Assembly (NCBI GenBank): GCA_947628315.1
Contig: CANQZJ010000002.1
Span: 16,545-80,544, forward strand
Source of the DNA: an uncultured Oscillospiraceae bacterium
GTDB lineage: Bacteria; Bacillota; Clostridia; Oscillospirales; Oscillospiraceae
Length of the DNA stretch: 64,000 nucleotides
Reading direction: 5' to 3'
Positions 1-64,000 of the stretch are shown piece after piece (within the stretch, counting starts at the first letter, position 1; every line of letters begins with the position of its first letter). The notes beneath the pieces are model-generated. The model saw only the letters and a list, made by a program, of their open reading frames with translations. It was not told the origin of the DNA and did no database searches. Position numbers and translations under genes: made by a program.

Positions 1-183
1 ATGACTGACAGAGACGCGATGATCGTGCTGGAGAAGCGGCTGGCCTGCGAGGCCATCCCGCTGGATGAGTGCGGCGCCCCGGACTGCGCCACCTGCCTGA
101 ACAACGTGAGCGCCGAGGACGTTCTGGCCGCCATGGCCGTGGCCCACCAGGCGCTGCGGGAGAAGGTGGAGGCGGGCTCATGA
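1..183 (+). CDS. hypothetical phage protein
   Basis: ORF track, ATG overlap with next ORF. Confidence 0.5.
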   Translation: MTDRDAMIVLEKRLACEAIPLDECGAPDCATCLNNVSAEDVLAAMAVAHQALREKVEAGS

Positions 184-632
184 ACATCACCATCGACATC
201 ACCGACGAGGCCAAGGCCGCGCTGGATCGGCTGGCCGAACTGGTGGAGCGGCTGGAGCGGGTCTTGAACCGCCCGGACGCCCCTTCCGGCCCCTGCGGGG
301 AGTTGCCGGCGGAGCCGGCTGAGGGGGCCTTGGCAGCCTTTGAGCCGGTAGGCGTGGAGGATCTGGCCTACATGCCGGACTTCAACGGGCGGGGCGCCGT
401 TTCCAAGGGCGCCATCTGGGGCCGGATGGCGCGGTACCGCATGGCCCGCGGCCTGGGCTGCTGGGCGCCCCTGGCCAAGGAGCTGCACAAGTCCGACGAC
501 TGGGTGCGCTCCGTCTATCTGGGCGAGATCGCCGTGCCGCTGGCCGTCTGGCGGAAGATCGACCACGCCCTGGATCGCCTAGGCGCTCCGCCGGTGCCGG
601 GGAAGGGGGCCGGCGGCGAAGATGGACGCTGA
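180..632 (+). CDS. hypothetical phage protein with HTH-like C-terminal half
   Basis: ATG at 180 (ATGA overlap) in frame with the 69..632 ORF; MNITIDITDEAKAALDRLAELVERLERVL. Confidence 0.6.
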   Translation: MNITIDITDEAKAALDRLAELVERLERVLNRPDAPSGPCGELPAEPAEGALAAFEPVGVEDLAYMPDFNGRGAVSKGAIWGRMARYRMARGLGCWAPLAKELHKSDDWVRSVYLGEIAVPLAVWRKIDHALDRLGAPPVPGKGAGGEDGR

Positions 633-1062
633 CGTCACCGTCTGGTGCGGCCATGACACCGCTTTCAACATCGCGTGGTCGAAACAGTACCTATTCATCA
701 AGCGGATCAAACGGGAGCCGGACGGCAGGCTGCTGGAGTCTCTGGAGACATCTGTGAGTACGCCGGACGACCCGTCAAACCCCAGGCCGGCGGATGAGGT
801 CATGGGCCACCCGGAGTCGGGCGGGGAGTTCACTCCGCCCACCGACCACGTTGTCCATGCCGTGATGAGCGACTGCATCCTGTGCTCCCTGATCCACGCG
901 GGCATCGCGCCCTGGCCCAGAGAGAAGCCCCTCGATCTGGCTATCCCCTGGGACAGCTACTGCGGCAGCTACGACGCGGGCTGCTGGCGCGAGGGCCTGA
1001 CCTGCGACATCCGCGAGAAAATGGCCGCCCGGGCGGGCGGCAGGAAGGAGGTAACACCATGA
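622..1062 (+). CDS. hypothetical phage protein
   Basis: ORF track, overlapping gene arrangement. Confidence 0.55.
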   Translation: MDADVTVWCGHDTAFNIAWSKQYLFIKRIKREPDGRLLESLETSVSTPDDPSNPRPADEVMGHPESGGEFTPPTDHVVHAVMSDCILCSLIHAGIAPWPREKPLDLAIPWDSYCGSYDAGCWREGLTCDIREKMAARAGGRKEVTP

Positions 1063-1259
1063 CAAACGGTGATTGTGTTAGACGGTGGGCAGATGAAGAT
1101 CTCGCCTACTTCACTGCGGGGCTTATAAAAAGGACGACTGAAGCCATTTGCAAAGAGATAGGCGTTGACTACACCGTGCCAGACGAGCACCTCAAAAACA
1201 TGCGGGACGCATGGCTGGCGTGGCTGAAGCAGGAGGCGGACGGCGATGGGGAACCGTAA
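1059..1259 (+). CDS. hypothetical phage protein
   Basis: ATG at 1059 after AAGGAGG; MTNGDCVRRWADEDLAYF. Confidence 0.55.
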   Translation: MTNGDCVRRWADEDLAYFTAGLIKRTTEAICKEIGVDYTVPDEHLKNMRDAWLAWLKQEADGDGEP

Positions 1260-1632
1260 GCGGTGGACAGCGGCGGAGCGGGAGTCGGTATATCAAAAGA
1301 CTGGCGGGCGCTGCGCCTACTGCGGCAAGGCAATCGAGCGGCGGCAAATGCAGATCGACCATGTGATTCCGATGGAGTTCTACGAGACGTATAAAGTAGT
1401 CGATGGGCGAGACCTGAACGATATGGACAACCTTCTCCCGGCCTGCCGCTCCTGCAACAACTACAAAGACACCCTGACCCTGGACAAATTCAGGGCCGCT
1501 CTGGAGCATATGCCACTGGTGTTGGAGCGGGACAGCACCACATACCGGAACGCCGTGCGGTTTGGGCTGGTGACGCCGACACCGCACAAGGTGACATTCT
1601 ATTTCGAGACGCTGAATGCTCGAACTCATTAG
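1246..1632 (+). CDS. HNH endonuclease
   Basis: CAYCGKAIERRQMQIDHVIPMEF...LNDMDNLLPACRSCNNYK, classic HNH with zinc-binding CxxC pairs. Confidence 0.85.
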   Translation: MGNRKRWTAAERESVYQKTGGRCAYCGKAIERRQMQIDHVIPMEFYETYKVVDGRDLNDMDNLLPACRSCNNYKDTLTLDKFRAALEHMPLVLERDSTTYRNAVRFGLVTPTPHKVTFYFETLNARTH

Positions 1633-1684
1633 TGACGCAGGGCTTTAGGCCTACGGTCTAATCCATCATCAGGAGGGACACCGT

Positions 1685-2485
1685 ATGGCCAAGGCCATCA
1701 AGCACATCACCGCGGGGCTGGTTCACTATGAGATCCTGGGCTCCGTCCCGGAGGGCACGCCCGGAAGGACGCGCACCCGCCGGGGCGAGCCCACCAGCCG
1801 GGCGATGCAGTTCTGGAACGACAAGTGCTCCTGGCGGGAGCTGGAACTCAACCTGGCCGCCAACTTCGGGCCGGGGGACATGGTGATCACCGCCACCTTC
1901 GACGACGCCCACCTCCCCGACAGCCGGGCCGACGCCGGCAGGGCCTTCGGGGCCTTCGTCCGACGGGTGCGGGCCGCCCGGAAAAAGCGGGGCGAGGATC
2001 TCCGGTACATCTACTGCGTGGAGGGCTGGCACGGCGCCGCGCCGGACTCGGTGCTGGGCGACGACCGGGAGCTGGAGGACAGGCGTCTCCACATCCACTT
2101 CGTGGTCAACGGCACCGGGCCGGGAATGATGGAGGAGCTGCGCTCCCTCTGGCCCTTCGGCGGGTACCTCCGGGCGGAGCCCTTCGATATCCACTACGTG
2201 CGGGAGCTGGCCAAGTACATGACCAAGGAGGCCCGGGAGTTCGGACGGGCCAAGCCGGGGGAGCGCTCCTGGCGGGCCAGCCGGAACATGAAGCCCTACC
2301 AGGTGGAGTACGTGGAGATCCCCAGCGACTCCGTCACCCTGGCCCCGCCGGACGGCGCGGTGGACTACGAGTCCTTTACCGCCGTCAACCCCTACGGCTT
2401 CGCTCCCTGCGTGGGCGCCCGGTACCTGCTGTGGCCGTCGGAGCCAAAGCCGGCCTGGTCGTACACCAGGGGGCGGCATCGGTAG
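1685..2485 (+). CDS. HUH-type rolling-circle replication-associated protein
   Basis: RRLHIHFVVNG (HUH) followed by YVRELAKYMTKEAREFG (Y..K catalytic helix). Confidence 0.75.
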   Translation: MAKAIKHITAGLVHYEILGSVPEGTPGRTRTRRGEPTSRAMQFWNDKCSWRELELNLAANFGPGDMVITATFDDAHLPDSRADAGRAFGAFVRRVRAARKKRGEDLRYIYCVEGWHGAAPDSVLGDDRELEDRRLHIHFVVNGTGPGMMEELRSLWPFGGYLRAEPFDIHYVRELAKYMTKEAREFGRAKPGERSWRASRNMKPYQVEYVEIPSDSVTLAPPDGAVDYESFTAVNPYGFAPCVGARYLLWPSEPKPAWSYTRGRHR

Positions 2486-2534
2486 GGGCCGCCCCGCGTG
2501 GCGGCCCAGGGACGGCACATGGGCCGTCCCCTAC
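2482..2534. repeat. GTAGGGG...CCCCTAC double-hairpin repeat, copy A
   Basis: GTAGGGGCCGCCCCGCGTGGCGGCCCAGGGACGGCACATGGGCCGTCCCCTAC; same architecture as 3231..3283. Confidence 0.9.
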
Positions 2535-2619
2535 ATCAAAACGAACCGTTTTAATAATTTTTGCTCTTGAAACACGTAATAATAATTAGAATATTTACAT
2601 AAAAAAGGAGTGAAAACAC

Positions 2620-2808
2620 TTGCCAACGGTGCGGGAATGTGGTAGACTGGTACCAGTGGAGGACGGCTATATCGGCTGCCCCTACTGCCGGCGGAACAAG
2701 CGGCTGATGCGGATCAGGCCCGACACCTTCGGGCGGAACATCCCCGCCTACTGCCGGGTCTGCAAACGAGAGCTAAAACTTGACATCGCCAAAGACGAGA
2801 GCCAATAG
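2620..2808 (+). CDS. cysteine-rich KTR-like small protein
   Basis: CPYCRRNKRLMRIRPDTFGRNIPAYCRVCKRELKLDI; TTG start after AAAAGGAG. Confidence 0.65.
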   Translation: MPTVRECGRLVPVEDGYIGCPYCRRNKRLMRIRPDTFGRNIPAYCRVCKRELKLDIAKDESQ

Positions 2809-2860
2809 GGCCACGGTCGGAGCGGCGCAAACGCGCTGCACGGTCGTGGCCTTTTTGTTT
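2809..2860 (+). terminator. intrinsic terminator
   Basis: GGCCACG...CGTGGCC followed by TTTTTGTTTT. Confidence 0.8.
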
Positions 2861-2880
2861 TGCCCGGAGGTGACAGCCCG

Positions 2881-3234
2881 ATGGCCTTAAAGCCCATGAG
2901 ACCCTGCAAGCACCCAGGATGCGCCGCGCTGACCAGAGAGGGCTGGTGCCCGGCCCACAAGCCCAGGTACGTCCGGGGCGACAGCGGGGAGTATCACGGC
3001 TGGTACAGCCTGCCGGTGTGGACGGAGGATCTCCGTCCGGGGCAACTGCTGGCGGAGCCCTTCTGCCGGGAGTGCGCCAAGAACGGCGTCCGCACCAGGG
3101 CCGCGGTGGTCGACCACGTGGAGCCCTTCCGGGGCGACTGGGCCAAGTTCACCGACCGGGGCAATCTCCAGAGCCTGTGCAAGCGCTGCCACGACCGGAA
3201 GACGGCGCTGGAGCAGCGCCAGGGGAGACGGTAG
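2881..3234 (+). CDS. HNH endonuclease (terminase-associated type)
   Basis: CRECAKNGVRTRAAVVDHVEPFRGD...NLQSLCKRCHDRKT; directly upstream of terS. Confidence 0.85.
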   Translation: MALKPMRPCKHPGCAALTREGWCPAHKPRYVRGDSGEYHGWYSLPVWTEDLRPGQLLAEPFCRECAKNGVRTRAAVVDHVEPFRGDWAKFTDRGNLQSLCKRCHDRKTALEQRQGRR

Positions 3235-3283
3235 GGGCAGCCCCGTGTGGCTGCCCAGGGCCGGCACATGGGCCGGCCCCTAC
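3231..3283. repeat. GTAGGGG...CCCCTAC double-hairpin repeat, copy B
   Basis: GTAGGGGCAGCCCCGTGTGGCTGCCCAGGGCCGGCACATGGGCCGGCCCCTAC. Confidence 0.9.
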
Positions 3284-3441
3284 GAGGGGGCGAGGATGTG
3301 CTTATCGTGACTGTGGAGGTCTACGGCCCGGAGGGCCAGGGGGCCAAGGAGGCCATCGCCATGCGCCTGGAGGATCTGGGCGGCGTGCGGGTGGTCAACG
3401 TGCGGGAGGTCGACGACCAGACGCGGATCGGCGGGCGGTGA
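3247..3441 (+). CDS. hypothetical small protein
   Basis: ORF track; N-terminus overlaps repeat, a later start is likely. Confidence 0.35.
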   Translation: MAAQGRHMGRPLRGGEDVLIVTVEVYGPEGQGAKEAIAMRLEDLGGVRVVNVREVDDQTRIGGR

Positions 3442-3659
3442 AAACGGCTCGGATCTGCGGGGCGGCGTCGGCCGGGAAGCTACGTGTGCGCCTCGGGGCG
3501 CACGGAGGCGCGGGCGGGCGCGGCGGTACCATCCGGGCCGCGGGGGCGCGGGGATCCTTGCGACCCTCCCCCCGGGGTAAGAAAATTTCGGGGACGATAG
3601 GGCAAGACCCCGAGCCGCCTCGAGTGTGAGAAAACTCGCCCCGATCAGGTTTTTGGGAG

Positions 3660-4184
3660 GTGCGGAAGGTGCCGACACCGGTGAAGTCCAGCGCGAATAT
3701 GTCAAAGCACATGAGCCAGGCCGACCGGGAGGCCCGGGAGTCCGCCGAGAACGAGGTCACGCCAGACCGGGGACGTGAGGCTAAGCTGGTGAAGCCGGCC
3801 ATCATGACCAAAAACGCCGCGGCCGGCCGGTACTGGAAGAACGTGCTGCAACGCATGGAGGGCCTGGCCATCCTGGACGATTTGGACAGCGACGCCCTGG
3901 GCGTGTACTGCGTGATGATGGCCAGATACGAGAGCCAGTGCCGGCTGCTGGCCATCGCGGCCAAGAACCTGAAGGCCATCAAAGACGGGGATCCCGACGC
4001 CATCGCCGAGGCCACAGAGCAGCTGGACGCCGTCTCCGGGAAGATGCAGACCCTGGAGCGGAACATCCTGTCCTACGCTGAGAAGCTGGGCCTCACCCCG
4101 TCGGGCCGCGTCCGGCTGGCCCAGAAACGGGCGGAGGCGGCGGCCAAGGCGGCCGACCCGGAGGGTGATCTCTTTGGGGACTGA
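3660..4184 (+). CDS. phage terminase small subunit, P27-like
   Basis: AAAGRYWKNVLQRMEGLAILDDLDSDALGVYCVMMARYES; precedes terL. Confidence 0.85.
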   Translation: MRKVPTPVKSSANMSKHMSQADREARESAENEVTPDRGREAKLVKPAIMTKNAAAGRYWKNVLQRMEGLAILDDLDSDALGVYCVMMARYESQCRLLAIAAKNLKAIKDGDPDAIAEATEQLDAVSGKMQTLERNILSYAEKLGLTPSGRVRLAQKRAEAAAKAADPEGDLFGD

Positions 4185-5988
4185 GACGAAGACCCGCCGC
4201 CAGTCCGGGCTCCACCACCCGGTGAGCGTGTACGCAAAGCAGGTCACCCAGGGCAAGCTCCGGCCCATGTGCTGCGAGTACGAGATCAAGGCCTGCCAGC
4301 GGCACCTGGACGACCTGAAGCGCCAGGGCACAAAGGACTTCCCCTACGTCTTCGACACCACCAGGGCAGACCGGATCATCCGCTGGTTCGGCCAGTGCCA
4401 CCAGGTGCGGGGGGTGGAGCAGGGCCAGCCCATCCAGCTCCAGCCCTGGCAAATCTTTGATCTTTCCTGCGTTTATGGATGGGTCGAAATGAACAGCGGC
4501 GCCAGACGGTTCAACCGGACGTACAACAAGCGGGCGCGTGGAAACTTCAAAAGCACCGAAAAATCCGGACAGGCGTTGTACCATATGTGCGCCGACGCCT
4601 GCTACCCGCCCTATGAACCGGACAAGACCGTGTTCGAGCTGGAGCCGGAGGTGGAGTGCGCGGCCGTGGACCGGGGGCAGGCCATGCGTGTTTTTGGCGA
4701 CGCGAAGAAGATCGCCCTGGCCTCCCCCAACATCGCCAAGCGGCTGGTGGTGCCCAGGTCCAACCCCATCGTCCACAGGACCCGGGGCGGCTATATGCGG
4801 GCCCTGTCCAAGGACACCAAGAACAAGGACTCCGGCGCACCCTCTTACGCAGTAATCGATGAATATCATGCTCACGCTGTCTCCGACATTTACGACATCT
4901 GTCTGAATAGCTTCGGTAAACGGCTTCAGCCGCTGATGGACGTAATCACCACCGCCGGGGACGACGCCCAGAGCAAGCCCTGCTACCGGGAGGAGCTGTA
5001 TGCCAAGCAGGTGCTGGACGGCGCCGTGCGGGACGACACCTACTTCGTGATGATCCGGGAGCTGCCGGTGGGCGAGGATCCCCACGACCGCACCAAGTGG
5101 CTGTGGGCCAACCCCTGCCTCCGCTACCCCACCCAGTACAGCGAGATCCTGGGCAAGCAGATCGAGACCGAGCACAACGCCGCCTACAGCTCCAACGACC
5201 CCAACAAGATCCGGCAGTTCCTAACCCGGCGGATGTGTCAGTGGCAGACCGGCAGCGTCAACCGCTACCTGGACGAGCGGTGCATGAAGCTGGCTCATGA
5301 GGCCCAGGTGAGCCGGGAGGCTTTCGCCCAGCTCACCGACGGGCTGGAGTGCTGGTGCGGGTTCGATCTGGGCAAGCGCATCGACCTGTCCGGCGTGGGG
5401 GCCGTGTTCCTTCTCCCGGACGGGCGGGTGGCCGTGAAGGGCCACGGGTTCATGCCGGAGAATCGGGCGCAGCAGCACGAACACTCCGACCGTGTCCCCT
5501 ACATCGCCTGGGCCAGGGATGGCTACTGCACCCTCACCCCCGGCGATGTGACCGACAACTCCTACGTGGAGAACTGGATCTGCGCCGGCGAGCGGGACCA
5601 CCGCTGGCGGGTCCAGGAGGTGGACTACGACGGCTATAATGCCGTTGACCTCAGCATTAAGATGTGCGAGGCGCGGAACAACGAGGACTTCTGCGTGGAA
5701 ATCCCCCAGACCTGCGCCGGGCAGAATATGGCCGTGAAGGGCTTTCGGGAACTGCTGTTGCAGGGAAAAATCGTCATTGAAGAAAACCCGCTGCTCATGT
5801 GGTGCCTGGCCAACGCCAATGAAGTGTTGAATAACTATGCCTTATCGAAGTTGAATAAAAAACACAAGGACGACGCCGAGCGCATCGACCCGGTGGCCGC
5901 CATCATGAACGCCCTGGCCAGGGCCATGGTGCGGCGGGACAACCCCACCCTGGCGGATCGGATCCAGCAGGGCGTGTGGAGTATGTGA
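4165..5988 (+). CDS. phage terminase large subunit
   Basis: LQPWQIFDLSCVYGW, RARGNFKSTEKSG, APSYAVIDEYHAH ATPase motifs; C-terminal nuclease-like region. Confidence 0.92.
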   Translation: MISLGTETKTRRQSGLHHPVSVYAKQVTQGKLRPMCCEYEIKACQRHLDDLKRQGTKDFPYVFDTTRADRIIRWFGQCHQVRGVEQGQPIQLQPWQIFDLSCVYGWVEMNSGARRFNRTYNKRARGNFKSTEKSGQALYHMCADACYPPYEPDKTVFELEPEVECAAVDRGQAMRVFGDAKKIALASPNIAKRLVVPRSNPIVHRTRGGYMRALSKDTKNKDSGAPSYAVIDEYHAHAVSDIYDICLNSFGKRLQPLMDVITTAGDDAQSKPCYREELYAKQVLDGAVRDDTYFVMIRELPVGEDPHDRTKWLWANPCLRYPTQYSEILGKQIETEHNAAYSSNDPNKIRQFLTRRMCQWQTGSVNRYLDERCMKLAHEAQVSREAFAQLTDGLECWCGFDLGKRIDLSGVGAVFLLPDGRVAVKGHGFMPENRAQQHEHSDRVPYIAWARDGYCTLTPGDVTDNSYVENWICAGERDHRWRVQEVDYDGYNAVDLSIKMCEARNNEDFCVEIPQTCAGQNMAVKGFRELLLQGKIVIEENPLLMWCLANANEVLNNYALSKLNKKHKDDAERIDPVAAIMNALARAMVRRDNPTLADRIQQGVWSM

Positions 5989-6122
5989 GACAATATTCCG
6001 GTTTTCCGCCGGGCGACGGGGACGCCCGACATGGTGAAACCTCCTTTTCAGCATGCCGGCCCGGAGCGGGTTCTTTCCTTTTTTCTTTCCCGCTCCGGCG
6101 CCCGGCGGAGAGCCGGAACACA

Positions 6123-6146
6123 GAATTGTGTCCGAATCGGACACCG
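6123..6146. repeat. GAATTGTGTCCGAATCGGACACCG palindromic motif, copy 1
   Basis: GTGTCCG-3nt-CGGACAC; second copy at 25523. Confidence 0.75.
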
Positions 6147-6166
6147 GGCCTTTAAGGGCGGATAAA

Positions 6167-6211
6167 ATCCCCCGGCCCTTCGGGCCACCCCCTTTTGCGA
6201 AAGGGGGCTTT
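6167..6211. repeat. two-hairpin intergenic repeat (variant)
   Basis: ATCCCCCGGCCCTTCGGGCCACCCCCTTTTGCGAAAGGGGGCTTT, same layout as 36046..36094. Confidence 0.65.
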
Positions 6212-6238
6212 AGCGGGGATACGAACAGGAGGCTGAGC

Positions 6239-6415
6239 ATGAAAAAAATCTTTGACCTGCTGCCCGTGCTGCTGCTGGCGGCGGGAGCCGGCCTCATCAC
6301 CGCCGGGGCGGCGCTGATCTGGCCGCCGGCCGGGTTCCTCGCGGCCGGGGCGCTGGCCATCCTCGGCGGGGTGCTGATGATCCGGGGAGGTGAAAACGAC
6401 CATGACAAGGATTGA
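6239..6415 (+). CDS. small membrane protein
   Basis: MKKIFDLLPVLLLAAGAGLITAGAALIWPPAGFLAAGALAILGG, two TM segments; RBS AGGAGG. Confidence 0.6.
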   Translation: MKKIFDLLPVLLLAAGAGLITAGAALIWPPAGFLAAGALAILGGVLMIRGGENDHDKD

Positions 6416-7697
6416 GCGGGGTGTGGCGTCCTGCTTCCGGGGCAAGAGCGCCGGGGTGAAAGTGCCAGCGGATCAGATCCTCACCCTGGACAGCGCGGAC
6501 GGCTGGGATCTGGATCGGGTGGCCATGAGCCGCGAACGTGCTATGAAGATCTCCACCGTGGCCCGGTGCGTGGAGCTGCTGGCCAACTCCATGGCGGTGC
6601 TGCCCATCTTCATCACCAACGAGGGCACCCATGAGCGGGCCAGGGATCACCCCCTGCTGCGGGTGCTGCGGGATCGGGCCAACGAGGACATGACCCTGTT
6701 CGACTACACCAGGCTGATGATGTGTAATGTCCTCTTAAAGGGAAACGCATACGCCCATGTTTGGAGAAACCAGGCCACCGGCGAGGTACAGGAACTGCTG
6801 CCCCTGCCCCCGGACTGCGTGACGGTTTACGTAGATCAGAGCGGGAACATTTTTTACCTTTATACCAATCCCCGCACCGGCCAGATGTATCGGCTCCACC
6901 AGACCGAGGTCATCCACTACAAGGCCTACTCCACCGACGGCATCAACGGCATCTCCGTGCTGTCCCGGGCGGCCCAGACCATGATGACGGCGGAGGCGGC
7001 CGCCAAGTACGAGGCCTCCGTCTACGCCAATGGAGGCAGGCCCTCCGGAGTGCTGACCGTGGCCACCGACCTGTCCAACAAGTACATCGAGGAGACCAAG
7101 GCCGACGGCACGGTGGAGCGGACGAGTTACAAGGACAAGATCCGGCAGGAGTGGGACCGCGTCCACCGGGGCCCGGATAATGCGTTCCGGTTGGCCGTTC
7201 TGGATAACGGGCTTTCATTTACGCCCATCGCCATGAACAACACGGACGCCCAGTTCGTGGAGTCCAACGAGGTGCGGGTGGCCGATGTATGCCGGTTTTT
7301 TGGCACGCCACTGCACCTTGTGTTCGCAGGCAAGATGAGCTACAACAGCAACGAGCAGCAAAGCATCGAGTTCGTGCGATATACCCTGCTGGGCTACGTG
7401 ACACAATGGCAGCAGGAGGACGGGTACAAGCTCCTCCTGCCCTCGGAGCGGGCCGACGGCTGGCGCATCAAGCGGGAGCTGAAGGTGTTCCTCCAGGGCG
7501 ACAGCGCCGCCCAGGCCAACTGGTACAGGACGCTCCATGAGCTGGGGGCCTACTCGGTCAACGACATTCTGGCCCTGGATGACCGGCCGGCCGTCCCCGG
7601 CGGCGACGCCCGGTATGCCAGTCTGAACTATGTGCCGCTTGAGGACTGGGCAGCCCTGAGCCGCCAGCGGGCCGAGGGCGGTAACGGCGGCGGCTAA
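6390..7697 (+). CDS. phage portal protein (HK97 family)
   Basis: VARCVELLANSMAVLPIFITNEG...HPLLRVLRDRAN...FFGTPLHLV...EQQSIEFVRYTLLGYVTQWQQE. Confidence 0.9.
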   Translation: MKTTMTRIERGVASCFRGKSAGVKVPADQILTLDSADGWDLDRVAMSRERAMKISTVARCVELLANSMAVLPIFITNEGTHERARDHPLLRVLRDRANEDMTLFDYTRLMMCNVLLKGNAYAHVWRNQATGEVQELLPLPPDCVTVYVDQSGNIFYLYTNPRTGQMYRLHQTEVIHYKAYSTDGINGISVLSRAAQTMMTAEAAAKYEASVYANGGRPSGVLTVATDLSNKYIEETKADGTVERTSYKDKIRQEWDRVHRGPDNAFRLAVLDNGLSFTPIAMNNTDAQFVESNEVRVADVCRFFGTPLHLVFAGKMSYNSNEQQSIEFVRYTLLGYVTQWQQEDGYKLLLPSERADGWRIKRELKVFLQGDSAAQANWYRTLHELGAYSVNDILALDDRPAVPGGDARYASLNYVPLEDWAALSRQRAEGGNGGG

Positions 7698-7717
7698 AAA
7701 AAATTTCATAAAACCCC

Positions 7718-7759
7718 TTGACTTGTTGCGCGTAACATGGTAATATGTTGCTCGTAACA
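7718..7759 (+). promoter_or_regulatory. promoter TTGACT-N17-TAATAT with two tandem TGTTGCkCGTAACA operator-like repeats
   Basis: -35 at 7718, -10 at 7741; quasi-palindromes at 7724..7737 and 7746..7759. Confidence 0.75.
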
Positions 7760-7774
7760 AGGAGGTGACGGTGT

Positions 7775-7948
7775 TTGGCCCCTGAAAGCAGGGCCGAGTA
7801 CTTCAAGGAGAGACGGTCGAAATACAAATCTTTCGTTGCTGAAGTGGAGCGAGAGAAAATGGGCCGTTTTGAAAAACGGTTGAGTGAGAACGGTCAGAGC
7901 AAGACTGAATGGCTCAATCAAAAGATTGACGAAGAACTCGGCAAATAA
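7775..7948 (+). CDS. small RHH/Arc-like DNA-binding protein (moron)
   Basis: 57-aa ORF absent from track; TTG start after AAGGAGGTGA; RFEKRLSENGQSKTEWLNQKIDEELGK. Confidence 0.7.
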   Translation: MAPESRAEYFKERRSKYKSFVAEVEREKMGRFEKRLSENGQSKTEWLNQKIDEELGK

Positions 7949-7951
7949 AGA

Positions 7952-8028
7952 GAGCGCCCACCCTCCCGCCAAGAAGATGTGGACGCTCAGTCACCTAACC
8001 CGAAGGTGAGGCTAAATCTATTATAGCC
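7952..8028 (+). other. three consecutive hairpins (possible structured RNA)
   Basis: GAGCG..CGCTC, TCACCT..AGGTGA, GGCTA..TAGCC in 77 nt. Confidence 0.4.
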
Positions 8029-8058
8029 AGACCTCCGGTGAAAATCAAGGAGGTTTTT

Positions 8059-8280
8059 ATGAAGTACATGAACATCAAGACCGGGGACATCTCCGGCGTC
8101 ACCGTCAGCCCCGCCGGGGCCTACTGCGAGATCAACGGCAAATACTACAAGGTGATCGGCGTTCTTCCCAAGGATAAGCGGTTCGGCATCGTGCCGGTGC
8201 TTGACATCCCCCAGATGTCCGATGAGCGGTTGATGAAGCTGGCCAGAGAGCACCCCGCCAGCAACACGGTGAAGGGCTGA
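8059..8280 (+). CDS. hypothetical phage protein
   Basis: ATG at 8059 after AAGGAGG. Confidence 0.6.
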   Translation: MKYMNIKTGDISGVTVSPAGAYCEINGKYYKVIGVLPKDKRFGIVPVLDIPQMSDERLMKLAREHPASNTVKG

Positions 8281-8290
8281 GGTGGGCGCT

Positions 8291-8533
8291 ATGAATGACG
8301 TAGTGGTTGACCTTTATGTGGGAGAGCCTGAGAAGCAAAGCCCCATGCAGACCGTGGACGACGTGATCAACGACCTTCGGCTGCTGTCCAGCCTGTGCCA
8401 CATGATGAGCCTGGGCGCCCACGCCAGCGACGAGGTGAGCCGGGCCTATGTGGCCGACGCTATGGTCCACCTGCGGGACCGGCTGGACGAGCAGATCAGG
8501 ACCCTGCACGGGATTGACTGGAAACATGGGTAA
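8291..8533 (+). CDS. hypothetical phage protein
   Basis: ORF track; ATG start, overlap with next gene. Confidence 0.55.
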   Translation: MNDVVVDLYVGEPEKQSPMQTVDDVINDLRLLSSLCHMMSLGAHASDEVSRAYVADAMVHLRDRLDEQIRTLHGIDWKHG

Positions 8534-9179
8534 GTTCATCGACCTGAGCGAGCAGAGGTTTAGCCGGTTGACCGCTATCAAAGAAGCCGGCCGAACCAGA
8601 AGGGGACAAGTTCTTTGGCTGTGCCGGTGCGATTGCGGCGCTACAGTAATTGTTGAAAGTGGCAAGCTAAGAAAAAATACAACTAAGAGCTGTGGTTGCT
8701 TAAAACGCGAAATAGCATCGCAGTCAATGAGAAAGTTGAGAACTGCAATGTCTCTGGATAACCATTCCAAGTCCCCCCTTTATCGGATCTGGGTGGAAAT
8801 GCAAAGACGGTGCTATGATGAAAAATCGCAGAGTTTTAAAAACTATGGTGGTCGGGGCATCGAGGTCTGTAATGAATGGCAACAAAGCTTTTCATCCTTT
8901 CAGGCTTGGTCACTTGCAAATGGATACTCAAGAGAGCTCACTATCGACAGAAAAGACAATGATGGGGATTATTGCCCTGAAAACTGTCGATGGGTTAGCC
9001 GAAAAGTTCAAGCAAATAACAACAGAAGAAACCGTAATATTTCATATAACGGGGTAACAAAAACTATAGCCCAATGGGCGGAGCAGACAGGTATGCAATG
9101 GCATACCCTGTATAACCGGATTGATCGGGGCTGGCCGATTGAGAGAGCCTTGACCGAGCCAGTTCACAAAACCAAATAA
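8526..9179 (+). CDS. free-standing homing endonuclease-like protein (HNH/AP2 type)
   Basis: CRCDCGATVIVESGKLRKNTTKSCGCLKRE ... LTIDRKDNDGDYCPENCRWVSRKVQANNNRRN; visibly AT-richer than neighbours. Confidence 0.75.
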   Translation: MGKFIDLSEQRFSRLTAIKEAGRTRRGQVLWLCRCDCGATVIVESGKLRKNTTKSCGCLKREIASQSMRKLRTAMSLDNHSKSPLYRIWVEMQRRCYDEKSQSFKNYGGRGIEVCNEWQQSFSSFQAWSLANGYSRELTIDRKDNDGDYCPENCRWVSRKVQANNNRRNRNISYNGVTKTIAQWAEQTGMQWHTLYNRIDRGWPIERALTEPVHKTK

Positions 9180-9199
9180 ACCAGAGCCGAGAGCCTATA

Positions 9200-9265
9200 G
9201 GGCCGCGGGCCAGCGTGAGAACGATTAACGTTCTTACCCTGACCTGCGGCCCTTTTTATTTTTTC
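9200..9265 (+). terminator. intrinsic terminator, related to that at 2809
   Basis: GGGCCGC..GCGGCCC with inner GTGAGAACG/CGTTCTTAC and TTTTTATTTTTT. Confidence 0.75.
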
Positions 9266-9289
9266 ACCAAAAAAAGGAGAGTGAGGTAA

Positions 9290-10012
9290 TTGGATGAACC
9301 CATCCAGGGCGCCCTTTACAAGAGCGCACAGGTGACCAAGCAGGCCCTGGACGCCGGCGAGCTGGCCCTGATCAACCAGTGGAGCCTGCGGCCGCTGACC
9401 GAGGAGGAAGTCTTCGTGTTCCGGGTGGCCGCCTGCGACAACCAGATCGACCGGGACTACGAGCGGTTCACCGAGACCGCCCTGGCCAAGATGGCCCAGC
9501 TGTACCCCGGCCACCCCATCCTGCTGGATCACCATTGGAGCGCCAGCAAGCAGACCGCCAGAGTCTACGCCGCCAGCGTGGAGGACGCCGGAAACGGCGT
9601 GCAGCGCCTGGTGCTGCGGGCCTATATGCTCCGCACCGAGGACACAAAGGCGATGATCGACGCCATCGAGGGCGGGATCCTCCGGGAGGTGTCCGTGGGG
9701 ATCCAGGTGACCGTCTATCGCTGCTCCATCTGCGGCCGGGACTACTTCGACGTGGGCTGCGCCCACCGCCGGGGCAAGGATTATGACGGCAAGACCTGCA
9801 GCGTGGAGCTGGACGGCGTGGCTGACGTCTACGAGCTGTCCTTCGTGGCGGTGCCGGCCCAGCCGGGGGCGGGGGTCATCAAGCGCTATGAGCGCAAAGA
9901 GACCCAGGAGCCCGAGCACATGGGGGCGGAGGGCCCCACCCAGGAAGAGCTTGACCGGGCAAAGGCCCGGATGGAGCTGGAAAACAAACGATATGGAGGT
10001 AATTTGACATGA
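9290..10012 (+). CDS. phage prohead protease-like protein
   Basis: Position between portal and capsid; DNQIDRDYERFTETALAKMAQLYPGHPILLDH...YELSFVAVPAQPGAG. Confidence 0.75.
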   Translation: MDEPIQGALYKSAQVTKQALDAGELALINQWSLRPLTEEEVFVFRVAACDNQIDRDYERFTETALAKMAQLYPGHPILLDHHWSASKQTARVYAASVEDAGNGVQRLVLRAYMLRTEDTKAMIDAIEGGILREVSVGIQVTVYRCSICGRDYFDVGCAHRRGKDYDGKTCSVELDGVADVYELSFVAVPAQPGAGVIKRYERKETQEPEHMGAEGPTQEELDRAKARMELENKRYGGNLT

Positions 10013-11196
10013 ATCTGAGCGAGAAAAAGCAGGAGCTGCTGGAGCTGAAGCACCAGCGGGCTGATCTTGTCAAGGCGGCCGGCGAGCTGCTGGACGCCGG
10101 CAAGATGGACGAGTGGAAGGCCAAGATGGCCGAGGTGGACAAGGCCAACGAATCCATCGAGGCCCACGAGAAGCAGGTCGAGGCCCTGGAGAAGTACTCC
10201 GGCGAGGGCGAGACTGAGACCGGCAAGGGCATGAAGCCCGGCGCCGAGCCCCAGGAGGACGGCTACCAGAAGGCCGTGAAGTCCCTGGCCAAGGCCGCCC
10301 GGGCCGGCTTCCCCACCACCAAGGCCGAGGCCGGCACCAACATGAGCGAGGGAGTGGCCGCAGACGGCGGGTACACCGTGCCCGAGGACATCGTCAACAA
10401 GGTCATTGCCCGCCGGGAGAGCAAGGAGAGCCTGCTGTCCCTGGTGTCGGTGGAGACCGTCCGCACCAAGAGCGGCAAGCGCACCTTCAAGAAGCGCGGC
10501 CAGCACAAGGGCTTCGCCACCGTGGCCGAGGCCGCCAAGTTCGGCGCCACCGCCACCCCCGAGTTCGAGCAGGTGTCCTATGACATCAAAAAGCGGGGCG
10601 GCTATCTGCCTGTGACCAACGAGCTGCTGGAGGACAGCGATGAGAACATCGCCGCCACCGTGGAGGAGTGGCTGGGCGACGAGGCCCGGGTCACCGCCAA
10701 CAACGAGATCCTCACCGTCATCAAGGCCAAGGGCGATACCGATTTCAAGGATCTGGACGGCCTGCTGAAGGCTTGGATCGGCCTGGGCTCCCTGTTCCGC
10801 GCCACCAGCACCCTCATCACCAACGACGACGGCCTGGCCTGGCTGTCTACCCTGAAGGACGCCAACGGCCGGTATCTGCTGAGCCCCAACCCCGCCGACC
10901 CCAAGGCCCTCCAGATCTGCGCCGGTACCCACGTGCTGCCGGTGAAGACCTTCGACAACGACACCATTCCCAGCGAGGAGACCAAAATCCCCTTCATCCT
11001 GGGCGACCTGAAGGAGGGTGTCCGCTACTGGGATCGCCGGGCGTTCACCCTGAAGACCAGCGACGTGGCCGTGGTGGGCGAGCTCAACGCCTACGAGCAG
11101 GATCTGACCATCTGGCGCGGCTCCCTGCGGGACGACTGCACCAAGTGGGATGACACCGCCTTCGTGTACGGCCACATCACCCCGTCGGGGGAATGA
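10009..11196 (+). CDS. major capsid protein (HK97 family)
   Basis: N-terminal coiled coil then VPEDIVNKVIARRESKESLLSLVSVETVRTKSGKRTFKKRG. Confidence 0.88.
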   Translation: MNLSEKKQELLELKHQRADLVKAAGELLDAGKMDEWKAKMAEVDKANESIEAHEKQVEALEKYSGEGETETGKGMKPGAEPQEDGYQKAVKSLAKAARAGFPTTKAEAGTNMSEGVAADGGYTVPEDIVNKVIARRESKESLLSLVSVETVRTKSGKRTFKKRGQHKGFATVAEAAKFGATATPEFEQVSYDIKKRGGYLPVTNELLEDSDENIAATVEEWLGDEARVTANNEILTVIKAKGDTDFKDLDGLLKAWIGLGSLFRATSTLITNDDGLAWLSTLKDANGRYLLSPNPADPKALQICAGTHVLPVKTFDNDTIPSEETKIPFILGDLKEGVRYWDRRAFTLKTSDVAVVGELNAYEQDLTIWRGSLRDDCTKWDDTAFVYGHITPSGE

Positions 11197-11600
11197 CGGG
11201 GGCTGACCGCGTAAAAGTAACACCCCAAGGTCAGCCCCTTACACAGTACGGGGTGGGTGGCGGCAAGCAGGTCTCTGATCTGATGGGGCCTGATGTCGCC
11301 ATTGAGTGGACGGGCACCAAGGGAACGGTGTCCGGCAATTTCCCTGAGGTGACGGAGTTCACCGGCTTCTCGGAGAACGCCGAGGAACAGGAGGGCCACT
11401 ACTTCGCCTTTGAACTGGATGAGCAGTACGAGGGCAAGAAGGTCACCGTCATCGGCGCCCACCAGAAAACCGCCCAGGATCGTTTCTGGGTGATCCGTCT
11501 GGACGAGCTCTACAACGGCAGCAAGAAGCTGACCGTCAAGCAGGAGAACGAGGTGCTGTTCACTCTGGACTTCTCCGGCGCCACGCTGGCGGAGGCCTGA
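11193..11600 (+). CDS. hypothetical head-region protein
   Basis: ORF track; start uncertain (11193 or 11283). Confidence 0.5.
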   Translation: MTGADRVKVTPQGQPLTQYGVGGGKQVSDLMGPDVAIEWTGTKGTVSGNFPEVTEFTGFSENAEEQEGHYFAFELDEQYEGKKVTVIGAHQKTAQDRFWVIRLDELYNGSKKLTVKQENEVLFTLDFSGATLAEA

Positions 11601-11601
11601 G

Positions 11602-11952
11602 ATGGCAAAATCGAAGATCGCCCCGGCGGCGGCCGCCGCCGGGCTGACCGGCGACCGGCTGAAGTCTCTGCTGGCCTACTGCCGGCTGACGGAGGCGGAG
11701 CTGGACGTGGATGAGCAGCAGCTCATCACCACCGAGTACGCCGCCGCCGTGAGCTACATGGAGACCGGCGTGTGCCCCGCCCCCGAGGAGGGCACCCCCC
11801 GCCGGGCCCAGTGGGATCTGTGCGTCAACGCCCTGGTGCTGGACGCCTGGGAGCACCGGGAGGCCACCGTGGATCCGTCCGCGGTGGAAGATAACCCGGT
11901 GTTCCGCCGGCACATCAACCAGCTGAAAATGACCAGCTGGACGGGATTCTGA
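11602..11952 (+). CDS. head-tail connector-like protein
   Basis: Position after capsid; LKSLLAYCRLTEAELDVDEQQLITTEYAAAVSYMETG. Confidence 0.65.
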   Translation: MAKSKIAPAAAAAGLTGDRLKSLLAYCRLTEAELDVDEQQLITTEYAAAVSYMETGVCPAPEEGTPRRAQWDLCVNALVLDAWEHREATVDPSAVEDNPVFRRHINQLKMTSWTGF

Positions 11953-11963
11953 GGGGTGACGCC

Positions 11964-12545
11964 ATGGACAAGACCTTTACCCCCGCCGGCGAGCTGAACC
12001 AGAAGGTGGAGGTGCTGGAGCTCCACGACGAGGTCATCGCCACGCTGGGCCAGGAGCCCAGGAACCGTTATTTCTGGAACGACGAGCGGTGGGTGTGGGC
12101 GAAGGCGACCCCCAACGCCCGGAAGAATGTGTACAGCAACCACGGCGTGGGGGCCAGCGGGGTGACCTTCATCCTGCGGCACCAGCCCCTGTGCCTGGAC
12201 AACGCCCTGCTGTGGCAGGGCAGGCACTGCTTTATCACCTCCATCGCCCCGCTGGGGCGGGCCTACTGGCAGGTGGAGGCGGCGCTGGTGGAGGTGTCCT
12301 CCTGCGAGGACAAGTACACCAACACCGCATTCCCGGCGGTAATGACCGAGCGGTACGTCCGCTTTGAGGCGGATGACCCGTACAACGACAACCAGTACGA
12401 GCACGTGCTGGTGACGCCCAAGGCCGTCAAGCTGATCCCCGGCCGGCTGGTGGAGGTGGACGGCAAGGCCTGGCACATCCGGGCCGCCCATCTGCTGGAT
12501 CCCCACAAGAACGAGTACGACATCTGGCGGGAGGTGGAGCACTGA
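11964..12545 (+). CDS. head closure/adaptor-like protein
   Basis: Synteny and YVRFEADDPYNDNQYEHVL-type beta-rich sequence. Confidence 0.5.
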   Translation: MDKTFTPAGELNQKVEVLELHDEVIATLGQEPRNRYFWNDERWVWAKATPNARKNVYSNHGVGASGVTFILRHQPLCLDNALLWQGRHCFITSIAPLGRAYWQVEAALVEVSSCEDKYTNTAFPAVMTERYVRFEADDPYNDNQYEHVLVTPKAVKLIPGRLVEVDGKAWHIRAAHLLDPHKNEYDIWREVEH

Positions 12546-13021
12546 TGATCGAGGCCAAACTGGAGGCCGGCGACATCGAGCGCTTCGCCGAAGTGCTGGA
12601 GGGCGCCCCGGCGGTGGTGAAGGACGCCAAACGGCAGGCCTTTGAGGCCGCCGCGCCCAAACTGCTGAGCGAAGTCCGCCGGCAGATCGGCGGCGCCGGC
12701 AAGGTGCAGTCCTGGCAGGACATGCAGGTGGGCTCCAGAGGCGGCTACGCCGCCGTGCGGCCCCGCGCCGGGGCCTACACAGACCCCACCAGAACCGGGA
12801 AACGGTACGCGGTGGGCTACGTGACCAACGCCATCGAGAGCGGGCACCGCTTTCCCACGCCCACCGGCAAAAACCGGGACTATCGGCCCCGGATGCGGAG
12901 CGGGGCCATGAAGGTGCCCGGCAAACAATTCTACGCCAAGGCCGAGGCCAGGGCCGACGCCATCGCCCAGCAGGCGGTGGAACAGGTGGCCGAGGCCCTG
13001 GCGGCCCACCTGGAGGGATAA
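12545..13021 (+). CDS. tail completion protein (HK97 gp10-like)
   Basis: Synteny; basic alpha/beta protein ending KQFYAKAEARADAIAQQAVEQVAEAL. Confidence 0.65.
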   Translation: MIEAKLEAGDIERFAEVLEGAPAVVKDAKRQAFEAAAPKLLSEVRRQIGGAGKVQSWQDMQVGSRGGYAAVRPRAGAYTDPTRTGKRYAVGYVTNAIESGHRFPTPTGKNRDYRPRMRSGAMKVPGKQFYAKAEARADAIAQQAVEQVAEALAAHLEG

Positions 13022-13024
13022 ACC

Positions 13025-13510
13025 ATGCTGACGCCTACACAGATTGCCGACGAGATCGCGCGGCAGATCCGGGCCCTGTACCCGGAGGAGGATTGCCACC
13101 GGGAGCTATGCCCGGAGGGCTTCACCCGCCCCTGCAACCTGCTGGTGGAGGGCGAGTGCCAGATCGACGTGAACATGGGCCCCCAGCAGGTGCGGCTCCA
13201 GCCCACCTACACCATCACCACCTATGTAGATGTGGACGCCTACCACCACAGCCATTTTGACGCCCTCCACGGGCGGCAGATGCGGCTTGCGGCCCTGTTT
13301 TTGCCCGGGTACCTCCTGGTGGAGGAGACGCCGGGGAAACGGGCCAGGGCCCCCAAGGTGCTCAGCCTGACCACCGGCGGGGGCTATGGCTTCGACACGG
13401 TGACGGTGATCTTCGACTACGCCGTCGACCGGGCCGAATTTATGGCGCAGGCGACTGCGCCGACGGCCGGGGACGTGAGGGCCCGGCTGACTATCAACGA
13501 GAAGGAGTGA
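13025..13510 (+). CDS. tail terminator-like protein
   Basis: Synteny directly before sheath. Confidence 0.55.
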   Translation: MLTPTQIADEIARQIRALYPEEDCHRELCPEGFTRPCNLLVEGECQIDVNMGPQQVRLQPTYTITTYVDVDAYHHSHFDALHGRQMRLAALFLPGYLLVEETPGKRARAPKVLSLTTGGGYGFDTVTVIFDYAVDRAEFMAQATAPTAGDVRARLTINEKE

Positions 13511-13517
13511 TTTTGTT

Positions 13518-14585
13518 ATGGGACTGCCTGAGCTCATTTTTGAGTACGGCGCGGCCGCCCGGACGGTGGCCAGCAGAACCAAGCGGGGCATCGTGGCGCT
13601 GATCGTGCAGGATGAATCCTTCACGCCCGGCGTCTATCCCGTGATCCACGAGGCGGATATCCCCAGCGAGCTGTCCGCGGAGAACAAGGCGGCCGTGCAG
13701 CGGGCCCTGATGGGCTCCATCAACGCCCCCGGCAAGGTGCTGGTGACGGTGCAGACCGCCGAAAGCGAGCCGGTGGACGCCCTCCCCATGCTGGTGGGGA
13801 TGGACTACGACTACATCGCCTTTCCCGCCGGGGCGGACGAGTCCAAGGCCCAGGCCATGGCCGACAAGGTCAAGGAACTGCGGAAGGGCAACTATATCGG
13901 CAAGGCCGTGGTGCCCAACTACGCGGCCGACGACGTGGGCGTGATCAACTTCGTCACCGGGGACATCAAGGTGGGCGAGGAGACCTTCACCGCCGCCGAC
14001 TACTGCGGCCGCATCGCCGGCATGGTGGCCGGGGCGCCCCTGGAGGGCTCCATCACCGCCGCGCCCCTGGACGAGGTGACCTCTGTCACCGAGGAGGAGG
14101 ATCCGGACGCCGCCATCGAGGAGGGCAAGCTGATCCTCTACAACGACGGCCGCAAGATCCGGGTGGGCCGGGGCGTCAACTCCAAAAAGACGCTGACGAG
14201 CACCGAGCCCGCCATCCTCAAGAAGATCAAGGCGGTGGAGGCCATCGACCTGATCCACTACTACGCCATCTCGGTGGCGGAGGACAACTACCGGGGCCGC
14301 TGCGCCAACAACTTCGACAACAAGATGCTGCTGGTGGGCGCCCTGCGGCAGTACATGAAGGAGCTGGAGGGCCAGGGGATCCTGGACGAGGGCAGCTCCG
14401 GCGCGGACATCGACCTGGAGGCCACCAAGGCCTACTTGCGGGAGCACAACGTGTCCATGGAGGGCATGGACGACGAGGAGATCCGCCGGCAGCCCACCGG
14501 CTCCCTGGTGCTCATCCAGCTGACCGGGTACCTGCTGGACGCCATGGAGGACTTCCGCATCGGCCTGGCGCTGACCAACACCTGA
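13518..14585 (+). CDS. phage tail sheath protein
   Basis: XkdK-like: VEAIDLIHYYAISVAEDNYRGRCANNFDNKMLLVGALRQYMKELEGQGIL...LTGYLLDAMEDFRIGLALTNT. Confidence 0.85.
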   Translation: MGLPELIFEYGAAARTVASRTKRGIVALIVQDESFTPGVYPVIHEADIPSELSAENKAAVQRALMGSINAPGKVLVTVQTAESEPVDALPMLVGMDYDYIAFPAGADESKAQAMADKVKELRKGNYIGKAVVPNYAADDVGVINFVTGDIKVGEETFTAADYCGRIAGMVAGAPLEGSITAAPLDEVTSVTEEEDPDAAIEEGKLILYNDGRKIRVGRGVNSKKTLTSTEPAILKKIKAVEAIDLIHYYAISVAEDNYRGRCANNFDNKMLLVGALRQYMKELEGQGILDEGSSGADIDLEATKAYLREHNVSMEGMDDEEIRRQPTGSLVLIQLTGYLLDAMEDFRIGLALTNT

Positions 14586-14600
14586 TAAGGAGGAAACAAG

Positions 14601-15026
14601 ATGGAAATTTTGAACCCCGCGGAGGTGCGGAGCGGCACCTTCGGCAGCCTCTGGCTGGACGGTGAGCTGGGCAGTGAGACCAAGGGCCTCACGGTGAAGA
14701 TCGCCAAGAACAAGACCGACGTGCCCCGCAGCGGCACCCCCATTGCCGGCCATAAGGTGATGGGCGTGAATATCACCGGCACGGTGACGCTGTACAACGC
14801 CACCAGCCGCCTGATTCGGGCCGAGGGCGAGGCCATCAAGCAGGGACGGGATCTCCGCCACGTGCTGGTGTCCAAGCTGGACGACCCGGACAACCCCAAC
14901 CCCCAGCGCATCCAGGTGACCGGCGTCAGCTTCGACGATTTGACCCTGGCCCAGTGGGAGGTCGCCCAGCTCGGCGAGATCGAGGCCCCCTTCACGGCCG
15001 ACGACTACGACATCCTGGAGGCATGA
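14601..15026 (+). CDS. phage tail tube protein
   Basis: XkdM-like; follows sheath; GHKVMGVNITGTVTLYNATSRLI. Confidence 0.85.
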   Translation: MEILNPAEVRSGTFGSLWLDGELGSETKGLTVKIAKNKTDVPRSGTPIAGHKVMGVNITGTVTLYNATSRLIRAEGEAIKQGRDLRHVLVSKLDDPDNPNPQRIQVTGVSFDDLTLAQWEVAQLGEIEAPFTADDYDILEA

Positions 15027-15030
15027 GCAC

Positions 15031-15402
15031 ATGAGCAAGTTTTTGGATCAGATCCTGCGGCCGGAGCTGCCCGACCTGGCGAAAAACCAGCAGGAGAAGA
15101 CCTACGAGATCAAGCGGCTGAGCAAGCTGCTGGGGGAGCCGGTGACGGTGACCCTCCGCGGCCTGCCCTATGGGCGGGTTCAGGATCTGGAGCGGCTCAA
15201 CGGCAACGAGCTGGAGATCCACATCCTGCTGGCCGGCTGTGAGGAGCTGCGGGATCCCGCCCTGCTGACCAAGTACGGCGTGGCCACCCCCGACGAGGTG
15301 GTGAAGCGGCTGCTGCTGCCGGGTGAGATCACCGCCCTGTCCAAGGCGGTGGAGGGCCTGTGCGGCTACCGCCAGACCACCATCAAGGAAGTAAAAAACT
15401 GA
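15031..15402 (+). CDS. tail assembly chaperone (XkdN-like)
   Basis: Position tube/chaperone/tape measure; slippery site at 3' end. Confidence 0.75.
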   Translation: MSKFLDQILRPELPDLAKNQQEKTYEIKRLSKLLGEPVTVTLRGLPYGRVQDLERLNGNELEIHILLAGCEELRDPALLTKYGVATPDEVVKRLLLPGEITALSKAVEGLCGYRQTTIKEVKN

Positions 15403-15611
15403 TGGAGGAGGGCAGCGACCCGGAGCTGCACCTCCTGTGGTGGCTGTTCATGCGCCACAACGTGATGCCCTGGGAGGTGTACGAGCGCCCCCAGGGCTAC
15501 CGGGATTTAGTGGAGGCCTTCTCCCTCAGGGAGCTGGAACAGCTCCGGGATGAGCGCCTCCAACGCAAGGCGCGGGCCAAAGCCGCGCCGTCCAAGCGAA
15601 AAAGGAGGTAG
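15402..15611 (+). CDS. tail assembly chaperone C-terminal segment, -1 frame (own ATG also possible)
   Basis: -1 frame ORF entered from A_AAA_AAC at 15393..15399; MEEGSDPELHLLWWLFMRHNVMPWEVY. Confidence 0.75.
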   Translation: MEEGSDPELHLLWWLFMRHNVMPWEVYERPQGYRDLVEAFSLRELEQLRDERLQRKARAKAAPSKRKRR

Positions 15612-15617
15612 GCGACC

Positions 15618-17747
15618 ATGGCCAAGGGCGGAGTCAGTCTGTATTTTACCATCCAGGACAGGGCGTCCTCGGTGCTGTCCGGCATCGGGGACAAGACGAA
15701 GGCCCTGGACAAGGAGACCCAGTCCCTGGCCCAGTCCGCCGCCGCTCTCACCGCCGCCAACAAGCCGCTGATCCAGCAGCAGGCCGAGCTGAAGACCAAG
15801 CTGGAGGTCAGCGCCAAGGCGGTGAAGGACGCCCGGAAGGCCTTTATGGAGTACGGGGACGAGGCCAGCAAAGACCGGCTCTCCTCCGCCATCCAGGAGC
15901 AGGACGAGCTGCGCCGGGAGCTGAAGGACACCGAGGATCAGCTGAAATCCAACCAGAAGACCTACCAGGAGTACCGGGAGGCCATCCGCAAGGGCTCCCT
16001 GGAGGCCGAGAGCCTGGGGGGCGGAGGCGCAAGCGGCGGAGCCGTTGACAGCGGGATCTCCGCGCTGGCCAACGGGCTGGCGTCCTCCGGGCTGCTCAAT
16101 CAGCTGAGCGGCAGCCTCACCGAGACGGCGGGTACCATGCTGTCCTCCGCGCTGGGCGACCGGGCGGCGGACGCCATCTCCGGCCTGCTGGGCAGCACCA
16201 TGACCGGCGCCGCCGCCGGCGCCGTGGCCGGCCCGCTGGGCGCCCTCATTGGCGCCGGCGTTGGGGCCGTCTCCGGCGTGATGGACGTGGCAACCCAGCA
16301 GTTTAAGGACAAGGACGAGGTATTCCTTGCGTATTCGCAGGAGCTGGCCGACAAATACGCCGACCACTCGGATGACATCACCTCCGGCTCCTCCATCGCG
16401 GCGGGGCGGGAGACCGACCTGCTGTCCTTCACCACCCTGTTCGGGGAGCGGTCGAAGGCAGAGGGCTACCTGGCCGACCTGGTGGAGATGAGCAACCGGA
16501 CGCCCTTCCTGTACGGCGACCTGACCGCCATGTCCAAGACGCTGGCCACCTACGGATTCGACGACAAGCGCATCCTTCCGGTGCTGACCAAGATCGGAGA
16601 CGCCGGGGCCGCTCTGGGTCTGGCCACCTCCGACATGACCACGGTGGCCACCGCCCTGGGCCGGATGCAGACCACTGACAAGGCCGCGCTGGAGTACATC
16701 AACATGCTCAGTGAGCGGGGCATCAACGCGGTGGGCTATCTGTCCGAGGCCCGCGGGGAGAGCGTGGCGGACACCTACTCCGCCATCTCCAAGGGGGAAA
16801 TCTCCGGTACCGACGCCGTCGACATCATCCTGACCGCCATGGGCGAGGCCTTCGGGGGCTCCATGGAGGAGCAGAGCCAGACCTTCAGCGGCCTGTCCTC
16901 CACCCTGGAGGGCCTCCAGCAGGAGATCCAGAACGCCGCCGGCGAGGGGTACAACCAGGTCAGGGCGGAGGGCGTCCAGGAGGGCATCGACGCCTACAGC
17001 GGGCCCCTGGGCGAGTACCTCCAGCAGATGAACACCATCGTGGGGGAGAACCAAGCCTATCTGGAGAACCTGTCCGACCAGTACCAGCGGGACGCCCTCA
17101 CCGCACTGTTCACCGGGGAGATCAGCGACATCTTCACCCCGGCGGAGGCGGAGGCCCTGACCGGGATGCACGACGAGTTCGCCTCCCTTCAGGAGGCGGT
17201 GGAGGCCGGCGACCCCGAGGCCAAGCTCCAAATGCAGGGGCTGTATGAGCAGGCCCAGATCATCGGAGAAGACGCTTTCAACACCTCCGAATACATGCAG
17301 CAGGCGCACGAGATTGAGCAAGATCATCTCGACGCGATCAAGGAAACGCTTGCCAGCTCCGAAGCGATTGAGCAGAAAATTGAAGAAAATACGGCCAAAA
17401 CCGCCGGCATCATGTCCACCGAAGCGGGAAAGCAGGAGTACGCCAGCTCCCCGGCGGGGCTGTTCTGGTGGACGATGACCCACCCCTACGGCGGCGGAAC
17501 ACCCACCGGCGGCTACGCCGTGGGCCTGCCCTACGTGCCGGAGGACAACTTCCCGGCGCTGCTCCACGAGGGTGAGCGGGTGCTCACCGCCCGGGAGGCC
17601 CGGGCCTACAACGCCGCCCAGGCCGGCGGCGGGACGTCCGGCATCGTCATCAACGTCAGCGGCCTGTCCGTGCGGGAGGAGGCCGACGTGGAGAAGATCG
17701 CCGCGCGGCTGCTGGAGGAAATCCAGCTGGCCCAGATGGCCGGCTGA
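15618..17747 (+). CDS. tape measure protein
   Basis: 709 aa, coiled coil, Gly/Ala-rich hydrophobic stretch, tape-measure N-terminal domain. Confidence 0.85.
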   Translation: MAKGGVSLYFTIQDRASSVLSGIGDKTKALDKETQSLAQSAAALTAANKPLIQQQAELKTKLEVSAKAVKDARKAFMEYGDEASKDRLSSAIQEQDELRRELKDTEDQLKSNQKTYQEYREAIRKGSLEAESLGGGGASGGAVDSGISALANGLASSGLLNQLSGSLTETAGTMLSSALGDRAADAISGLLGSTMTGAAAGAVAGPLGALIGAGVGAVSGVMDVATQQFKDKDEVFLAYSQELADKYADHSDDITSGSSIAAGRETDLLSFTTLFGERSKAEGYLADLVEMSNRTPFLYGDLTAMSKTLATYGFDDKRILPVLTKIGDAGAALGLATSDMTTVATALGRMQTTDKAALEYINMLSERGINAVGYLSEARGESVADTYSAISKGEISGTDAVDIILTAMGEAFGGSMEEQSQTFSGLSSTLEGLQQEIQNAAGEGYNQVRAEGVQEGIDAYSGPLGEYLQQMNTIVGENQAYLENLSDQYQRDALTALFTGEISDIFTPAEAEALTGMHDEFASLQEAVEAGDPEAKLQMQGLYEQAQIIGEDAFNTSEYMQQAHEIEQDHLDAIKETLASSEAIEQKIEENTAKTAGIMSTEAGKQEYASSPAGLFWWTMTHPYGGGTPTGGYAVGLPYVPEDNFPALLHEGERVLTAREARAYNAAQAGGGTSGIVINVSGLSVREEADVEKIAARLLEEIQLAQMAG

Positions 17748-17758
17748 GGAGGGAGAAC

Positions 17759-18418
17759 ATGCGGGAGCATTATCACCACTACATCTTCGACGGGGTGCAG
17801 CTGACCCTGCCGGTGACGCCGCAGCGGTACAGCTGGGGCTGGGGGAAGAACATCGAGACCATCAACGTGTCCGCCCTGGGCGATGTGTACTTCCCGGGCA
17901 ACAAGACCCGGTGCGCCAACAAGGTGGAGGGCTTTTTCCCCGCACAGGACTATCCCTTCCTGGCGCCCGGCGCCGTCACAGATCCGTGGTACTATGTCGG
18001 CCTGTTCCAGCAGTGGGCCCAGAGCGACATCGTCGGCCGGTTCATCGTGGACGGCACCGACGTGAACGCGGCGGTGCTCATCGAATCCATCGACGTGGAG
18101 GAAAAGGACGGCAGCGGCGACGTGTACTACGTCATCAACCAGCGGGAGTGGATCGACGTGGAGGCCGAGGCCGTGGCCACCATCAATCCCGCCACCGACA
18201 CCCAGAACAAAAAGCAGCCCCAGGACTCCACCGCCGCCCAGACCTACACCGTGCGCTCCGGGGACTGCCTGAGCGTCATCTGCCGGCGGTTTTACGGGGA
18301 CGGGACGGCGAAATACTACAACGCCCTGGCCAAGTTCAACGGGATCCAGAACCCCCACCTGATCTATCCGGGCACGGAGCTGACCCTGCCGCCGGCGGAT
18401 CAGCTGCTGGGAGGGTGA
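17759..18418 (+). CDS. LysM-domain tail protein (XkdP-like)
   Basis: C-terminal YTVRSGDCLSVICRRFYGDGTAKYYNALAKFNGIQNPHLIYPGTELTLP. Confidence 0.85.
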   Translation: MREHYHHYIFDGVQLTLPVTPQRYSWGWGKNIETINVSALGDVYFPGNKTRCANKVEGFFPAQDYPFLAPGAVTDPWYYVGLFQQWAQSDIVGRFIVDGTDVNAAVLIESIDVEEKDGSGDVYYVINQREWIDVEAEAVATINPATDTQNKKQPQDSTAAQTYTVRSGDCLSVICRRFYGDGTAKYYNALAKFNGIQNPHLIYPGTELTLPPADQLLGG

Positions 18419-18421
18419 GCC

Positions 18422-19399
18422 ATGGCCATGCCGAAGACCATCCTCACCGGGCGGGAGGGCGGCCACGACATCACCCAGATGATAGCCACCCTCACCTGGA
18501 GCGGGGACAAGAACTCCATCGTCCGAAAAGTGACGGCGGAGGTGGTGTACCGGCTGGGCGACCTGCCGGTACCCGAGCTGGGCGACGGGCTGACCCTCAC
18601 CGACGGGGGCAGCGTCCTGTTCCAGGGGTATGTGGTGCGCCGGGCGCTGGACAGCGAGGAGTCCAAGATCTCCATCACCGCCTACGACCGGGGCGTCTAC
18701 CTCTGCAACAACCAGGGCACCTACAAGTTCCGGGGCATCACCGCCGAGGACATTGCCCGGACGGTGTGCGCCGACTACGGGATCCCCGTGGACAGTCTGG
18801 CCTCCACCGGGGCGCTGCTGAACCGGAAGTTCACCGGCACGGCGCTGGATAAGATCATCACCTCCGCCTACACCCTGGCCGCCGAACAGACCGGGGAGCG
18901 GTACGCCGTGCGGATGACCCCGGCGGGGCTGCTGGTGAAGGTGAAGGAGCAGAGCCAGACCAGCCTCATCCTCCGGCCCCGCTCCAACCTGATCCGGGCA
19001 TCCACCACGGAGAGCATCGAGAAGATGGTCAACAGCGTGGCCATCTACGACGAGCAGGGCAACCGCCTCAGCGTCCAGAACGACCAGGGAGCCATCGACC
19101 TCTACGGGATGATGCAGCGGCACATCACCCAGCGGGACGGCGAGGACGTCTCCGGCGAGGCCAAAACCCTCCTGGAGGACGGGGCCCTGGCCAAGACGGT
19201 GACCGCCCAGGTGCTGGGCAACTCCACCCTCATCACCGGGGAGACGGTGATCGCGGAGGAGGAGGGCACCGGCCTGTCCGGCCTGTTCTGGATCGAGAGC
19301 GACTCCCACACCTGGGTGCGGAACACCTACCAGACCAGGCTGACCCTCAACTGCCGGAACGTGATGACCAAGACATCCGCGGGGAGTGAGCTGAAATGA
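18422..19399 (+). CDS. baseplate hub protein (XkdQ-like)
   Basis: Synteny and hub-like fold sequence. Confidence 0.75.
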   Translation: MAMPKTILTGREGGHDITQMIATLTWSGDKNSIVRKVTAEVVYRLGDLPVPELGDGLTLTDGGSVLFQGYVVRRALDSEESKISITAYDRGVYLCNNQGTYKFRGITAEDIARTVCADYGIPVDSLASTGALLNRKFTGTALDKIITSAYTLAAEQTGERYAVRMTPAGLLVKVKEQSQTSLILRPRSNLIRASTTESIEKMVNSVAIYDEQGNRLSVQNDQGAIDLYGMMQRHITQRDGEDVSGEAKTLLEDGALAKTVTAQVLGNSTLITGETVIAEEEGTGLSGLFWIESDSHTWVRNTYQTRLTLNCRNVMTKTSAGSELK

Positions 19400-19821
19400 G
19401 CAACGAAAACGGACGGGATCCCTACCGGGGGATCCTCGATATGGTGCGGCAGGAGGCCGCCGGCCAGATCCAGAGCACCTTCGTCATCGGCAAGGTGCTG
19501 GAGGCAACCAAGACCTCCATCCGCATCCAGGCCGACGGCCACGAGCTGGACGAACAGGACATCCTGGTCAACGCCTCCCTGGTGCCCGGCACCACGTTCA
19601 AATTCCCCGACGACTTCGACATGGAGGGACGGCTGAACGGCTTTGCCTCCTGCGGCCTTGGCTTCCACTCCTTTTTCCAGGTGAACGGCATGGAGGGAAC
19701 GGCGACCGTGGGCATCCCGCTGAAGGCGGACGACCTGGTGCTGCTGATGCCGGACGGGAGCCGGCAATTCTACTATCTGATCTGCAAGGTGGTGCGTTAT
19801 GGGACTGTTTCCGCTGATTGA
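19396..19821 (+). CDS. DUF2577/XkdR-like baseplate protein
   Basis: Synteny; GILDMVRQEAAGQIQSTFVIGKVLE...GMEGTATVGIPLKADDLVLLMPDGSRQFYYLI. Confidence 0.65.
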   Translation: MSNENGRDPYRGILDMVRQEAAGQIQSTFVIGKVLEATKTSIRIQADGHELDEQDILVNASLVPGTTFKFPDDFDMEGRLNGFASCGLGFHSFFQVNGMEGTATVGIPLKADDLVLLMPDGSRQFYYLICKVVRYGTVSAD

Positions 19822-20365
19822 CCTGCCCTCCCTGGCCGCGGAGGGGCAGACGGCCCGCCCCCTGTTCCGGGAGGTGGGCTGGGATTTTAAGACCAACCGG
19901 CCCCTCTGGAGGGGCGGGGAGCCGGTGTACTGCACCGGGGCCCAGGCGGTGCTGGTGTGGGCCTGGCTGGCCCTCCAGACGGAGCTGAGGATGCACGACG
20001 TCTTTACCCGGGACTACGGCCTGGGCATCCGCAGCGAGCTGATGGGCAAGCCCTTCACCCAGTCGGTGCAGCACGCCGAGGCCATCCGCTACGTCAAGGA
20101 GGCCCTGATGATCAACCCGTACATCACCGACGTGACCGCCGTGGAGGTGTCCTTCCACGGCTCCGAGCTGACGGTGGAGTGCACCATCAAAACGGTGTAC
20201 GGGGAGGTGGCCCTCTCGGCGGAGCGGTCGACGGTGACCGCCGCCCGGCCCGTCAACCCGACGCCGCCCGACCCCTGCAACCACGAGGAGATGACCGCCG
20301 AGGAGATCGCCCGGATGTGGGCCGAGATCATGGGCCAGACCGAACCGGCGGACGAGGAGGAATGA
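19799..20365 (+). CDS. DUF2634/XkdS-like baseplate protein
   Basis: Synteny; AWLALQTELRMHDVFTRDYGLGI. Confidence 0.7.
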   Translation: MGLFPLIDLPSLAAEGQTARPLFREVGWDFKTNRPLWRGGEPVYCTGAQAVLVWAWLALQTELRMHDVFTRDYGLGIRSELMGKPFTQSVQHAEAIRYVKEALMINPYITDVTAVEVSFHGSELTVECTIKTVYGEVALSAERSTVTAARPVNPTPPDPCNHEEMTAEEIARMWAEIMGQTEPADEEE

Positions 20366-20369
20366 CAGC

Positions 20370-21440
20370 ATGGCCGAATATGACAACATCACGCCCGAGA
20401 GCCTCAAAACCGAGATGCTGGCCCCGCTGGAGGGCACCGTGGAGACCCGGGAGGGCAGCTACGCCAACACGCTGCTGTCCCCCGTGGCCCTCCAGATCCA
20501 CAAGATATATCAGCAGGTGCTTCCCAGGGTGGAACTGGCCATCGACCCGGACGAGACCGCCGGCGACCTGGTGGACAAGCGGGCGGCCGACTTCGGCATC
20601 ACCCGGGATCCCGGCAAAAAGGCCCACGTCCAGCTCAAAATCACCGCCGTGACGACCCGCGTCCCCGTCATCCCCGCCGGGACGATGGCCGAGACCATCG
20701 AGGGCCTTCGCTTCGTCACCCTGGAGGACGCCGTTTTTGAGGGCCGGGTGGCCATGGTGAACGCCGAGGCGGAGCACGTGGGCCTCCAGTACAACGTGGA
20801 CGCCGACACCATCGTGGTGATGACAAGGAGCATCGGCGGCGTGGAGTCCGTCACTAACCCGGAGGGGGCCACCGGCGGCGCCGACGTGGAGAGCGACAGC
20901 GCCCTGCTGGAGCGGTACCGCAACTACCTCCGGCGGCCGGTGAGCTCCGGCAACGTGAACCACTACATCCAGTGGGCCACGGAGGTGTCCGGCGTAGACT
21001 ACGCCTCCGTGGAGCCGCTGTGGAATGGCCCCGGCACCGTCCGGGTGGTGATCGCCGGGCCGGACAAGGGGGCCGTGGACGAGCCCACCAGGGCCGCCTG
21101 CGCCGCCCACATCGAGGAGGAGCGGCCCATCGGGGCAAGCGTGACCGTGGTGTCCATCGAGACGCTGTCCATCGACGTGGAGGCCACCGTCACCCTCACC
21201 GACGACGTCACCGCTGAGCAGGTGGAGGCGGAGCTGCGGGCCTCCCTCACCGAGTTGCTCTCCGCCATGCCCTACGGCAAGGCCGGCGTGGTGCGCTACA
21301 GCCGGGTGCTGGCCCTCCTGCTGGCCTGTGACGGCGTGGAGGAGTACTCCAGCTACACCCTCAACGGCAAAAAGGAGAACGTGGCGGTCACCGCCCAGAA
21401 CGCCCCCACGGTGGGCACCGTGACCATCACCAAGGCATAG
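20370..21440 (+). CDS. baseplate J-like protein
   Basis: GTMAETIEGLRFVTLEDAVFEG...SVTNPEGATGGADVESDSALLERYRNYLRRPVSSGNVNHYIQWA. Confidence 0.9.
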   Translation: MAEYDNITPESLKTEMLAPLEGTVETREGSYANTLLSPVALQIHKIYQQVLPRVELAIDPDETAGDLVDKRAADFGITRDPGKKAHVQLKITAVTTRVPVIPAGTMAETIEGLRFVTLEDAVFEGRVAMVNAEAEHVGLQYNVDADTIVVMTRSIGGVESVTNPEGATGGADVESDSALLERYRNYLRRPVSSGNVNHYIQWATEVSGVDYASVEPLWNGPGTVRVVIAGPDKGAVDEPTRAACAAHIEEERPIGASVTVVSIETLSIDVEATVTLTDDVTAEQVEAELRASLTELLSAMPYGKAGVVRYSRVLALLLACDGVEEYSSYTLNGKKENVAVTAQNAPTVGTVTITKA

Positions 21441-21450
21441 GAGGCGGGCC

Positions 21451-22032
21451 ATGGAATACAAAGACCTGCCAAGCTATGAGCGGCTGCCGGAGTACCACAT
21501 GGGCAGCCCGGAGACCCGCGCCATCGTGGAGAGCACCACCAACGCCGCCCTCCGGGCCCGGGACGCCGCCGAGGACGCGGAGGATCAGCTCTTTGTGGGC
21601 TCCGCCACCTGGGGCCTGGAGCTGTGGGAGAAGCTGGTGGACGTCACCCCGGAGCCGGGGGCCAGCGAGGAAGACCGCCGGGCCGCCGTCCTCACCAAGA
21701 TGATGGGCTCCGGCACCTGCAACGCCGCCATGATCGCCGCCCTGGCAAAGGCCGTCACCGGCTACGAGTCCGTGGTGGTGGAGCAGTTCGACAAGTACAC
21801 CTTCTCCCTCTCCTTCGTGGGGGAGACCCACGACCTGATCAACGTGGATCGAAAGACCATCGAGCGGATGGTGGAGGAGGTCAAGCCCGCCCACCTGAAG
21901 TTCGAGTTCCGGCCCGTCACCTGGGCCGATGTGGCCGCCGTGTACCGCACCTGGGGCGGGGTGATGGCCACGCTGATGACCTGGCACGAAATCGCCATGC
22001 AGGTGGTCGTCACCCGAAGGGAGGATGTCTGA
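21451..22032 (+). CDS. YmfQ/DUF2313-like tail protein
   Basis: Follows baseplate J; LWEKLVDVTPEPGASEEDRRAAVLTKMMGSGTCNAAMI. Confidence 0.75.
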   Translation: MEYKDLPSYERLPEYHMGSPETRAIVESTTNAALRARDAAEDAEDQLFVGSATWGLELWEKLVDVTPEPGASEEDRRAAVLTKMMGSGTCNAAMIAALAKAVTGYESVVVEQFDKYTFSLSFVGETHDLINVDRKTIERMVEEVKPAHLKFEFRPVTWADVAAVYRTWGGVMATLMTWHEIAMQVVVTRREDV

Positions 22033-23378
22033 TGGCAAGCACCGATAAATTCCTGGGCCCCGAGGGCGTCAAGGAGCTGATGCTCAAGATCGCCACCGCC
22101 CTGTCCGGCAAGGTGGGGGGCGATGAGTACAACCTGCAAGTCCAGGCGCTGCTGGAGCGCATCGGCCAGCTGGCCGCCACCGATCAGGGCCTGGCCGACG
22201 CCATCTCCGCCTTGACCGACAGCACCGCGGCCGCCCTCACCGCCCACAACGAGGCCCCGGAGGCCCACTCCGACATCCGGCTGGCGGTGGCGGAGGCCCG
22301 ATCCATCGCCGAGGGCCGCAGCCGTGGCATCGTCTTCCCGGACTACGCCGCCCTGGCCGCCGACCTGAACGGGGCCGACGCGGGCAAGTACTCGGTGGGC
22401 GACCACCTTCTCATTCTCACCATGGAGGTGCCCGACCTGTGGGTGTCCGCCGCGGAGGAGGAGCCCCAGACCTACGAATACACCGACGACCAGGCTCTGG
22501 TGGACGCCCTGGCCGCCGGCGAGGTGCAGATCGGGCGATATAAGGTCTCTATGCTGGAGATGGCCAAGGTGGATCTGAGCCCCCTCACCGAGCACCTCCT
22601 CAACACCCAAAACCCCCACCATGTGACCGCCGCCCAGGCGGGCGCCCGTCCCGACACCTGGACGCCCACCGCCACGGAAGTGGGCGCCGACCCCGCCGGC
22701 ACGGCTGCCGGCGCCGTCAGCGGCCACAACACCGCCCCGGACGCCCACCAGGACATCCGCACGGAGCTGGCGGGTAAGGTTACCACCGAGGCGATGAACA
22801 CCGCCCTGGCGGCCAAGCAGAACACCCTCAAGGGCACCAAGGGCCAGTTCCTGGGCTTCAATGACCAGGGCGCGCCGGAGCCCCAGAACATCGAGACGCC
22901 GGACGTCTCCGCCCAGATCCGGGAGCACAACGCCGACGAGACAGCCCATCCGGACATCCGCACCGCCCTCACAGACAAGGCCGACCTGGTGGGCGGCAAA
23001 GTCCCCGCGGCCCAGATCCCGGCCCTGGCTTACGACGCCAAGGGCGCCGCCGCCGCTGTCCAGACGGCCCTCCAAAAGACCCTCACGGACGGGCTTGCGA
23101 AAAAGGCCGACGACATCGAATCCGACCCCGTGACCCTCACAGTCCAGGGCTGGGTCGACAAGGCCCAGACCGTGGCCGCGCCCCATGTCATCGCCGACGA
23201 GACCAAACAGGAGATCCGCCCCGCGCCCGCCTCCGCCAGCATGGCCGCCTGGAAGAAGGCGGGGATCATGTGCATCGCGCAGGGCGAGGGCACCGTCACC
23301 TTCAGCTGTGACACCGTGCCGGAGACGGACATCCAGATGTTCGTCAACTCTCAGATGGTACAGGGGGCGGGAACATGA
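22032..23378 (+). CDS. tail fibre-like protein
   Basis: Three HN..P.AH.DIR repeats; position. Confidence 0.75.
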   Translation: MASTDKFLGPEGVKELMLKIATALSGKVGGDEYNLQVQALLERIGQLAATDQGLADAISALTDSTAAALTAHNEAPEAHSDIRLAVAEARSIAEGRSRGIVFPDYAALAADLNGADAGKYSVGDHLLILTMEVPDLWVSAAEEEPQTYEYTDDQALVDALAAGEVQIGRYKVSMLEMAKVDLSPLTEHLLNTQNPHHVTAAQAGARPDTWTPTATEVGADPAGTAAGAVSGHNTAPDAHQDIRTELAGKVTTEAMNTALAAKQNTLKGTKGQFLGFNDQGAPEPQNIETPDVSAQIREHNADETAHPDIRTALTDKADLVGGKVPAAQIPALAYDAKGAAAAVQTALQKTLTDGLAKKADDIESDPVTLTVQGWVDKAQTVAAPHVIADETKQEIRPAPASASMAAWKKAGIMCIAQGEGTVTFSCDTVPETDIQMFVNSQMVQGAGT

Positions 23379-24028
23379 TCGTTAATCCGGTACTGAGCGG
23401 CGGAGGCGGCGCCATCAGCGTGCCGATGGACATCCTGCGGGAGTGGGTGCAGTCTCTGTACCCGGATTTTCCGGACACCGCCACCGACGACCAGGTCATC
23501 CAGAAGGCGCTGGACTACGTGGATCAGCAGTCCCCCAACCAGTTCAAAGCTACCCTGGTGGACGTGCCCTGCACCTACGGCTTCTGCTCGCTGGGCGAAC
23601 ACATCACCCTCCAGGGAGTGGCCACCGTCACCCGGAGCAATCATATCACCTCCGCCGTCCTCACCTTCACCGGCGATGTGGGCGGGCTCCAGATCCTGGC
23701 GGCGCCGGACTGGGCCCAGGCATCCGCCGCGGAAAGCCTGACGCTCACATTCAACCCGGCGGAGCCCATCACCCGGCAGAAGCTGGCCGACGCCATCAGC
23801 AACATCACGGTCACCGCAGAGGTCACGTCGCTGCTCTCCATCACGCTGAAGGGCATCGACAAGGGCGGCAAGGACTGGCCGGCGGACGGCACCTCCCGGC
23901 TGCTATTCTCGGCCTCCACCTGGGCCGCCATCATGGGCTGGGGCTACACCTGGGAGCAGCTGGCCGCCCGGTGCGGCACATGGAACGAGATGATGCGGAT
24001 GCCGAAGCCGCCGGTGGCCGTGTCATGA
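23375..24028 (+). CDS. hypothetical tail/fibre accessory protein
   Basis: ORF track, overlaps flanking genes. Confidence 0.6.
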   Translation: MIVNPVLSGGGGAISVPMDILREWVQSLYPDFPDTATDDQVIQKALDYVDQQSPNQFKATLVDVPCTYGFCSLGEHITLQGVATVTRSNHITSAVLTFTGDVGGLQILAAPDWAQASAAESLTLTFNPAEPITRQKLADAISNITVTAEVTSLLSITLKGIDKGGKDWPADGTSRLLFSASTWAAIMGWGYTWEQLAARCGTWNEMMRMPKPPVAVS

Positions 24029-25254
24029 GCGCCGCAGATGAGGCCCGCGCCTACAAGGACAAGCTGTGGGCGCGGTACAAAGAGGTCAAGGAGATCATCA
24101 AGGCCACCAAAAACACCGCCGAGCGCCGGCGGCAGGAGTACCGGGCCAAGACCCTGCACACCATGTACCAGGAGGCCTGCGCCGAGCTGGCCCGGGTGGA
24201 GGGGCGGAAGTCCCAGGCCAAGCCGAGCCGTCAGATTGCCCTGGACGGGCTCTTTGACCCCGGCGCCGTGGTGTGGTCTGACCTTCAGGGAATGACCTGG
24301 GGCCGTGCGGACGGGATGACCTGGGGCGACATCATGGCCGCCAGAGACCCCGGCGTGGCCACCGCCCGCCAGAACCGGCTGCTGACCAAGCTGCTCAACG
24401 ACGGCCTGGCCGCCTGCACGGAGCGCCAGCGGGAGTACATCGCCGAGTACTACATGCAGGGAAAGAACATGTACGAGATCGCCGAGGAGCACGGCATCTA
24501 TCAAAGCGCTGTTAGCCGTGTGATCAGGCGGGGCCTGGCCCGGGTGGCCCACAACGTGGTGGCCAGGCTCACCATCGCCCGGTACGTCACCGACGACGGG
24601 CTGTTCGACTATGTGGCCTTTGCCCAGGAGTCCAGCGTCCTCACGGAGCGGCAGATCGAGGTCATCTATCTGCTGCTGACCCGGGGGGTCACCATGAGGA
24701 TCGCGGGCAAGTGGCTGGGCCGATGCCAAAGCTGCCTCAGCCGCACCCGGATAAGAGCCGAGAAGCGGCTGGAGGCCGTCCGGGTGGACTTCATCCCCCG
24801 GCGCAACGTGAAGGGCGTGAAGTTCGCGGACTGGTGCCGCCTCACCGAGACGCAGCTGGCGGAGCAGCTGGGCCTGACACCCCGGTTCTTTTACCAGTAC
24901 ATGCACTATGGCCGGACCGTCCTCGGTTTCTCCATGCTCCACTACTACGTGCTGTGTCTGCTCCGCCAGGGGATGAGCTTCCAGGAGGCGGCGGATCAGG
25001 CGGGGCTGTCCTGGCGGACGGTGCAGGTCATGAGCCGGTGCCTGGACTCCGCCGTCATGGACGGGCTGCCCTTCGACCTGTCCCTGCTGCCGGCGTACCA
25101 TCCGCGCCAGGTGAGCCACGGGACGAAACAGGGCAACGTGGTGCTGGCCGCCCTGCGGGATCTGACCCGGGGCGAGGACACCATCATCGACCGCATCACC
25201 CCGGAGGTGCTGGCCGAGGTGGAGAAAAGGGGGCGGGCCTATGCTGGTGCATAA
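24025..25254 (+). CDS. multi-HTH (sigma-70 region 4-like) phage protein
   Basis: CTERQREYIAEYYMQGKNMYEIAEEHGIYQSAVSRVIRRGL and LTERQIEVIYLLLTRGVTMRIAGKWLGRCQSCLSRTRIRAEKRL, plus further HTH-like segments. Confidence 0.7.
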   Translation: MSAADEARAYKDKLWARYKEVKEIIKATKNTAERRRQEYRAKTLHTMYQEACAELARVEGRKSQAKPSRQIALDGLFDPGAVVWSDLQGMTWGRADGMTWGDIMAARDPGVATARQNRLLTKLLNDGLAACTERQREYIAEYYMQGKNMYEIAEEHGIYQSAVSRVIRRGLARVAHNVVARLTIARYVTDDGLFDYVAFAQESSVLTERQIEVIYLLLTRGVTMRIAGKWLGRCQSCLSRTRIRAEKRLEAVRVDFIPRRNVKGVKFADWCRLTETQLAEQLGLTPRFFYQYMHYGRTVLGFSMLHYYVLCLLRQGMSFQEAADQAGLSWRTVQVMSRCLDSAVMDGLPFDLSLLPAYHPRQVSHGTKQGNVVLAALRDLTRGEDTIIDRITPEVLAEVEKRGRAYAGA

Positions 25255-25609
25255 GCGCACCATGGGGGTGCTGGATCAGTATTGGACAGGGGAAAACAGG
25301 ACGGAGCCGGACGGGAATGTCTATCCTGTGATGGCCGAGTACACCCTGGCCGGCACCGGCCTCGACGCCGCGGACTGGTGGGAAGTCCCCGCCAGCAGCC
25401 CTCTGGGCCGCTCCCTGCGGATCTATTATCCGTACTGCTCGCCGGTGACCGACGAGGCTGGAGAGCTGATCGCCGTGCGGCCCTGGCCGCCCTGGCAACG
25501 GTACGGGGAGGCACCGCCGGAGGAATTGTGTCCGGATCGGACACCGCCGAAAAAACGACGTCAGAACCGCAAGAGCGGCCTGTTTGCGGCGCTTCTGAAC
25601 AAACCATAG
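25241..25609 (+). CDS. hypothetical phage protein
   Basis: ORF track, 14-nt overlap with upstream gene. Confidence 0.5.
   Translation: MLVHKRTMGVLDQYWTGENRTEPDGNVYPVMAEYTLAGTGLDAADWWEVPASSPLGRSLRIYYPYCSPVTDEAGELIAVRPWPPWQRYGEAPPEELCPDRTPPKKRRQNRKSGLFAALLNKP
25523..25546. repeat. GAATTGTGTCCGGATCGGACACCG palindromic motif, copy 2
   Basis: 23/24 identical to 6123..6146. Confidence 0.75.
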
Positions 25610-25627
25610 GGGAAGGGGCCGCACGAC

Positions 25628-25975
25628 ATGAAGCAAAATGCGTTTTTGGCGAAACAGGAGCGGCGCAACGCAGTCCGCCAGCAGGCGATGGGCGAGACCG
25701 TGCGCGTGTTTATGGCCGAGATGATGTGCCTTGTGCTCAATGATCCGGAGATCATGGGCCGCGGCGTATTCGGCCGGGATCGGTTGACGAAGATCAAGGC
25801 CGCTGTGGAGGAGCGGGCCGACGCGTATTGGGGCGCGATGCTCAAGTGTCCGGAGGCCGACTATAAGCAGGTCATGCTTGACCGGGAGATGCAGCGCATC
25901 TTCGGGGAGGACTGTCCGCCCTTCGGGGCGCGGTACCCGTGGATCGCGGAGACCCGGACAGGGGTGAAAAAATAA
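25628..25975 (+). CDS. hypothetical phage protein
   Basis: ORF track. Confidence 0.55.
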   Translation: MKQNAFLAKQERRNAVRQQAMGETVRVFMAEMMCLVLNDPEIMGRGVFGRDRLTKIKAAVEERADAYWGAMLKCPEADYKQVMLDREMQRIFGEDCPPFGARYPWIAETRTGVKK

Positions 25976-25993
25976 AGCAGGAGGGGACGATCC

Positions 25994-26215
25994 ATGGCGA
26001 AGCATCACAGGGGCGACATCAACCCCTACGAGAAAAACAAAGCCTGCGACCCGGGCCAGTGCGCCCATTGCAGGGATCTGGGCCACGGGGATTTTCTGTG
26101 CGTGGCCGGTCGTTTTGAGGAGCCGGCGCTGGTAGTCCAGAACTGGGAGAACACCCAGGACTGGAGCCGCTGCCGGCGGCGCGGACAGCTGCGGCAGAAT
26201 GCCGTGCTCAAATAA
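25994..26215 (+). CDS. cysteine-rich hypothetical protein
   Basis: CDPGQCAHCRDLGHGDFLC. Confidence 0.55.
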   Translation: MAKHHRGDINPYEKNKACDPGQCAHCRDLGHGDFLCVAGRFEEPALVVQNWENTQDWSRCRRRGQLRQNAVLK

Positions 26216-26230
26216 CAGGAGGGATAATCA

Positions 26231-26689
26231 ATGACAGCAAAAGAGTACACCAGCACCATCGACGGCCTGAATTGCCAGACCCTGCCGGGCAACGGCAGCG
26301 GAGAGTATCCGGTCATCTTCCAGCGGAAGGACGCCACCCTGGAGCAGATCGAGGGCGTCCACTGGGACAAGCCCACCCTGGGCGGCAAGTTCAACACGCT
26401 CCCCAAGGGCTACGGCTTCACCCTCAAAAACATCGAGTACACCTCCTGCGACAGCTCCTTCCACGTGACGGTGCAGGCCCAGGAGCAGTACTGGGGCGAC
26501 GTGACCGCCCTCACCAAAGAGGTGGAGGCCAAGGAGAAGACCATCCAGGAGCAGGCCGGGGAGATCGAGAAGGCCGGCCAGGCCCTGGAGGAGAAGACCG
26601 CCGAGCTCCGGGAGGCCACCGACCTGATCCAGGGCATCGTGGACGCCGAGGTGGAGGACATCATGGCGGAGATGGGAGGTGACGAGTGA
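26231..26689 (+). CDS. hypothetical tail-region protein with coiled coil
   Basis: RBS AGGAGG; long heptad region. Confidence 0.6.
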   Translation: MTAKEYTSTIDGLNCQTLPGNGSGEYPVIFQRKDATLEQIEGVHWDKPTLGGKFNTLPKGYGFTLKNIEYTSCDSSFHVTVQAQEQYWGDVTALTKEVEAKEKTIQEQAGEIEKAGQALEEKTAELREATDLIQGIVDAEVEDIMAEMGGDE

Positions 26690-26835
26690 TGACGTACAAG
26701 ATGCTGAAGTTCCTGATCGCGCAGGGCCGGACGGAGGGCCTGGCGGACAAGCTGGGCGTGCTGCTGCTGGGCGGCTCCATCACCGAGGAGCAGTACACCG
26801 AGCTGACCGGTATGCTGGCGCCGGCGGAGGAGTGA
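26689..26835 (+). CDS. XkdX-like small protein
   Basis: 48-aa ORF absent from track; ATGA overlap; MTYKMLKFLIAQGRTEGLADKLGVLLLGGSITEEQYTELTGML. Confidence 0.6.
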   Translation: MTYKMLKFLIAQGRTEGLADKLGVLLLGGSITEEQYTELTGMLAPAEE

Positions 26836-26842
26836 GACCATC

Positions 26843-27103
26843 ATGGAGAGCATCATCGTGGCCGTGATCACCGGCGGGCTGGCCCTCATCGGGACGCTGG
26901 CCGGGTCGTACTTCTCCAACCGCAAGAGTACGGCGCTGCTTGACTACCGGCTGAATCTGCTGGAGGAGAAGGTGGACAAGCATAACAACCTCATCGAGCG
27001 CACCTACCACCTGGAGGAGCAGACCGCCATCCAGGAGGAGAAGCTGAAGGTGGCAAACCACCGCATCGACGACCTGGAAAAGCAGGTCGGGAAGGGAGCA
27101 TAA
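26843..27103 (+). CDS. holin-associated protein (XhlA-like)
   Basis: TM segment plus coiled coil before holin. Confidence 0.65.
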   Translation: MESIIVAVITGGLALIGTLAGSYFSNRKSTALLDYRLNLLEEKVDKHNNLIERTYHLEEQTAIQEEKLKVANHRIDDLEKQVGKGA

Positions 27104-27104
27104 C

Positions 27105-27305
27105 ATGAAAGAACTGCTTTATAAGCGGCTGGCGAATCTGCTGACGGTCAAGTCGCTGGTGACGGTCATCCTGACCGTGGTGTTCGCCGTCCTCACGGTG
27201 ATGGGGAAGATCGAGCAGAGCTATATGACCATCTACACGGTGATCATCTCGTTCTACTTCGGCGTCCAGACCGTGAAGGACTCCAAGGGAGGCGGGGACG
27301 AATGA
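27105..27305 (+). CDS. phage holin
   Basis: LANLLTVKSLVTVILTVVFAVLTVMGKIEQSYMTIYTVIISFYFGVQ; adjacent to endolysin. Confidence 0.75.
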   Translation: MKELLYKRLANLLTVKSLVTVILTVVFAVLTVMGKIEQSYMTIYTVIISFYFGVQTVKDSKGGGDE

Positions 27306-28312
27306 GCCCCGTCCCCTATGCCGTGATGTCGCCGGTAGAGCGCCTGCTGGCCGTCTGCCGCGCTGAGATCGGCTATCACGAGAAGGCCAGCAACCGGGAT
27401 CTGGATAGCAAGACCGACAACTCCGGCACCGCCAACTACACCAAGTACGCCTGGTACATGGATCTGATCGGCGACGTCTACAACGGCCGCAAAAACGGCT
27501 ACGACTGGTGCGATGTCTGGGTGGACAGCATGTTCATCATGACCTTCGGCGAGGCGCTGGGCGTCAAGCTGCTGTGCCAGCCATATAAGGGCTGCGGGGC
27601 GGGCTGTAACTGGTCTGCCGGCTACTACAAGGCCAACGGCCAGTTCTACAAGACCGGCCCACAGCCGGGGGATCAGATCTTCTACGACTGGGATCTGGAC
27701 GACTGTGCCGACCACACCGGCATTGTGACGGCGGTGAGGGGCGGCTACGTCTACACCATCGAGGGGAACACCTCCGACCCGTCCAACCCCGGCGACGTGG
27801 TGGTGGCGGAGAAGTGCCGGCCGCTCAACGCCAAGTACATCTACGGCTTCGGCCGGCCCGACTGGAGCCTGGTGGAGAGCACCAAGCTGTCCGGCTGGAC
27901 GGGCTACGTGACCAACACCGGCGGCGACGGGCTCAACTGCCGGACGTTCCCCGTGAGCGGGGCGGTGCTGGACACCTTCCGGGACGGCGACACCCTGACC
28001 ATCATCCAGACCCTCAACGACTGGGCCCTGGTGGAGGGCCGGGGCTGGGTGTCCATGGAGTACGTGTCCAAGACCGCGCCGGAGCCCACACCTACACCTA
28101 CACCGGGAGGAGATGACGACATGAAATACTATCAGAAGCTGGCCGACGTGCCTAAGAGCTACCGGGCAGCCGTGCAGAAGGTCATGGAGCGGGGGGCGCT
28201 GAAGGGCTCCGCCGACCCGGATCCCTCCCGGCTGGACGACAACACCATCAACATCAGCGAGGACATGTGCCGGACGATGGTGATCCTGGATCGGCTGGGC
28301 CTGTTGAAATGA
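27302..28312 (+). CDS. endolysin, CHAP amidase/peptidase with SH3-like domain
   Basis: YDWCDVWVDSMF...QPGDQIFYDWDLDDCADHTGIVTAVRGGYVYTIEGNT; TPTPTPGG linker. Confidence 0.85.
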   Translation: MSPVPYAVMSPVERLLAVCRAEIGYHEKASNRDLDSKTDNSGTANYTKYAWYMDLIGDVYNGRKNGYDWCDVWVDSMFIMTFGEALGVKLLCQPYKGCGAGCNWSAGYYKANGQFYKTGPQPGDQIFYDWDLDDCADHTGIVTAVRGGYVYTIEGNTSDPSNPGDVVVAEKCRPLNAKYIYGFGRPDWSLVESTKLSGWTGYVTNTGGDGLNCRTFPVSGAVLDTFRDGDTLTIIQTLNDWALVEGRGWVSMEYVSKTAPEPTPTPTPGGDDDMKYYQKLADVPKSYRAAVQKVMERGALKGSADPDPSRLDDNTINISEDMCRTMVILDRLGLLK

Positions 28313-28626
28313 AGCGCGGCCAGCGTGAAGCCATGCCGGATAAACCGGAAAAGACGCCCGCCAAGGATCGGCGGAGGAACATCTTTGCCGACATCGTGGT
28401 GACGCTGTGCCTGCTGATGGGCGGGTTCATCACCGTGGGCACGATGTGGGAGTACCACCGGCTGGACGTGCCCATGCCCGCCGACGTCATTCTGGCGCTG
28501 ATGGGGCTGTGGGGCGGTGAGCTGCTGATCCTGGCCGCGCGGCAGATCCTCGGCAGTGACGCGCTGTCCTGGTCTCATCGCACGGCAGGCAGCTCCTCCG
28601 GTGATGACGACGTGCTGGGTGTCTGA
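28309..28626 (+). CDS. small membrane protein at prophage end
   Basis: ATGA overlap; TM segments NIFADIVVTLCLLMGGFITVG, VILALMGLWGGELLIL. Confidence 0.55.
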   Translation: MKRGQREAMPDKPEKTPAKDRRRNIFADIVVTLCLLMGGFITVGTMWEYHRLDVPMPADVILALMGLWGGELLILAARQILGSDALSWSHRTAGSSSGDDDVLGV

Positions 28627-28753
28627 CGGCCGAAAGTGGTATCAAATTGGTGTCAAAAAACGGGGCAAAAACAGGCCACAAACGGGCCATTTTAGCACAT
28701 CTGTTCGATTTTTGCCCTTGCTCGTTTTGCCGTCAAAAGTTCAGAAAAACAGA

Positions 28754-28791
28754 AAAACACCGCCCAATTCCTTTGAATTGGGCGGTGTTTT
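28754..28791. terminator. bidirectional terminator of tRNA operon
   Basis: AAAACACCGCCCAATTC CTTT GAATTGGGCGGTGTTTT. Confidence 0.85.
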
Positions 28792-28793
28792 GT

Positions 28794-28869
28794 TGGTGGA
28801 GACTACAGAACTCGAATCTGTGACCTCTTGCGTGTGAAGCAAGCGCTCTACCGGCTGAGCTAAGCCTCC
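28794..28869 (-). tRNA. tRNA-Val(CAC)
   Basis: GGAGGCTTAGCTCAGCCGGTAGAGCGCTTGCTTCACACGCAAGAGGTCACAGATTCGAGTTCTGTAGTCTCCACCA. Confidence 0.95.
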
Positions 28870-28873
28870 GTAT

Positions 28874-28948
28874 TGGTGACCCGGACGGGAATCGAACCCG
28901 TGTTACCGCCGTGAAAGGGCGGTGTCTTAGCCGCTTGACCACCGGGCC
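28874..28948 (-). tRNA. tRNA-Glu(TTC)
   Basis: GGCCCGGTGGTCAAGCGGCTAAGACACCGCCCTTTCACGGCGGTAACACGGGTTCGATTCCCGTCCGGGTCACCA. Confidence 0.95.
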
Positions 28949-29018
28949 GCGGTGCCCGAAGCGGGCGGGTATTTTGGGGGGTTCCCGGAGAGGCGGCCCA
29001 TTCGCCGCTTCTCCGGGA

Positions 29019-29095
29019 TGGTAGCGGCGACTGGATTCGAACCGGTGACAACTCGGGTATGAACCGAGTGCTCTAGCCAACTGAGCTACGCCGCC
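29019..29095 (-). tRNA. tRNA-Met(CAT)
   Basis: GGCGGCGTAGCTCAGTTGGCTAGAGCACTCGGTTCATACCCGAGTTGTCACCGGTTCGAATCCAGTCGCCGCTACCA. Confidence 0.95.
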
Positions 29096-29125
29096 ATAGT
29101 GCCGCCCTGAACAGGGGCGAGAGTT

Positions 29126-29154
29126 AGTATATCCTGTTTCAGGGCGGTTGTCAA
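29126..29154 (-). promoter_or_regulatory. tRNA operon promoter TTGACA-N17-TATACT
   Basis: -35 TTGACA (29154-29149), -10 TATACT (29131-29126), spacer 17. Confidence 0.85.
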
Positions 29155-29221
29155 CATTTTTTTGCAACAGAGCGGGAAGATTTGCGTCCTCCCATCCATT
29201 GGACGGGAGGACGGCGAATGT

Positions 29222-31081
29222 CTAGTAAAGAAAATGATGCTTTCGATAATAGGACGTCCACGTCAGCTGCTGCGCCAGCTCCTCCTGCTCAGGAGTCAGA
29301 TCACGGGTCAGCGTGCCGCCGGCGGTGAGGTAGAACCCGGAGGTCTGCACCACCGGCAGCGCCTCCCGGACAGCGCGGGCGGCCTGCATATAGGCGTCGC
29401 CCGTCCAGCCCAGCTGCTCAAACAGCACATCCATGAGGAAGCAAGGGGAAACGGTGGGCCCTTCGCCCACGAGGTCATGGCCGATGACGGACTTGGCCGC
29501 GTCATTCGCCCAGATCAGGTAGGGGGTAGACCAGTAGTTGTAGACGCTCTCATCCGTGGACTGGGACAGATCGACGCCCAGAGCGGCGTAGACCGAGTTG
29601 CCGTTGCCCAGCCAGGGCTTGTGGTCGCCAAACACCACCAGCACGATGGGCTCGTCGCTGGCACGGAGGGCATCCACCATCTGGGTGAGATAGTGTTGGG
29701 TGTCCATTACAGAACCCAGGTAGTTTGCCAGAATGTACCGGCTCTCCTCGTCCAGCTGGTGGTTGGCGATGTAGTCGTCCACCTCACCCCACCAGCAGCG
29801 GTCGGTGGAATAGGGGCCGTGCCCCTGATAGGAGACAGAGAAGGAGAACAGCGGCGCGTCCGCTTCCATCTGCTCGAAAATGGAGGCGGTCAATTCCCGA
29901 AAGAAGATGTCGTCCGTGGCCACTTTCCCGTCTGTGAACCGGGTGTAGTAGTTCTCCACGAAGCGGTAGCTGTCGAACCCCAGGTAGCCGTTGACGTTTT
30001 CCCGGTTGTAGAACCACCCGAAGCAGGGGTGGTCGCCGGAGACCTGGTAGCCCTGGTTCTTCAGGTACCACACATAGGAGGAGGTGTTGGAGCGGGCGTC
30101 GTATTCTCCGGAGGGATCCCCGGTGAGAAAGCCCCGCTCGGTATCGACGGTTCCCCCGGCGAAGATATTGGTGATCAGGGCGCCGGAACAGCTCTCCGCC
30201 TCCAGGGCGTGGAGCCCGGCGTAGACGTCCTGCCGGAATTCAATGTTCTCAAACGCTGAGAAGTCGGTAAAGGCCTCCAGCATGACCCCAACGATGTTGA
30301 CCTTTTTGTCCTCCGGGATGTCCGCGCTCTCGTACTGCGCCAACAGCTCCCCGGCGGCCTGATCCGAATAGCCTTCCGGCGGGCGGGGGATGGCGTCCGG
30401 GATGCTGTGCAAAAAGGGATATATCACCCCCCGGGCGATATACTGCTGGGTGGAAGACCACTGGTTGAGGTGCTCCATGGCGGCGTTTCTCCCGTACACC
30501 GCGGCGCTGGTGTAGGCGGGGATCAGCGCCGTCGCCGCGATGGCGGCGGCCAGCGCAGTGGACACCCGTCCCGGCCAGCGGGGCCTGCCCCTGGCAAACA
30601 GGGCCAGAACTGCCACCCAGAGCACGGCCAATACCAGCGCGGCCGCCAGTTTTGTGGACAGAAACAGGGAGTAGTGCTCCGCCATCTCGCCCGCCTCGCC
30701 CAACAGGGTCAGGTCAGTGGCGATGACCGGGTCGTCCCGAAAGGCCAGCTTATAGTAGTTGCCGAAGGACAGCGCCATCACCGGCAGGGCGGTGATGAGA
30801 CACGCCAGCCACGCCCGCCCCAGCAGCCCATACAGCAGGGCGATGAACACCAGCGGCGGCAGGAGATTCAGCACGACCAGCATCGGGTGGGCAAAGTAGT
30901 CCCGGAAGATCTCCCAGCCGAAGTTTTTGCCGGCGGCCAGCGCCAGGGAGACCAGCCCCAGCGTCAGCCCGGCTCCGGCGATCAGCAGCGCGTTCCACAG
31001 CCAGAAGCCGATCTGCCGCCCGACGGTGTCGCCGGGCTGGGGCCGCCTCTGAAAGAGAAACAGGCCGAAAAAGCGCCTCAT
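29222..31081 (-). CDS. LTA synthase-like sulfatase / phosphoglycerol transferase membrane protein
   Basis: N-terminal TM helices; VVFGDHKPWLGNGNSVYAALG, SVSYQGHGPYSTDR. Confidence 0.88.
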   Translation of the reverse strand: MRRFFGLFLFQRRPQPGDTVGRQIGFWLWNALLIAGAGLTLGLVSLALAAGKNFGWEIFRDYFAHPMLVVLNLLPPLVFIALLYGLLGRAWLACLITALPVMALSFGNYYKLAFRDDPVIATDLTLLGEAGEMAEHYSLFLSTKLAAALVLAVLWVAVLALFARGRPRWPGRVSTALAAAIAATALIPAYTSAAVYGRNAAMEHLNQWSSTQQYIARGVIYPFLHSIPDAIPRPPEGYSDQAAGELLAQYESADIPEDKKVNIVGVMLEAFTDFSAFENIEFRQDVYAGLHALEAESCSGALITNIFAGGTVDTERGFLTGDPSGEYDARSNTSSYVWYLKNQGYQVSGDHPCFGWFYNRENVNGYLGFDSYRFVENYYTRFTDGKVATDDIFFRELTASIFEQMEADAPLFSFSVSYQGHGPYSTDRCWWGEVDDYIANHQLDEESRYILANYLGSVMDTQHYLTQMVDALRASDEPIVLVVFGDHKPWLGNGNSVYAALGVDLSQSTDESVYNYWSTPYLIWANDAAKSVIGHDLVGEGPTVSPCFLMDVLFEQLGWTGDAYMQAARAVREALPVVQTSGFYLTAGGTLTRDLTPEQEELAQQLTWTSYYRKHHFLY

Positions 31082-31082
31082 T

Positions 31083-32504
31083 TTAATAGTCCAGCTTTTC
31101 GTCCAGCCAGGCCTTCAGTTGGCTGATGGGCACCCGCACCTGCTCCATGGTGTCGCGGTCGCGGATGGTGACGGAGTCGTCCCCGGCCTTGTCGGCGTCG
31201 CCCACGGTGTCGAAGTCCACGGTGACGCAGTAAGGGGTGCCGACCTCGTCCTGCCGGCGGTAGCGCTTGCCGATGGAGCCGGCGTCGTCGTAGTCCACCA
31301 TGAAATATTTGCTGAGCATGGCCTGGACTTCACGGCCCTTGTCCGCCAGCTTCTTGGACAGGGGCAGCACGGCGCACTTGAAGGGGGCCAGGGCGGGGTG
31401 GAGGTGGAGCACCACGCGGACGTCGTTCTTCTCGGCGTCCACCACTTCCTCGTCGTAGGCGTCCACCAGGAAGGCCAGAGTGACGCGATCCGCGCCCAGG
31501 GAGGGCTCGATGACATAGGGGATATAGTGCTCGTTCTTCTCCTGGTCGAAGTAGGTCTGATCCTTGCCGGAGGTGTTCTGGTGGGCGGTCAGGTCGAAAT
31601 TGGTGCGGGAGGCCACCCCCCACAGCTCGCCCCAGCCGAAGGGGAAGACGAACTCGAAGTCGGTGGTGGCGTTGGAGTAGTGGGACAGCTCCTCGGGCTC
31701 GTGATCCCGGAGGCGCAGGTTCTCGTCCCGCATGCCCAGCTCCAGCAGCCACTTGTGGCAGAAGTCCTTCCAGTAGGCGAACCACTCCAGCTCGGTGCCG
31801 GGAGTGCAGAAGAACTCCAGCTCCATCTGCTCGAACTCCCGGGTGCGGAAGGTGAAGTTGCCCGGGGTGATCTCGTTGCGGAAGGACTTGCCCACCTGGC
31901 ACACGCCGAAGGGCAGCTTGCGGCGGGTGGTGCGCTGGACGTTCTGGAAGTTGACGAAGATGCCCTGGGCGGTCTCGGGCCGGAGATACACGGTGTTCTT
32001 GGCGTCCTCGGTGACCCCTTGGAAGGTCTTGAACATCAGGTTGAACTGGCGGATGTCGGTCCAGTTGTGCTTGCCGCAGGAGGGACAGGGGACGTTGTGC
32101 TCCTCGATGAAGTCCTTCATCTGCGCCTGGGTCATGGCGTCCACGCTGTGGCCCAGGTCGAAGCCGTTCTCCTGGCACCAGTCCTCGATGACCTTGTCGG
32201 CCCGGAAGCGCTCATGGCACTCCTTGCAGTCCATCAGCGGGTCGGAGAAGCCGCCCACGTGGCCGGAGGCCACCCACACCTGGGGGTTCATGAGGATGGC
32301 GGCGTCCAGCCCCACGTTGTAGGGGTTCTCCTGGACGAACTTCTTCCACCAGGCCTTTTTCACGTTGTTCTTCAGCTCCACGCCCAGGGGGCCGTAGTCC
32401 CAGGTGTTGGCCAGGCCGCCGTAGATCTCGGAGCCGGAGAAGATGAAACCCCGGCCCTTGCACAGGTTGACGATCTTCTCCATGGTCTTGTCGGTGTTTT
32501 TCAT
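31083..32504 (-). CDS. glyS: glycyl-tRNA synthetase (single-chain type)
   Basis: [31 protein letters not shown]...[15 protein letters not shown]...QMELEFFC. Confidence 0.96.
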
Positions 32505-32537
32505 TGGAAAGCACTCCTTTTTTATCGTTCGGGAACG

Positions 32538-32597
32538 AAAAAACGCCCTGAGACCGCTTTAGCCTCAGGGCGAACAACATTTCTCGCGGTTCCTGAG
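32538..32597 (-). promoter_or_regulatory. glyS leader attenuator (terminator/antiterminator, T-box-like core)
   Basis: CTCAGG-AACCGCGAGAAATGTTGTTCGC-CCTGAG versus CGCCCTGAG...CTCAGGGCG-TTTTTT. Confidence 0.65.
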
Positions 32598-32634
32598 TTC
32601 ACGGCTGGCTGCCGCGCGCTCCCGTATGCCACGC

Positions 32635-32663
32635 ATTTTAGTACACAGGGCAGGGAATGTCAA
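32635..32663 (-). promoter_or_regulatory. glyS promoter TTGACA-N17-TAAAAT
   Basis: -35 (32663-32658), -10 (32640-32635). Confidence 0.85.
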
Positions 32664-32713
32664 GATGATTTTGCCGTACAGCGGCAATTTCGGGCCGTTG
32701 CCGCCCCGATGCG

Positions 32714-32742
32714 TTGACTTCCTCCGTCAGAAATGGTAGAAT
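32714..32742 (+). promoter_or_regulatory. promoter TTGACT-N17-TAGAAT of sORF RNA
   Basis: -35 32714..32719, -10 32737..32742. Confidence 0.8.
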
Positions 32743-32807
32743 GCCGACGGAAAGGGTTCTGCCATAACGGTAGGCGGTCGGCCACTCCCCTGAGAGGGGG
32801 TGACCAT

Positions 32808-32891
32808 ATGCCCATCTCGATTACGTTTCATGTTTTCGGCTTGACCGTAACGGTACGTATAAAGAGGGACAACCGCCACCCGGCCAGGTGA
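32808..32891 (+). CDS. 27-aa mini-protein MPISITFHVFGLTVTVRIKRDNRHPAR
   Basis: ATG 7 nt after AGGGGG; stop lies inside 12-bp hairpin. Confidence 0.6.
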   Translation: MPISITFHVFGLTVTVRIKRDNRHPAR

Positions 32892-32926
32892 CGGTTGTCT
32901 AGTGAGTTAAACTAACTTCCAAACCT

Positions 32927-32962
32927 GGGCCGACCGCTTATCGGCGGGGCCCTTTCCTTTTT
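32927..32962 (+). terminator. intrinsic terminator of sORF RNA
   Basis: GGGCC GA CCGC TTATCG GCGG GGCCC TTTCCTTTTT. Confidence 0.75.
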
Positions 32963-32963
32963 C

Positions 32964-32992
32964 ATTATAACCTCGGATCGCTCCGGTGTCAA
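32964..32992 (-). promoter_or_regulatory. antisense promoter TTGACA-N17-TATAAT
   Basis: Perfect consensus hexamers with 17-nt spacer, fires into the sORF RNA 3' end. Confidence 0.85.
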
Positions 32993-32999
32993 GTCAAAT

Positions 33000-33194
33000 T
33001 CAAGGGCAGGATTCATCCCTCAATTCTTTTTGCTTCTTGTGCAGCAACTCTATGGACAATTCCCCCGCCAGCTTGAGCAGACTGTCGGCCATGACCCGCT
33101 CCACCGGCAGGTTCCCCGCCATCTCGCCCACTTTTTCGTAGAAGGTGTAGACCTCCGGCGGCACCAATAAGGTCACTTTTTTCATGGATTTCAC
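33000..33194 (-). CDS. small RHH-like protein
   Basis: KKVTLLVPPEVYTFYEKVGEMAGNLPVERVMADSLLKLAGE; GTG start after GGAGG. Confidence 0.6.
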   Translation of the reverse strand: MKSMKKVTLLVPPEVYTFYEKVGEMAGNLPVERVMADSLLKLAGELSIELLHKKQKELRDESCP

Positions 33195-33245
33195 AACGTG
33201 TTCCTCCCTCTGATTTCTGGTAGAAACAGCATAGCATAGACATTA

Positions 33246-33279
33246 GAAATTTTCAATGGTATATTCTATTGAAAATTTC
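33246..33279. promoter_or_regulatory. 12-bp inverted repeat between divergent genes (candidate operator)
   Basis: GAAATTTTCAAT-N10-ATTGAAAATTTC. Confidence 0.75.
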
Positions 33280-33335
33280 ACATATTTATCCTGTGTGCAG
33301 TTTCCATTAGAATTTCTGTTAAAGGGGGAACTGCT

Positions 33336-33512
33336 ATGTCTTTTCAGCCGAAACCCACCAAGAGAAAGGTGGAAGCCGTCAATAAAAGCCTGTATCTGCC
33401 AAAAGTGATCGCGGAGCAAATAGACAAACTGGCCGCCGAAAACGGCACCAGCTTCAACAACATGGTGGTCAGCATGATCGAATACTGCCTGAAAGAGATA
33501 GAGGAGCAGTAG
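33336..33512 (+). CDS. small RHH-like protein
   Basis: 58-aa ORF absent from track; VNKSLYLPKVIAEQIDKLAAENGTSFNNMVVSMIEYCLKEIEEQ. Confidence 0.7.
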   Translation: MSFQPKPTKRKVEAVNKSLYLPKVIAEQIDKLAAENGTSFNNMVVSMIEYCLKEIEEQ

Positions 33513-33520
33513 GCGAAAAA

Positions 33521-33545
33521 AATCCCCCGAAGGGGGGATTTTTTA
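33521..33545 (+). terminator. intrinsic terminator
   Basis: AATCCCCC GAAG GGGGGATT TTTTT. Confidence 0.8.
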
Positions 33546-33607
33546 TTCCCTTTTTTGCGCTGATGTGGTATAATGAAACCACCTAAAAAGAAAGGGAGGA
33601 TACCGCC

Positions 33608-33922
33608 ATGCAAAACCGCGTCACCGTCACCGTGGGAGGTATGAGCTATAACCTGCTGGCCGCCGAGGGGGAGGACTACATCCGCAAGGTCGCCGCGTAT
33701 GTGGACGACAAGATGAAGGAGACCGCCGAGGGGGGCAGGATCTCCCAGCTGGACTGCGCCATTCTCACCGCGATGAATATCGCCGACGAGCGCTTTAAGG
33801 AGCAGGAGGCGTCGGAAAACCTGCGCCGCCAGTGCAAGGAGCTGATGGAGGAGTCCTCCAAGGCGAAGATGGAGCTGAGCGAGGCGAAGCGGGAGATCTT
33901 CAAGCTCCAGCAAAAGCGATAA
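33608..33922 (+). CDS. zapA: cell division protein ZapA
   Basis: NRVTVTVGGMSYNLLAAEGEDYIRKVAAYVDDKM. Confidence 0.88.
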   Translation: MQNRVTVTVGGMSYNLLAAEGEDYIRKVAAYVDDKMKETAEGGRISQLDCAILTAMNIADERFKEQEASENLRRQCKELMEESSKAKMELSEAKREIFKLQQKR

Positions 33923-33942
33923 ATCGACGTCGGAGGACACTC

Positions 33943-36027
33943 ATGGAACTGCTGGCCCCTGCGGGCAGCCCGGAGGCCCTGCGCGCCGCGGTGTGCGCGG
34001 GGGCCGACGCGGTCTACCTGGGATTTGGACAATTCAACGCCCGCCGCGGCGCCCGGAACTTCACGTCCAAGGAGCTCGCGGAGGCGATTTCTTATTGCCA
34101 TCTGCGTGGGGTCAAGGTCTATCTGACGCTGAACACCCTCTGCACCGACCGGGAGATGCCGGAGGCGGCGGAGTGCGCCGTTGAGGCGTCCCGGATGGGG
34201 GCGGACGCGGTGCTGGTACAGGACATGGGCATCGTCCGCACCCTGCGCCAGGTGGCCCCCGATCTGCCCGTCCACGCTTCCACCCAGATGACCATCCACA
34301 ACCTGGACGGCGTCAAGGCCGCCGCCGACCTGGGCATGAAGCGGGTGGTGCTGGGCCGGGAGCTGTCCAGGCAGGACATCGCCCGCATCTGCGAGCAGTC
34401 CCCCATCGAGATCGAGGTGTTCGTCCACGGGGCGCTGTGTATGTGCTGGTCGGGGCAGTGCTTTATGTCCTCCGTCATCGGCGGGCGCAGCGGCAACCGG
34501 GGCATGTGCGCCCAGCCCTGCCGCCTGCCTTACGGCTGGGGGGACGAGCTGGTGGAGAACTACCCCCTGTCCCTGAAGGATCTGTCTCTGGCCGGGCACC
34601 TGAAGGAGCTGCAGGACATCGGCGTGGCCTGCGCCAAGATCGAGGGGCGTATGAAGCGCCCGGAATATGTCTACATTGCAACCAGAACCTACGCTTCCGC
34701 CCTGCGGGACGGGCATGAGCCGTCCCCGGCGGAGATGCGCCGGCTGGAGCAGGCCTTCTCCCGCCAGGGCTTTACCGACGGCTATTTCATGGGCCGGAAG
34801 GGGCCGGAGATGTTCGGCGTCCGCCAGGCCGCCGCCGAGCCGGAGGAGCTGTTCGCCCAGATCCGCGCCGCCTGTGAGAGCGGCGAGGGCCCACGGGTGC
34901 CGGTGAAGTTCTACGCCATGATGCGGAACGGCCGGCCCATGCAGGTCGGGGTGGAGGATCCCGAGGGGCGCCAGGTCACCGTGTCCGGCGGCTGCCCGGA
35001 AGTGGCCCGCACCCGGCCCGTCACCCGGCAGATGGTGGAGGCCCAGCTTGCCAAGACCGGCGGCACCCCCTACCGGGCGGAGCAGGTCATCGCCCTGGTG
35101 GAGGACGGGCTGTCCGTACCGCTGGCCGCGGTCAACGCCCTGCGGCGGGAGGCGCTGGAGGAGCTGTCCCGGCAGCGGTTGACGCCGCCGGAGCGCCGCC
35201 ACGGGCAATACAATCCCGGCGCGAAATATGAGAACTTCCGGGGGGAGCCCGCCGTGCAGGTGTCCCTCCGCCACGCGGAACAGCTCACCTTTGAGCTGAT
35301 CCGCCGCAGGCCCGACCTGATCATCCTCCCCGCGGAGGAGATCGCGAACCACAGGGATCTGATCCGCCCGGCGCTGGAGCGGGGCGTTCCCGTGGCGGTG
35401 TCCATGCCACGGATCTGCCTGGATCGGGAGACGGACGAGCTGCGCCGCCAGCTGGAGGTTTGCCGGGAGGTGGGCGTCGCCGACGCCTTTGTGGGCAACC
35501 TGGGCTTTGTGGCGCCGGCAAAGGAGTTTGATTTCAGGCTCCGGGGGGATTTCGGCCTCCACGTGTTCAACAGCCAGGCCATCAAGGAGTACAAGCGGAT
35601 GGGCTTCCAGACCCTCACCGCCTCTTTTGAGCTGAAGCTGGCCCAGATCCGGGATCTGGCCAAGGCCGTCCCGCTGGAGCTCATCGCCTACGGCCGCCTG
35701 CCGCTGATGATCACCGAGAACTGCGCCATCAAGAACCAGTCCGGCAAGTGCGTGTGCTCCAACGTGAACACCCTCACCGACCGGAAGGGGGTGCGCTTCC
35801 CGGTGGAGCGGGCCCCCGGCTGCCGCAACGAGATCCTCAACGCCAACAAGCTGTTTTTGGCGGACAAGGAGGCGGACTACCGGCGCTCCGGCGTGTCCGC
35901 CATCCGGCTGCTGTTTACCACGGAAAACGGGATCGAGTGCGGCCAGGTGCTGGATCGCTACCGCGGCAAGGGGGGCTACACCCCCAACGACTTCACCCGG
36001 GGCCTCTACTACCGGGATGTGGAATAA
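33943..36027 (+). CDS. U32 family peptidase
   Basis: MELLAPAGSPEALRAAVCAGADAVYLG...EVFVHGALCMCWSGQCFMSS...NRGMCAQPCRLPY. Confidence 0.93.
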   Translation: MELLAPAGSPEALRAAVCAGADAVYLGFGQFNARRGARNFTSKELAEAISYCHLRGVKVYLTLNTLCTDREMPEAAECAVEASRMGADAVLVQDMGIVRTLRQVAPDLPVHASTQMTIHNLDGVKAAADLGMKRVVLGRELSRQDIARICEQSPIEIEVFVHGALCMCWSGQCFMSSVIGGRSGNRGMCAQPCRLPYGWGDELVENYPLSLKDLSLAGHLKELQDIGVACAKIEGRMKRPEYVYIATRTYASALRDGHEPSPAEMRRLEQAFSRQGFTDGYFMGRKGPEMFGVRQAAAEPEELFAQIRAACESGEGPRVPVKFYAMMRNGRPMQVGVEDPEGRQVTVSGGCPEVARTRPVTRQMVEAQLAKTGGTPYRAEQVIALVEDGLSVPLAAVNALRREALEELSRQRLTPPERRHGQYNPGAKYENFRGEPAVQVSLRHAEQLTFELIRRRPDLIILPAEEIANHRDLIRPALERGVPVAVSMPRICLDRETDELRRQLEVCREVGVADAFVGNLGFVAPAKEFDFRLRGDFGLHVFNSQAIKEYKRMGFQTLTASFELKLAQIRDLAKAVPLELIAYGRLPLMITENCAIKNQSGKCVCSNVNTLTDRKGVRFPVERAPGCRNEILNANKLFLADKEADYRRSGVSAIRLLFTTENGIECGQVLDRYRGKGGYTPNDFTRGLYYRDVE

Positions 36028-36045
36028 GACGGATCCCGCCGGACG

Positions 36046-36094
36046 CCCCTCATCCGCCCCCCTGCGGGGGCACCTTCCCCCATGGGGGGAAGGC
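36046..36094. repeat. two-hairpin intergenic repeat
   Basis: CCCCTCATCCGCCCCCCTGCGGGGGCACCTTCCCCCATGGGGGGAAGGC. Confidence 0.85.
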
Positions 36095-36113
36095 TCAAAA
36101 GGAGTTAATCTGA

Positions 36114-36692
36114 ATGGATATCATTCTGGCATCACAGTCCCCCCGGCGCAAGGCGCTGCTGGAACAGATCGGCCTGGCTTTCCGCGTCCACGTGTCCGAC
36201 GCGGACGAGACCATCGCCCCCGGTACGCCGGCGGCTGAAATGGTGGAGGAGTTGTCCCGGCGAAAGGCCGCGGCGGTCGCCGCCCTGGAGGGGGACGGGC
36301 CCATCATCATCGCCGCCGACACGGTGGTGGCGGTGGACGGCAAGTCCCTGGGCAAGCCCAAGTCGGAGGCGGACGCCGCCGATATGCTCCGCACCCTGTC
36401 CGGCCGGGAGCACCAGGTGTACACCGGCGTCACAGTCACAGGGGGCGGAAAAACCGTCACGTTCCACGTGTCCACCGACGTGAAGTTCCGCCCGCTGACG
36501 GAGGAGGACGTGGCCGGCTATCTCGCCACCGGGGAGCCCATGGACAAGGCGGGCGCCTACGGCATCCAGGGCGTCGGCGCCCTGCTGGTGGAGGGCATCC
36601 GCGGCGACTACGGCAACGTGGTGGGCCTGCCGCTGTTCCGGGTGGGCCGGGTGCTGGCGGAGGACTTCGGCGTCCGGCTGTTCCGGCGGTAA
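36114..36692 (+). CDS. maf: Maf nucleotide pyrophosphatase
   Basis: MDIILASQSPRRKALLEQIGL...ADTVVAVDGKSLGKP. Confidence 0.93.
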   Translation: MDIILASQSPRRKALLEQIGLAFRVHVSDADETIAPGTPAAEMVEELSRRKAAAVAALEGDGPIIIAADTVVAVDGKSLGKPKSEADAADMLRTLSGREHQVYTGVTVTGGGKTVTFHVSTDVKFRPLTEEDVAGYLATGEPMDKAGAYGIQGVGALLVEGIRGDYGNVVGLPLFRVGRVLAEDFGVRLFRR

Positions 36693-36704
36693 AAGGAGCG
36701 GAGA

Positions 36705-37541
36705 ATGAGGCAGTTTTTCAAAAACAACGGCGGCCTTCTGCTGATCGTGGCGGTGCTGCTGACGGCGTTGGTGGCGCTGGGCTCCTATATCTTCCGCGTC
36801 AACCCCATGTCCGGGGTGCTAGAGGTGCTGGCCACGCCCATCCGGGCGATATCCTCCGCGGTGACGGAGTGGGCCCGGGGGCAGTATGACCGCACCTTCC
36901 AATACGAGACGCTGGCCGCCGAGAACGAGCAGCTGCGCCGGCAGCTGGCCGAGATGGAACAGGCCGCCCGCAACGGCCAGGACGCCGTCCGGGAGAACGA
37001 GCGGCTGCGGGATCTGCTGGGCCTGGCGGAGGAGCGGCCGGAGTTCACTTACCAGGACGCGGAGGTCACCCGGCGCGACACCTCCAACTGGGAGTCCGAC
37101 CTGATGATCGATCGGGGCACCGCCGACGGCGTGGCGGCGAACAGCTGCGTCATCGACCAGTACGGCAACCTGGTGGGCGTGGTCACCGAGGCGGGGCTGA
37201 ACTGGGCCTCCGTCACCACGGTGCTGGACTCCTCCTGTGAGCTGGGCGGGCGGATCGCCCGCACCGACGAGGACGCCATCATCCAGGGGGACTTCACCCT
37301 GATGCTGGAGGGACTTCTGAAGCTGTCCTTCCTGTCGGAGGACGCACAGCTGGTGGCCGGAGACCAGGTGACCACCTCCGGCCTGGGCGGCGTGTACCCG
37401 GAGGACGTGCTGGTAGGCGTCGTCAGGGAGCTGCGCACCGACGTGGACGGCATCAGCCGCTACGCGGTGGTGGAGCCCGCCGCCGACATTCCAAACATCC
37501 GATACGTCTATGTGATCACAGACTACAGCGGCGGGGAGTAA
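36705..37541 (+). CDS. mreC: rod shape-determining protein MreC
   Basis: TM, coiled coil, MIDRGTADGVAANSCVIDQYGNLVGVVTEAG. Confidence 0.88.
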   Translation: MRQFFKNNGGLLLIVAVLLTALVALGSYIFRVNPMSGVLEVLATPIRAISSAVTEWARGQYDRTFQYETLAAENEQLRRQLAEMEQAARNGQDAVRENERLRDLLGLAEERPEFTYQDAEVTRRDTSNWESDLMIDRGTADGVAANSCVIDQYGNLVGVVTEAGLNWASVTTVLDSSCELGGRIARTDEDAIIQGDFTLMLEGLLKLSFLSEDAQLVAGDQVTTSGLGGVYPEDVLVGVVRELRTDVDGISRYAVVEPAADIPNIRYVYVITDYSGGE

Positions 37542-37576
37542 TTCCCCGCCGTTTCCGAGAGAAAGAGGGAGAGACC

Positions 37577-40213
37577 ATGGCCGAGATGACCCCCATGATG
37601 CGCCAGTACTGGCAGATCAAAGAGCAGTACCCGGACTGCCTGCTGTTTTTCCGCCTGGGCGACTTCTATGAGATGTTCCAGGACGACGCCAAGCTGGGAA
37701 GCGAGGTGCTGGGCCTTACCCTTACCACCCGGGACCGGGGCAAGCCGGAGGATCAGCGGGTGCCTATGTGCGGCGTGCCCTACCACTCCGCCCAGAACTA
37801 CATCGCCCGGCTCATCAAGCGGGGCTACAAAGTCGCCATCTGCGAGCAGATGGAGGATCCCGCCCTGGCCAAGGGGCTGGTGGATCGGGACATCATCCGC
37901 ATCGTCACCCCCGGCACCGCCATGGACGACGTGATGCTGGACGAGAGCCGCAACAACTACATCTGCGCCATCTACCGGGACAGCGCCGGGGCCGCCATGG
38001 CCCAATGCGATCTGTCCACCGGCCAGTTCGTGGCCGCCCCCTTCCAGGGGCAGGACTGGCTGAACCATCTGATGAACCGATTGTCCGCCTGCCCGCCCAG
38101 CGAGGCCATCCTGTCCGACGGCGCCGCCGCCGAGACGGAGCTGACCGGCTTTCTGAAAGACCGGCTGGGCTGCCTCTGCGAGAACGGGGGGGAGGCCCGG
38201 TTCCGCCCCGCCATGGCGAAGGAGGCGCTGTCCGTCTGCGGACTGTGGAAAGACGGCGGGGAGCTGCCCGACGACCCGGTGGCTTTGCTCTGTTATCAGG
38301 CGGCGGGGGCGCTGGCGGCCTATCTGACCGAGACCCAGAAGACCGATTTGAGCCACCTCACCGCGCTGGAGATCGACGGGGCGCTGAAGCCCCGGTATCT
38401 GGAGCTGGATCTGACCGCCCGCCGCACCCTGGAGCTCACCGAGACCATCCGGGGGCAGGAGAAGAAGGGCTCCCTGCTGTGGGTGCTGGATCGCACCCGC
38501 ACCCCCATGGGGCACCGGCTCATCCGCGCCTGGATCGAGCAGCCGCTGCGCGACCCCGCCGCCATCGCCGTGCGGCAGGATCAGGTGGCGGCGCTGGCGG
38601 GCGACTCCGTGACACGGGAGGAGCTGGCGCTGACCCTCCGCCGGGTGCCCGACCTGGAGCGGCTCATCGGCAAGGTGTCCTACGGCAGCGCCAACGCCCG
38701 GGATATGCTCTCCCTGGCGGACGGCCTGGCCGTGCTGCCGGAGCTGGCGGAACAGGCCGCCCCTCTGGCCCAGGCCGCGCCGAGACGGTTCGGATTTTTG
38801 GAGCAGTTCACACAGCTGCAGGATCTGCAGGCCCTCCTCCGCTCCGCCATCCGGGACGACGAGGACGGCCACCGGCTGCCCTTTACCATCCGGGAGGGCG
38901 ACTTCATCCGCAAGGGCTACAACGAGGAGGTGGATCACCTCCGGGACGTGCTGGATCACGGCGCGGACATGGTGGCCTCCCTGGAGACGAAGGAAAAAGA
39001 GCGCACCGGCATCAAGAGCCTGAAGGTGCGCTACAACAAGGTGTTCGGCTACTACATCGAGGTGTCCAAGAGCTATTACGCCATGGTGCCCGACGACTAC
39101 ATCCGCAAGCAGACCCTGGTGAACTGCGAGCGGTTCTTCACCCAGGAGCTGAAGGATCTGGAGCACGAGATCCTGTCCGCCCAGACGCGGGTGGTGGCGC
39201 TGGAGTACCAGCTGTTCTGCGAGCTGCGGGAGGCCGCCGCCCAGCGGGTGCGGCAGGTGCAGGAGGCCGCCGGCGGCGTGGCCGCCCTGGATGTGCTCAC
39301 CTCCTTTGCCTCCGTGGCGGTGGAGAACGGCTACTGCCGCCCCCTGGTGGACGACAGCGGCGTCATCGACATCAAAGAGGGGCGTCATCCCGTGGTGGAG
39401 AGGATGTTGAAAAACGACCTGTTCGTCCCCAACGACGCCCACATGGACGGCGGGGAGGATCGGCTGGCCATCATCACCGGCCCCAACATGGCGGGCAAGT
39501 CCACCTATATGCGCCAGGTGGCGCTCATTGTGCTGATGGCCCAGATGGGCTCCTTTGTGCCCGCCCGCTCCGCCCGGATCGGGGCGGTGGATCGGGTGTT
39601 CACCCGCATCGGCGCGTCCGACGATCTCTCCGCCGGCCAGTCCACCTTCATGGTGGAGATGACCGAGGTGGCCCAGATGCTGAAAAACGCCACCCCCAAG
39701 TCCCTGCTGATCCTGGATGAGATCGGCCGGGGCACCTCCACCTACGACGGCATGTCCATCGCCCGGGCGGTGCTGGAGTACTGCGCCGACAAGAAGCGGC
39801 TGGGGGCCAAGACCCTGTTCGCCACCCACTACCACGAGCTCACCGAGGTGGAGAATACCATCGAGGGCGTGAAGAATTACCACATCGCCGCCAAAAAGCG
39901 GGGGGACGGCATCGTGTTTTTGCGGAAGATCGTCCCCGGCGGGGCGGATCAGAGCTACGGCATCGAGGTGGCCAAGCTGGCCGGGGTGCCGGCCAGGGTC
40001 ATCGACCGGGCCCGGGCCGTGCTGGAGGAGCTGGAGGAGCGGGGTGTGGTGACGCCCGCGGCCAGAGCCGCCGACCACGGCGGCGACCAGTTCTCCCTGG
40101 GGGATATGGCGGGCGCCGAGGTGCTGGACACCCTGCGGGGCACCGCTGTGGAGACCCTGACCCCCATCGAGGCCATGAATCTGCTCTATCAGCTGAAACA
40201 GAAGCTCCCATAA
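37577..40213 (+). CDS. mutS: DNA mismatch repair protein MutS
   Basis: MTPMMRQYWQIKEQYPDCLLFFRLGDFYEMF...ITGPNMAGKSTYMRQVALIVLMAQMGSFVPA. Confidence 0.98.
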   Translation: MAEMTPMMRQYWQIKEQYPDCLLFFRLGDFYEMFQDDAKLGSEVLGLTLTTRDRGKPEDQRVPMCGVPYHSAQNYIARLIKRGYKVAICEQMEDPALAKGLVDRDIIRIVTPGTAMDDVMLDESRNNYICAIYRDSAGAAMAQCDLSTGQFVAAPFQGQDWLNHLMNRLSACPPSEAILSDGAAAETELTGFLKDRLGCLCENGGEARFRPAMAKEALSVCGLWKDGGELPDDPVALLCYQAAGALAAYLTETQKTDLSHLTALEIDGALKPRYLELDLTARRTLELTETIRGQEKKGSLLWVLDRTRTPMGHRLIRAWIEQPLRDPAAIAVRQDQVAALAGDSVTREELALTLRRVPDLERLIGKVSYGSANARDMLSLADGLAVLPELAEQAAPLAQAAPRRFGFLEQFTQLQDLQALLRSAIRDDEDGHRLPFTIREGDFIRKGYNEEVDHLRDVLDHGADMVASLETKEKERTGIKSLKVRYNKVFGYYIEVSKSYYAMVPDDYIRKQTLVNCERFFTQELKDLEHEILSAQTRVVALEYQLFCELREAAAQRVRQVQEAAGGVAALDVLTSFASVAVENGYCRPLVDDSGVIDIKEGRHPVVERMLKNDLFVPNDAHMDGGEDRLAIITGPNMAGKSTYMRQVALIVLMAQMGSFVPARSARIGAVDRVFTRIGASDDLSAGQSTFMVEMTEVAQMLKNATPKSLLILDEIGRGTSTYDGMSIARAVLEYCADKKRLGAKTLFATHYHELTEVENTIEGVKNYHIAAKKRGDGIVFLRKIVPGGADQSYGIEVAKLAGVPARVIDRARAVLEELEERGVVTPAARAADHGGDQFSLGDMAGAEVLDTLRGTAVETLTPIEAMNLLYQLKQKLP

Positions 40214-40226
40214 GAGGTTTGCGTTT

Positions 40227-41588
40227 ATGAATGACACCATCGCCGCCATCGCCACCGCCGCCGCCCCCTCCGCCATTGGGATCCTGCGCCTGTCCGGGCC
40301 GGACGCCGTGGCCGTGCTGGATCAGGTGTTCACCCCTGATCGGGGCGGCCCCATGTCCGCCCGGCCGGATCGGACGCTGATCTACGGCACGCTGCGGGAT
40401 GCAGACGGCGCGGCCATCGACCGGTGCCTGGCGACGGTCTCCCGGGCCCCCCACAGCTACACCGGGGAGGACACGGCGGAGCTCCAATGCCACGGCTCCC
40501 CGGCGGCCCTGGCCCTGGGGCTGGAGGCGCTGTTCCGCGCCGGGGCCCGTCAGGCGAAGGCGGGGGAGTTCACCCGCCGGGCTTTCCTCAATGGCAAGCT
40601 GGATCTGACCCGCACTGAGGCGGTGGCCGATCTCATCCACGCCGAGACCCCCGCCGCCGTCCGGCAGGCGGCCAGTCAGCTGGGGGGCGCGCTGGCCGCC
40701 TCCATTGAAAACATCTACAACGACCTGGCGGAGGTCTGCGCCCACTTCCACGCGGTGCTGGACTACCCGGACGAGGACATCGACCCCTTCGAGGCGGTGG
40801 AGCTGGGCGGCGCGCTGAACCATGCCGCGAAGCGGCTGGACGCCCTGGCCGCCACCTACCGCCGGGGGAGGGCCGTCAACGAGGGGGTGCCCTGCGCCAT
40901 CGTAGGCCGGCCCAACGCGGGGAAGTCCACCCTGTTCAACGCCCTGCTGGGCCGGGAGCGGGCTATCGTCACCCCCATTCCCGGCACCACCCGTGACACC
41001 GTGGAGGAGCGCATCGACCTGGGCGGGGTGCTGTTGCGGCTCATCGACACCGCCGGCCTCCGGGACACGGATGACCAGGTGGAGCGGCTGGGGGTGGAGC
41101 GGAGCCGCGCCGCCATGAAGGGTGCGGAGCTGATCCTGGCGGTGCTGGACGCCTCGCGGCCTGCCACGCGTGAAGACGCGGAACTGGTCAGACAGGCCGC
41201 CGCTGCCGCCCCCACCGTGATCGTCCTGAACAAGAGCGATCTGCCCATCCAACTGGAATTGACGGACGAATGGGGCGCGATCCCTCGCGTCTCGGTCAGC
41301 GCCAGAAACGGCGCGGGGCTGGACGAGTTGGAGACCGTTATCTCCGAGCACTTCCCGGCGGGAGCGGATGCCTCCGCCGTCCTCACCAACGCCCGGCAGA
41401 TGGAAGCCGCCTCCCGCGCCCGGGAGGCCATTCAGAGAGGGGCGGATGCCCTGCCCGCCGGGATGTCCCCCGACGCGGTGGTGGCCGACGTGGAGGAGGC
41501 CATGTCCGCCCTGGGGGAGCTCACCGGCCGCACCGTCCGGGAGGACGTCACCGATTTGATCTTCCAGCGGTTCTGCGTGGGCAAATAG
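40227..41588 (+). CDS. mnmE: tRNA modification GTPase MnmE
   Basis: NDTIAAIATAAAPSAIGILRLSG...VGRPNAGKSTLFNALLGRERAIVTPIPGTTRD...C-terminal FCVGK. Confidence 0.98.
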   Translation: MNDTIAAIATAAAPSAIGILRLSGPDAVAVLDQVFTPDRGGPMSARPDRTLIYGTLRDADGAAIDRCLATVSRAPHSYTGEDTAELQCHGSPAALALGLEALFRAGARQAKAGEFTRRAFLNGKLDLTRTEAVADLIHAETPAAVRQAASQLGGALAASIENIYNDLAEVCAHFHAVLDYPDEDIDPFEAVELGGALNHAAKRLDALAATYRRGRAVNEGVPCAIVGRPNAGKSTLFNALLGRERAIVTPIPGTTRDTVEERIDLGGVLLRLIDTAGLRDTDDQVERLGVERSRAAMKGAELILAVLDASRPATREDAELVRQAAAAAPTVIVLNKSDLPIQLELTDEWGAIPRVSVSARNGAGLDELETVISEHFPAGADASAVLTNARQMEAASRAREAIQRGADALPAGMSPDAVVADVEEAMSALGELTGRTVREDVTDLIFQRFCVGK

Positions 41589-41605
41589 CGCGAAAGGAGA
41601 CCCCC

Positions 41606-42091
41606 ATGAGCTATATCGAAGTGCAATACCCCGCCGAAAAGCCGGCGTTCTATCGGATGTTGAAGGAGCAGCTTGCCCTGTACACGGCGGATTCCCCCAA
41701 TCTCACCGCCGCCCTGGCCAACTTCTCCGCTGTCATCGCCCAGGCGTTCCCTCACGCCAACTGGGCGGGCTTCTACCTGGTGGAGGGGGAGGAGCTGGCC
41801 GTCGGCCCCTTCCAGGGCCGGCCGGCAGTGAGCCGCATCGGGTACGGCAAAGGGGTCTGCGGCACCGCCTGGAAAGAAGAAAAAGCCCAGGTGGTGGAGG
41901 AGGTGTCCTGCTTCGCGGGGCACATCGCCTGCGACTGCAACACCCACTCGGAGATCGTCGTTCCCCTGCGAAAAGCGGATGGGACCATCTGGGGTGTGCT
42001 GGATATGGACAGCGTCCTCCCCGGGCACTTCACCCAGGAGGATCGGATCGGGCTGGAGGAGTGCGTGAAGCTGCTCCCGGTTCCCAATTGA
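41606..42091 (+). CDS. msrC: GAF-domain free methionine-R-sulfoxide reductase
   Basis: NWAGFYLVEGEELAVGPFQGRPAVSRIGYGKGVCGTAW...HIACDCNTHSEIVVPL. Confidence 0.9.
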   Translation: MSYIEVQYPAEKPAFYRMLKEQLALYTADSPNLTAALANFSAVIAQAFPHANWAGFYLVEGEELAVGPFQGRPAVSRIGYGKGVCGTAWKEEKAQVVEEVSCFAGHIACDCNTHSEIVVPLRKADGTIWGVLDMDSVLPGHFTQEDRIGLEECVKLLPVPN

Positions 42092-42103
42092 GGAGGAAAA
42101 CAT

Positions 42104-42538
42104 ATGCGCGCTGTGGTGACAAGGGTGAAAAACGCCCGTGTGGAGATCGAAAACCGCGTCAACGGCCAGATCGAAAAGGGGTTCCTTGTCCTGCTGGGGG
42201 TGGGCCCCGACGACACCGAGGCCGCCGCCGACAAGATGGCAGACAAGGTCTGCGGCCTGCGCATTTTCGAGGACGAGAACGAGAAGATGAATTTGAATCT
42301 GGCCGCCGTGGGGGGCTCTCTGCTGGTGGTGAGCCAGTTCACCCTGTACGCGGACACATCGTCGAGGCGGCCCGGTTTCTCCGGGGCGGCAAGGCCCGGC
42401 CTGGCCATCCCCCTGTACGAGCGGTTCATGGATCAGTGCCGCACCCGCGGCTTCACCGTGGAGCACGGGGAGTTCGGCGCGGATATGCAGGTGTTTTCAC
42501 AGAACGACGGCCCCGTGACCATCCTGTTGGAGGTGTGA
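42104..42538 (+). CDS. dtd: D-aminoacyl-tRNA deacylase
   Basis: MRAVVTRVKNARVEIEN...SQFTLYADTSSRRPGFSGAARP. Confidence 0.95.
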   Translation: MRAVVTRVKNARVEIENRVNGQIEKGFLVLLGVGPDDTEAAADKMADKVCGLRIFEDENEKMNLNLAAVGGSLLVVSQFTLYADTSSRRPGFSGAARPGLAIPLYERFMDQCRTRGFTVEHGEFGADMQVFSQNDGPVTILLEV

Positions 42539-42540
42539 CC

Positions 42541-44481
42541 ATGCCGACCATCAAACAGCTTGACCCCCATGTGGCGGATCTGATCGCCGCCGGCGAGGTG
42601 GTGGAGCGCCCCGCCTCCGTGGTGAAGGAGCTGATGGAGAACTCCATCGACGCCGGGGCCTCCGCCGTCACGGTGGAGATCGTCCACGGCGGCATGAGCC
42701 TCATCCGCGTCAGCGACGACGGCTGCGGCATCCCCGCGGATCAGGCCGCCACCGCGTTCCTGCGGCACGCCACCTCCAAGATCGCCACCGAGTACGATTT
42801 GGAGGCCATCGGCACCCTGGGGTTCCGGGGGGAGGCCCTGGCCGCCATCTCCGCCGTGTCCCTGGTGGAGCTGCGCACCCGCACCGACGGCGAGGACTTG
42901 GGGACTATCCTGACCCTGGAGGCCGGCGTGGTCACCGGCCAGGAGGAGGCGGGCTGCCCCAAGGGCACCACCATCTCCGTCCGGGATCTGTTTTACAATA
43001 CCCCCGCCCGGTTAAAATTCATGAAGAAGGACGTGGCCGAGGGGGCCGCCGTGTTCGCCGTGGTGCAGCGGGTGGCGCTGTCCCACCCGGAGCTGTCGGT
43101 GAAGTTCCTCCGGGACGGCAGACAGGAGCTGCTCACCCCCGGCGACGGGCAGCTGAAGAGCGCCGTCTACGCCGTGCTGGGCCGGGACGTCGCCCTGGGG
43201 CTGTTGCCGGTGGCCGGCTCCGGCGAGGGGATGGCCGTGTCCGGCTTCACCTCCCTGCCCACCTGCTGCCGGGGGAGCCGGGGATATCAGCACTTTTTCG
43301 TCAATGGGCGCTACGTCAAAAGCCGCGTTATGACCGCCGCGGTGGAGGAGGCGTACCGAAATCAAAAGATGGTGGGCAAATTCCCCGCCTGCGTCATCCA
43401 CCTGACCCTGCGGCCCTCCGAGGTGGACGTGAACGTTCATCCCACCAAGACGGAGGTCAAATTCCAGAAGGAACAGTCGGTATACACCACCGTATACTAC
43501 GCGGTGCTGGCCGCCCTGGATCGGGATCACACCCGGCCCCAGGCGACGATCTCCGCGCCCAGGGGGGAGGACACCGTCACCCCCAACCAGGCAAAGCTGC
43601 CCATGGGTCACGGCCCCGCCGTCCCCGCCCCGAAGCAGGCCGCCCTGCCGCTCAACGACTACACCGCGCCCAAGGCCCCGGTGGGGGAGCGGATGACGGT
43701 GGAGGAGTACAAGGCCGCCGCCGACCCGCCCCCCAAGCGGCCCACGGCGGTGAGTCCCTCCCCCTTCCGCCGGGTGAAGCCCCTGCCCGTGGACGAGCCC
43801 GCGCCCAGGCCTTCCCCCCTCAGGGGGGAAGGTGCCTCCCCCAGGGAGGCGGATGAGGGGGCGAAGGGAGAGCCCGCCCCCATTCCCGAACCTGAGTCCG
43901 CTCCCGCCCCTGAGGAGGAGCCCTGGATCGTCCGGGGAGAGCTGTTCCACACCTATGTGATGGTGGAGCAGGGGGAGAAGGCGCTGCTCATCGACAAGCA
44001 CGCCGCCCACGAGCGGGTCAACTTCGACCGGCTGAAGGCGGCGGACTACAAGCCCATGGTGCAAGAGCTGCTCACCCCGCTGACCTTCACCCCCGCCCCG
44101 GAGGAGCGGGAGCTGCTCCTGTCCCAGACGGAACTGCTGTCCAGGTTTGGATTTGACCTGGAGGAATTTGGCTCCAACGCCCTGGCTGTCCGGGCCGCTC
44201 CGGACTATCTGGAGTCCGGGGACGTGGAGCCCGCCCTGTTGGAGCTGGCCCGCAGGCTCCGGGTGACGGGCACCGCCGACCCCGCCGGGGTGCGGGATGA
44301 ACTGCTCCACACCATGGCCTGCAAGGCCGCCATCAAGGGCGGCCAGCGCACCGGGGCAGAGGAGCTGGAGGAGGTGGCCCGAATGGTCATGAGCGGCCAG
44401 GTCAAATACTGCCCCCACGGCCGCCCGGTGGCCATCGAGCTGACGAAAAAGCAGCTGGAAAAGCAATTCAAGCGCAGTTAA
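42541..44481 (+). CDS. mutL: DNA mismatch repair protein MutL
   Basis: IKQLDPHVADLIAAGEVVERPASVVKELMENSIDAGA...DKHAAHERVNFDRL. Confidence 0.97.
   Translation: MPTIKQLDPHVADLIAAGEVVERPASVVKELMENSIDAGASAVTVEIVHGGMSLIRVSDDGCGIPADQAATAFLRHATSKIATEYDLEAIGTLGFRGEALAAISAVSLVELRTRTDGEDLGTILTLEAGVVTGQEEAGCPKGTTISVRDLFYNTPARLKFMKKDVAEGAAVFAVVQRVALSHPELSVKFLRDGRQELLTPGDGQLKSAVYAVLGRDVALGLLPVAGSGEGMAVSGFTSLPTCCRGSRGYQHFFVNGRYVKSRVMTAAVEEAYRNQKMVGKFPACVIHLTLRPSEVDVNVHPTKTEVKFQKEQSVYTTVYYAVLAALDRDHTRPQATISAPRGEDTVTPNQAKLPMGHGPAVPAPKQAALPLNDYTAPKAPVGERMTVEEYKAAADPPPKRPTAVSPSPFRRVKPLPVDEPAPRPSPLRGEGASPREADEGAKGEPAPIPEPESAPAPEEEPWIVRGELFHTYVMVEQGEKALLIDKHAAHERVNFDRLKAADYKPMVQELLTPLTFTPAPEERELLLSQTELLSRFGFDLEEFGSNALAVRAAPDYLESGDVEPALLELARRLRVTGTADPAGVRDELLHTMACKAAIKGGQRTGAEELEEVARMVMSGQVKYCPHGRPVAIELTKKQLEKQFKRS
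43809..43860. repeat. two-hairpin repeat (reverse orientation) inside mutL linker
   Basis: GCCTTCCCCCCTCAGGGGGGAAGGTGCCTCCCCCAGGGAGGCGGATGAGGGG; reverse complement matches 36046..36094. Confidence 0.88.
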
Positions 44482-44492
44482 GGAGGTGCCCC

Positions 44493-45410
44493 ATGGCATA
44501 TCAACTGAAGGACATCAACGAGGCCGCCCGCCGGGATCCCAGGGGGTTCATGGAGGAGTGCGACCAGCGCTATCAGGACGCCATCGCCAAGTGCGCCGAC
44601 TTCATTGTGGAAAACCGCAGGAACAGCCCGGTGGTGCTGCTGTCCGGCCCCTCCGGCTCCGGCAAGACCACCTCTGCCCACAAGCTCCGGGAGGAGCTGG
44701 AGCGCCGGGGCATCGGCAGCTACGCCATCTCCATGGACGACTACTTTGTCCACCAGAACCCCCGCACCGCCCCCCGCACGCCCGACGGCTCCATCGACTA
44801 CGAGTCCCCCAAAATGATGGATCTGCGGCTGCTGGACGAGCACTTCAAAAAACTGGCGCAGGGGGAGTGGGTGCTGGTGCCCCACTTTGAGTTTGCCCGG
44901 CAGATGCGCAACGACAGCCTGGGCACGCCGCTGAAGGTGGGCGCCGACGAGGTGGCCATCTTCGAGGGCATCCACGCCCTGAACACCGAGCTCACAGGCC
45001 GCCACCCGGAGGCCGCCCGGCTCTATATCTCCGCCCGGAGCAACATCATGGACGGCGACAGGGCTGTGTTCAAAAACACCTGGATCCGGCTCACCCGCCG
45101 GGCCGTCCGGGACTACAACTACCGGGGCACAGACGTGGCGGGGACGCTGGAGATGTGGGGCAACGTCCGCCGGGGGGAGAAGCTGTATATCTCCCCGTAC
45201 AAGGACACCGCCAACATCAAGCTGGACTCCGCGCTGGCCTATGAGGTGTCGGTGATGGCGGCCTATGCCAGGCCCATCATGCAGGCGGTGCCGGAGGACA
45301 ACGACCGCCGGGGCGAGCTGCTGAAGATGGTGGAGGCTTTCGACCTGTTCGAGCCCATCGACCCAAAGCTGGTGCCGCCGGACTCCCTGATCCACGAGTT
45401 CATCGGCTGA
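44493..45410 (+). CDS. uridine kinase-like nucleoside kinase
   Basis: VVLLSGPSGSGKTTSAHKLREELERRGIGSYAISMDDYFVHQNP. Confidence 0.82.
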   Translation: MAYQLKDINEAARRDPRGFMEECDQRYQDAIAKCADFIVENRRNSPVVLLSGPSGSGKTTSAHKLREELERRGIGSYAISMDDYFVHQNPRTAPRTPDGSIDYESPKMMDLRLLDEHFKKLAQGEWVLVPHFEFARQMRNDSLGTPLKVGADEVAIFEGIHALNTELTGRHPEAARLYISARSNIMDGDRAVFKNTWIRLTRRAVRDYNYRGTDVAGTLEMWGNVRRGEKLYISPYKDTANIKLDSALAYEVSVMAAYARPIMQAVPEDNDRRGELLKMVEAFDLFEPIDPKLVPPDSLIHEFIG

Positions 45411-45415
45411 GACGA

Positions 45416-46834
45416 TCAAAACAGCGCGGAAGACGTTTCGTCTTCCGCGCTGTTTTGGTCGGGCCCAGGCTCAGGCTCGGGCCGGGGCGTGGCGGGTTTT
45501 ACCGGCGCGTAGGGGATGAAGCAGATGTCCATATCGGTGTCGGATCTGATACCGTTCACCTGGCCGCCGCTGGAGTACTGCCACATCCGGGACTGATAGA
45601 GGCAGCTGGGATAGCGGCCGTACTCGGCAAACCAGAACTCATAGTCCGCCAGCCGGGACAGATCCATCTTGATCATGCCGCAGTACTCGTTGAAGTAGAC
45701 GCCGGCGGTGTAGCCCTCCTCCTCCACCCGCCTGCAGAAGGCCTCGATGCCATCGGTGACGGGGGTGGGCTCGCACAGATAAGTACGGGCGTGGTTGGTG
45801 CTGGAGTAGTTGCCCAGGTACTCCCAGTCGCAGATGACGGGGTAGTCGATCCCGTCCCTGTAGTCCTCGATGAGATCCAGCACGTATTCGGCCTCCTCCA
45901 GCCCCTCCTCCTCGTTCAGCGCCTGGGAGAAGAAGTAGACGCCCACATTCAGACCGGCTTCCAGCGCGCCCTCCACGTTCTGCCGCCAGCACGCGTCCTC
46001 AAAGACGGCACCGGAGCTGAGGAAACGGCCGCCCACCCGGACGATGACGAAGTCGATGCCGTCCGCCTTCACGGAGTACCAGTCGATGTCGCCCTGGTGC
46101 TCGGACACGTCGATGCCCAGCACAGATTGGTTGTTCAGATAGTTGACCCGGCCTCTGTAGTCGGTGCTGAACTGGGAACGGGTGAATTCGGAGCGGGGCA
46201 CATTGTCGAACAGATCCACCCAGTAATTGCTCACACGGGTCATGCCCTCCTGATAGGTGGAGTTCATCACCCGCCAGACCACGGCGGCGATCTCCGCACG
46301 GGTGGCGGTTCTTTCGGGATGGAAGTTCCCGTCTGCCGCGCCCACCATAATGCCCTTTTCGTAGAGCTCCACCACGTAGCCGTCGTCACAGTCGGCATAG
46401 GGGGAGGGGCCGGCCAGCGAGATCAGCTGCATGGCGCGGGCGGTCATCTGGGCGATGTTGAGCCGATCCACCGGCTTGTTGAGGAGCGCGCGGTCATAGG
46501 AGGCGTACACCAGCCGGTGATCGATGGCCGGCTGAAGGTAGTCCAGCGCCCAGTTTTTGCCGGTGGTGGCGGCCTCTACCTTCACGCCGACGGCGCCAAG
46601 GATCATCTTCATGGCCTGGCCCCAGGTGATGACGTCATTGGGATAAAAGGCGCCGTCGGGAGCGCCGTTCACAACACCCTGCCGGTACAGATCCACCACA
46701 TAGGAGTAGTACCAATTGTCGGGCGTGACGTCGGAGAAGGGGGAGACCGCCGGCGATTCGGCGGCTGTGCTGAGGGGAGAACAGCCGAACAGCACAGCGG
46801 CTGCCAGCAGGATGACCAGGACGCGTGTTTTCAT
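45416..46834 (-). CDS. secreted SLH-domain protein with GH25 lysozyme domain
   Basis: Signal peptide, SLH motifs, then VLGIDVSEHQGDIDWYSVKADGIDFVIVRVGGR...YPVICDWEY. Confidence 0.9.
   Translation of the reverse strand: MKTRVLVILLAAAVLFGCSPLSTAAESPAVSPFSDVTPDNWYYSYVVDLYRQGVVNGAPDGAFYPNDVITWGQAMKMILGAVGVKVEAATTGKNWALDYLQPAIDHRLVYASYDRALLNKPVDRLNIAQMTARAMQLISLAGPSPYADCDDGYVVELYEKGIMVGAADGNFHPERTATRAEIAAVVWRVMNSTYQEGMTRVSNYWVDLFDNVPRSEFTRSQFSTDYRGRVNYLNNQSVLGIDVSEHQGDIDWYSVKADGIDFVIVRVGGRFLSSGAVFEDACWRQNVEGALEAGLNVGVYFFSQALNEEEGLEEAEYVLDLIEDYRDGIDYPVICDWEYLGNYSSTNHARTYLCEPTPVTDGIEAFCRRVEEEGYTAGVYFNEYCGMIKMDLSRLADYEFWFAEYGRYPSCLYQSRMWQYSSGGQVNGIRSDTDMDICFIPYAPVKPATPRPEPEPGPDQNSAEDETSSALF
45418..45456. 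terminator. bidirectional terminator, 18-bp perfect stem
   Basis: AAAACAGCGCGGAAGACG TTT CGTCTTCCGCGCTGTTTT. Confidence 0.9.
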
Positions 46835-47015
46835 GGTAGGCCTCCTTTCGCGGGGGAGGAAATATCAAATTTTATTTTACATAATTTTTTGAATGGTGGC
46901 AACCCCGGATCTGACCGGACACGGAAAATTTACAATTTGCGCCGCCCTCTTGCCATTTTCGCCCCAATCATGTAAAATGAAATCCCAACGATTTGAGAAA
47001 AGGAGGGGATCCCCG

Positions 47016-47993
47016 ATGGCGGCGCTGCTGTTGCCCAATGAGATACTGTCCATGTCGGCTCAGGCCGCCCGGCGGCTGGTGGAGGCCGGCGACGGGGACG
47101 GCGCCCTCCTGTACCTTGCCCTGCTGGAGTGCGGGGGAGACGAGGCCAAGGCCGCCGCGTCCCTCCGCTGGGACGGGGAGCGGCTGGGCCGGACGCTGGA
47201 GCGCCTCGCCGCCCTTGGCCTGGCGCAGAGCCGGGGGGACGCGAGCGTTCTCCAGCCCCCCAGGCCGGAGGACGCCCCGATGCCGGAGTACACCCGGGGG
47301 GAGGTCAACGCCGCCCTGGAGCGGGAGCCCGACTTCAAAAACCTCTATCGGGAGATGGAGCGGGCGCTGGGCCGGGTGCTCACCGACAGCGACCTGAAAT
47401 CCCTTTACACGCTGTATGATTATCTGGGCCTCCCCCCGGAGGTCATCCTACCCATGACGACCCACGTGATCCGGGAGGAGCGCCGCCAGCGGAACAGCGC
47501 CGGCTATGTGCCCCGGATGGCCCGGATCCAGCGGGAGGGCTTCCGCTGGAAGCGCCTGGGGGTGGACACCGCCGAGCGGGCGGAGGAGTTCCTCCGCCGG
47601 GAGGAGCAGGTGGACCGCCGGGAGTGGGCCATCCTGTCGGCGGTGGGGGCGAAGGAGCGCCGCCCCGCCGTGGGGCGGGAGCGGGAGTTCATCGCCAAAT
47701 GGGTGGAGGCCGGATACAGCGACGAGCTCATCCGTCTGGCCTACGAGCGCACCGTCTACCAGAAGGGGGCCATGAACTGGCCCTATATGAACAGGATCTT
47801 GGAGCGCTGGCAGCAGGCGGGATACCGCACGCCGGAGCAGGTGAAGGCGGGGGACAAGCCCCCCCAGCGTCAAAGCGGCAGGAGCGCGGGCAAATCGCCC
47901 GCCGACTTCCAGCCCAGCCGGGAGAGCATCCGTGAGAACAACGACTGGCTGGATCAGTTTTTGGAGCAGCAGAAGGAAAAGAAAGGGGGCTGA
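47016..47993 (+). CDS. dnaD: DnaD-domain replication protein
   Basis: ESIRENNDWLDQF end, LKSLYTLYDYLGLPPEVILPMTTHVIREERR, VYQKGAMNWPYMNRILERWQQAGYRTPEQV. Confidence 0.85.
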   Translation: MAALLLPNEILSMSAQAARRLVEAGDGDGALLYLALLECGGDEAKAAASLRWDGERLGRTLERLAALGLAQSRGDASVLQPPRPEDAPMPEYTRGEVNAALEREPDFKNLYREMERALGRVLTDSDLKSLYTLYDYLGLPPEVILPMTTHVIREERRQRNSAGYVPRMARIQREGFRWKRLGVDTAERAEEFLRREEQVDRREWAILSAVGAKERRPAVGREREFIAKWVEAGYSDELIRLAYERTVYQKGAMNWPYMNRILERWQQAGYRTPEQVKAGDKPPQRQSGRSAGKSPADFQPSRESIRENNDWLDQFLEQQKEKKGG

Positions 47994-47999
47994 CCGCCC

Positions 48000-49004
48000 A
48001 TGTATGAGCCCAACGTGATACAGCAGGCCGTGGCCCGCCTGAACCGCCGGAAGGAGATCCGCGCCAACCGCCGGTTCGCGCTGGAGCGGAAGCTGTATGC
48101 CGAGAATCCCCGGCTGCGGGAGCTGGATCTGGCGCTGCGGGGCACCATGGCCGACCTGGCCCAGCTGGCCACAGGCGGAAAGCCCGTGGAGCCCGGCGGC
48201 CCGGAGCTCACCGCTATCCGGGAGAAAAATCAAGCCCTTCAAACGAAGCGTACCGCCCTGCTGAAAGAGCTGGGGGTAGACCCCGCCGAGCTGGAGGACA
48301 CCCCCGCCTGCCCCATCTGCGGCGACACCGGCTGGACGGGGGCGGAGATGTGCGCCTGCCTGAGGCAGCTGTGCGCGGAGGAGCAGATGAAGTCCCTCAC
48401 CGCCCTGCTGGGCCTGACGGAGGAGCAGTCCTTCGACAAGCTGCGGCTGGACGTATACAGCGACCTGCCCTGGCAGGGGGAGGAGCGTTCCCCCCGGGAG
48501 AACATGAGGCGGGTGGTTGCCGTCTGCGAGGGATACGCCCGGCAGTTCCCGGACTATCCCCTGAAAAATCTGCTGCTGTCCGGCGGAACCGGTCTGGGAA
48601 AGACCTTCCTGTCCGGATGCGTCGCCCGGGAGGTGTCCGACAGGGGCTATTCCGTGGTGTACGACACCGCCATCAACCTGTTCGCTGCCTTTGAGACCAG
48701 AAAGTTCACCCGGGACGCCGGGGAGGAGCGCCAGGCCCGGGACGACACCCGCCGCTATCTGGGGTGCGACCTCTTGATCCTGGACGACCTGGGCAGCGAG
48801 TTCACCACCCCGCTGGCCCAGTCCACCTTATATGAGGTGGTCAACAGCCGCCTCCAGGCGGACAGACACACCATCATCTCCACCAACCTGTCCCGGGAGC
48901 AGATCGCCGAGCGGTATACCCCGCAGCTCACGTCCAGGCTGTCCGGCATGTATCGGATGCTCGTTTTTTATGGGGACGATCTCCGCCTCCGGCCCAAGAT
49001 GTAA
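48000..49004 (+). CDS. dnaC: DnaC/DnaI-like helicase-loader ATPase
   Basis: NLLLSGGTGLGKTFLSGCVAREVSDRGYSVVYDTAINLFAAFE...LLILDDLGSEF. Confidence 0.9.
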   Translation: MYEPNVIQQAVARLNRRKEIRANRRFALERKLYAENPRLRELDLALRGTMADLAQLATGGKPVEPGGPELTAIREKNQALQTKRTALLKELGVDPAELEDTPACPICGDTGWTGAEMCACLRQLCAEEQMKSLTALLGLTEEQSFDKLRLDVYSDLPWQGEERSPRENMRRVVAVCEGYARQFPDYPLKNLLLSGGTGLGKTFLSGCVAREVSDRGYSVVYDTAINLFAAFETRKFTRDAGEERQARDDTRRYLGCDLLILDDLGSEFTTPLAQSTLYEVVNSRLQADRHTIISTNLSREQIAERYTPQLTSRLSGMYRMLVFYGDDLRLRPKM

Positions 49005-49048
49005 ACAAAAGTGCCCCCGCCGCATTCATGCGGCGGGGGCACGCTGCG

Positions 49049-49714
49049 TCACAGCTCTTTCTTTTTGTAGATGGCGCAGGAGATAAAATAAGACGGGATC
49101 AGCAGCAGGAAGCACACCGCCACGGACAGGAGGAGCAGGGCGGCGATCAGCGCCGCCGCGTTTTCCGCCTCCAGCGGGGGCAGATGCTCCATCAGCCATT
49201 CCCCGCCCCCCAGGGGCACCAGCCACAGGACGGCCAGCCCGATGAGCCCCAGGAACGCGGCGTAAAAGATGATCCTGGCCCGTTCCGCTCCGAACCTGTA
49301 GATCAGGGGCAGGATGATGGCGTTGAGCACCGCCCCCATCCCCAGGCAGAGGCAGCTTGCCAGCAGGGAGGACAGGGCTGCCTCCAGGCCGTCCGTGAGC
49401 CAGACGGCCACGGCGGTGGCCAGTTCCAGCACGGCCACCGCCCCCAGCGTGATGAGCAGGGTGAGGTACCGGGCGGCCACGGTTTTGTTCCGGCTTACCG
49501 GCAGGGCGGCCCCGTAGGGCTCCCACTTGGCCGTGTAGTCCATGTTGAAGCAGGTGAAGGGCAGCATGGCCGCCATCACCGAGAAGAACCCGGTGGTGAA
49601 GGCGGGGCTCCACACGCCGGCGACCGTCAGCGCCACATAGATGACCAGGACGATGAGATAGCTCTTCAGCACCTTGCGAAGGCACAGAAAGTCCTTCAGG
49701 ATCAGACCTGTCAT
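49049..49714 (-). CDS. ABC-2 type transporter permease
   Basis: Multiple TM helices; follows ABC ATPase gene. Confidence 0.75.
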   Translation of the reverse strand: MTGLILKDFLCLRKVLKSYLIVLVIYVALTVAGVWSPAFTTGFFSVMAAMLPFTCFNMDYTAKWEPYGAALPVSRNKTVAARYLTLLITLGAVAVLELATAVAVWLTDGLEAALSSLLASCLCLGMGAVLNAIILPLIYRFGAERARIIFYAAFLGLIGLAVLWLVPLGGGEWLMEHLPPLEAENAAALIAALLLLSVAVCFLLLIPSYFISCAIYKKKEL

Positions 49715-50556
49715 AGCCGCTCCCCCTTTTCCATGAACACCATGATCTCGTCCAGGCTGACGGGCTCCACCGTCAGGCCGGGATACTTCCGGGCGAAGGC
49801 CGCCCGGTCTTTCACCAGCCCCTCGGTGGCGTACTGGCTCCGCCGCACCGCCACCAGGTCGCCCCTGTCGACGGCGGCCAGATCCTCTCTCGTGCAGGCC
49901 AGCCGGCCGTAGGTCTCCAGTAGCCGATCCTTCTCTCCGCACAGGGCGATCTTCCCGTGGTGGAGGTAGGCGATGTAGTCCGCCGCCTTCTCCAGGTCGG
50001 AGGTGATGTGGCTGGAGATGAGGATGCCGTGATCCTCGTCGGACACAAAGCCCAGGAATTCGTCCAAAATCTCGTCCCGCACCACCGGATCCAGCCCCGC
50101 CGTGGCCTCGTCCAGCAGCAGCAGGCGGGGCCGGTGGGCCAGGGCGGAGGCCAGGGAGAGCTTCATCCGCATCCCTCTTGAGAACTCCTTGATGAGCTTT
50201 TTCTCCGGCAGGGCGAACTTGTCCAGGTACTCCCGGAACAGCCCGCCGTCCCAGGTGGGATAGACCCGCCGCAGCACGGAGTCCACGTCTTTGGGCCGCA
50301 GCTGCTCATAGAAAAAGCAGTCGTCCATCACCACGCCCACGTCGGCCTTGGCCTCCTCCCAGGGCATGCCCAGGAGGGACACCTGGCCGGCGTTGGGGAC
50401 GGTCACCCCCAGCATACACCGCATGAGGGTGGTCTTGCCCGCCCCGTTCTCCCCGATGAGGCCCAAAATGGCCCCTCCGGGCAGGGTCAGGTCGACGGGC
50501 CCCAGGGTGAAGTCCTTGTACTCCTTCACCAGGCCCCTGATCTCAATACTGTTCAT
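49711..50556 (-). CDS. ABC transporter ATP-binding protein
   Basis: LGLIGENGAGKTTLMRCMLG...FSRGMRMKLSLASALAHRPRLLLLDEATAGLDP. Confidence 0.93.
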   Translation of the reverse strand: MNSIEIRGLVKEYKDFTLGPVDLTLPGGAILGLIGENGAGKTTLMRCMLGVTVPNAGQVSLLGMPWEEAKADVGVVMDDCFFYEQLRPKDVDSVLRRVYPTWDGGLFREYLDKFALPEKKLIKEFSRGMRMKLSLASALAHRPRLLLLDEATAGLDPVVRDEILDEFLGFVSDEDHGILISSHITSDLEKAADYIAYLHHGKIALCGEKDRLLETYGRLACTREDLAAVDRGDLVAVRRSQYATEGLVKDRAAFARKYPGLTVEPVSLDEIMVFMEKGERL

Positions 50557-50570
50557 GATAATGCGCTCCT

Positions 50571-50945
50571 TTACTCCTCTTTGTAGAGAGTGGTCAGCAT
50601 CTCGGTCAGCTCGTCCAGTCCCACGGCCCCCGCCTTGGCGGCCTCCACCGCCTGGGTCAGGCGCTCCTCGATGTGGCAGAGCACCGCCTCCCGGCGGGTC
50701 TCCCGGTTCTGGGCGGCCACGAAGCAGCCCTTGCCGGGGACGGTGAGCAGGAACCCGTCCCGCTCCAGCTCCTCGTAGGCACGCTTGGTGGTGATGACGG
50801 AGATGCGCAGATCCTTTGCCAGCAGCCGCATGGAGGGCAGGGCCGTGCCCTCCGCCAGCTCTCCCGACAGGATGAGGCCCTTCACCTGCCGGACGATCTG
50901 GTCGTAAATGGGGATGCCGGAGGAATTGCTGATGATGATGTCCAT
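50571..50945 (-). CDS. GntR-family (YtrA-like) regulator
   Basis: GIPIYDQIVRQVKGLILSGELAEGTALPSMRLLAKDLRISVITTKRAYEELERDG. Confidence 0.92.
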   Translation of the reverse strand: MDIIISNSSGIPIYDQIVRQVKGLILSGELAEGTALPSMRLLAKDLRISVITTKRAYEELERDGFLLTVPGKGCFVAAQNRETRREAVLCHIEERLTQAVEAAKAGAVGLDELTEMLTTLYKEE

Positions 50946-50960
50946 GGTACACCTCATGAA

Positions 50961-50980
50961 ATATTGTATATATACGATAT
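50961..50980. promoter_or_regulatory. near-palindrome upstream of gntR (candidate operator)
   Basis: ATATTGTATATATACGATAT. Confidence 0.55.
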
Positions 50981-51082
50981 GCACAGTATAGACAGTTGAC
51001 AGGGATTTGTCAAGGGGGATTTCAGAAATTTTTCGGAGGACAGAAAAAGCCCCTGTCCCGTAATGCGGGACAGGGGCTTGCG

Positions 51083-51961
51083 TTACATGGGCCGCTCTTT
51101 GCCCAGGAAGCAGGTGACGACGCAGCCGGGGCCGGTGTGGGCGCCGATGACCGGGCCGATGTCGTTGAGGTAGACCTCTGTGGCGCCGAAGCGCTTTTTG
51201 ATCTCGTCGGCCACCCACTGGGCTTCCTCGCCGCTGTCCGCGTGGCTGACGAAAACGGGGTATTTGTCCAGATCCGCCCCGTATTCTCCGACTTTATCGA
51301 CGATATATTCCAGGGCGCCCTTGCGGCCCCGGACCTTGTCGGGGGTCTGGAGCTTGCCGTTTTTGTCCAGGTAGAGGATAGGCTTGATCTGCAGCATCGT
51401 ACCCACTACGGCGGTGGCGGCGGACACCCGCCCGCCCTTTTTCAGGAAAAACAGATCGTTCACCGTGACCCAGTGGTGGGCCCGCATTTTGTAAGTCTCC
51501 GCCCAGTCCCGAACCTCCTCGATGGATTTTCCCTGGGCCCGCAGCCGCCCCGCCATCATCAGCAGGATGCTCTGGGCGCCGGTGGCGCTCTGGGTGTCCA
51601 CCACGTACAGCTTGCGCTCCGGGTATTTGGGGGCCAGCTCGGCGGCGGCCATCTGGAAGGAGGAGCAGGTGGCCGACAGCCCGGAGGCGAAGGCCAGCAC
51701 CAGGATGTCGGTACCGGCCTTGAGGATGGGCTCCATGGCCTCCAGGGCCTGGTTCATGTTCACGGCATTGGTGGTGGCCAGGGAGCCGTTCCGGAGCTGG
51801 TCGTAAAACTCCTTGGGAGACATCTCCCGGTTATCCGGGTAGTTGTGATAGGTCTTGCCGTCGATGATAAAGGACAGGGGCAGCACATGGATGCCCATCT
51901 CCTGAATGTACTGGTTGGGGGTGTCGCAGGACGAATCGGTGATGATGGCAAAGTCGCTCAT
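51083..51961 (-). CDS. degV: DegV family fatty-acid-binding protein
   Basis: FAIITDSSCDTPNQYIQEMGIHVLPLSFIIDGKTY. Confidence 0.92.
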   Translation of the reverse strand: MSDFAIITDSSCDTPNQYIQEMGIHVLPLSFIIDGKTYHNYPDNREMSPKEFYDQLRNGSLATTNAVNMNQALEAMEPILKAGTDILVLAFASGLSATCSSFQMAAAELAPKYPERKLYVVDTQSATGAQSILLMMAGRLRAQGKSIEEVRDWAETYKMRAHHWVTVNDLFFLKKGGRVSAATAVVGTMLQIKPILYLDKNGKLQTPDKVRGRKGALEYIVDKVGEYGADLDKYPVFVSHADSGEEAQWVADEIKKRFGATEVYLNDIGPVIGAHTGPGCVVTCFLGKERPM

Positions 51962-52010
51962 AATAGTATCCTCCATAGATTGCGTGATAGGGGTTCCCGG
52001 CAGAACGGGA

Positions 52011-52544
52011 TCACTTGGCTTTTTCCAGCATATCCTCGTGGCCGGTGTGTTTGGCCAGTACGGACAGAACCTGCCGGCAGGCCAGGCCGCTGGCGTAGCT
52101 CTGCATGGCCAGCTTCAGCACCAGTTTGGGCAGATCGTAGTCCGAGGTCTCCGGATCCAGCTGATCGGCCACGGCGGTCATGGACTCGTCCAGGTACTTG
52201 CAGAAGTAGTCGTACTGCCGCTTGGAGTCCCAGCCCTCGCGCCCTACGGCGGTGAGCACCTTCATCTCCCGGACGGACAGCACCTGCTTCAGGGCGGTGA
52301 TGGCGGTGAGCAGGCCCAGGTGCTCCTGGTCGTACTTTTTGCCGTGGGCCCGGTGGATCAGGCCGTCCTTGATGTAGTTGTTGATCATGGCGGGGGTGAG
52401 GCTGTCACCGGCGTCCAGGGAGACGGACTGCCGGGCCAGGTAGGACACCACCTGATCCATGTACAGCGGGATGTCGGGCAGCCGCTCAAAGGGGTCGGGA
52501 CGGATCTCCGTCAAGCGCTGTTTCAGTTGGGCAAGTTCTTCCAT
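52011..52544 (-). CDS. DUF1836 HTH-like protein
   Basis: LTPAMINNYIKDGLIHRAHGKKYDQEHLGLLTAITALKQVLS. Confidence 0.8.
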   Translation of the reverse strand: MEELAQLKQRLTEIRPDPFERLPDIPLYMDQVVSYLARQSVSLDAGDSLTPAMINNYIKDGLIHRAHGKKYDQEHLGLLTAITALKQVLSVREMKVLTAVGREGWDSKRQYDYFCKYLDESMTAVADQLDPETSDYDLPKLVLKLAMQSYASGLACRQVLSVLAKHTGHEDMLEKAK

Positions 52545-52659
52545 CGGGATACCTCCTCGGTCAATTTCCAATCTTATCTAATCTAATTTGGAAAATCATA
52601 TCACATCATAATTGACACGTCAAGAGGGAACACGGACGGAATTCCTCTTTTTTACGAAA

Positions 52660-52680
52660 AAGAGACGCCGAAGCGTCTCT
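52660..52680 (-). terminator. intrinsic terminator
   Basis: AGACGC TTCG GCGTCT type hairpin followed by T-run on minus strand. Confidence 0.7.
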
Positions 52681-52685
52681 TCAGG

Positions 52686-53153
52686 CTATGTCCCGTCCGC
52701 CGGCAGCCGGCCCAACAGCAAGGCGGCTCCCGCCTCGGCCAGAAACAAGTCAGGGGACTGGCCGTCGTAGGGCAGCACCAGCTCCTGCCGCTCCACCGCC
52801 TTCCCCTCCAGGGAGACGAACTCCCGCTGGATGGCCACGGCGGCCTGCTCCCCCTCCAGACTGGACAGGGTGAGGGTGTTCCGGCTGGAGGCGCCGTAAC
52901 TCACCACCGTGTCGGCGGGGAGGGCCCGGGTGAGGGCGGACAGCCCGCCGGGGAGGAGGGCGGTGCGGCACATGAGGGCCGCCGCTCCCGCCCAGCCCGC
53001 CGCGCCCGGGGACACGATCAGCAGATCCAGCCGAAAGCCCGCCAGCAGCGCCGGGTGGCGGCAGGCCCGCACCAGGGCGGAGCGTCCCTCCGCCAGACGG
53101 CTGATCTGCTGCGCCAGCCCCTCGTCCCGCTCCCAAACGCCAATCTGCCACAT
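52686..53153 (-). CDS. hypothetical protein
   Basis: ORF with coding-like composition, terminator downstream. Confidence 0.6.
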   Translation of the reverse strand: MWQIGVWERDEGLAQQISRLAEGRSALVRACRHPALLAGFRLDLLIVSPGAAGWAGAAALMCRTALLPGGLSALTRALPADTVVSYGASSRNTLTLSSLEGEQAAVAIQREFVSLEGKAVERQELVLPYDGQSPDLFLAEAGAALLLGRLPADGT

Positions 53154-53247
53154 GGCGGCCGCCTCCCCTTTAAGTAACCTGTGGGGATAGTTTGCCGCGG
53201 GACGGGGAGCATTATACGAAAAAAGACCGCCGGGGGGAACGGCGGTC

Positions 53248-54120
53248 TCAGGGATCCTGGGTATTTTGGCTCTTTTTGGCCTGCTTTTCCTGCCGCCGGC
53301 GGTAGAGGACGAAGTTGAACACCGAGCCCAAAATCAGCACATTGCCGCAGAGGTACAGCCACACCAGCATGATGATCACCGAGGCCAGGGAGCCGTACAC
53401 CAGCGAGTACTGGGTGGAGCTGCCCACCAGGAAGGAGAAGATCATGGAGGCTGCAGCCAGCGCCACGGAGGCCAGCAGGGCGCCCAGCTCCACCGGGGGC
53501 CGGGGATGCTCCAGGGGGGCGGAGAACCGGTAGAGCATCAAAATGAACAGGAACACGATCCCCAGCAGCAGGACGTATTTCGTCCACTGCCACAGGGCGA
53601 ACCGGGACAGCAGATTCTCCAGTCCCAGCAGATTGCCAACCGTGTGGAAGAACCAGTTGCCCGACACCACCACCGCCAGGGACAGATAGATGACCACCAG
53701 CAGCAGCAGGGCGAAGATCACGCTGGCCAGCACCCGGCGCAGGCCCCAGAAGGTGGCCCGGCCATAGATGTCCTGCATGATGTTCATCAGCGCCCGCACG
53801 GCGGCGGAGGCGAACAGCAATGTGAGCAGCAGCCCGCCGATGAACATGGCGGTGGACTGGTTGGTGGAGATATAGCGCACGTATTCCCGGAAGATCACCA
53901 GTACGCTCTGGGGCAGGAAGTCCTGCACCTGGTCGATCAGGTGGTCAAAGTCGATGTTGAGCGTATCCAGAAAGGCGGACATGCAGATGATAATGGGAAA
54001 GAAGGTCAGCGTCAGCCAGTAGGACAGCTCGGCGGCGGAGCGGGCCACCCGCTTGGAGAAGTAAATATCCACCATCTCCGCCAGGAAGCGGAACGGGGCA
54101 AAGCGCATCAAATTCTTCAT
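53248..54120 (-). CDS. YihY/BrkB family membrane protein
   Basis: SAAELSYWLTLTFFPIIICMSAFLDTL...LLFASAAVRALMNIMQDIYG. Confidence 0.9.
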   Translation of the reverse strand: MKNLMRFAPFRFLAEMVDIYFSKRVARSAAELSYWLTLTFFPIIICMSAFLDTLNIDFDHLIDQVQDFLPQSVLVIFREYVRYISTNQSTAMFIGGLLLTLLFASAAVRALMNIMQDIYGRATFWGLRRVLASVIFALLLLVVIYLSLAVVVSGNWFFHTVGNLLGLENLLSRFALWQWTKYVLLLGIVFLFILMLYRFSAPLEHPRPPVELGALLASVALAAASMIFSFLVGSSTQYSLVYGSLASVIIMLVWLYLCGNVLILGSVFNFVLYRRRQEKQAKKSQNTQDP

Positions 54121-54197
54121 GGGCGGCCTCCTCTCTTAAATAATTCTTAATGAATTATACCAGAGGGAGTGCCAAAGGACAACCATAATTTTTCGAC

Positions 54198-55091
54198 CTA
54201 TTCCAGCAGCATCGTCAAATCGTCCACCGTCAGGGAGGGGTTGAGGGCGAGACTGATCCCGTAGCCCAGGACTTTGGACAGGCCGGCGGCCCTGCTGTCG
54301 ATGTCCCGCGGGGTGACGAACAGGTTTTCCCCGTCGGACAGGACGCCCCGCTCCGGGGCGGGGGCGCCCGACTGCTCCAGCAGATCCAGCGCCAGGGTGG
54401 CGCCGTCCACCACCGTGGGGACGCCCACCGCGAACACGGGGACGCCCAGCGATTCCCGGGTGAGGGCCTGCCGGTGGTTGCCCACGCCGGAGCCGGGGAC
54501 GATGCCTGCGTCGGACAGCTGCACCGTGCGGCACAGCCGCTCCAGCGAGCGGGAGGCCAGCGCGTCGATGACGATGACGCAGGCGGGATCCAGCTCTTTG
54601 ACCAGGGCGGTGACGGCGGCGGCGCTCTCCACGCCGGTGGAGGCCAGTACGCCGGGAGCTGTGGCGGCCACGGGGCGCATCTTCCCAAAGTGCTCCGGCG
54701 CCTGTTCCACCAGGTGGCGGGTGACCAGCAGGTGTTCCACCGCCATCGGGCCGATCACGTCCGGCGTGACCGCCCGGTTGCCCAGGCCCGCCACCAGGGC
54801 GGGGCCGTCGGGCAGCAGGGGAGACAGCTCGTCCGCGATCGCCCGCGCCGCCCGCTGGAAGGCGTCCTCCTCCCGGTGGAGCAGACCGTCCAGCTCCAGG
54901 GTGATATACACCCCCGGCGGTTTGCCGATGGCCTCCCCCGCCTCTTTGGTGGATACGGTGACGGCGGTGACGGCAAAGCCCTCCCGCTCCTTTTCCTCCG
55001 AGCGGACGCCGGGCAGGTCATCCGCACCGCCGGAGTCCTCTCTCCACAGCTGGCGGGCCTCCACCGCCAGATCGGTGCGCCGCTGCGCCAT
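54198..55091 (-). CDS. gpr: spore germination protease GPR
   Basis: RTDLAVEARQL...VAGLGNRAVTPDVIGPMAVEHLLVTRHL...GVESAAAVTALVKELDPACVIVIDALASRSLERLCRTVQLSDAGIVPGSGVGN. Confidence 0.95.
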   Translation of the reverse strand: MAQRRTDLAVEARQLWREDSGGADDLPGVRSEEKEREGFAVTAVTVSTKEAGEAIGKPPGVYITLELDGLLHREEDAFQRAARAIADELSPLLPDGPALVAGLGNRAVTPDVIGPMAVEHLLVTRHLVEQAPEHFGKMRPVAATAPGVLASTGVESAAAVTALVKELDPACVIVIDALASRSLERLCRTVQLSDAGIVPGSGVGNHRQALTRESLGVPVFAVGVPTVVDGATLALDLLEQSGAPAPERGVLSDGENLFVTPRDIDSRAAGLSKVLGYGISLALNPSLTVDDLTMLLE

Positions 55092-55282
55092 AAAAACCCC
55101 TCCTTATGATACAAGGTATTGTGGCTGTATGAACCGTTCGCACCTATTTTTTGCGCCGGAAAGGTTTCTATCCAAAAAAGTAAAAATAATTGTTGCAATT
55201 TCAATTTTTTCATGGTAGAATACGTATCTGCGACGGGAAACCGTGAGACGATCGAGAAGCAAAATCGGAGGAGGTGTTTGGT

Positions 55283-55546
55283 TTGCCCAATATCAAGTCT
55301 GCCAAGAAGCGCGTTCTGGTGAACGCCACCAAGGCCGCCCAGAACAAGGCGCAGAAGTCCGCTCTGAAGACCGACCTGAAGAAATTCCAGGCCGCGGTGG
55401 CCGGTGGCGACCGCAGCGAGGCCGATGCCGCATATAAGGTGGCCGTCAAGTCTGTGGATCAGGCTGCCGCCAAGGGTCTGCTGCACAGGAACAACGCAGC
55501 GAACAAGAAGAGCTCCATGACCCTGAAGCTCAACAAGATGGCGTAA
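55283..55546 (+). CDS. rpsT: 30S ribosomal protein S20
   Basis: LPNIKSAKKRVLVNATKAAQNKAQKSALKT...GLLHRNNAANKKSSMTLKLN; TTG start. Confidence 0.93.
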   Translation: MPNIKSAKKRVLVNATKAAQNKAQKSALKTDLKKFQAAVAGGDRSEADAAYKVAVKSVDQAAAKGLLHRNNAANKKSSMTLKLNKMA

Positions 55547-55646
55547 CAAACCGCAAAAAGAGCCGTCTGCCGGGTGGCAGGCGGTTTTTTGCGCGCAAAA
55601 AACGGCTCCCACCCGATCCGGATGGGAGCCGTTTTATGTATCAGTG

Positions 55647-56621
55647 TTACGCCAGGGCGGCGGTGATGATGGCCATGGAATAGACCTCCATGGCGTTGCA
55701 GCCCCGGGACAGGTCGTTGATGGGGGCGTTCAGACCCAGCAGGATGGGGCCGTAGGCATCGAAGCCGCCCAGACGCTGGGCGATCTTGTAGCCGATGTTG
55801 CCGGCGTTGATGTCGGGGAAGATGAAGGTGTTGGCGTAGCCGGCCACGGGGGAGCCGGGGCACTTCAGCTTGCCGACGGTGGGGGACACGGCCGCGTCGA
55901 ACTGCAGCTCGCCGTCCACGGGGAAGTCGGGGTTCATGGCCTTCAGCTTCGCGCAGGCGGAGCGCATCTTGTCCACGTCCTCGCCCTTGCCGGAGCCCAT
56001 GGTGGAGTAGGACAGGAAGGCCAGCTTGGGATCCACGCCGAAAATGCGGGCGCACTGGGCGGTCTCCTGGGCGATCTCCACCAGCTCGTCGTCGGTGGGC
56101 TTGATGTTGATGGCGCAGTCGCCCATGGCCAGCACTTCGTTGTCGCCGGTACCGCGGGGACGCACCATGATGAAGCAGGAGGACACGATCTTGTTGCCCG
56201 GCTTGGTCTTTACCAGCTGCAGGGCGGGGCGGACGGTGTCGGCGGTGGAGTAGGTGGCGCCGCCCAGCAGGCAGTCGGCCACGCCCATCTTCACCAGCAT
56301 GGTGCCGAAGTAGTTGCCCTTTTTCAGAGCGGCGCGGCACTCGTCGGCGGTCATCTTGCCCTTGCGGAGCTCCACCATGGCGTCCACCATCTCGTCCATC
56401 TTGTCATAGGTGGCGGGATCCAGGATCTCGGCGCCCCGGATGTTGAAGCCGATGTCCTCGGCAGTGGCCTTGACTTCCTTCGGGTTGCCCACCAGAACGG
56501 GGGTCAGGAAGGTACCGGACAGCAGGCGGGCAGAGGCCTCCAGGATGCGGGGATCGGTGCCCTCGGTGAACACGATGCGCTTGGGGTCGGCCTTCAGTTT
56601 GTCGATCAGCTTACGGAACAT
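55647..56621 (-). CDS. pta: phosphate acetyltransferase
   Basis: RIVFTEGTDPRILEASARLLSG...MVKMGVADCLLGGATYSTADTVRPALQ. Confidence 0.94.
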   Translation of the reverse strand: MFRKLIDKLKADPKRIVFTEGTDPRILEASARLLSGTFLTPVLVGNPKEVKATAEDIGFNIRGAEILDPATYDKMDEMVDAMVELRKGKMTADECRAALKKGNYFGTMLVKMGVADCLLGGATYSTADTVRPALQLVKTKPGNKIVSSCFIMVRPRGTGDNEVLAMGDCAINIKPTDDELVEIAQETAQCARIFGVDPKLAFLSYSTMGSGKGEDVDKMRSACAKLKAMNPDFPVDGELQFDAAVSPTVGKLKCPGSPVAGYANTFIFPDINAGNIGYKIAQRLGGFDAYGPILLGLNAPINDLSRGCNAMEVYSMAIITAALA

Positions 56622-56847
56622 AAATGATTACCTCCCGAATGTGGTTTGAGTGGGATCCTGATGGATCTTAATTTATCACTGTCCGCCAAAATTTGCAAGG
56701 GGGCACGGGAAAAAATCCACAAAAATCCACAGACATTTTGGGCGCGTTTTCACCGGGAATGCTCTTCACAAGCGGTAATTTTTTTTGTATACTATACGCA
56801 CTGTGTTTGCGCCGGCGCGTCCGGCAAAGAGAAGGAGAGAGACGCAC

Positions 56848-57552
56848 ATGATCAACCCCAATTTTGCCCGGTCGCTGTCTCTGCTGCGGCAGGAGAAGGG
56901 CATTTCCCAGCGGCAGGCCGCCAGGGAGCTGGGCATCTCCCAGGCGCTGCTGTCCCACTATGAGAACGGCGTCCGGGAGCCCGGTCTGCTGTTTGTCACC
57001 AAGGCCTGCGATTTTTACGGCGTGTCCGCCGACTTCCTGCTGGGGCGCACCCTCAGCCGGGACGGCACCACCATCATCGACGCCGACACCCTGTACGACG
57101 TGTCCACCGAGCGGGACAGCGCAATGCAGGGCTCCATCATGGCCACCCTGTCCAAGAAGCTGGTTATGAACTCGGTGAGCCTGCTGTTCGACCTGCTGAG
57201 CCGGCTGGGCAGCAAGAGCGCCATCAAGGCGGCGTCCAATTACCTGACCACCACCGTGTATATCCTGTTCCGGCACCTGCACATGGCCAGCCCCGACGGC
57301 AACGAGGACTTCTTCTCCGTGCCCGAGACCCAGTTCCTGGCGGGCCTGCCCTGGGCCGACCTGGCCATGAACGAGGCGGAGTACCTGGACGCCCTGGACA
57401 ACCCCGGCCGGGACGCCAAGTTCCCCGCCATGGATCACAACGCCATGAAGGAGGCCTATCCGGGTACCTATCAGTCCCTGCTGCAGATCGTCCACTCCTG
57501 CGGCGAGCGGCTCAACGCCGCTATGTCCGCCCACCGGGAGCGCAACCGGTAA
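56848..57552 (+). CDS. XRE-family transcriptional regulator
   Basis: FARSLSLLRQEKGISQRQAARELGISQALLSHYENGVREPG. Confidence 0.93.
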   Translation: MINPNFARSLSLLRQEKGISQRQAARELGISQALLSHYENGVREPGLLFVTKACDFYGVSADFLLGRTLSRDGTTIIDADTLYDVSTERDSAMQGSIMATLSKKLVMNSVSLLFDLLSRLGSKSAIKAASNYLTTTVYILFRHLHMASPDGNEDFFSVPETQFLAGLPWADLAMNEAEYLDALDNPGRDAKFPAMDHNAMKEAYPGTYQSLLQIVHSCGERLNAAMSAHRERNR

Positions 57553-57569
57553 CCCTTTGAGGTGAGAGT

Positions 57570-59378
57570 ATGACCGAGCAATCGAAAATTCGCAACTTCT
57601 CCATCATCGCCCACATCGACCACGGCAAATCCACCCTCTCCGACCGGATGATCGAGATCTGCGGCGCGGTGGAGCAGCGGCAGATGGAGAACCAGCTGCT
57701 GGACAACATGGATCTGGAGCGGGAGCGGGGCATCACCATCAAGGCCCGGGCCGTCCGCATGGACTACAAGGCGAAAGACGGCGAGACCTACTGCCTCAAC
57801 CTCATCGACACACCGGGCCACGTGGACTTCAACTACGAGGTCTCCCGTTCCCTCGCCGCCTGCGAGGGCGCCGTGCTGGTGGTGGATGCCTCCCAGGGCA
57901 TCGAGGCCCAGACCCTTGCCAACACCTACCTCGCCATGGAGCACGATTTGGAGATACGCCCCGTCGTCAACAAGATCGACCTGCCCGCCGCCGACCCCAG
58001 GCGCGTCAAGGAGGAGATCGAGAACATCCTGGCCCTCCCCGCCGAGGACGCCCCCGAGATCTCCGCCAAGATGGGGATCAACGTGGAGGCTGTGCTGGAG
58101 GACATTGTCCACAACATCCCCGCGCCAAAGGGCGACCCCGACGCCCCCTTGAAGGCCCTCATCTTCGACAGCCAGTACGACCCCTACCTGGGCGTCATCG
58201 TGCTGTTCCGGGTGATGGAGGGCACCATCCGGCCCGGCATGGCCGTCAGGCTGATGGCCTCCGGCGCCCAGTATAACGTGCTGGACTGCGGCTACCTCCG
58301 CCCCATCGGCATGGACTCTGCCCCGTCCCTCTCCGCAGGGGAGGTGGGCTGGTTCACCGCCTCCATCAAAAACGTGAAGGATACCCGGGTGGGCGACACC
58401 ATCACCGGCGTGGAGAACCCCACCGCAGAGCCCCTCCCCGGCTACCGGCCCGCCCAGTCCATGGTCTATTGCGGCGTGTACACCGAGGACGGCTCCAAAT
58501 ATCCCGACCTCCGCGACGCCCTGGAAAAGCTCCAGCTCAACGACGCGTCCCTCTCCTTCGAGCCGGAATCCTCCATCGCCCTGGGGTTCGGCTTCCGGTG
58601 CGGATTCCTCGGCATGCTCCACATGGAGATCATCCAGGAGCGCCTGGAGCGCGAATTCGACCTCGACCTCATCACCACACTGCCCTCCGTCATCTACGAG
58701 GTCACCAAGACCGACGGCTCCCTCGTCCGCGTCGACAACCCCCACAATTACCCCGACCCCGGCTCCATCAAAGAGGCCCGCGAGCCCTACGCCAAGGTCT
58801 CTATCGTCACCCCGCCGGAGTACGTGGGCAGCATCATGCCCATGTGCCAGGACAGGCGCGGCGAGTACCGCAATATGGAATACCTCGACACCAACCTCGT
58901 GGAGATCCACTACCTCATGCCCCTCAACGAGATCATCTACGACTTCTTCGACTCCCTCAAGGCCAAAACCCGCGGCTACGCCTCCCTGGACTACGAGCTG
59001 GACTCCTACCGCCCCTCCGACCTCGTCAAGGTCGACCTCCTCCTCAACGGCGACCAGGTAGACGCCCTCTCCTTCATCGCCCACCGGGACAAGGCCTATA
59101 AGCGCGCCCGCCGCATCTGCGAGAAGCTAAAAGACAACATCCCCCGCCAGATGTTCGAGGTGCCCATCCAGGCCGCCATCGGCGGCAAGATCATCGCCCG
59201 CGAGACCCTCAAAGCCCTCCGCAAGGACGTCCTCGCCAAGTGCTACGGCGGCGACATCACCCGCAAAAAGAAGCTGCTGGAGAAGCAAAAAGAGGGCAAA
59301 AAAAAGATGCGATCCCTGGGTACCGTCCAAATGCCAACCGAGGCATTCATGGCCGTGCTCAAACTGGACGAAGAATAA
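57570..59378 (+). CDS. lepA: elongation factor 4 (LepA)
   Basis: [23 protein letters not shown]...[10 protein letters not shown]-type C-terminus ([22 protein letters not shown]). Confidence 0.98.
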
Positions 59379-59616
59379 TCAAAAAGACCGTTTCCTCGAT
59401 GGGAACGGTCTTTTTTTGTACTTTTTCGTGTCAAATCGATGCCACGTCACATTTGAGAGGATTTTTTGCCCCCCTCAAAGCCCTAAGTTCCGGATCCCTC
59501 CGGTTTTCGCCAAATCCCGTACTTTTTCGACGATTTTGAGAGGATGGCTTATCCTTCATTTCATACCAAAAAAGTTCCGGGAAATGGGCAAAATTATTAA
59601 AGGAGGAAACAATCCC

Positions 59617-62600
59617 ATGAGAAACTTGAAAAAGTTCCTCGCGCTGGTCCTGGCGCTGATGATGGTCGTCTCCGTGATGATCACCGTCTCCGCTACGACA
59701 TTCACCGATGCGGACAAAATCGGCGAAGATTATGAGGACGCCGTCGATGTCCTGACCACCATCGGTGTGCTCCACGGCACCAGCGACACCACCTTCAGCC
59801 CGACGAGCGAGATCACTCGCGCCGAGATGGCCGCCATCGTCTACCGTATCATGACTGGCGACGTCAAGGACGAGAACGTCAAGCAGCTCAGCGGCTACGA
59901 CAACGATTTCACCGACGTTCCCAAGGACGCATGGTACGAGCCCTATGTCAGCTACTGCAACAACTCCGGTTGGCTGGTGGGCGACGGCAAGGGCCACTTC
60001 ATGCCCAAGGATCCCGTTGACGGGCATCAGGTTCTGGCCGTCCTGCTCCGCTGCCTGGGCTACGATCAGCCCGGCGAGTTCACGGGCCCCGACTGGAGGA
60101 TCAAAACCGCCAAGATCGCCAAGGAGCAGCGCATCACCGATGGCCTGAAAGCCGACGTCAAGCTGGAGAAGCCTCTGCAGCGCCAGCAGGTCGCCCAACT
60201 GACCTACAACGTCGCCCTGGTGGCCCAGCGCGTGCGTTGGACCTCCGCGTTCGGCTACACCACCTATGGTATTGACGGCGAGAAGATGGGCAATCTGATC
60301 ACCGTGCCGAAGACGACCGACGTGAAGTTTGATCTGGACGAGTGGGGCGAGCCCAAGAAAGGCACCAATACGGCCACATTCCACGCCCCCATTAAGGACG
60401 TCACGAAAGACATCGACGTGGCCGCTCCCAAGCCCCTGATGGATCCCTTCTATGTGGCCAAGGATCACTGCGACGTGGCCAAGGCTCTGAGCCTGACCGA
60501 GGATCAGAAATTCACCGTTTACACCAACGGCAAGGAGAACAACACCGAGCTGACCCTGAAGGCTCTGAGCGAGACCGACATGGTGGGTGCCCAGGGCCGC
60601 TACACCGCCATCTACAAGGTCAACGGCACGTACAGCATCGTGTACAAGGACACCCTGCTGGCCAAGGTCACCGATGTGAAGGCCGCTACCTTCGACAAGA
60701 ATGACCACCTGAAGACCGACGCCACCCTGACGCTGGAAGTCTATGACGTCAAGGACGACAAGACTACCGCTACGCTGAAGAACGGCAAGGATGACTGGAC
60801 CTACACCAAGGATCAGTATCTGCTGGTGAACTACCATCAGGATACTGCTAAGGTCGACACGGCCGTCAAGAGCTTCACCGAGGACAACAACGACGACACC
60901 AAGATCAACTGGAAGGACTACTACACCTTCCTGGGTGAGCCCGAGACCTTCGAGGGCTCCCAGACTCTGGTGTCCAAGAACGCCAACAAGCACACCATCG
61001 ACGGCACTGCGTACGACGACAACAACCGTTACGCGCTGGACGAGGCCAAAGACACCATGAAGGTGCCCTTCGTTTGGTACAAGGACACCCAGGGCAACGT
61101 GATCGGCTCCACCGCCAAATCCCCCGAGAACGGCTACGGCGTCATCAACCGCATCTGGGCCGTCAACAGCGACGATGACGGCTCCACCACCGTGAAGGCC
61201 ACTGTCACCTACATGAACGGCGACATCGGCACCATCAACGTGGGCAACCTGGTGTACTTCACCGGTAAGGCCGGTGTCGCGGTCACCACCGCCGGCGCTG
61301 GCTTGGAGGGCGGCAAGGCCACCTACACCGACAGCAACACCAACGTGATGAAGGTCATGACTGGTGGCGATAAGTTCTATGTGTCCGACAGCTACGACGC
61401 CAACAAGACCGCCGACGAAAAGGGCGAAAGCATCATCGCCGGCCACATGTTCAAGATCGTCCCCTCCACCGACGTGAAGGGCGCCTATGACTTCATCGAG
61501 GTCGCCGGCGCCAACAGCACCACCGACCTGAAGATCGCCGCGAATAAGGGCGTTCTGTCCGGCCTGAACTTCAAGGGCCTGGGCAATGCCAGCACCGAGA
61601 TCGAAAGCGGCAAGGCCAACAACAACGGCGTGCGGGTGGACAGCAACACCGTGTTCCTGATCCGTTCCACCGACCCCGAGACCCAGGAGTATGTCTACAC
61701 CACCAAGACCGGCTTTAAGAGCATCCCCGACTACAAGGCGGACGAAGTGGACTACGTCAACTGCGACAATGACCTCGCCGCTGAGTATGTCTACATCATC
61801 GCCAGCGAGAAGGGCGCCGAGGGCTGGCACCTGTTCTATGCCGCCTCCACCGAGGACGACAAGGACGGCAACGCCCTGGTCAATGTGGACGACAACGGCA
61901 AGACCTACACCGTGCACGGCTATCTGGACGGCGAGGAAGGCACCGTGGTCATCCGCAAGGATCAGAGGGGCTGGAGCAGCAAGACTGATAAGAGCGGCGC
62001 GACTGATCCCAAGACCTGGACTGGTACCAAGATCGGCGAGGAGCTCGGCAAGGGCACCAACGGCAACACCCTGTGGATGGTCTACATCCAGGACGGCGTG
62101 GTCATCGACATCAACGGCGGTATCAACAACTACGCCTCGGATTCCATGAAGGCCGTTAACCAAAACGCCGCTTACAAGAAGGCTACGGCGCTGAATGCTA
62201 CCACGTGCGGCATGGTGAGCAATACGGGTGTGCCCTACGGCGCGACGACTGAGTCGACTGCCAAAGAGGTCGAGGAGTACCTGGGCATCTATGAGGATCT
62301 GTCCATCGTTGTTGTGGACGTGACCGAGAACGTCGAGGTCGACGCCGACACCATCACCCTGACCCTGGCTGATAAGACCACGCTGGATCTGACCGTGGAT
62401 GGCGATCCCGTTGTGGGCGAGTGGAAGGCTCTGGAGACCGCCAAGGATTATCCCCAGGCCGTGATCGCCGTCTATGACGAGAACGGGAACGTCGTTCAGG
62501 CCTACATCTATGAGATCGAGAAGGCGGCTGAGAAGCCCGATCCCGTGTATCCCACCTACGCCAAGAACTACGTGACCTTCTATACTAGAGGCAGCGGGAA

Positions 62601-63861
62601 CGAGATCCTGGTGTCCGCTCAGGCTGCGACCGACAAGCTGGACATCCAGAAGCTGGTCATCGCCGCCATCCAGGATGAGTACGGCGCCGACGCCGAGATC
62701 GAGTTCACCGCGACCAACAAGGTTAAGGTTACAACGGGCAAAGTCACGCTTCCCGAGTTCACCATCTACACTGGCATGGCAGCACGTGTCGAGGTTGTAA
62801 AGAAAGCGGGCGATAAGCCTGTCCTGATCGGTACCTTTGGCACCAGCGACGGGTACAGCCTGGCCGACATTCTGAAGGCCACCGGCGTCAAGCTGGATGA
62901 GGGTCAGTACCTCGTGATCGAGTATAAGCAGGCCACCGACAACAAGACTGCCACCCTTACGACTGACACGCTCGACGTTGACCCGGCCATCCTTGTCAAG
63001 GGCAGCAGCACGGTCACCATTTCCTACACCGACACGAATGCTGTGACGCCTTCCACCACCGGCATCACCGTCGTGGGCGAGGGCGCTAAGGTGGCGCTGA
63101 CAGCGGCTCAGCTGGCGGCGCTCGGCGCCGACGCGAATATCGTCGTTGGAGAGGGCGGCACCGTGACCCTGGGCGACAAGAATGCCGAGATCACCGACCT
63201 GAGCAAGATCTCCTTCGACGGCGGCACCGTGTCCATCCCCGGTAAGCTGACGCTTGGCGAGAGCAAGGATGTCGAAATCACGGACGGCACCCTGGAGGTC
63301 AAGGAAGTGGCCGCGGGCAAAGGCAAAATCACCGTCAAGGCTGGCGCTACCCTGGAGGCCGACAAGATCGACGCGGGAGCCAACATCGCTGCTGAACCCG
63401 TGACGGAGGCGACCGCCGCTACCTACGGTTCCACTATCGACGTTCAGACCGCCACGGCCGGCGCGATCAATGAAGCCGTGAAGGCCAGCAAGGGCGAGGC
63501 TGCGGGCAGCGTGTATCTGCGCGGCATCGTGGGCGCGGTTGTGCTGGCTGACGACACGTACAACGATGTGTTTGGCGATACGGGCACAACCAACAAGGAC
63601 TGGTACTTCTTCGCCTGGACCTGCACTGCTGACCAGGTGGGCAAGAGAGCGGTAGTCACCGTTGCGAAGGAAGACGACGGAACAAAGCCAATCTACACAA
63701 ACAACATCAGCGAGGTGAATGCTAAGAACTGGGTTCACTGGGCTAACGTAAATCTTAGCAGTGACAACAAAATGGTGGCCAATAACCGCTATGTTGTCAC
63801 CGTGAAAGTCGGTGGCACCACCGTTGCGACTGCCAGCTTCACCTACAGCGAGACCACTTGA
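59617..63861 (+). CDS. large secreted SLH-domain (S-layer) protein
   Basis: Signal peptide KKFLALVLALMMVVSVMITVSA; SLH motifs TFTDADKIGEDYEDAVDVLTTIGVLHGTSDTTFSPTSEITRAEMAAIVYRI; 1414 aa. Confidence 0.92.
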   Translation: MRNLKKFLALVLALMMVVSVMITVSATTFTDADKIGEDYEDAVDVLTTIGVLHGTSDTTFSPTSEITRAEMAAIVYRIMTGDVKDENVKQLSGYDNDFTDVPKDAWYEPYVSYCNNSGWLVGDGKGHFMPKDPVDGHQVLAVLLRCLGYDQPGEFTGPDWRIKTAKIAKEQRITDGLKADVKLEKPLQRQQVAQLTYNVALVAQRVRWTSAFGYTTYGIDGEKMGNLITVPKTTDVKFDLDEWGEPKKGTNTATFHAPIKDVTKDIDVAAPKPLMDPFYVAKDHCDVAKALSLTEDQKFTVYTNGKENNTELTLKALSETDMVGAQGRYTAIYKVNGTYSIVYKDTLLAKVTDVKAATFDKNDHLKTDATLTLEVYDVKDDKTTATLKNGKDDWTYTKDQYLLVNYHQDTAKVDTAVKSFTEDNNDDTKINWKDYYTFLGEPETFEGSQTLVSKNANKHTIDGTAYDDNNRYALDEAKDTMKVPFVWYKDTQGNVIGSTAKSPENGYGVINRIWAVNSDDDGSTTVKATVTYMNGDIGTINVGNLVYFTGKAGVAVTTAGAGLEGGKATYTDSNTNVMKVMTGGDKFYVSDSYDANKTADEKGESIIAGHMFKIVPSTDVKGAYDFIEVAGANSTTDLKIAANKGVLSGLNFKGLGNASTEIESGKANNNGVRVDSNTVFLIRSTDPETQEYVYTTKTGFKSIPDYKADEVDYVNCDNDLAAEYVYIIASEKGAEGWHLFYAASTEDDKDGNALVNVDDNGKTYTVHGYLDGEEGTVVIRKDQRGWSSKTDKSGATDPKTWTGTKIGEELGKGTNGNTLWMVYIQDGVVIDINGGINNYASDSMKAVNQNAAYKKATALNATTCGMVSNTGVPYGATTESTAKEVEEYLGIYEDLSIVVVDVTENVEVDADTITLTLADKTTLDLTVDGDPVVGEWKALETAKDYPQAVIAVYDENGNVVQAYIYEIEKAAEKPDPVYPTYAKNYVTFYTRGSGNEILVSAQAATDKLDIQKLVIAAIQDEYGADAEIEFTATNKVKVTTGKVTLPEFTIYTGMAARVEVVKKAGDKPVLIGTFGTSDGYSLADILKATGVKLDEGQYLVIEYKQATDNKTATLTTDTLDVDPAILVKGSSTVTISYTDTNAVTPSTTGITVVGEGAKVALTAAQLAALGADANIVVGEGGTVTLGDKNAEITDLSKISFDGGTVSIPGKLTLGESKDVEITDGTLEVKEVAAGKGKITVKAGATLEADKIDAGANIAAEPVTEATAATYGSTIDVQTATAGAINEAVKASKGEAAGSVYLRGIVGAVVLADDTYNDVFGDTGTTNKDWYFFAWTCTADQVGKRAVVTVAKEDDGTKPIYTNNISEVNAKNWVHWANVNLSSDNKMVANNRYVVTVKVGGTTVATASFTYSETT

Positions 63862-63895
63862 GACTAATTCCCCAGCAAACGCATAAAATCAAAAG

Positions 63896-63929
63896 AGGCC
63901 CCCCGGACTTTCATCCGGGGGGCCTTTTT
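63896..63929 (+). terminator. intrinsic terminator of SLH gene
   Basis: AGGCCCCCCGGA..TCCGGGGGGCCTTTTT. Confidence 0.9.
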
Positions 63930-63939
63930 GTAGTCCGAA

Positions 63940-63962
63940 AACCACTCGCTAGGCGAGTGGTT
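63940..63962. repeat. 10-bp perfect hairpin at window edge
   Basis: AACCACTCGC TAG GCGAGTGGTT. Confidence 0.7.
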
Positions 63963-64000
63963 CAAAAGAAGCCTGATGGCGATGATGTAGACAAAAAGAC

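Follow-up and report, generated by a model that had tools for sequence, protein, structure and literature searches.

A candidate type I toxin-antitoxin module family in Oscillospirales encoding a predicted β-hairpin peptide

Introduction

In the par/Fst module of Enterococcus, RNAs converge and overlap around a short peptide; Fst is a transmembrane (TM) helix, and the par RNAs have direct repeats and a bidirectional terminator in common. In bsrG/SR4 of Bacillus subtilis, the ribosome binding site (RBS) is closed by GC pairs, the antisense RNA lies at the 3′ side, and RNase III takes part (PMC6562991). The aapA/IsoA modules of Helicobacter pylori are multicopy and combine a toxin mRNA of ∼225 nt, which has a 5′-3′ long-distance interaction and hairpins sequestering the Shine-Dalgarno (SD) sequence, with an 80-nt cis-antisense RNA and a 30-residue peptide that needs its C-terminal KR (PMC6733600, PMC10537873). 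AapA1 is an α-helix validated by NMR, and, according to a review, the membrane type I toxins described to date are α-helical (PMC8309996). Type I modules of Clostridioides difficile (CD2517.1-RCd8 and others) comprise convergent toxin and antisense genes in multiple chromosomal copies (PMC6563280).

The locus described here lies between glyS and zapA in a stretch of 64,000 nucleotides from an uncultured Oscillospiraceae bacterium, the whole of which we call the window. With bsrG/SR4 and txpA/RatA of B. subtilis it shares a 3′-overlapping antisense RNA and a short peptide with a basic C-terminus, and with bsrG/SR4 also an RBS closed by few GC pairs, but its peptide is strand-like instead of a TM helix, and a strong 5′-3′ long-distance helix is central to its RNA. 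Its family resembles aapA/IsoA in such an interaction within the toxin mRNA, in the size of that mRNA, in SD sequestration by a hairpin, in a short cis-antisense RNA, predicted here, and in being multicopy; however, aapA/IsoA belongs to a distant phylum, homology has not been shown, similarity between the peptides is seen by eye only, and no homologous α-helical peptide is found, a β-hairpin being predicted for relatives of the window peptide. As in par/Fst, convergent overlapping RNAs surround a short peptide, whereas each RNA here has its own terminator and the ends of the mRNA are complementary. The C. difficile modules likewise come from Clostridia, with convergent genes and multiple copies, but their toxins have 34–59 residues with N-terminal TM domains, and many reside in prophages.

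Results

Architecture of the locus

The putative sense and antisense promoters are convergent and lie 221 nt apart in the window sequence, and the ORF between them (Table 1) encodes MPISITFHVFGLTVTVRIKRDNRHPAR, followed directly by the stop codon. Both promoters, the ORF and the 3′ hairpin with its T-run are present where the initial annotation had placed them; its SD hairpin was likewise correctly located, but one arm had been written one G too long, the actual sequence being CACTCCC-CTGAGAG-GGGGTG. Two features had escaped it, that is, the antisense terminator hairpin inside the end of the ORF and the nearly perfect complementarity between the two ends, 5′ and 3′, of the sense RNA (GGAAAGGG...GGTCGGCC with GGGCCGACC...CCCTTTCC). 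A 1.9-kb region holds 5 promoter-like sites versus 0.7 expected, and 9 terminator-like sites versus 2.1 expected.

Table 1. Predicted features of the locus, in window coordinates.
Feature	Position	Strand	Basis or remark
Sense promoter TTGACT-N17-TAGAAT	32714..32742	+	10/12; position conserved in relatives; predicted start ∼32749
Predicted sense RNA, ∼215 nt	32749..32963	+	Ends inferred from promoter and terminator
5′ arm of long-distance 5′-3′ helix	32749..32782	+	Pairs with 32928-32957
SD-sequestering hairpin, SD in 3′ arm	32783..32802	+	In almost all loci
27-codon ORF, toxin candidate, predicted β-hairpin peptide	32808..32891	+	pN/pS; AlphaFold2 model of relative
Predicted antisense (antitoxin) RNA, ∼100 nt	32858..32957	-	Covariance model R1
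Antisense RNA terminator hairpin, 14 pairs, overlapping C-terminal codons and stop	32868..32899	-	Strand-biased stability
3′ hairpin/terminator with T-run, also 3′ arm of long-distance helix	32927..32962	+	Fold, covariation
Antisense promoter TTGACA-N17-TATAAT, perfect consensus	32964..32992	-	12/12

Two divergent small ORFs resembling ribbon-helix-helix (RHH) proteins occupy positions 33000-33194 (minus strand) and 33336-33512 (plus strand), with the palindrome GAAATTTTCAATGGTATATTCTATTGAAAATTTC between them, and the latter gives weak Arc/RHH matches (E ∼0.03). In the closest relatives, the gap between glyS and zapA is an empty site lacking the toxin-antitoxin-like element; the RHH-like pair is missing there too, and both may possibly have been inserted together.

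Family and distribution

The genome to which the window belongs carries six copies of the β-peptide locus, of which the five outside the window were absent from the initial annotation. A scan of species genomes yielded 87 relatives, 80 of which were kept, and further searches resulted in a set of 109 distinct ORFs with full flanks from across the order, including a second subfamily (MRITLHIGxFTVTIIVK...). One peptide match (L111) was discarded since the layout is missing. The loci are phylogenetically non-independent, so that P values of the promoter counts over the 109 ORFs and of pN/pS are indicative only.

Occurrence is patchy and multicopy: the peptide profile is positive in 22 of 396 genomes sampled from the order, corresponding to 16 of 168 genera, but in none of the 4 other genomes of the same genus within this sample, and the window's own genome is the sole positive in a class-wide sample of 392 genomes. 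Carriers include the cultured Anaerotruncus colihominis DSM 17241, Evtepia gabavorous and Oscillibacter valericigenes. Literature searches for the module family retrieved no description of it. Matches in viral collections are few. One sequence deposited as an unverified bacteriophage clone (MT835905.1) has flanks that by eye resemble bacterial housekeeping genes (dehydrogenase-, aminotransferase- and RNA methyltransferase-like).

Promoters

An antisense promoter matching the consensus at 9 or more of 12 positions is found downstream of the stop codon for all 109 ORFs (6.5% of equally sized random windows have one) and matches at all 12 positions in 78 of them (random windows, 0.2%). The sense promoter is weaker (at least 9/12 in 88 and 12/12 in 16 of the 109); it is outscored by the antisense promoter at 80 loci and scores higher at 7. 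As the spacers between the hexamers are unrelated among copies, it is on the hexamers themselves that selection acts.

RNA structure

The sense RNA of the window locus folds with a minimum free energy of −103.8 kcal/mol (folding z −6.96). Across 36 divergent loci, the long-distance helix is considerably more stable when formed from a locus's own ends than from swapped ends (−44.1 vs −29.0 kcal/mol, z −16.5), and in 33 of these the sense RNA forms a more stable helix than its complement does, owing to G-U pairs (124/991 vs 41/924). The SD hairpin likewise co-varies (own vs swapped arms, z −5.8), and at 35/35 loci the minus-strand version of the hairpin at the end of the ORF is the more stable one, which is expected of an antisense terminator. 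By prediction, then, the covarying long-distance helix and the SD hairpin keep the primary toxin transcript translationally closed. A simple switch in which 3′ truncation frees the SD is not supported by folding, the SD being equally closed in full-length and 3′-truncated RNA (0.27 vs 0.26 unpaired). The 5′ motif GGCGGT (within 32749-32782) can also pair with AACCGCC at the end of the ORF (32868-32880), possibly as an alternative fold; L024, a locus without the 5′ motif, is the one that has CCGTCAC in place of CCGCCAC.

The encoded peptide

Codons 2–18 of the ORF exhibit a pN/pS of 0.26 over the 36 divergent loci, compared with 1.49 and 2.34 in the shifted frames, and by this comparative measure the ORF is under purifying selection. 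Homologues lacking the ORF or carrying random substitutions in it would have spoken against the initial annotation; instead, the ORF is kept and its substitutions are non-random. Family members have 20–27 residues, are strand-like with alternating polar and hydrophobic positions, and share a core of 20 residues, M-P-I-T-I-T-(L/F)-H-I-F-G-Y-T-V-T-I-R-I-K-R. Because some members end at this core, ahead of the antisense hairpin, the NRHSAK/NRHPAR tail is taken to be partly a by-product of that hairpin.

AlphaFold2 predicts strands at residues 3–9 and 12–18 for a relative whose alignment held 23 sequences (pLDDT ∼84), and at residues 2–9 and 12–19 for a divergent β-type relative (pLDDT ∼90). On the basis of these models alone, the peptide is predicted to be a β-hairpin. 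The maximum 15-residue Kyte-Doolittle mean of the window peptide is 1.53, as against 2.4–3.8 for TM-bearing relatives, and falls short of what a classic TM helix requires. Together, the models and the low hydrophobicity indicate that the hydrophobic α-helical TM segment typical of membrane type I toxins is lacking, and bear out the earlier impression that the peptide does not resemble α-helical TM toxins.

The PDB, searched by sequence and by the fold of the AlphaFold2 model, contains no significant match. Neither did the window locus reach the cutoff of any Pfam, NCBIfam or PHROGs entry, sub-threshold similarity being confined to phrog_4193 and YrzI (PF09501, 13.1 vs 23 bits; TIGR02413, 13.6 vs 47 bits), and the window peptide does not match Hol_Tox (PF16935). 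Searches of Rfam with the window locus gave nothing at gathering score or at E ≤ 1, and BsrG (RF01412) has no match in the window or in its own genome.

Other peptides on the same RNA chassis

For the antisense RNA, a covariance model (R1) was trained solely on β-peptide loci. It matches all six genome copies with E ≤ 1.1e-11 (the window copy being part of the training set) and gives 77 matches in the order, spread over 27 of the 396 genomes. Within the genome to which the window belongs, it points to a seventh element, with a weak E of 0.016 but the same layout and the ORF MEHDRRTKFLRFLVRLLVILWMMSCVVQKAY. R1 loci elsewhere in the order have short membrane-helix peptides at the position of the ORF, for example MDYIVIVLALLLLLIIAIKK and MTYSELFQYTLVIIGIVGLFIAASKKK, and those further out in the class have MISIFEALSLMIAFGMFVIALLEFTSKRK and its relatives. 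In 20 membrane-helix loci, the long-distance helix again co-varies (z −11.5) and is sense-biased in 19. Low-scoring matches without the layout (L189, L198, L199) were discarded.

The peptides of two loci, L192 and L195, score above the Pfam cutoff for Hol_Tox, which the window peptide does not match at all; in antisense RNA model, long-distance helix, SD hairpin and promoters these loci are nevertheless like the window locus. L195 also exceeds the Rfam gathering score for BsrG over its full length, if marginally (55.4 vs cutoff 55), while its R1 score is modest (E 5.9e-4, one genome), and it represents an intermediate that links R1 to BsrG. The type I layout proposed initially, with a small ORF, a sequestered RBS and a 3′-overlapping antisense RNA as in bsrG/SR4, is conserved in every intact copy, transcription and toxicity being inferred. 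It is common also to loci that encode peptides of a holin-like toxin family in Pfam, and among these loci is the one that matches Rfam BsrG.

Another β-like peptide family, MKRLTLTIQFDKFTVTIVIKKR, occupies the same chassis at L151, L153, L170 and L171, with tandem copies ∼400 nt apart at L170. On contig C194 of the window's own genome, a chassis copy (L126) with a helical cationic peptide adjoins an ORF (MQHTPKYKLNLIDPSDxFSxDPLNANATALETQL...) that also adjoins the C29 copy (L004).

About a dozen R1 matches are antisense-only remnants (11 of the 77 with a promoter), but none of the 109 intact ORFs lacks an antisense promoter. This is the pattern expected if the peptide is harmful alone, although the evidence is indirect. 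Orphan antisense RNAs with strong intact promoters and no ORF (L173, L174, L160, L164, L179:348-455 and others) might be stand-alone antitoxins or remnants.

Discussion

Since the same RNA pair carries ordinary membrane-toxin peptides in relatives, we consider it very probable that this is a type I toxin-antitoxin module whose toxin is unusual. Patchy, multicopy occurrence and the empty site in close relatives fit this reading as well. Points against it are the limited hydrophobicity of the peptide, the absence of above-cutoff family matches for the window locus, and the modest scores of the one intermediate leading from R1 to BsrG. Comparison among loci supports the selected ORF, the convergent promoters, the SD hairpin, the long-distance helix, the antisense hairpin and the chassis shared with Hol_Tox/BsrG-type loci; transcription, antisense action, toxicity and target are inferred. 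The shared chassis, which connects the window locus at the sequence level with established type I systems, is the strongest reason for naming the peptide a toxin, although toxicity data are lacking. Every defining feature of type I systems that could be assessed here is met except the helical toxin: a conserved small ORF that has an SD of its own, an antisense gene overlapping the toxin mRNA (with conserved promoter and terminator, transcription being inferred) and, by prediction, a translationally closed fold of the mRNA. Because the cutoffs of the corresponding Rfam and Pfam families are not reached, we classify the locus as a type I variant outside BsrG/Hol_Tox. The novelty lies in the peptide, for which a β-hairpin is predicted while the known membrane type I toxins are α-helical.

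In the mechanism that we propose, the sense promoter would give rise to an mRNA of ∼215 nt with an inert fold, its ends paired in the long helix and its SD closed in the local hairpin, and the stronger convergent promoter to an antisense RNA of ∼100 nt, the 5′ end of which would coincide with the 3′ end of the mRNA and the terminator hairpin of which would fall in the final codons of the ORF. By pairing with the 3′ half of the mRNA, the antisense RNA would probably target it for decay by RNase III and keep it from refolding to a translatable form. By analogy with bsrG/SR4 and aapA/IsoA, the primary transcript would be inert and the antisense RNA would remove escapees. If the antisense RNA became scarce, through stress or because the locus is lost, mRNA that had been processed or refolded might be translated to a cationic amphipathic peptide that is probably membrane-damaging.

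Alternatively, the product might be a small functional peptide without toxicity, for example a regulatory or membrane-binding one, whose mRNA is under cis-antisense control, that is, type I RNA logic without killing. It does differ from the described type I toxins (PMC8309996), its hydrophobicity is only moderate, and nothing is available on toxicity. We nonetheless regard this as unlikely, given that the same RNA chassis bears holin-like toxin peptides, that antisense-only remnants exist yet no ORF without an antisense promoter, and that the family is patchy and multicopy. That the six copies are dispersed and have matching ends, and that relatives show an empty site, would also suit a MITE-like mobile repeat, with GGAAAGGG...CCCTTTCC as terminal inverted repeats and the ORF incidental. 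The strand bias of the end pairing (33/36), which disfavours an inverted repeat acting at the DNA level, and the placement of the promoters outside the repeats, at fixed spacing and with unrelated spacers, led us to reject this very improbable reading, and the purifying selection on the ORF likewise stands against it. Consensus scans by themselves are weak evidence, and promoters and terminators might be matched in intergenic DNA by chance, but conservation in 109 loci and strong covariation refute coincidence.

Returning to a type I module as the preferred interpretation, it is tempting to speculate, and on balance we favour the view, that the antisense-RNA chassis of Clostridia is an exchangeable cassette, in which toxins of unrelated fold, α-helical holin-like ones and amphipathic β-hairpins, have replaced one another within a common framework of self-silencing mRNA and antitoxin RNA. 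The β-hairpin peptides would then represent a fold without precedent among described type I toxins, with C-terminal codons that double as the antitoxin terminator. The family would add an unannotated, multicopy type I module to ∼6–7% of sampled genomes in this order of gut bacteria, and the R1 covariance model detects such modules independently of the fast-changing peptide. Finally, a class of predicted β-hairpin peptides is linked to a chassis that also bears holin-like toxins, so that type I evolution through peptide exchange on an unchanged RNA regulator becomes amenable to direct testing.
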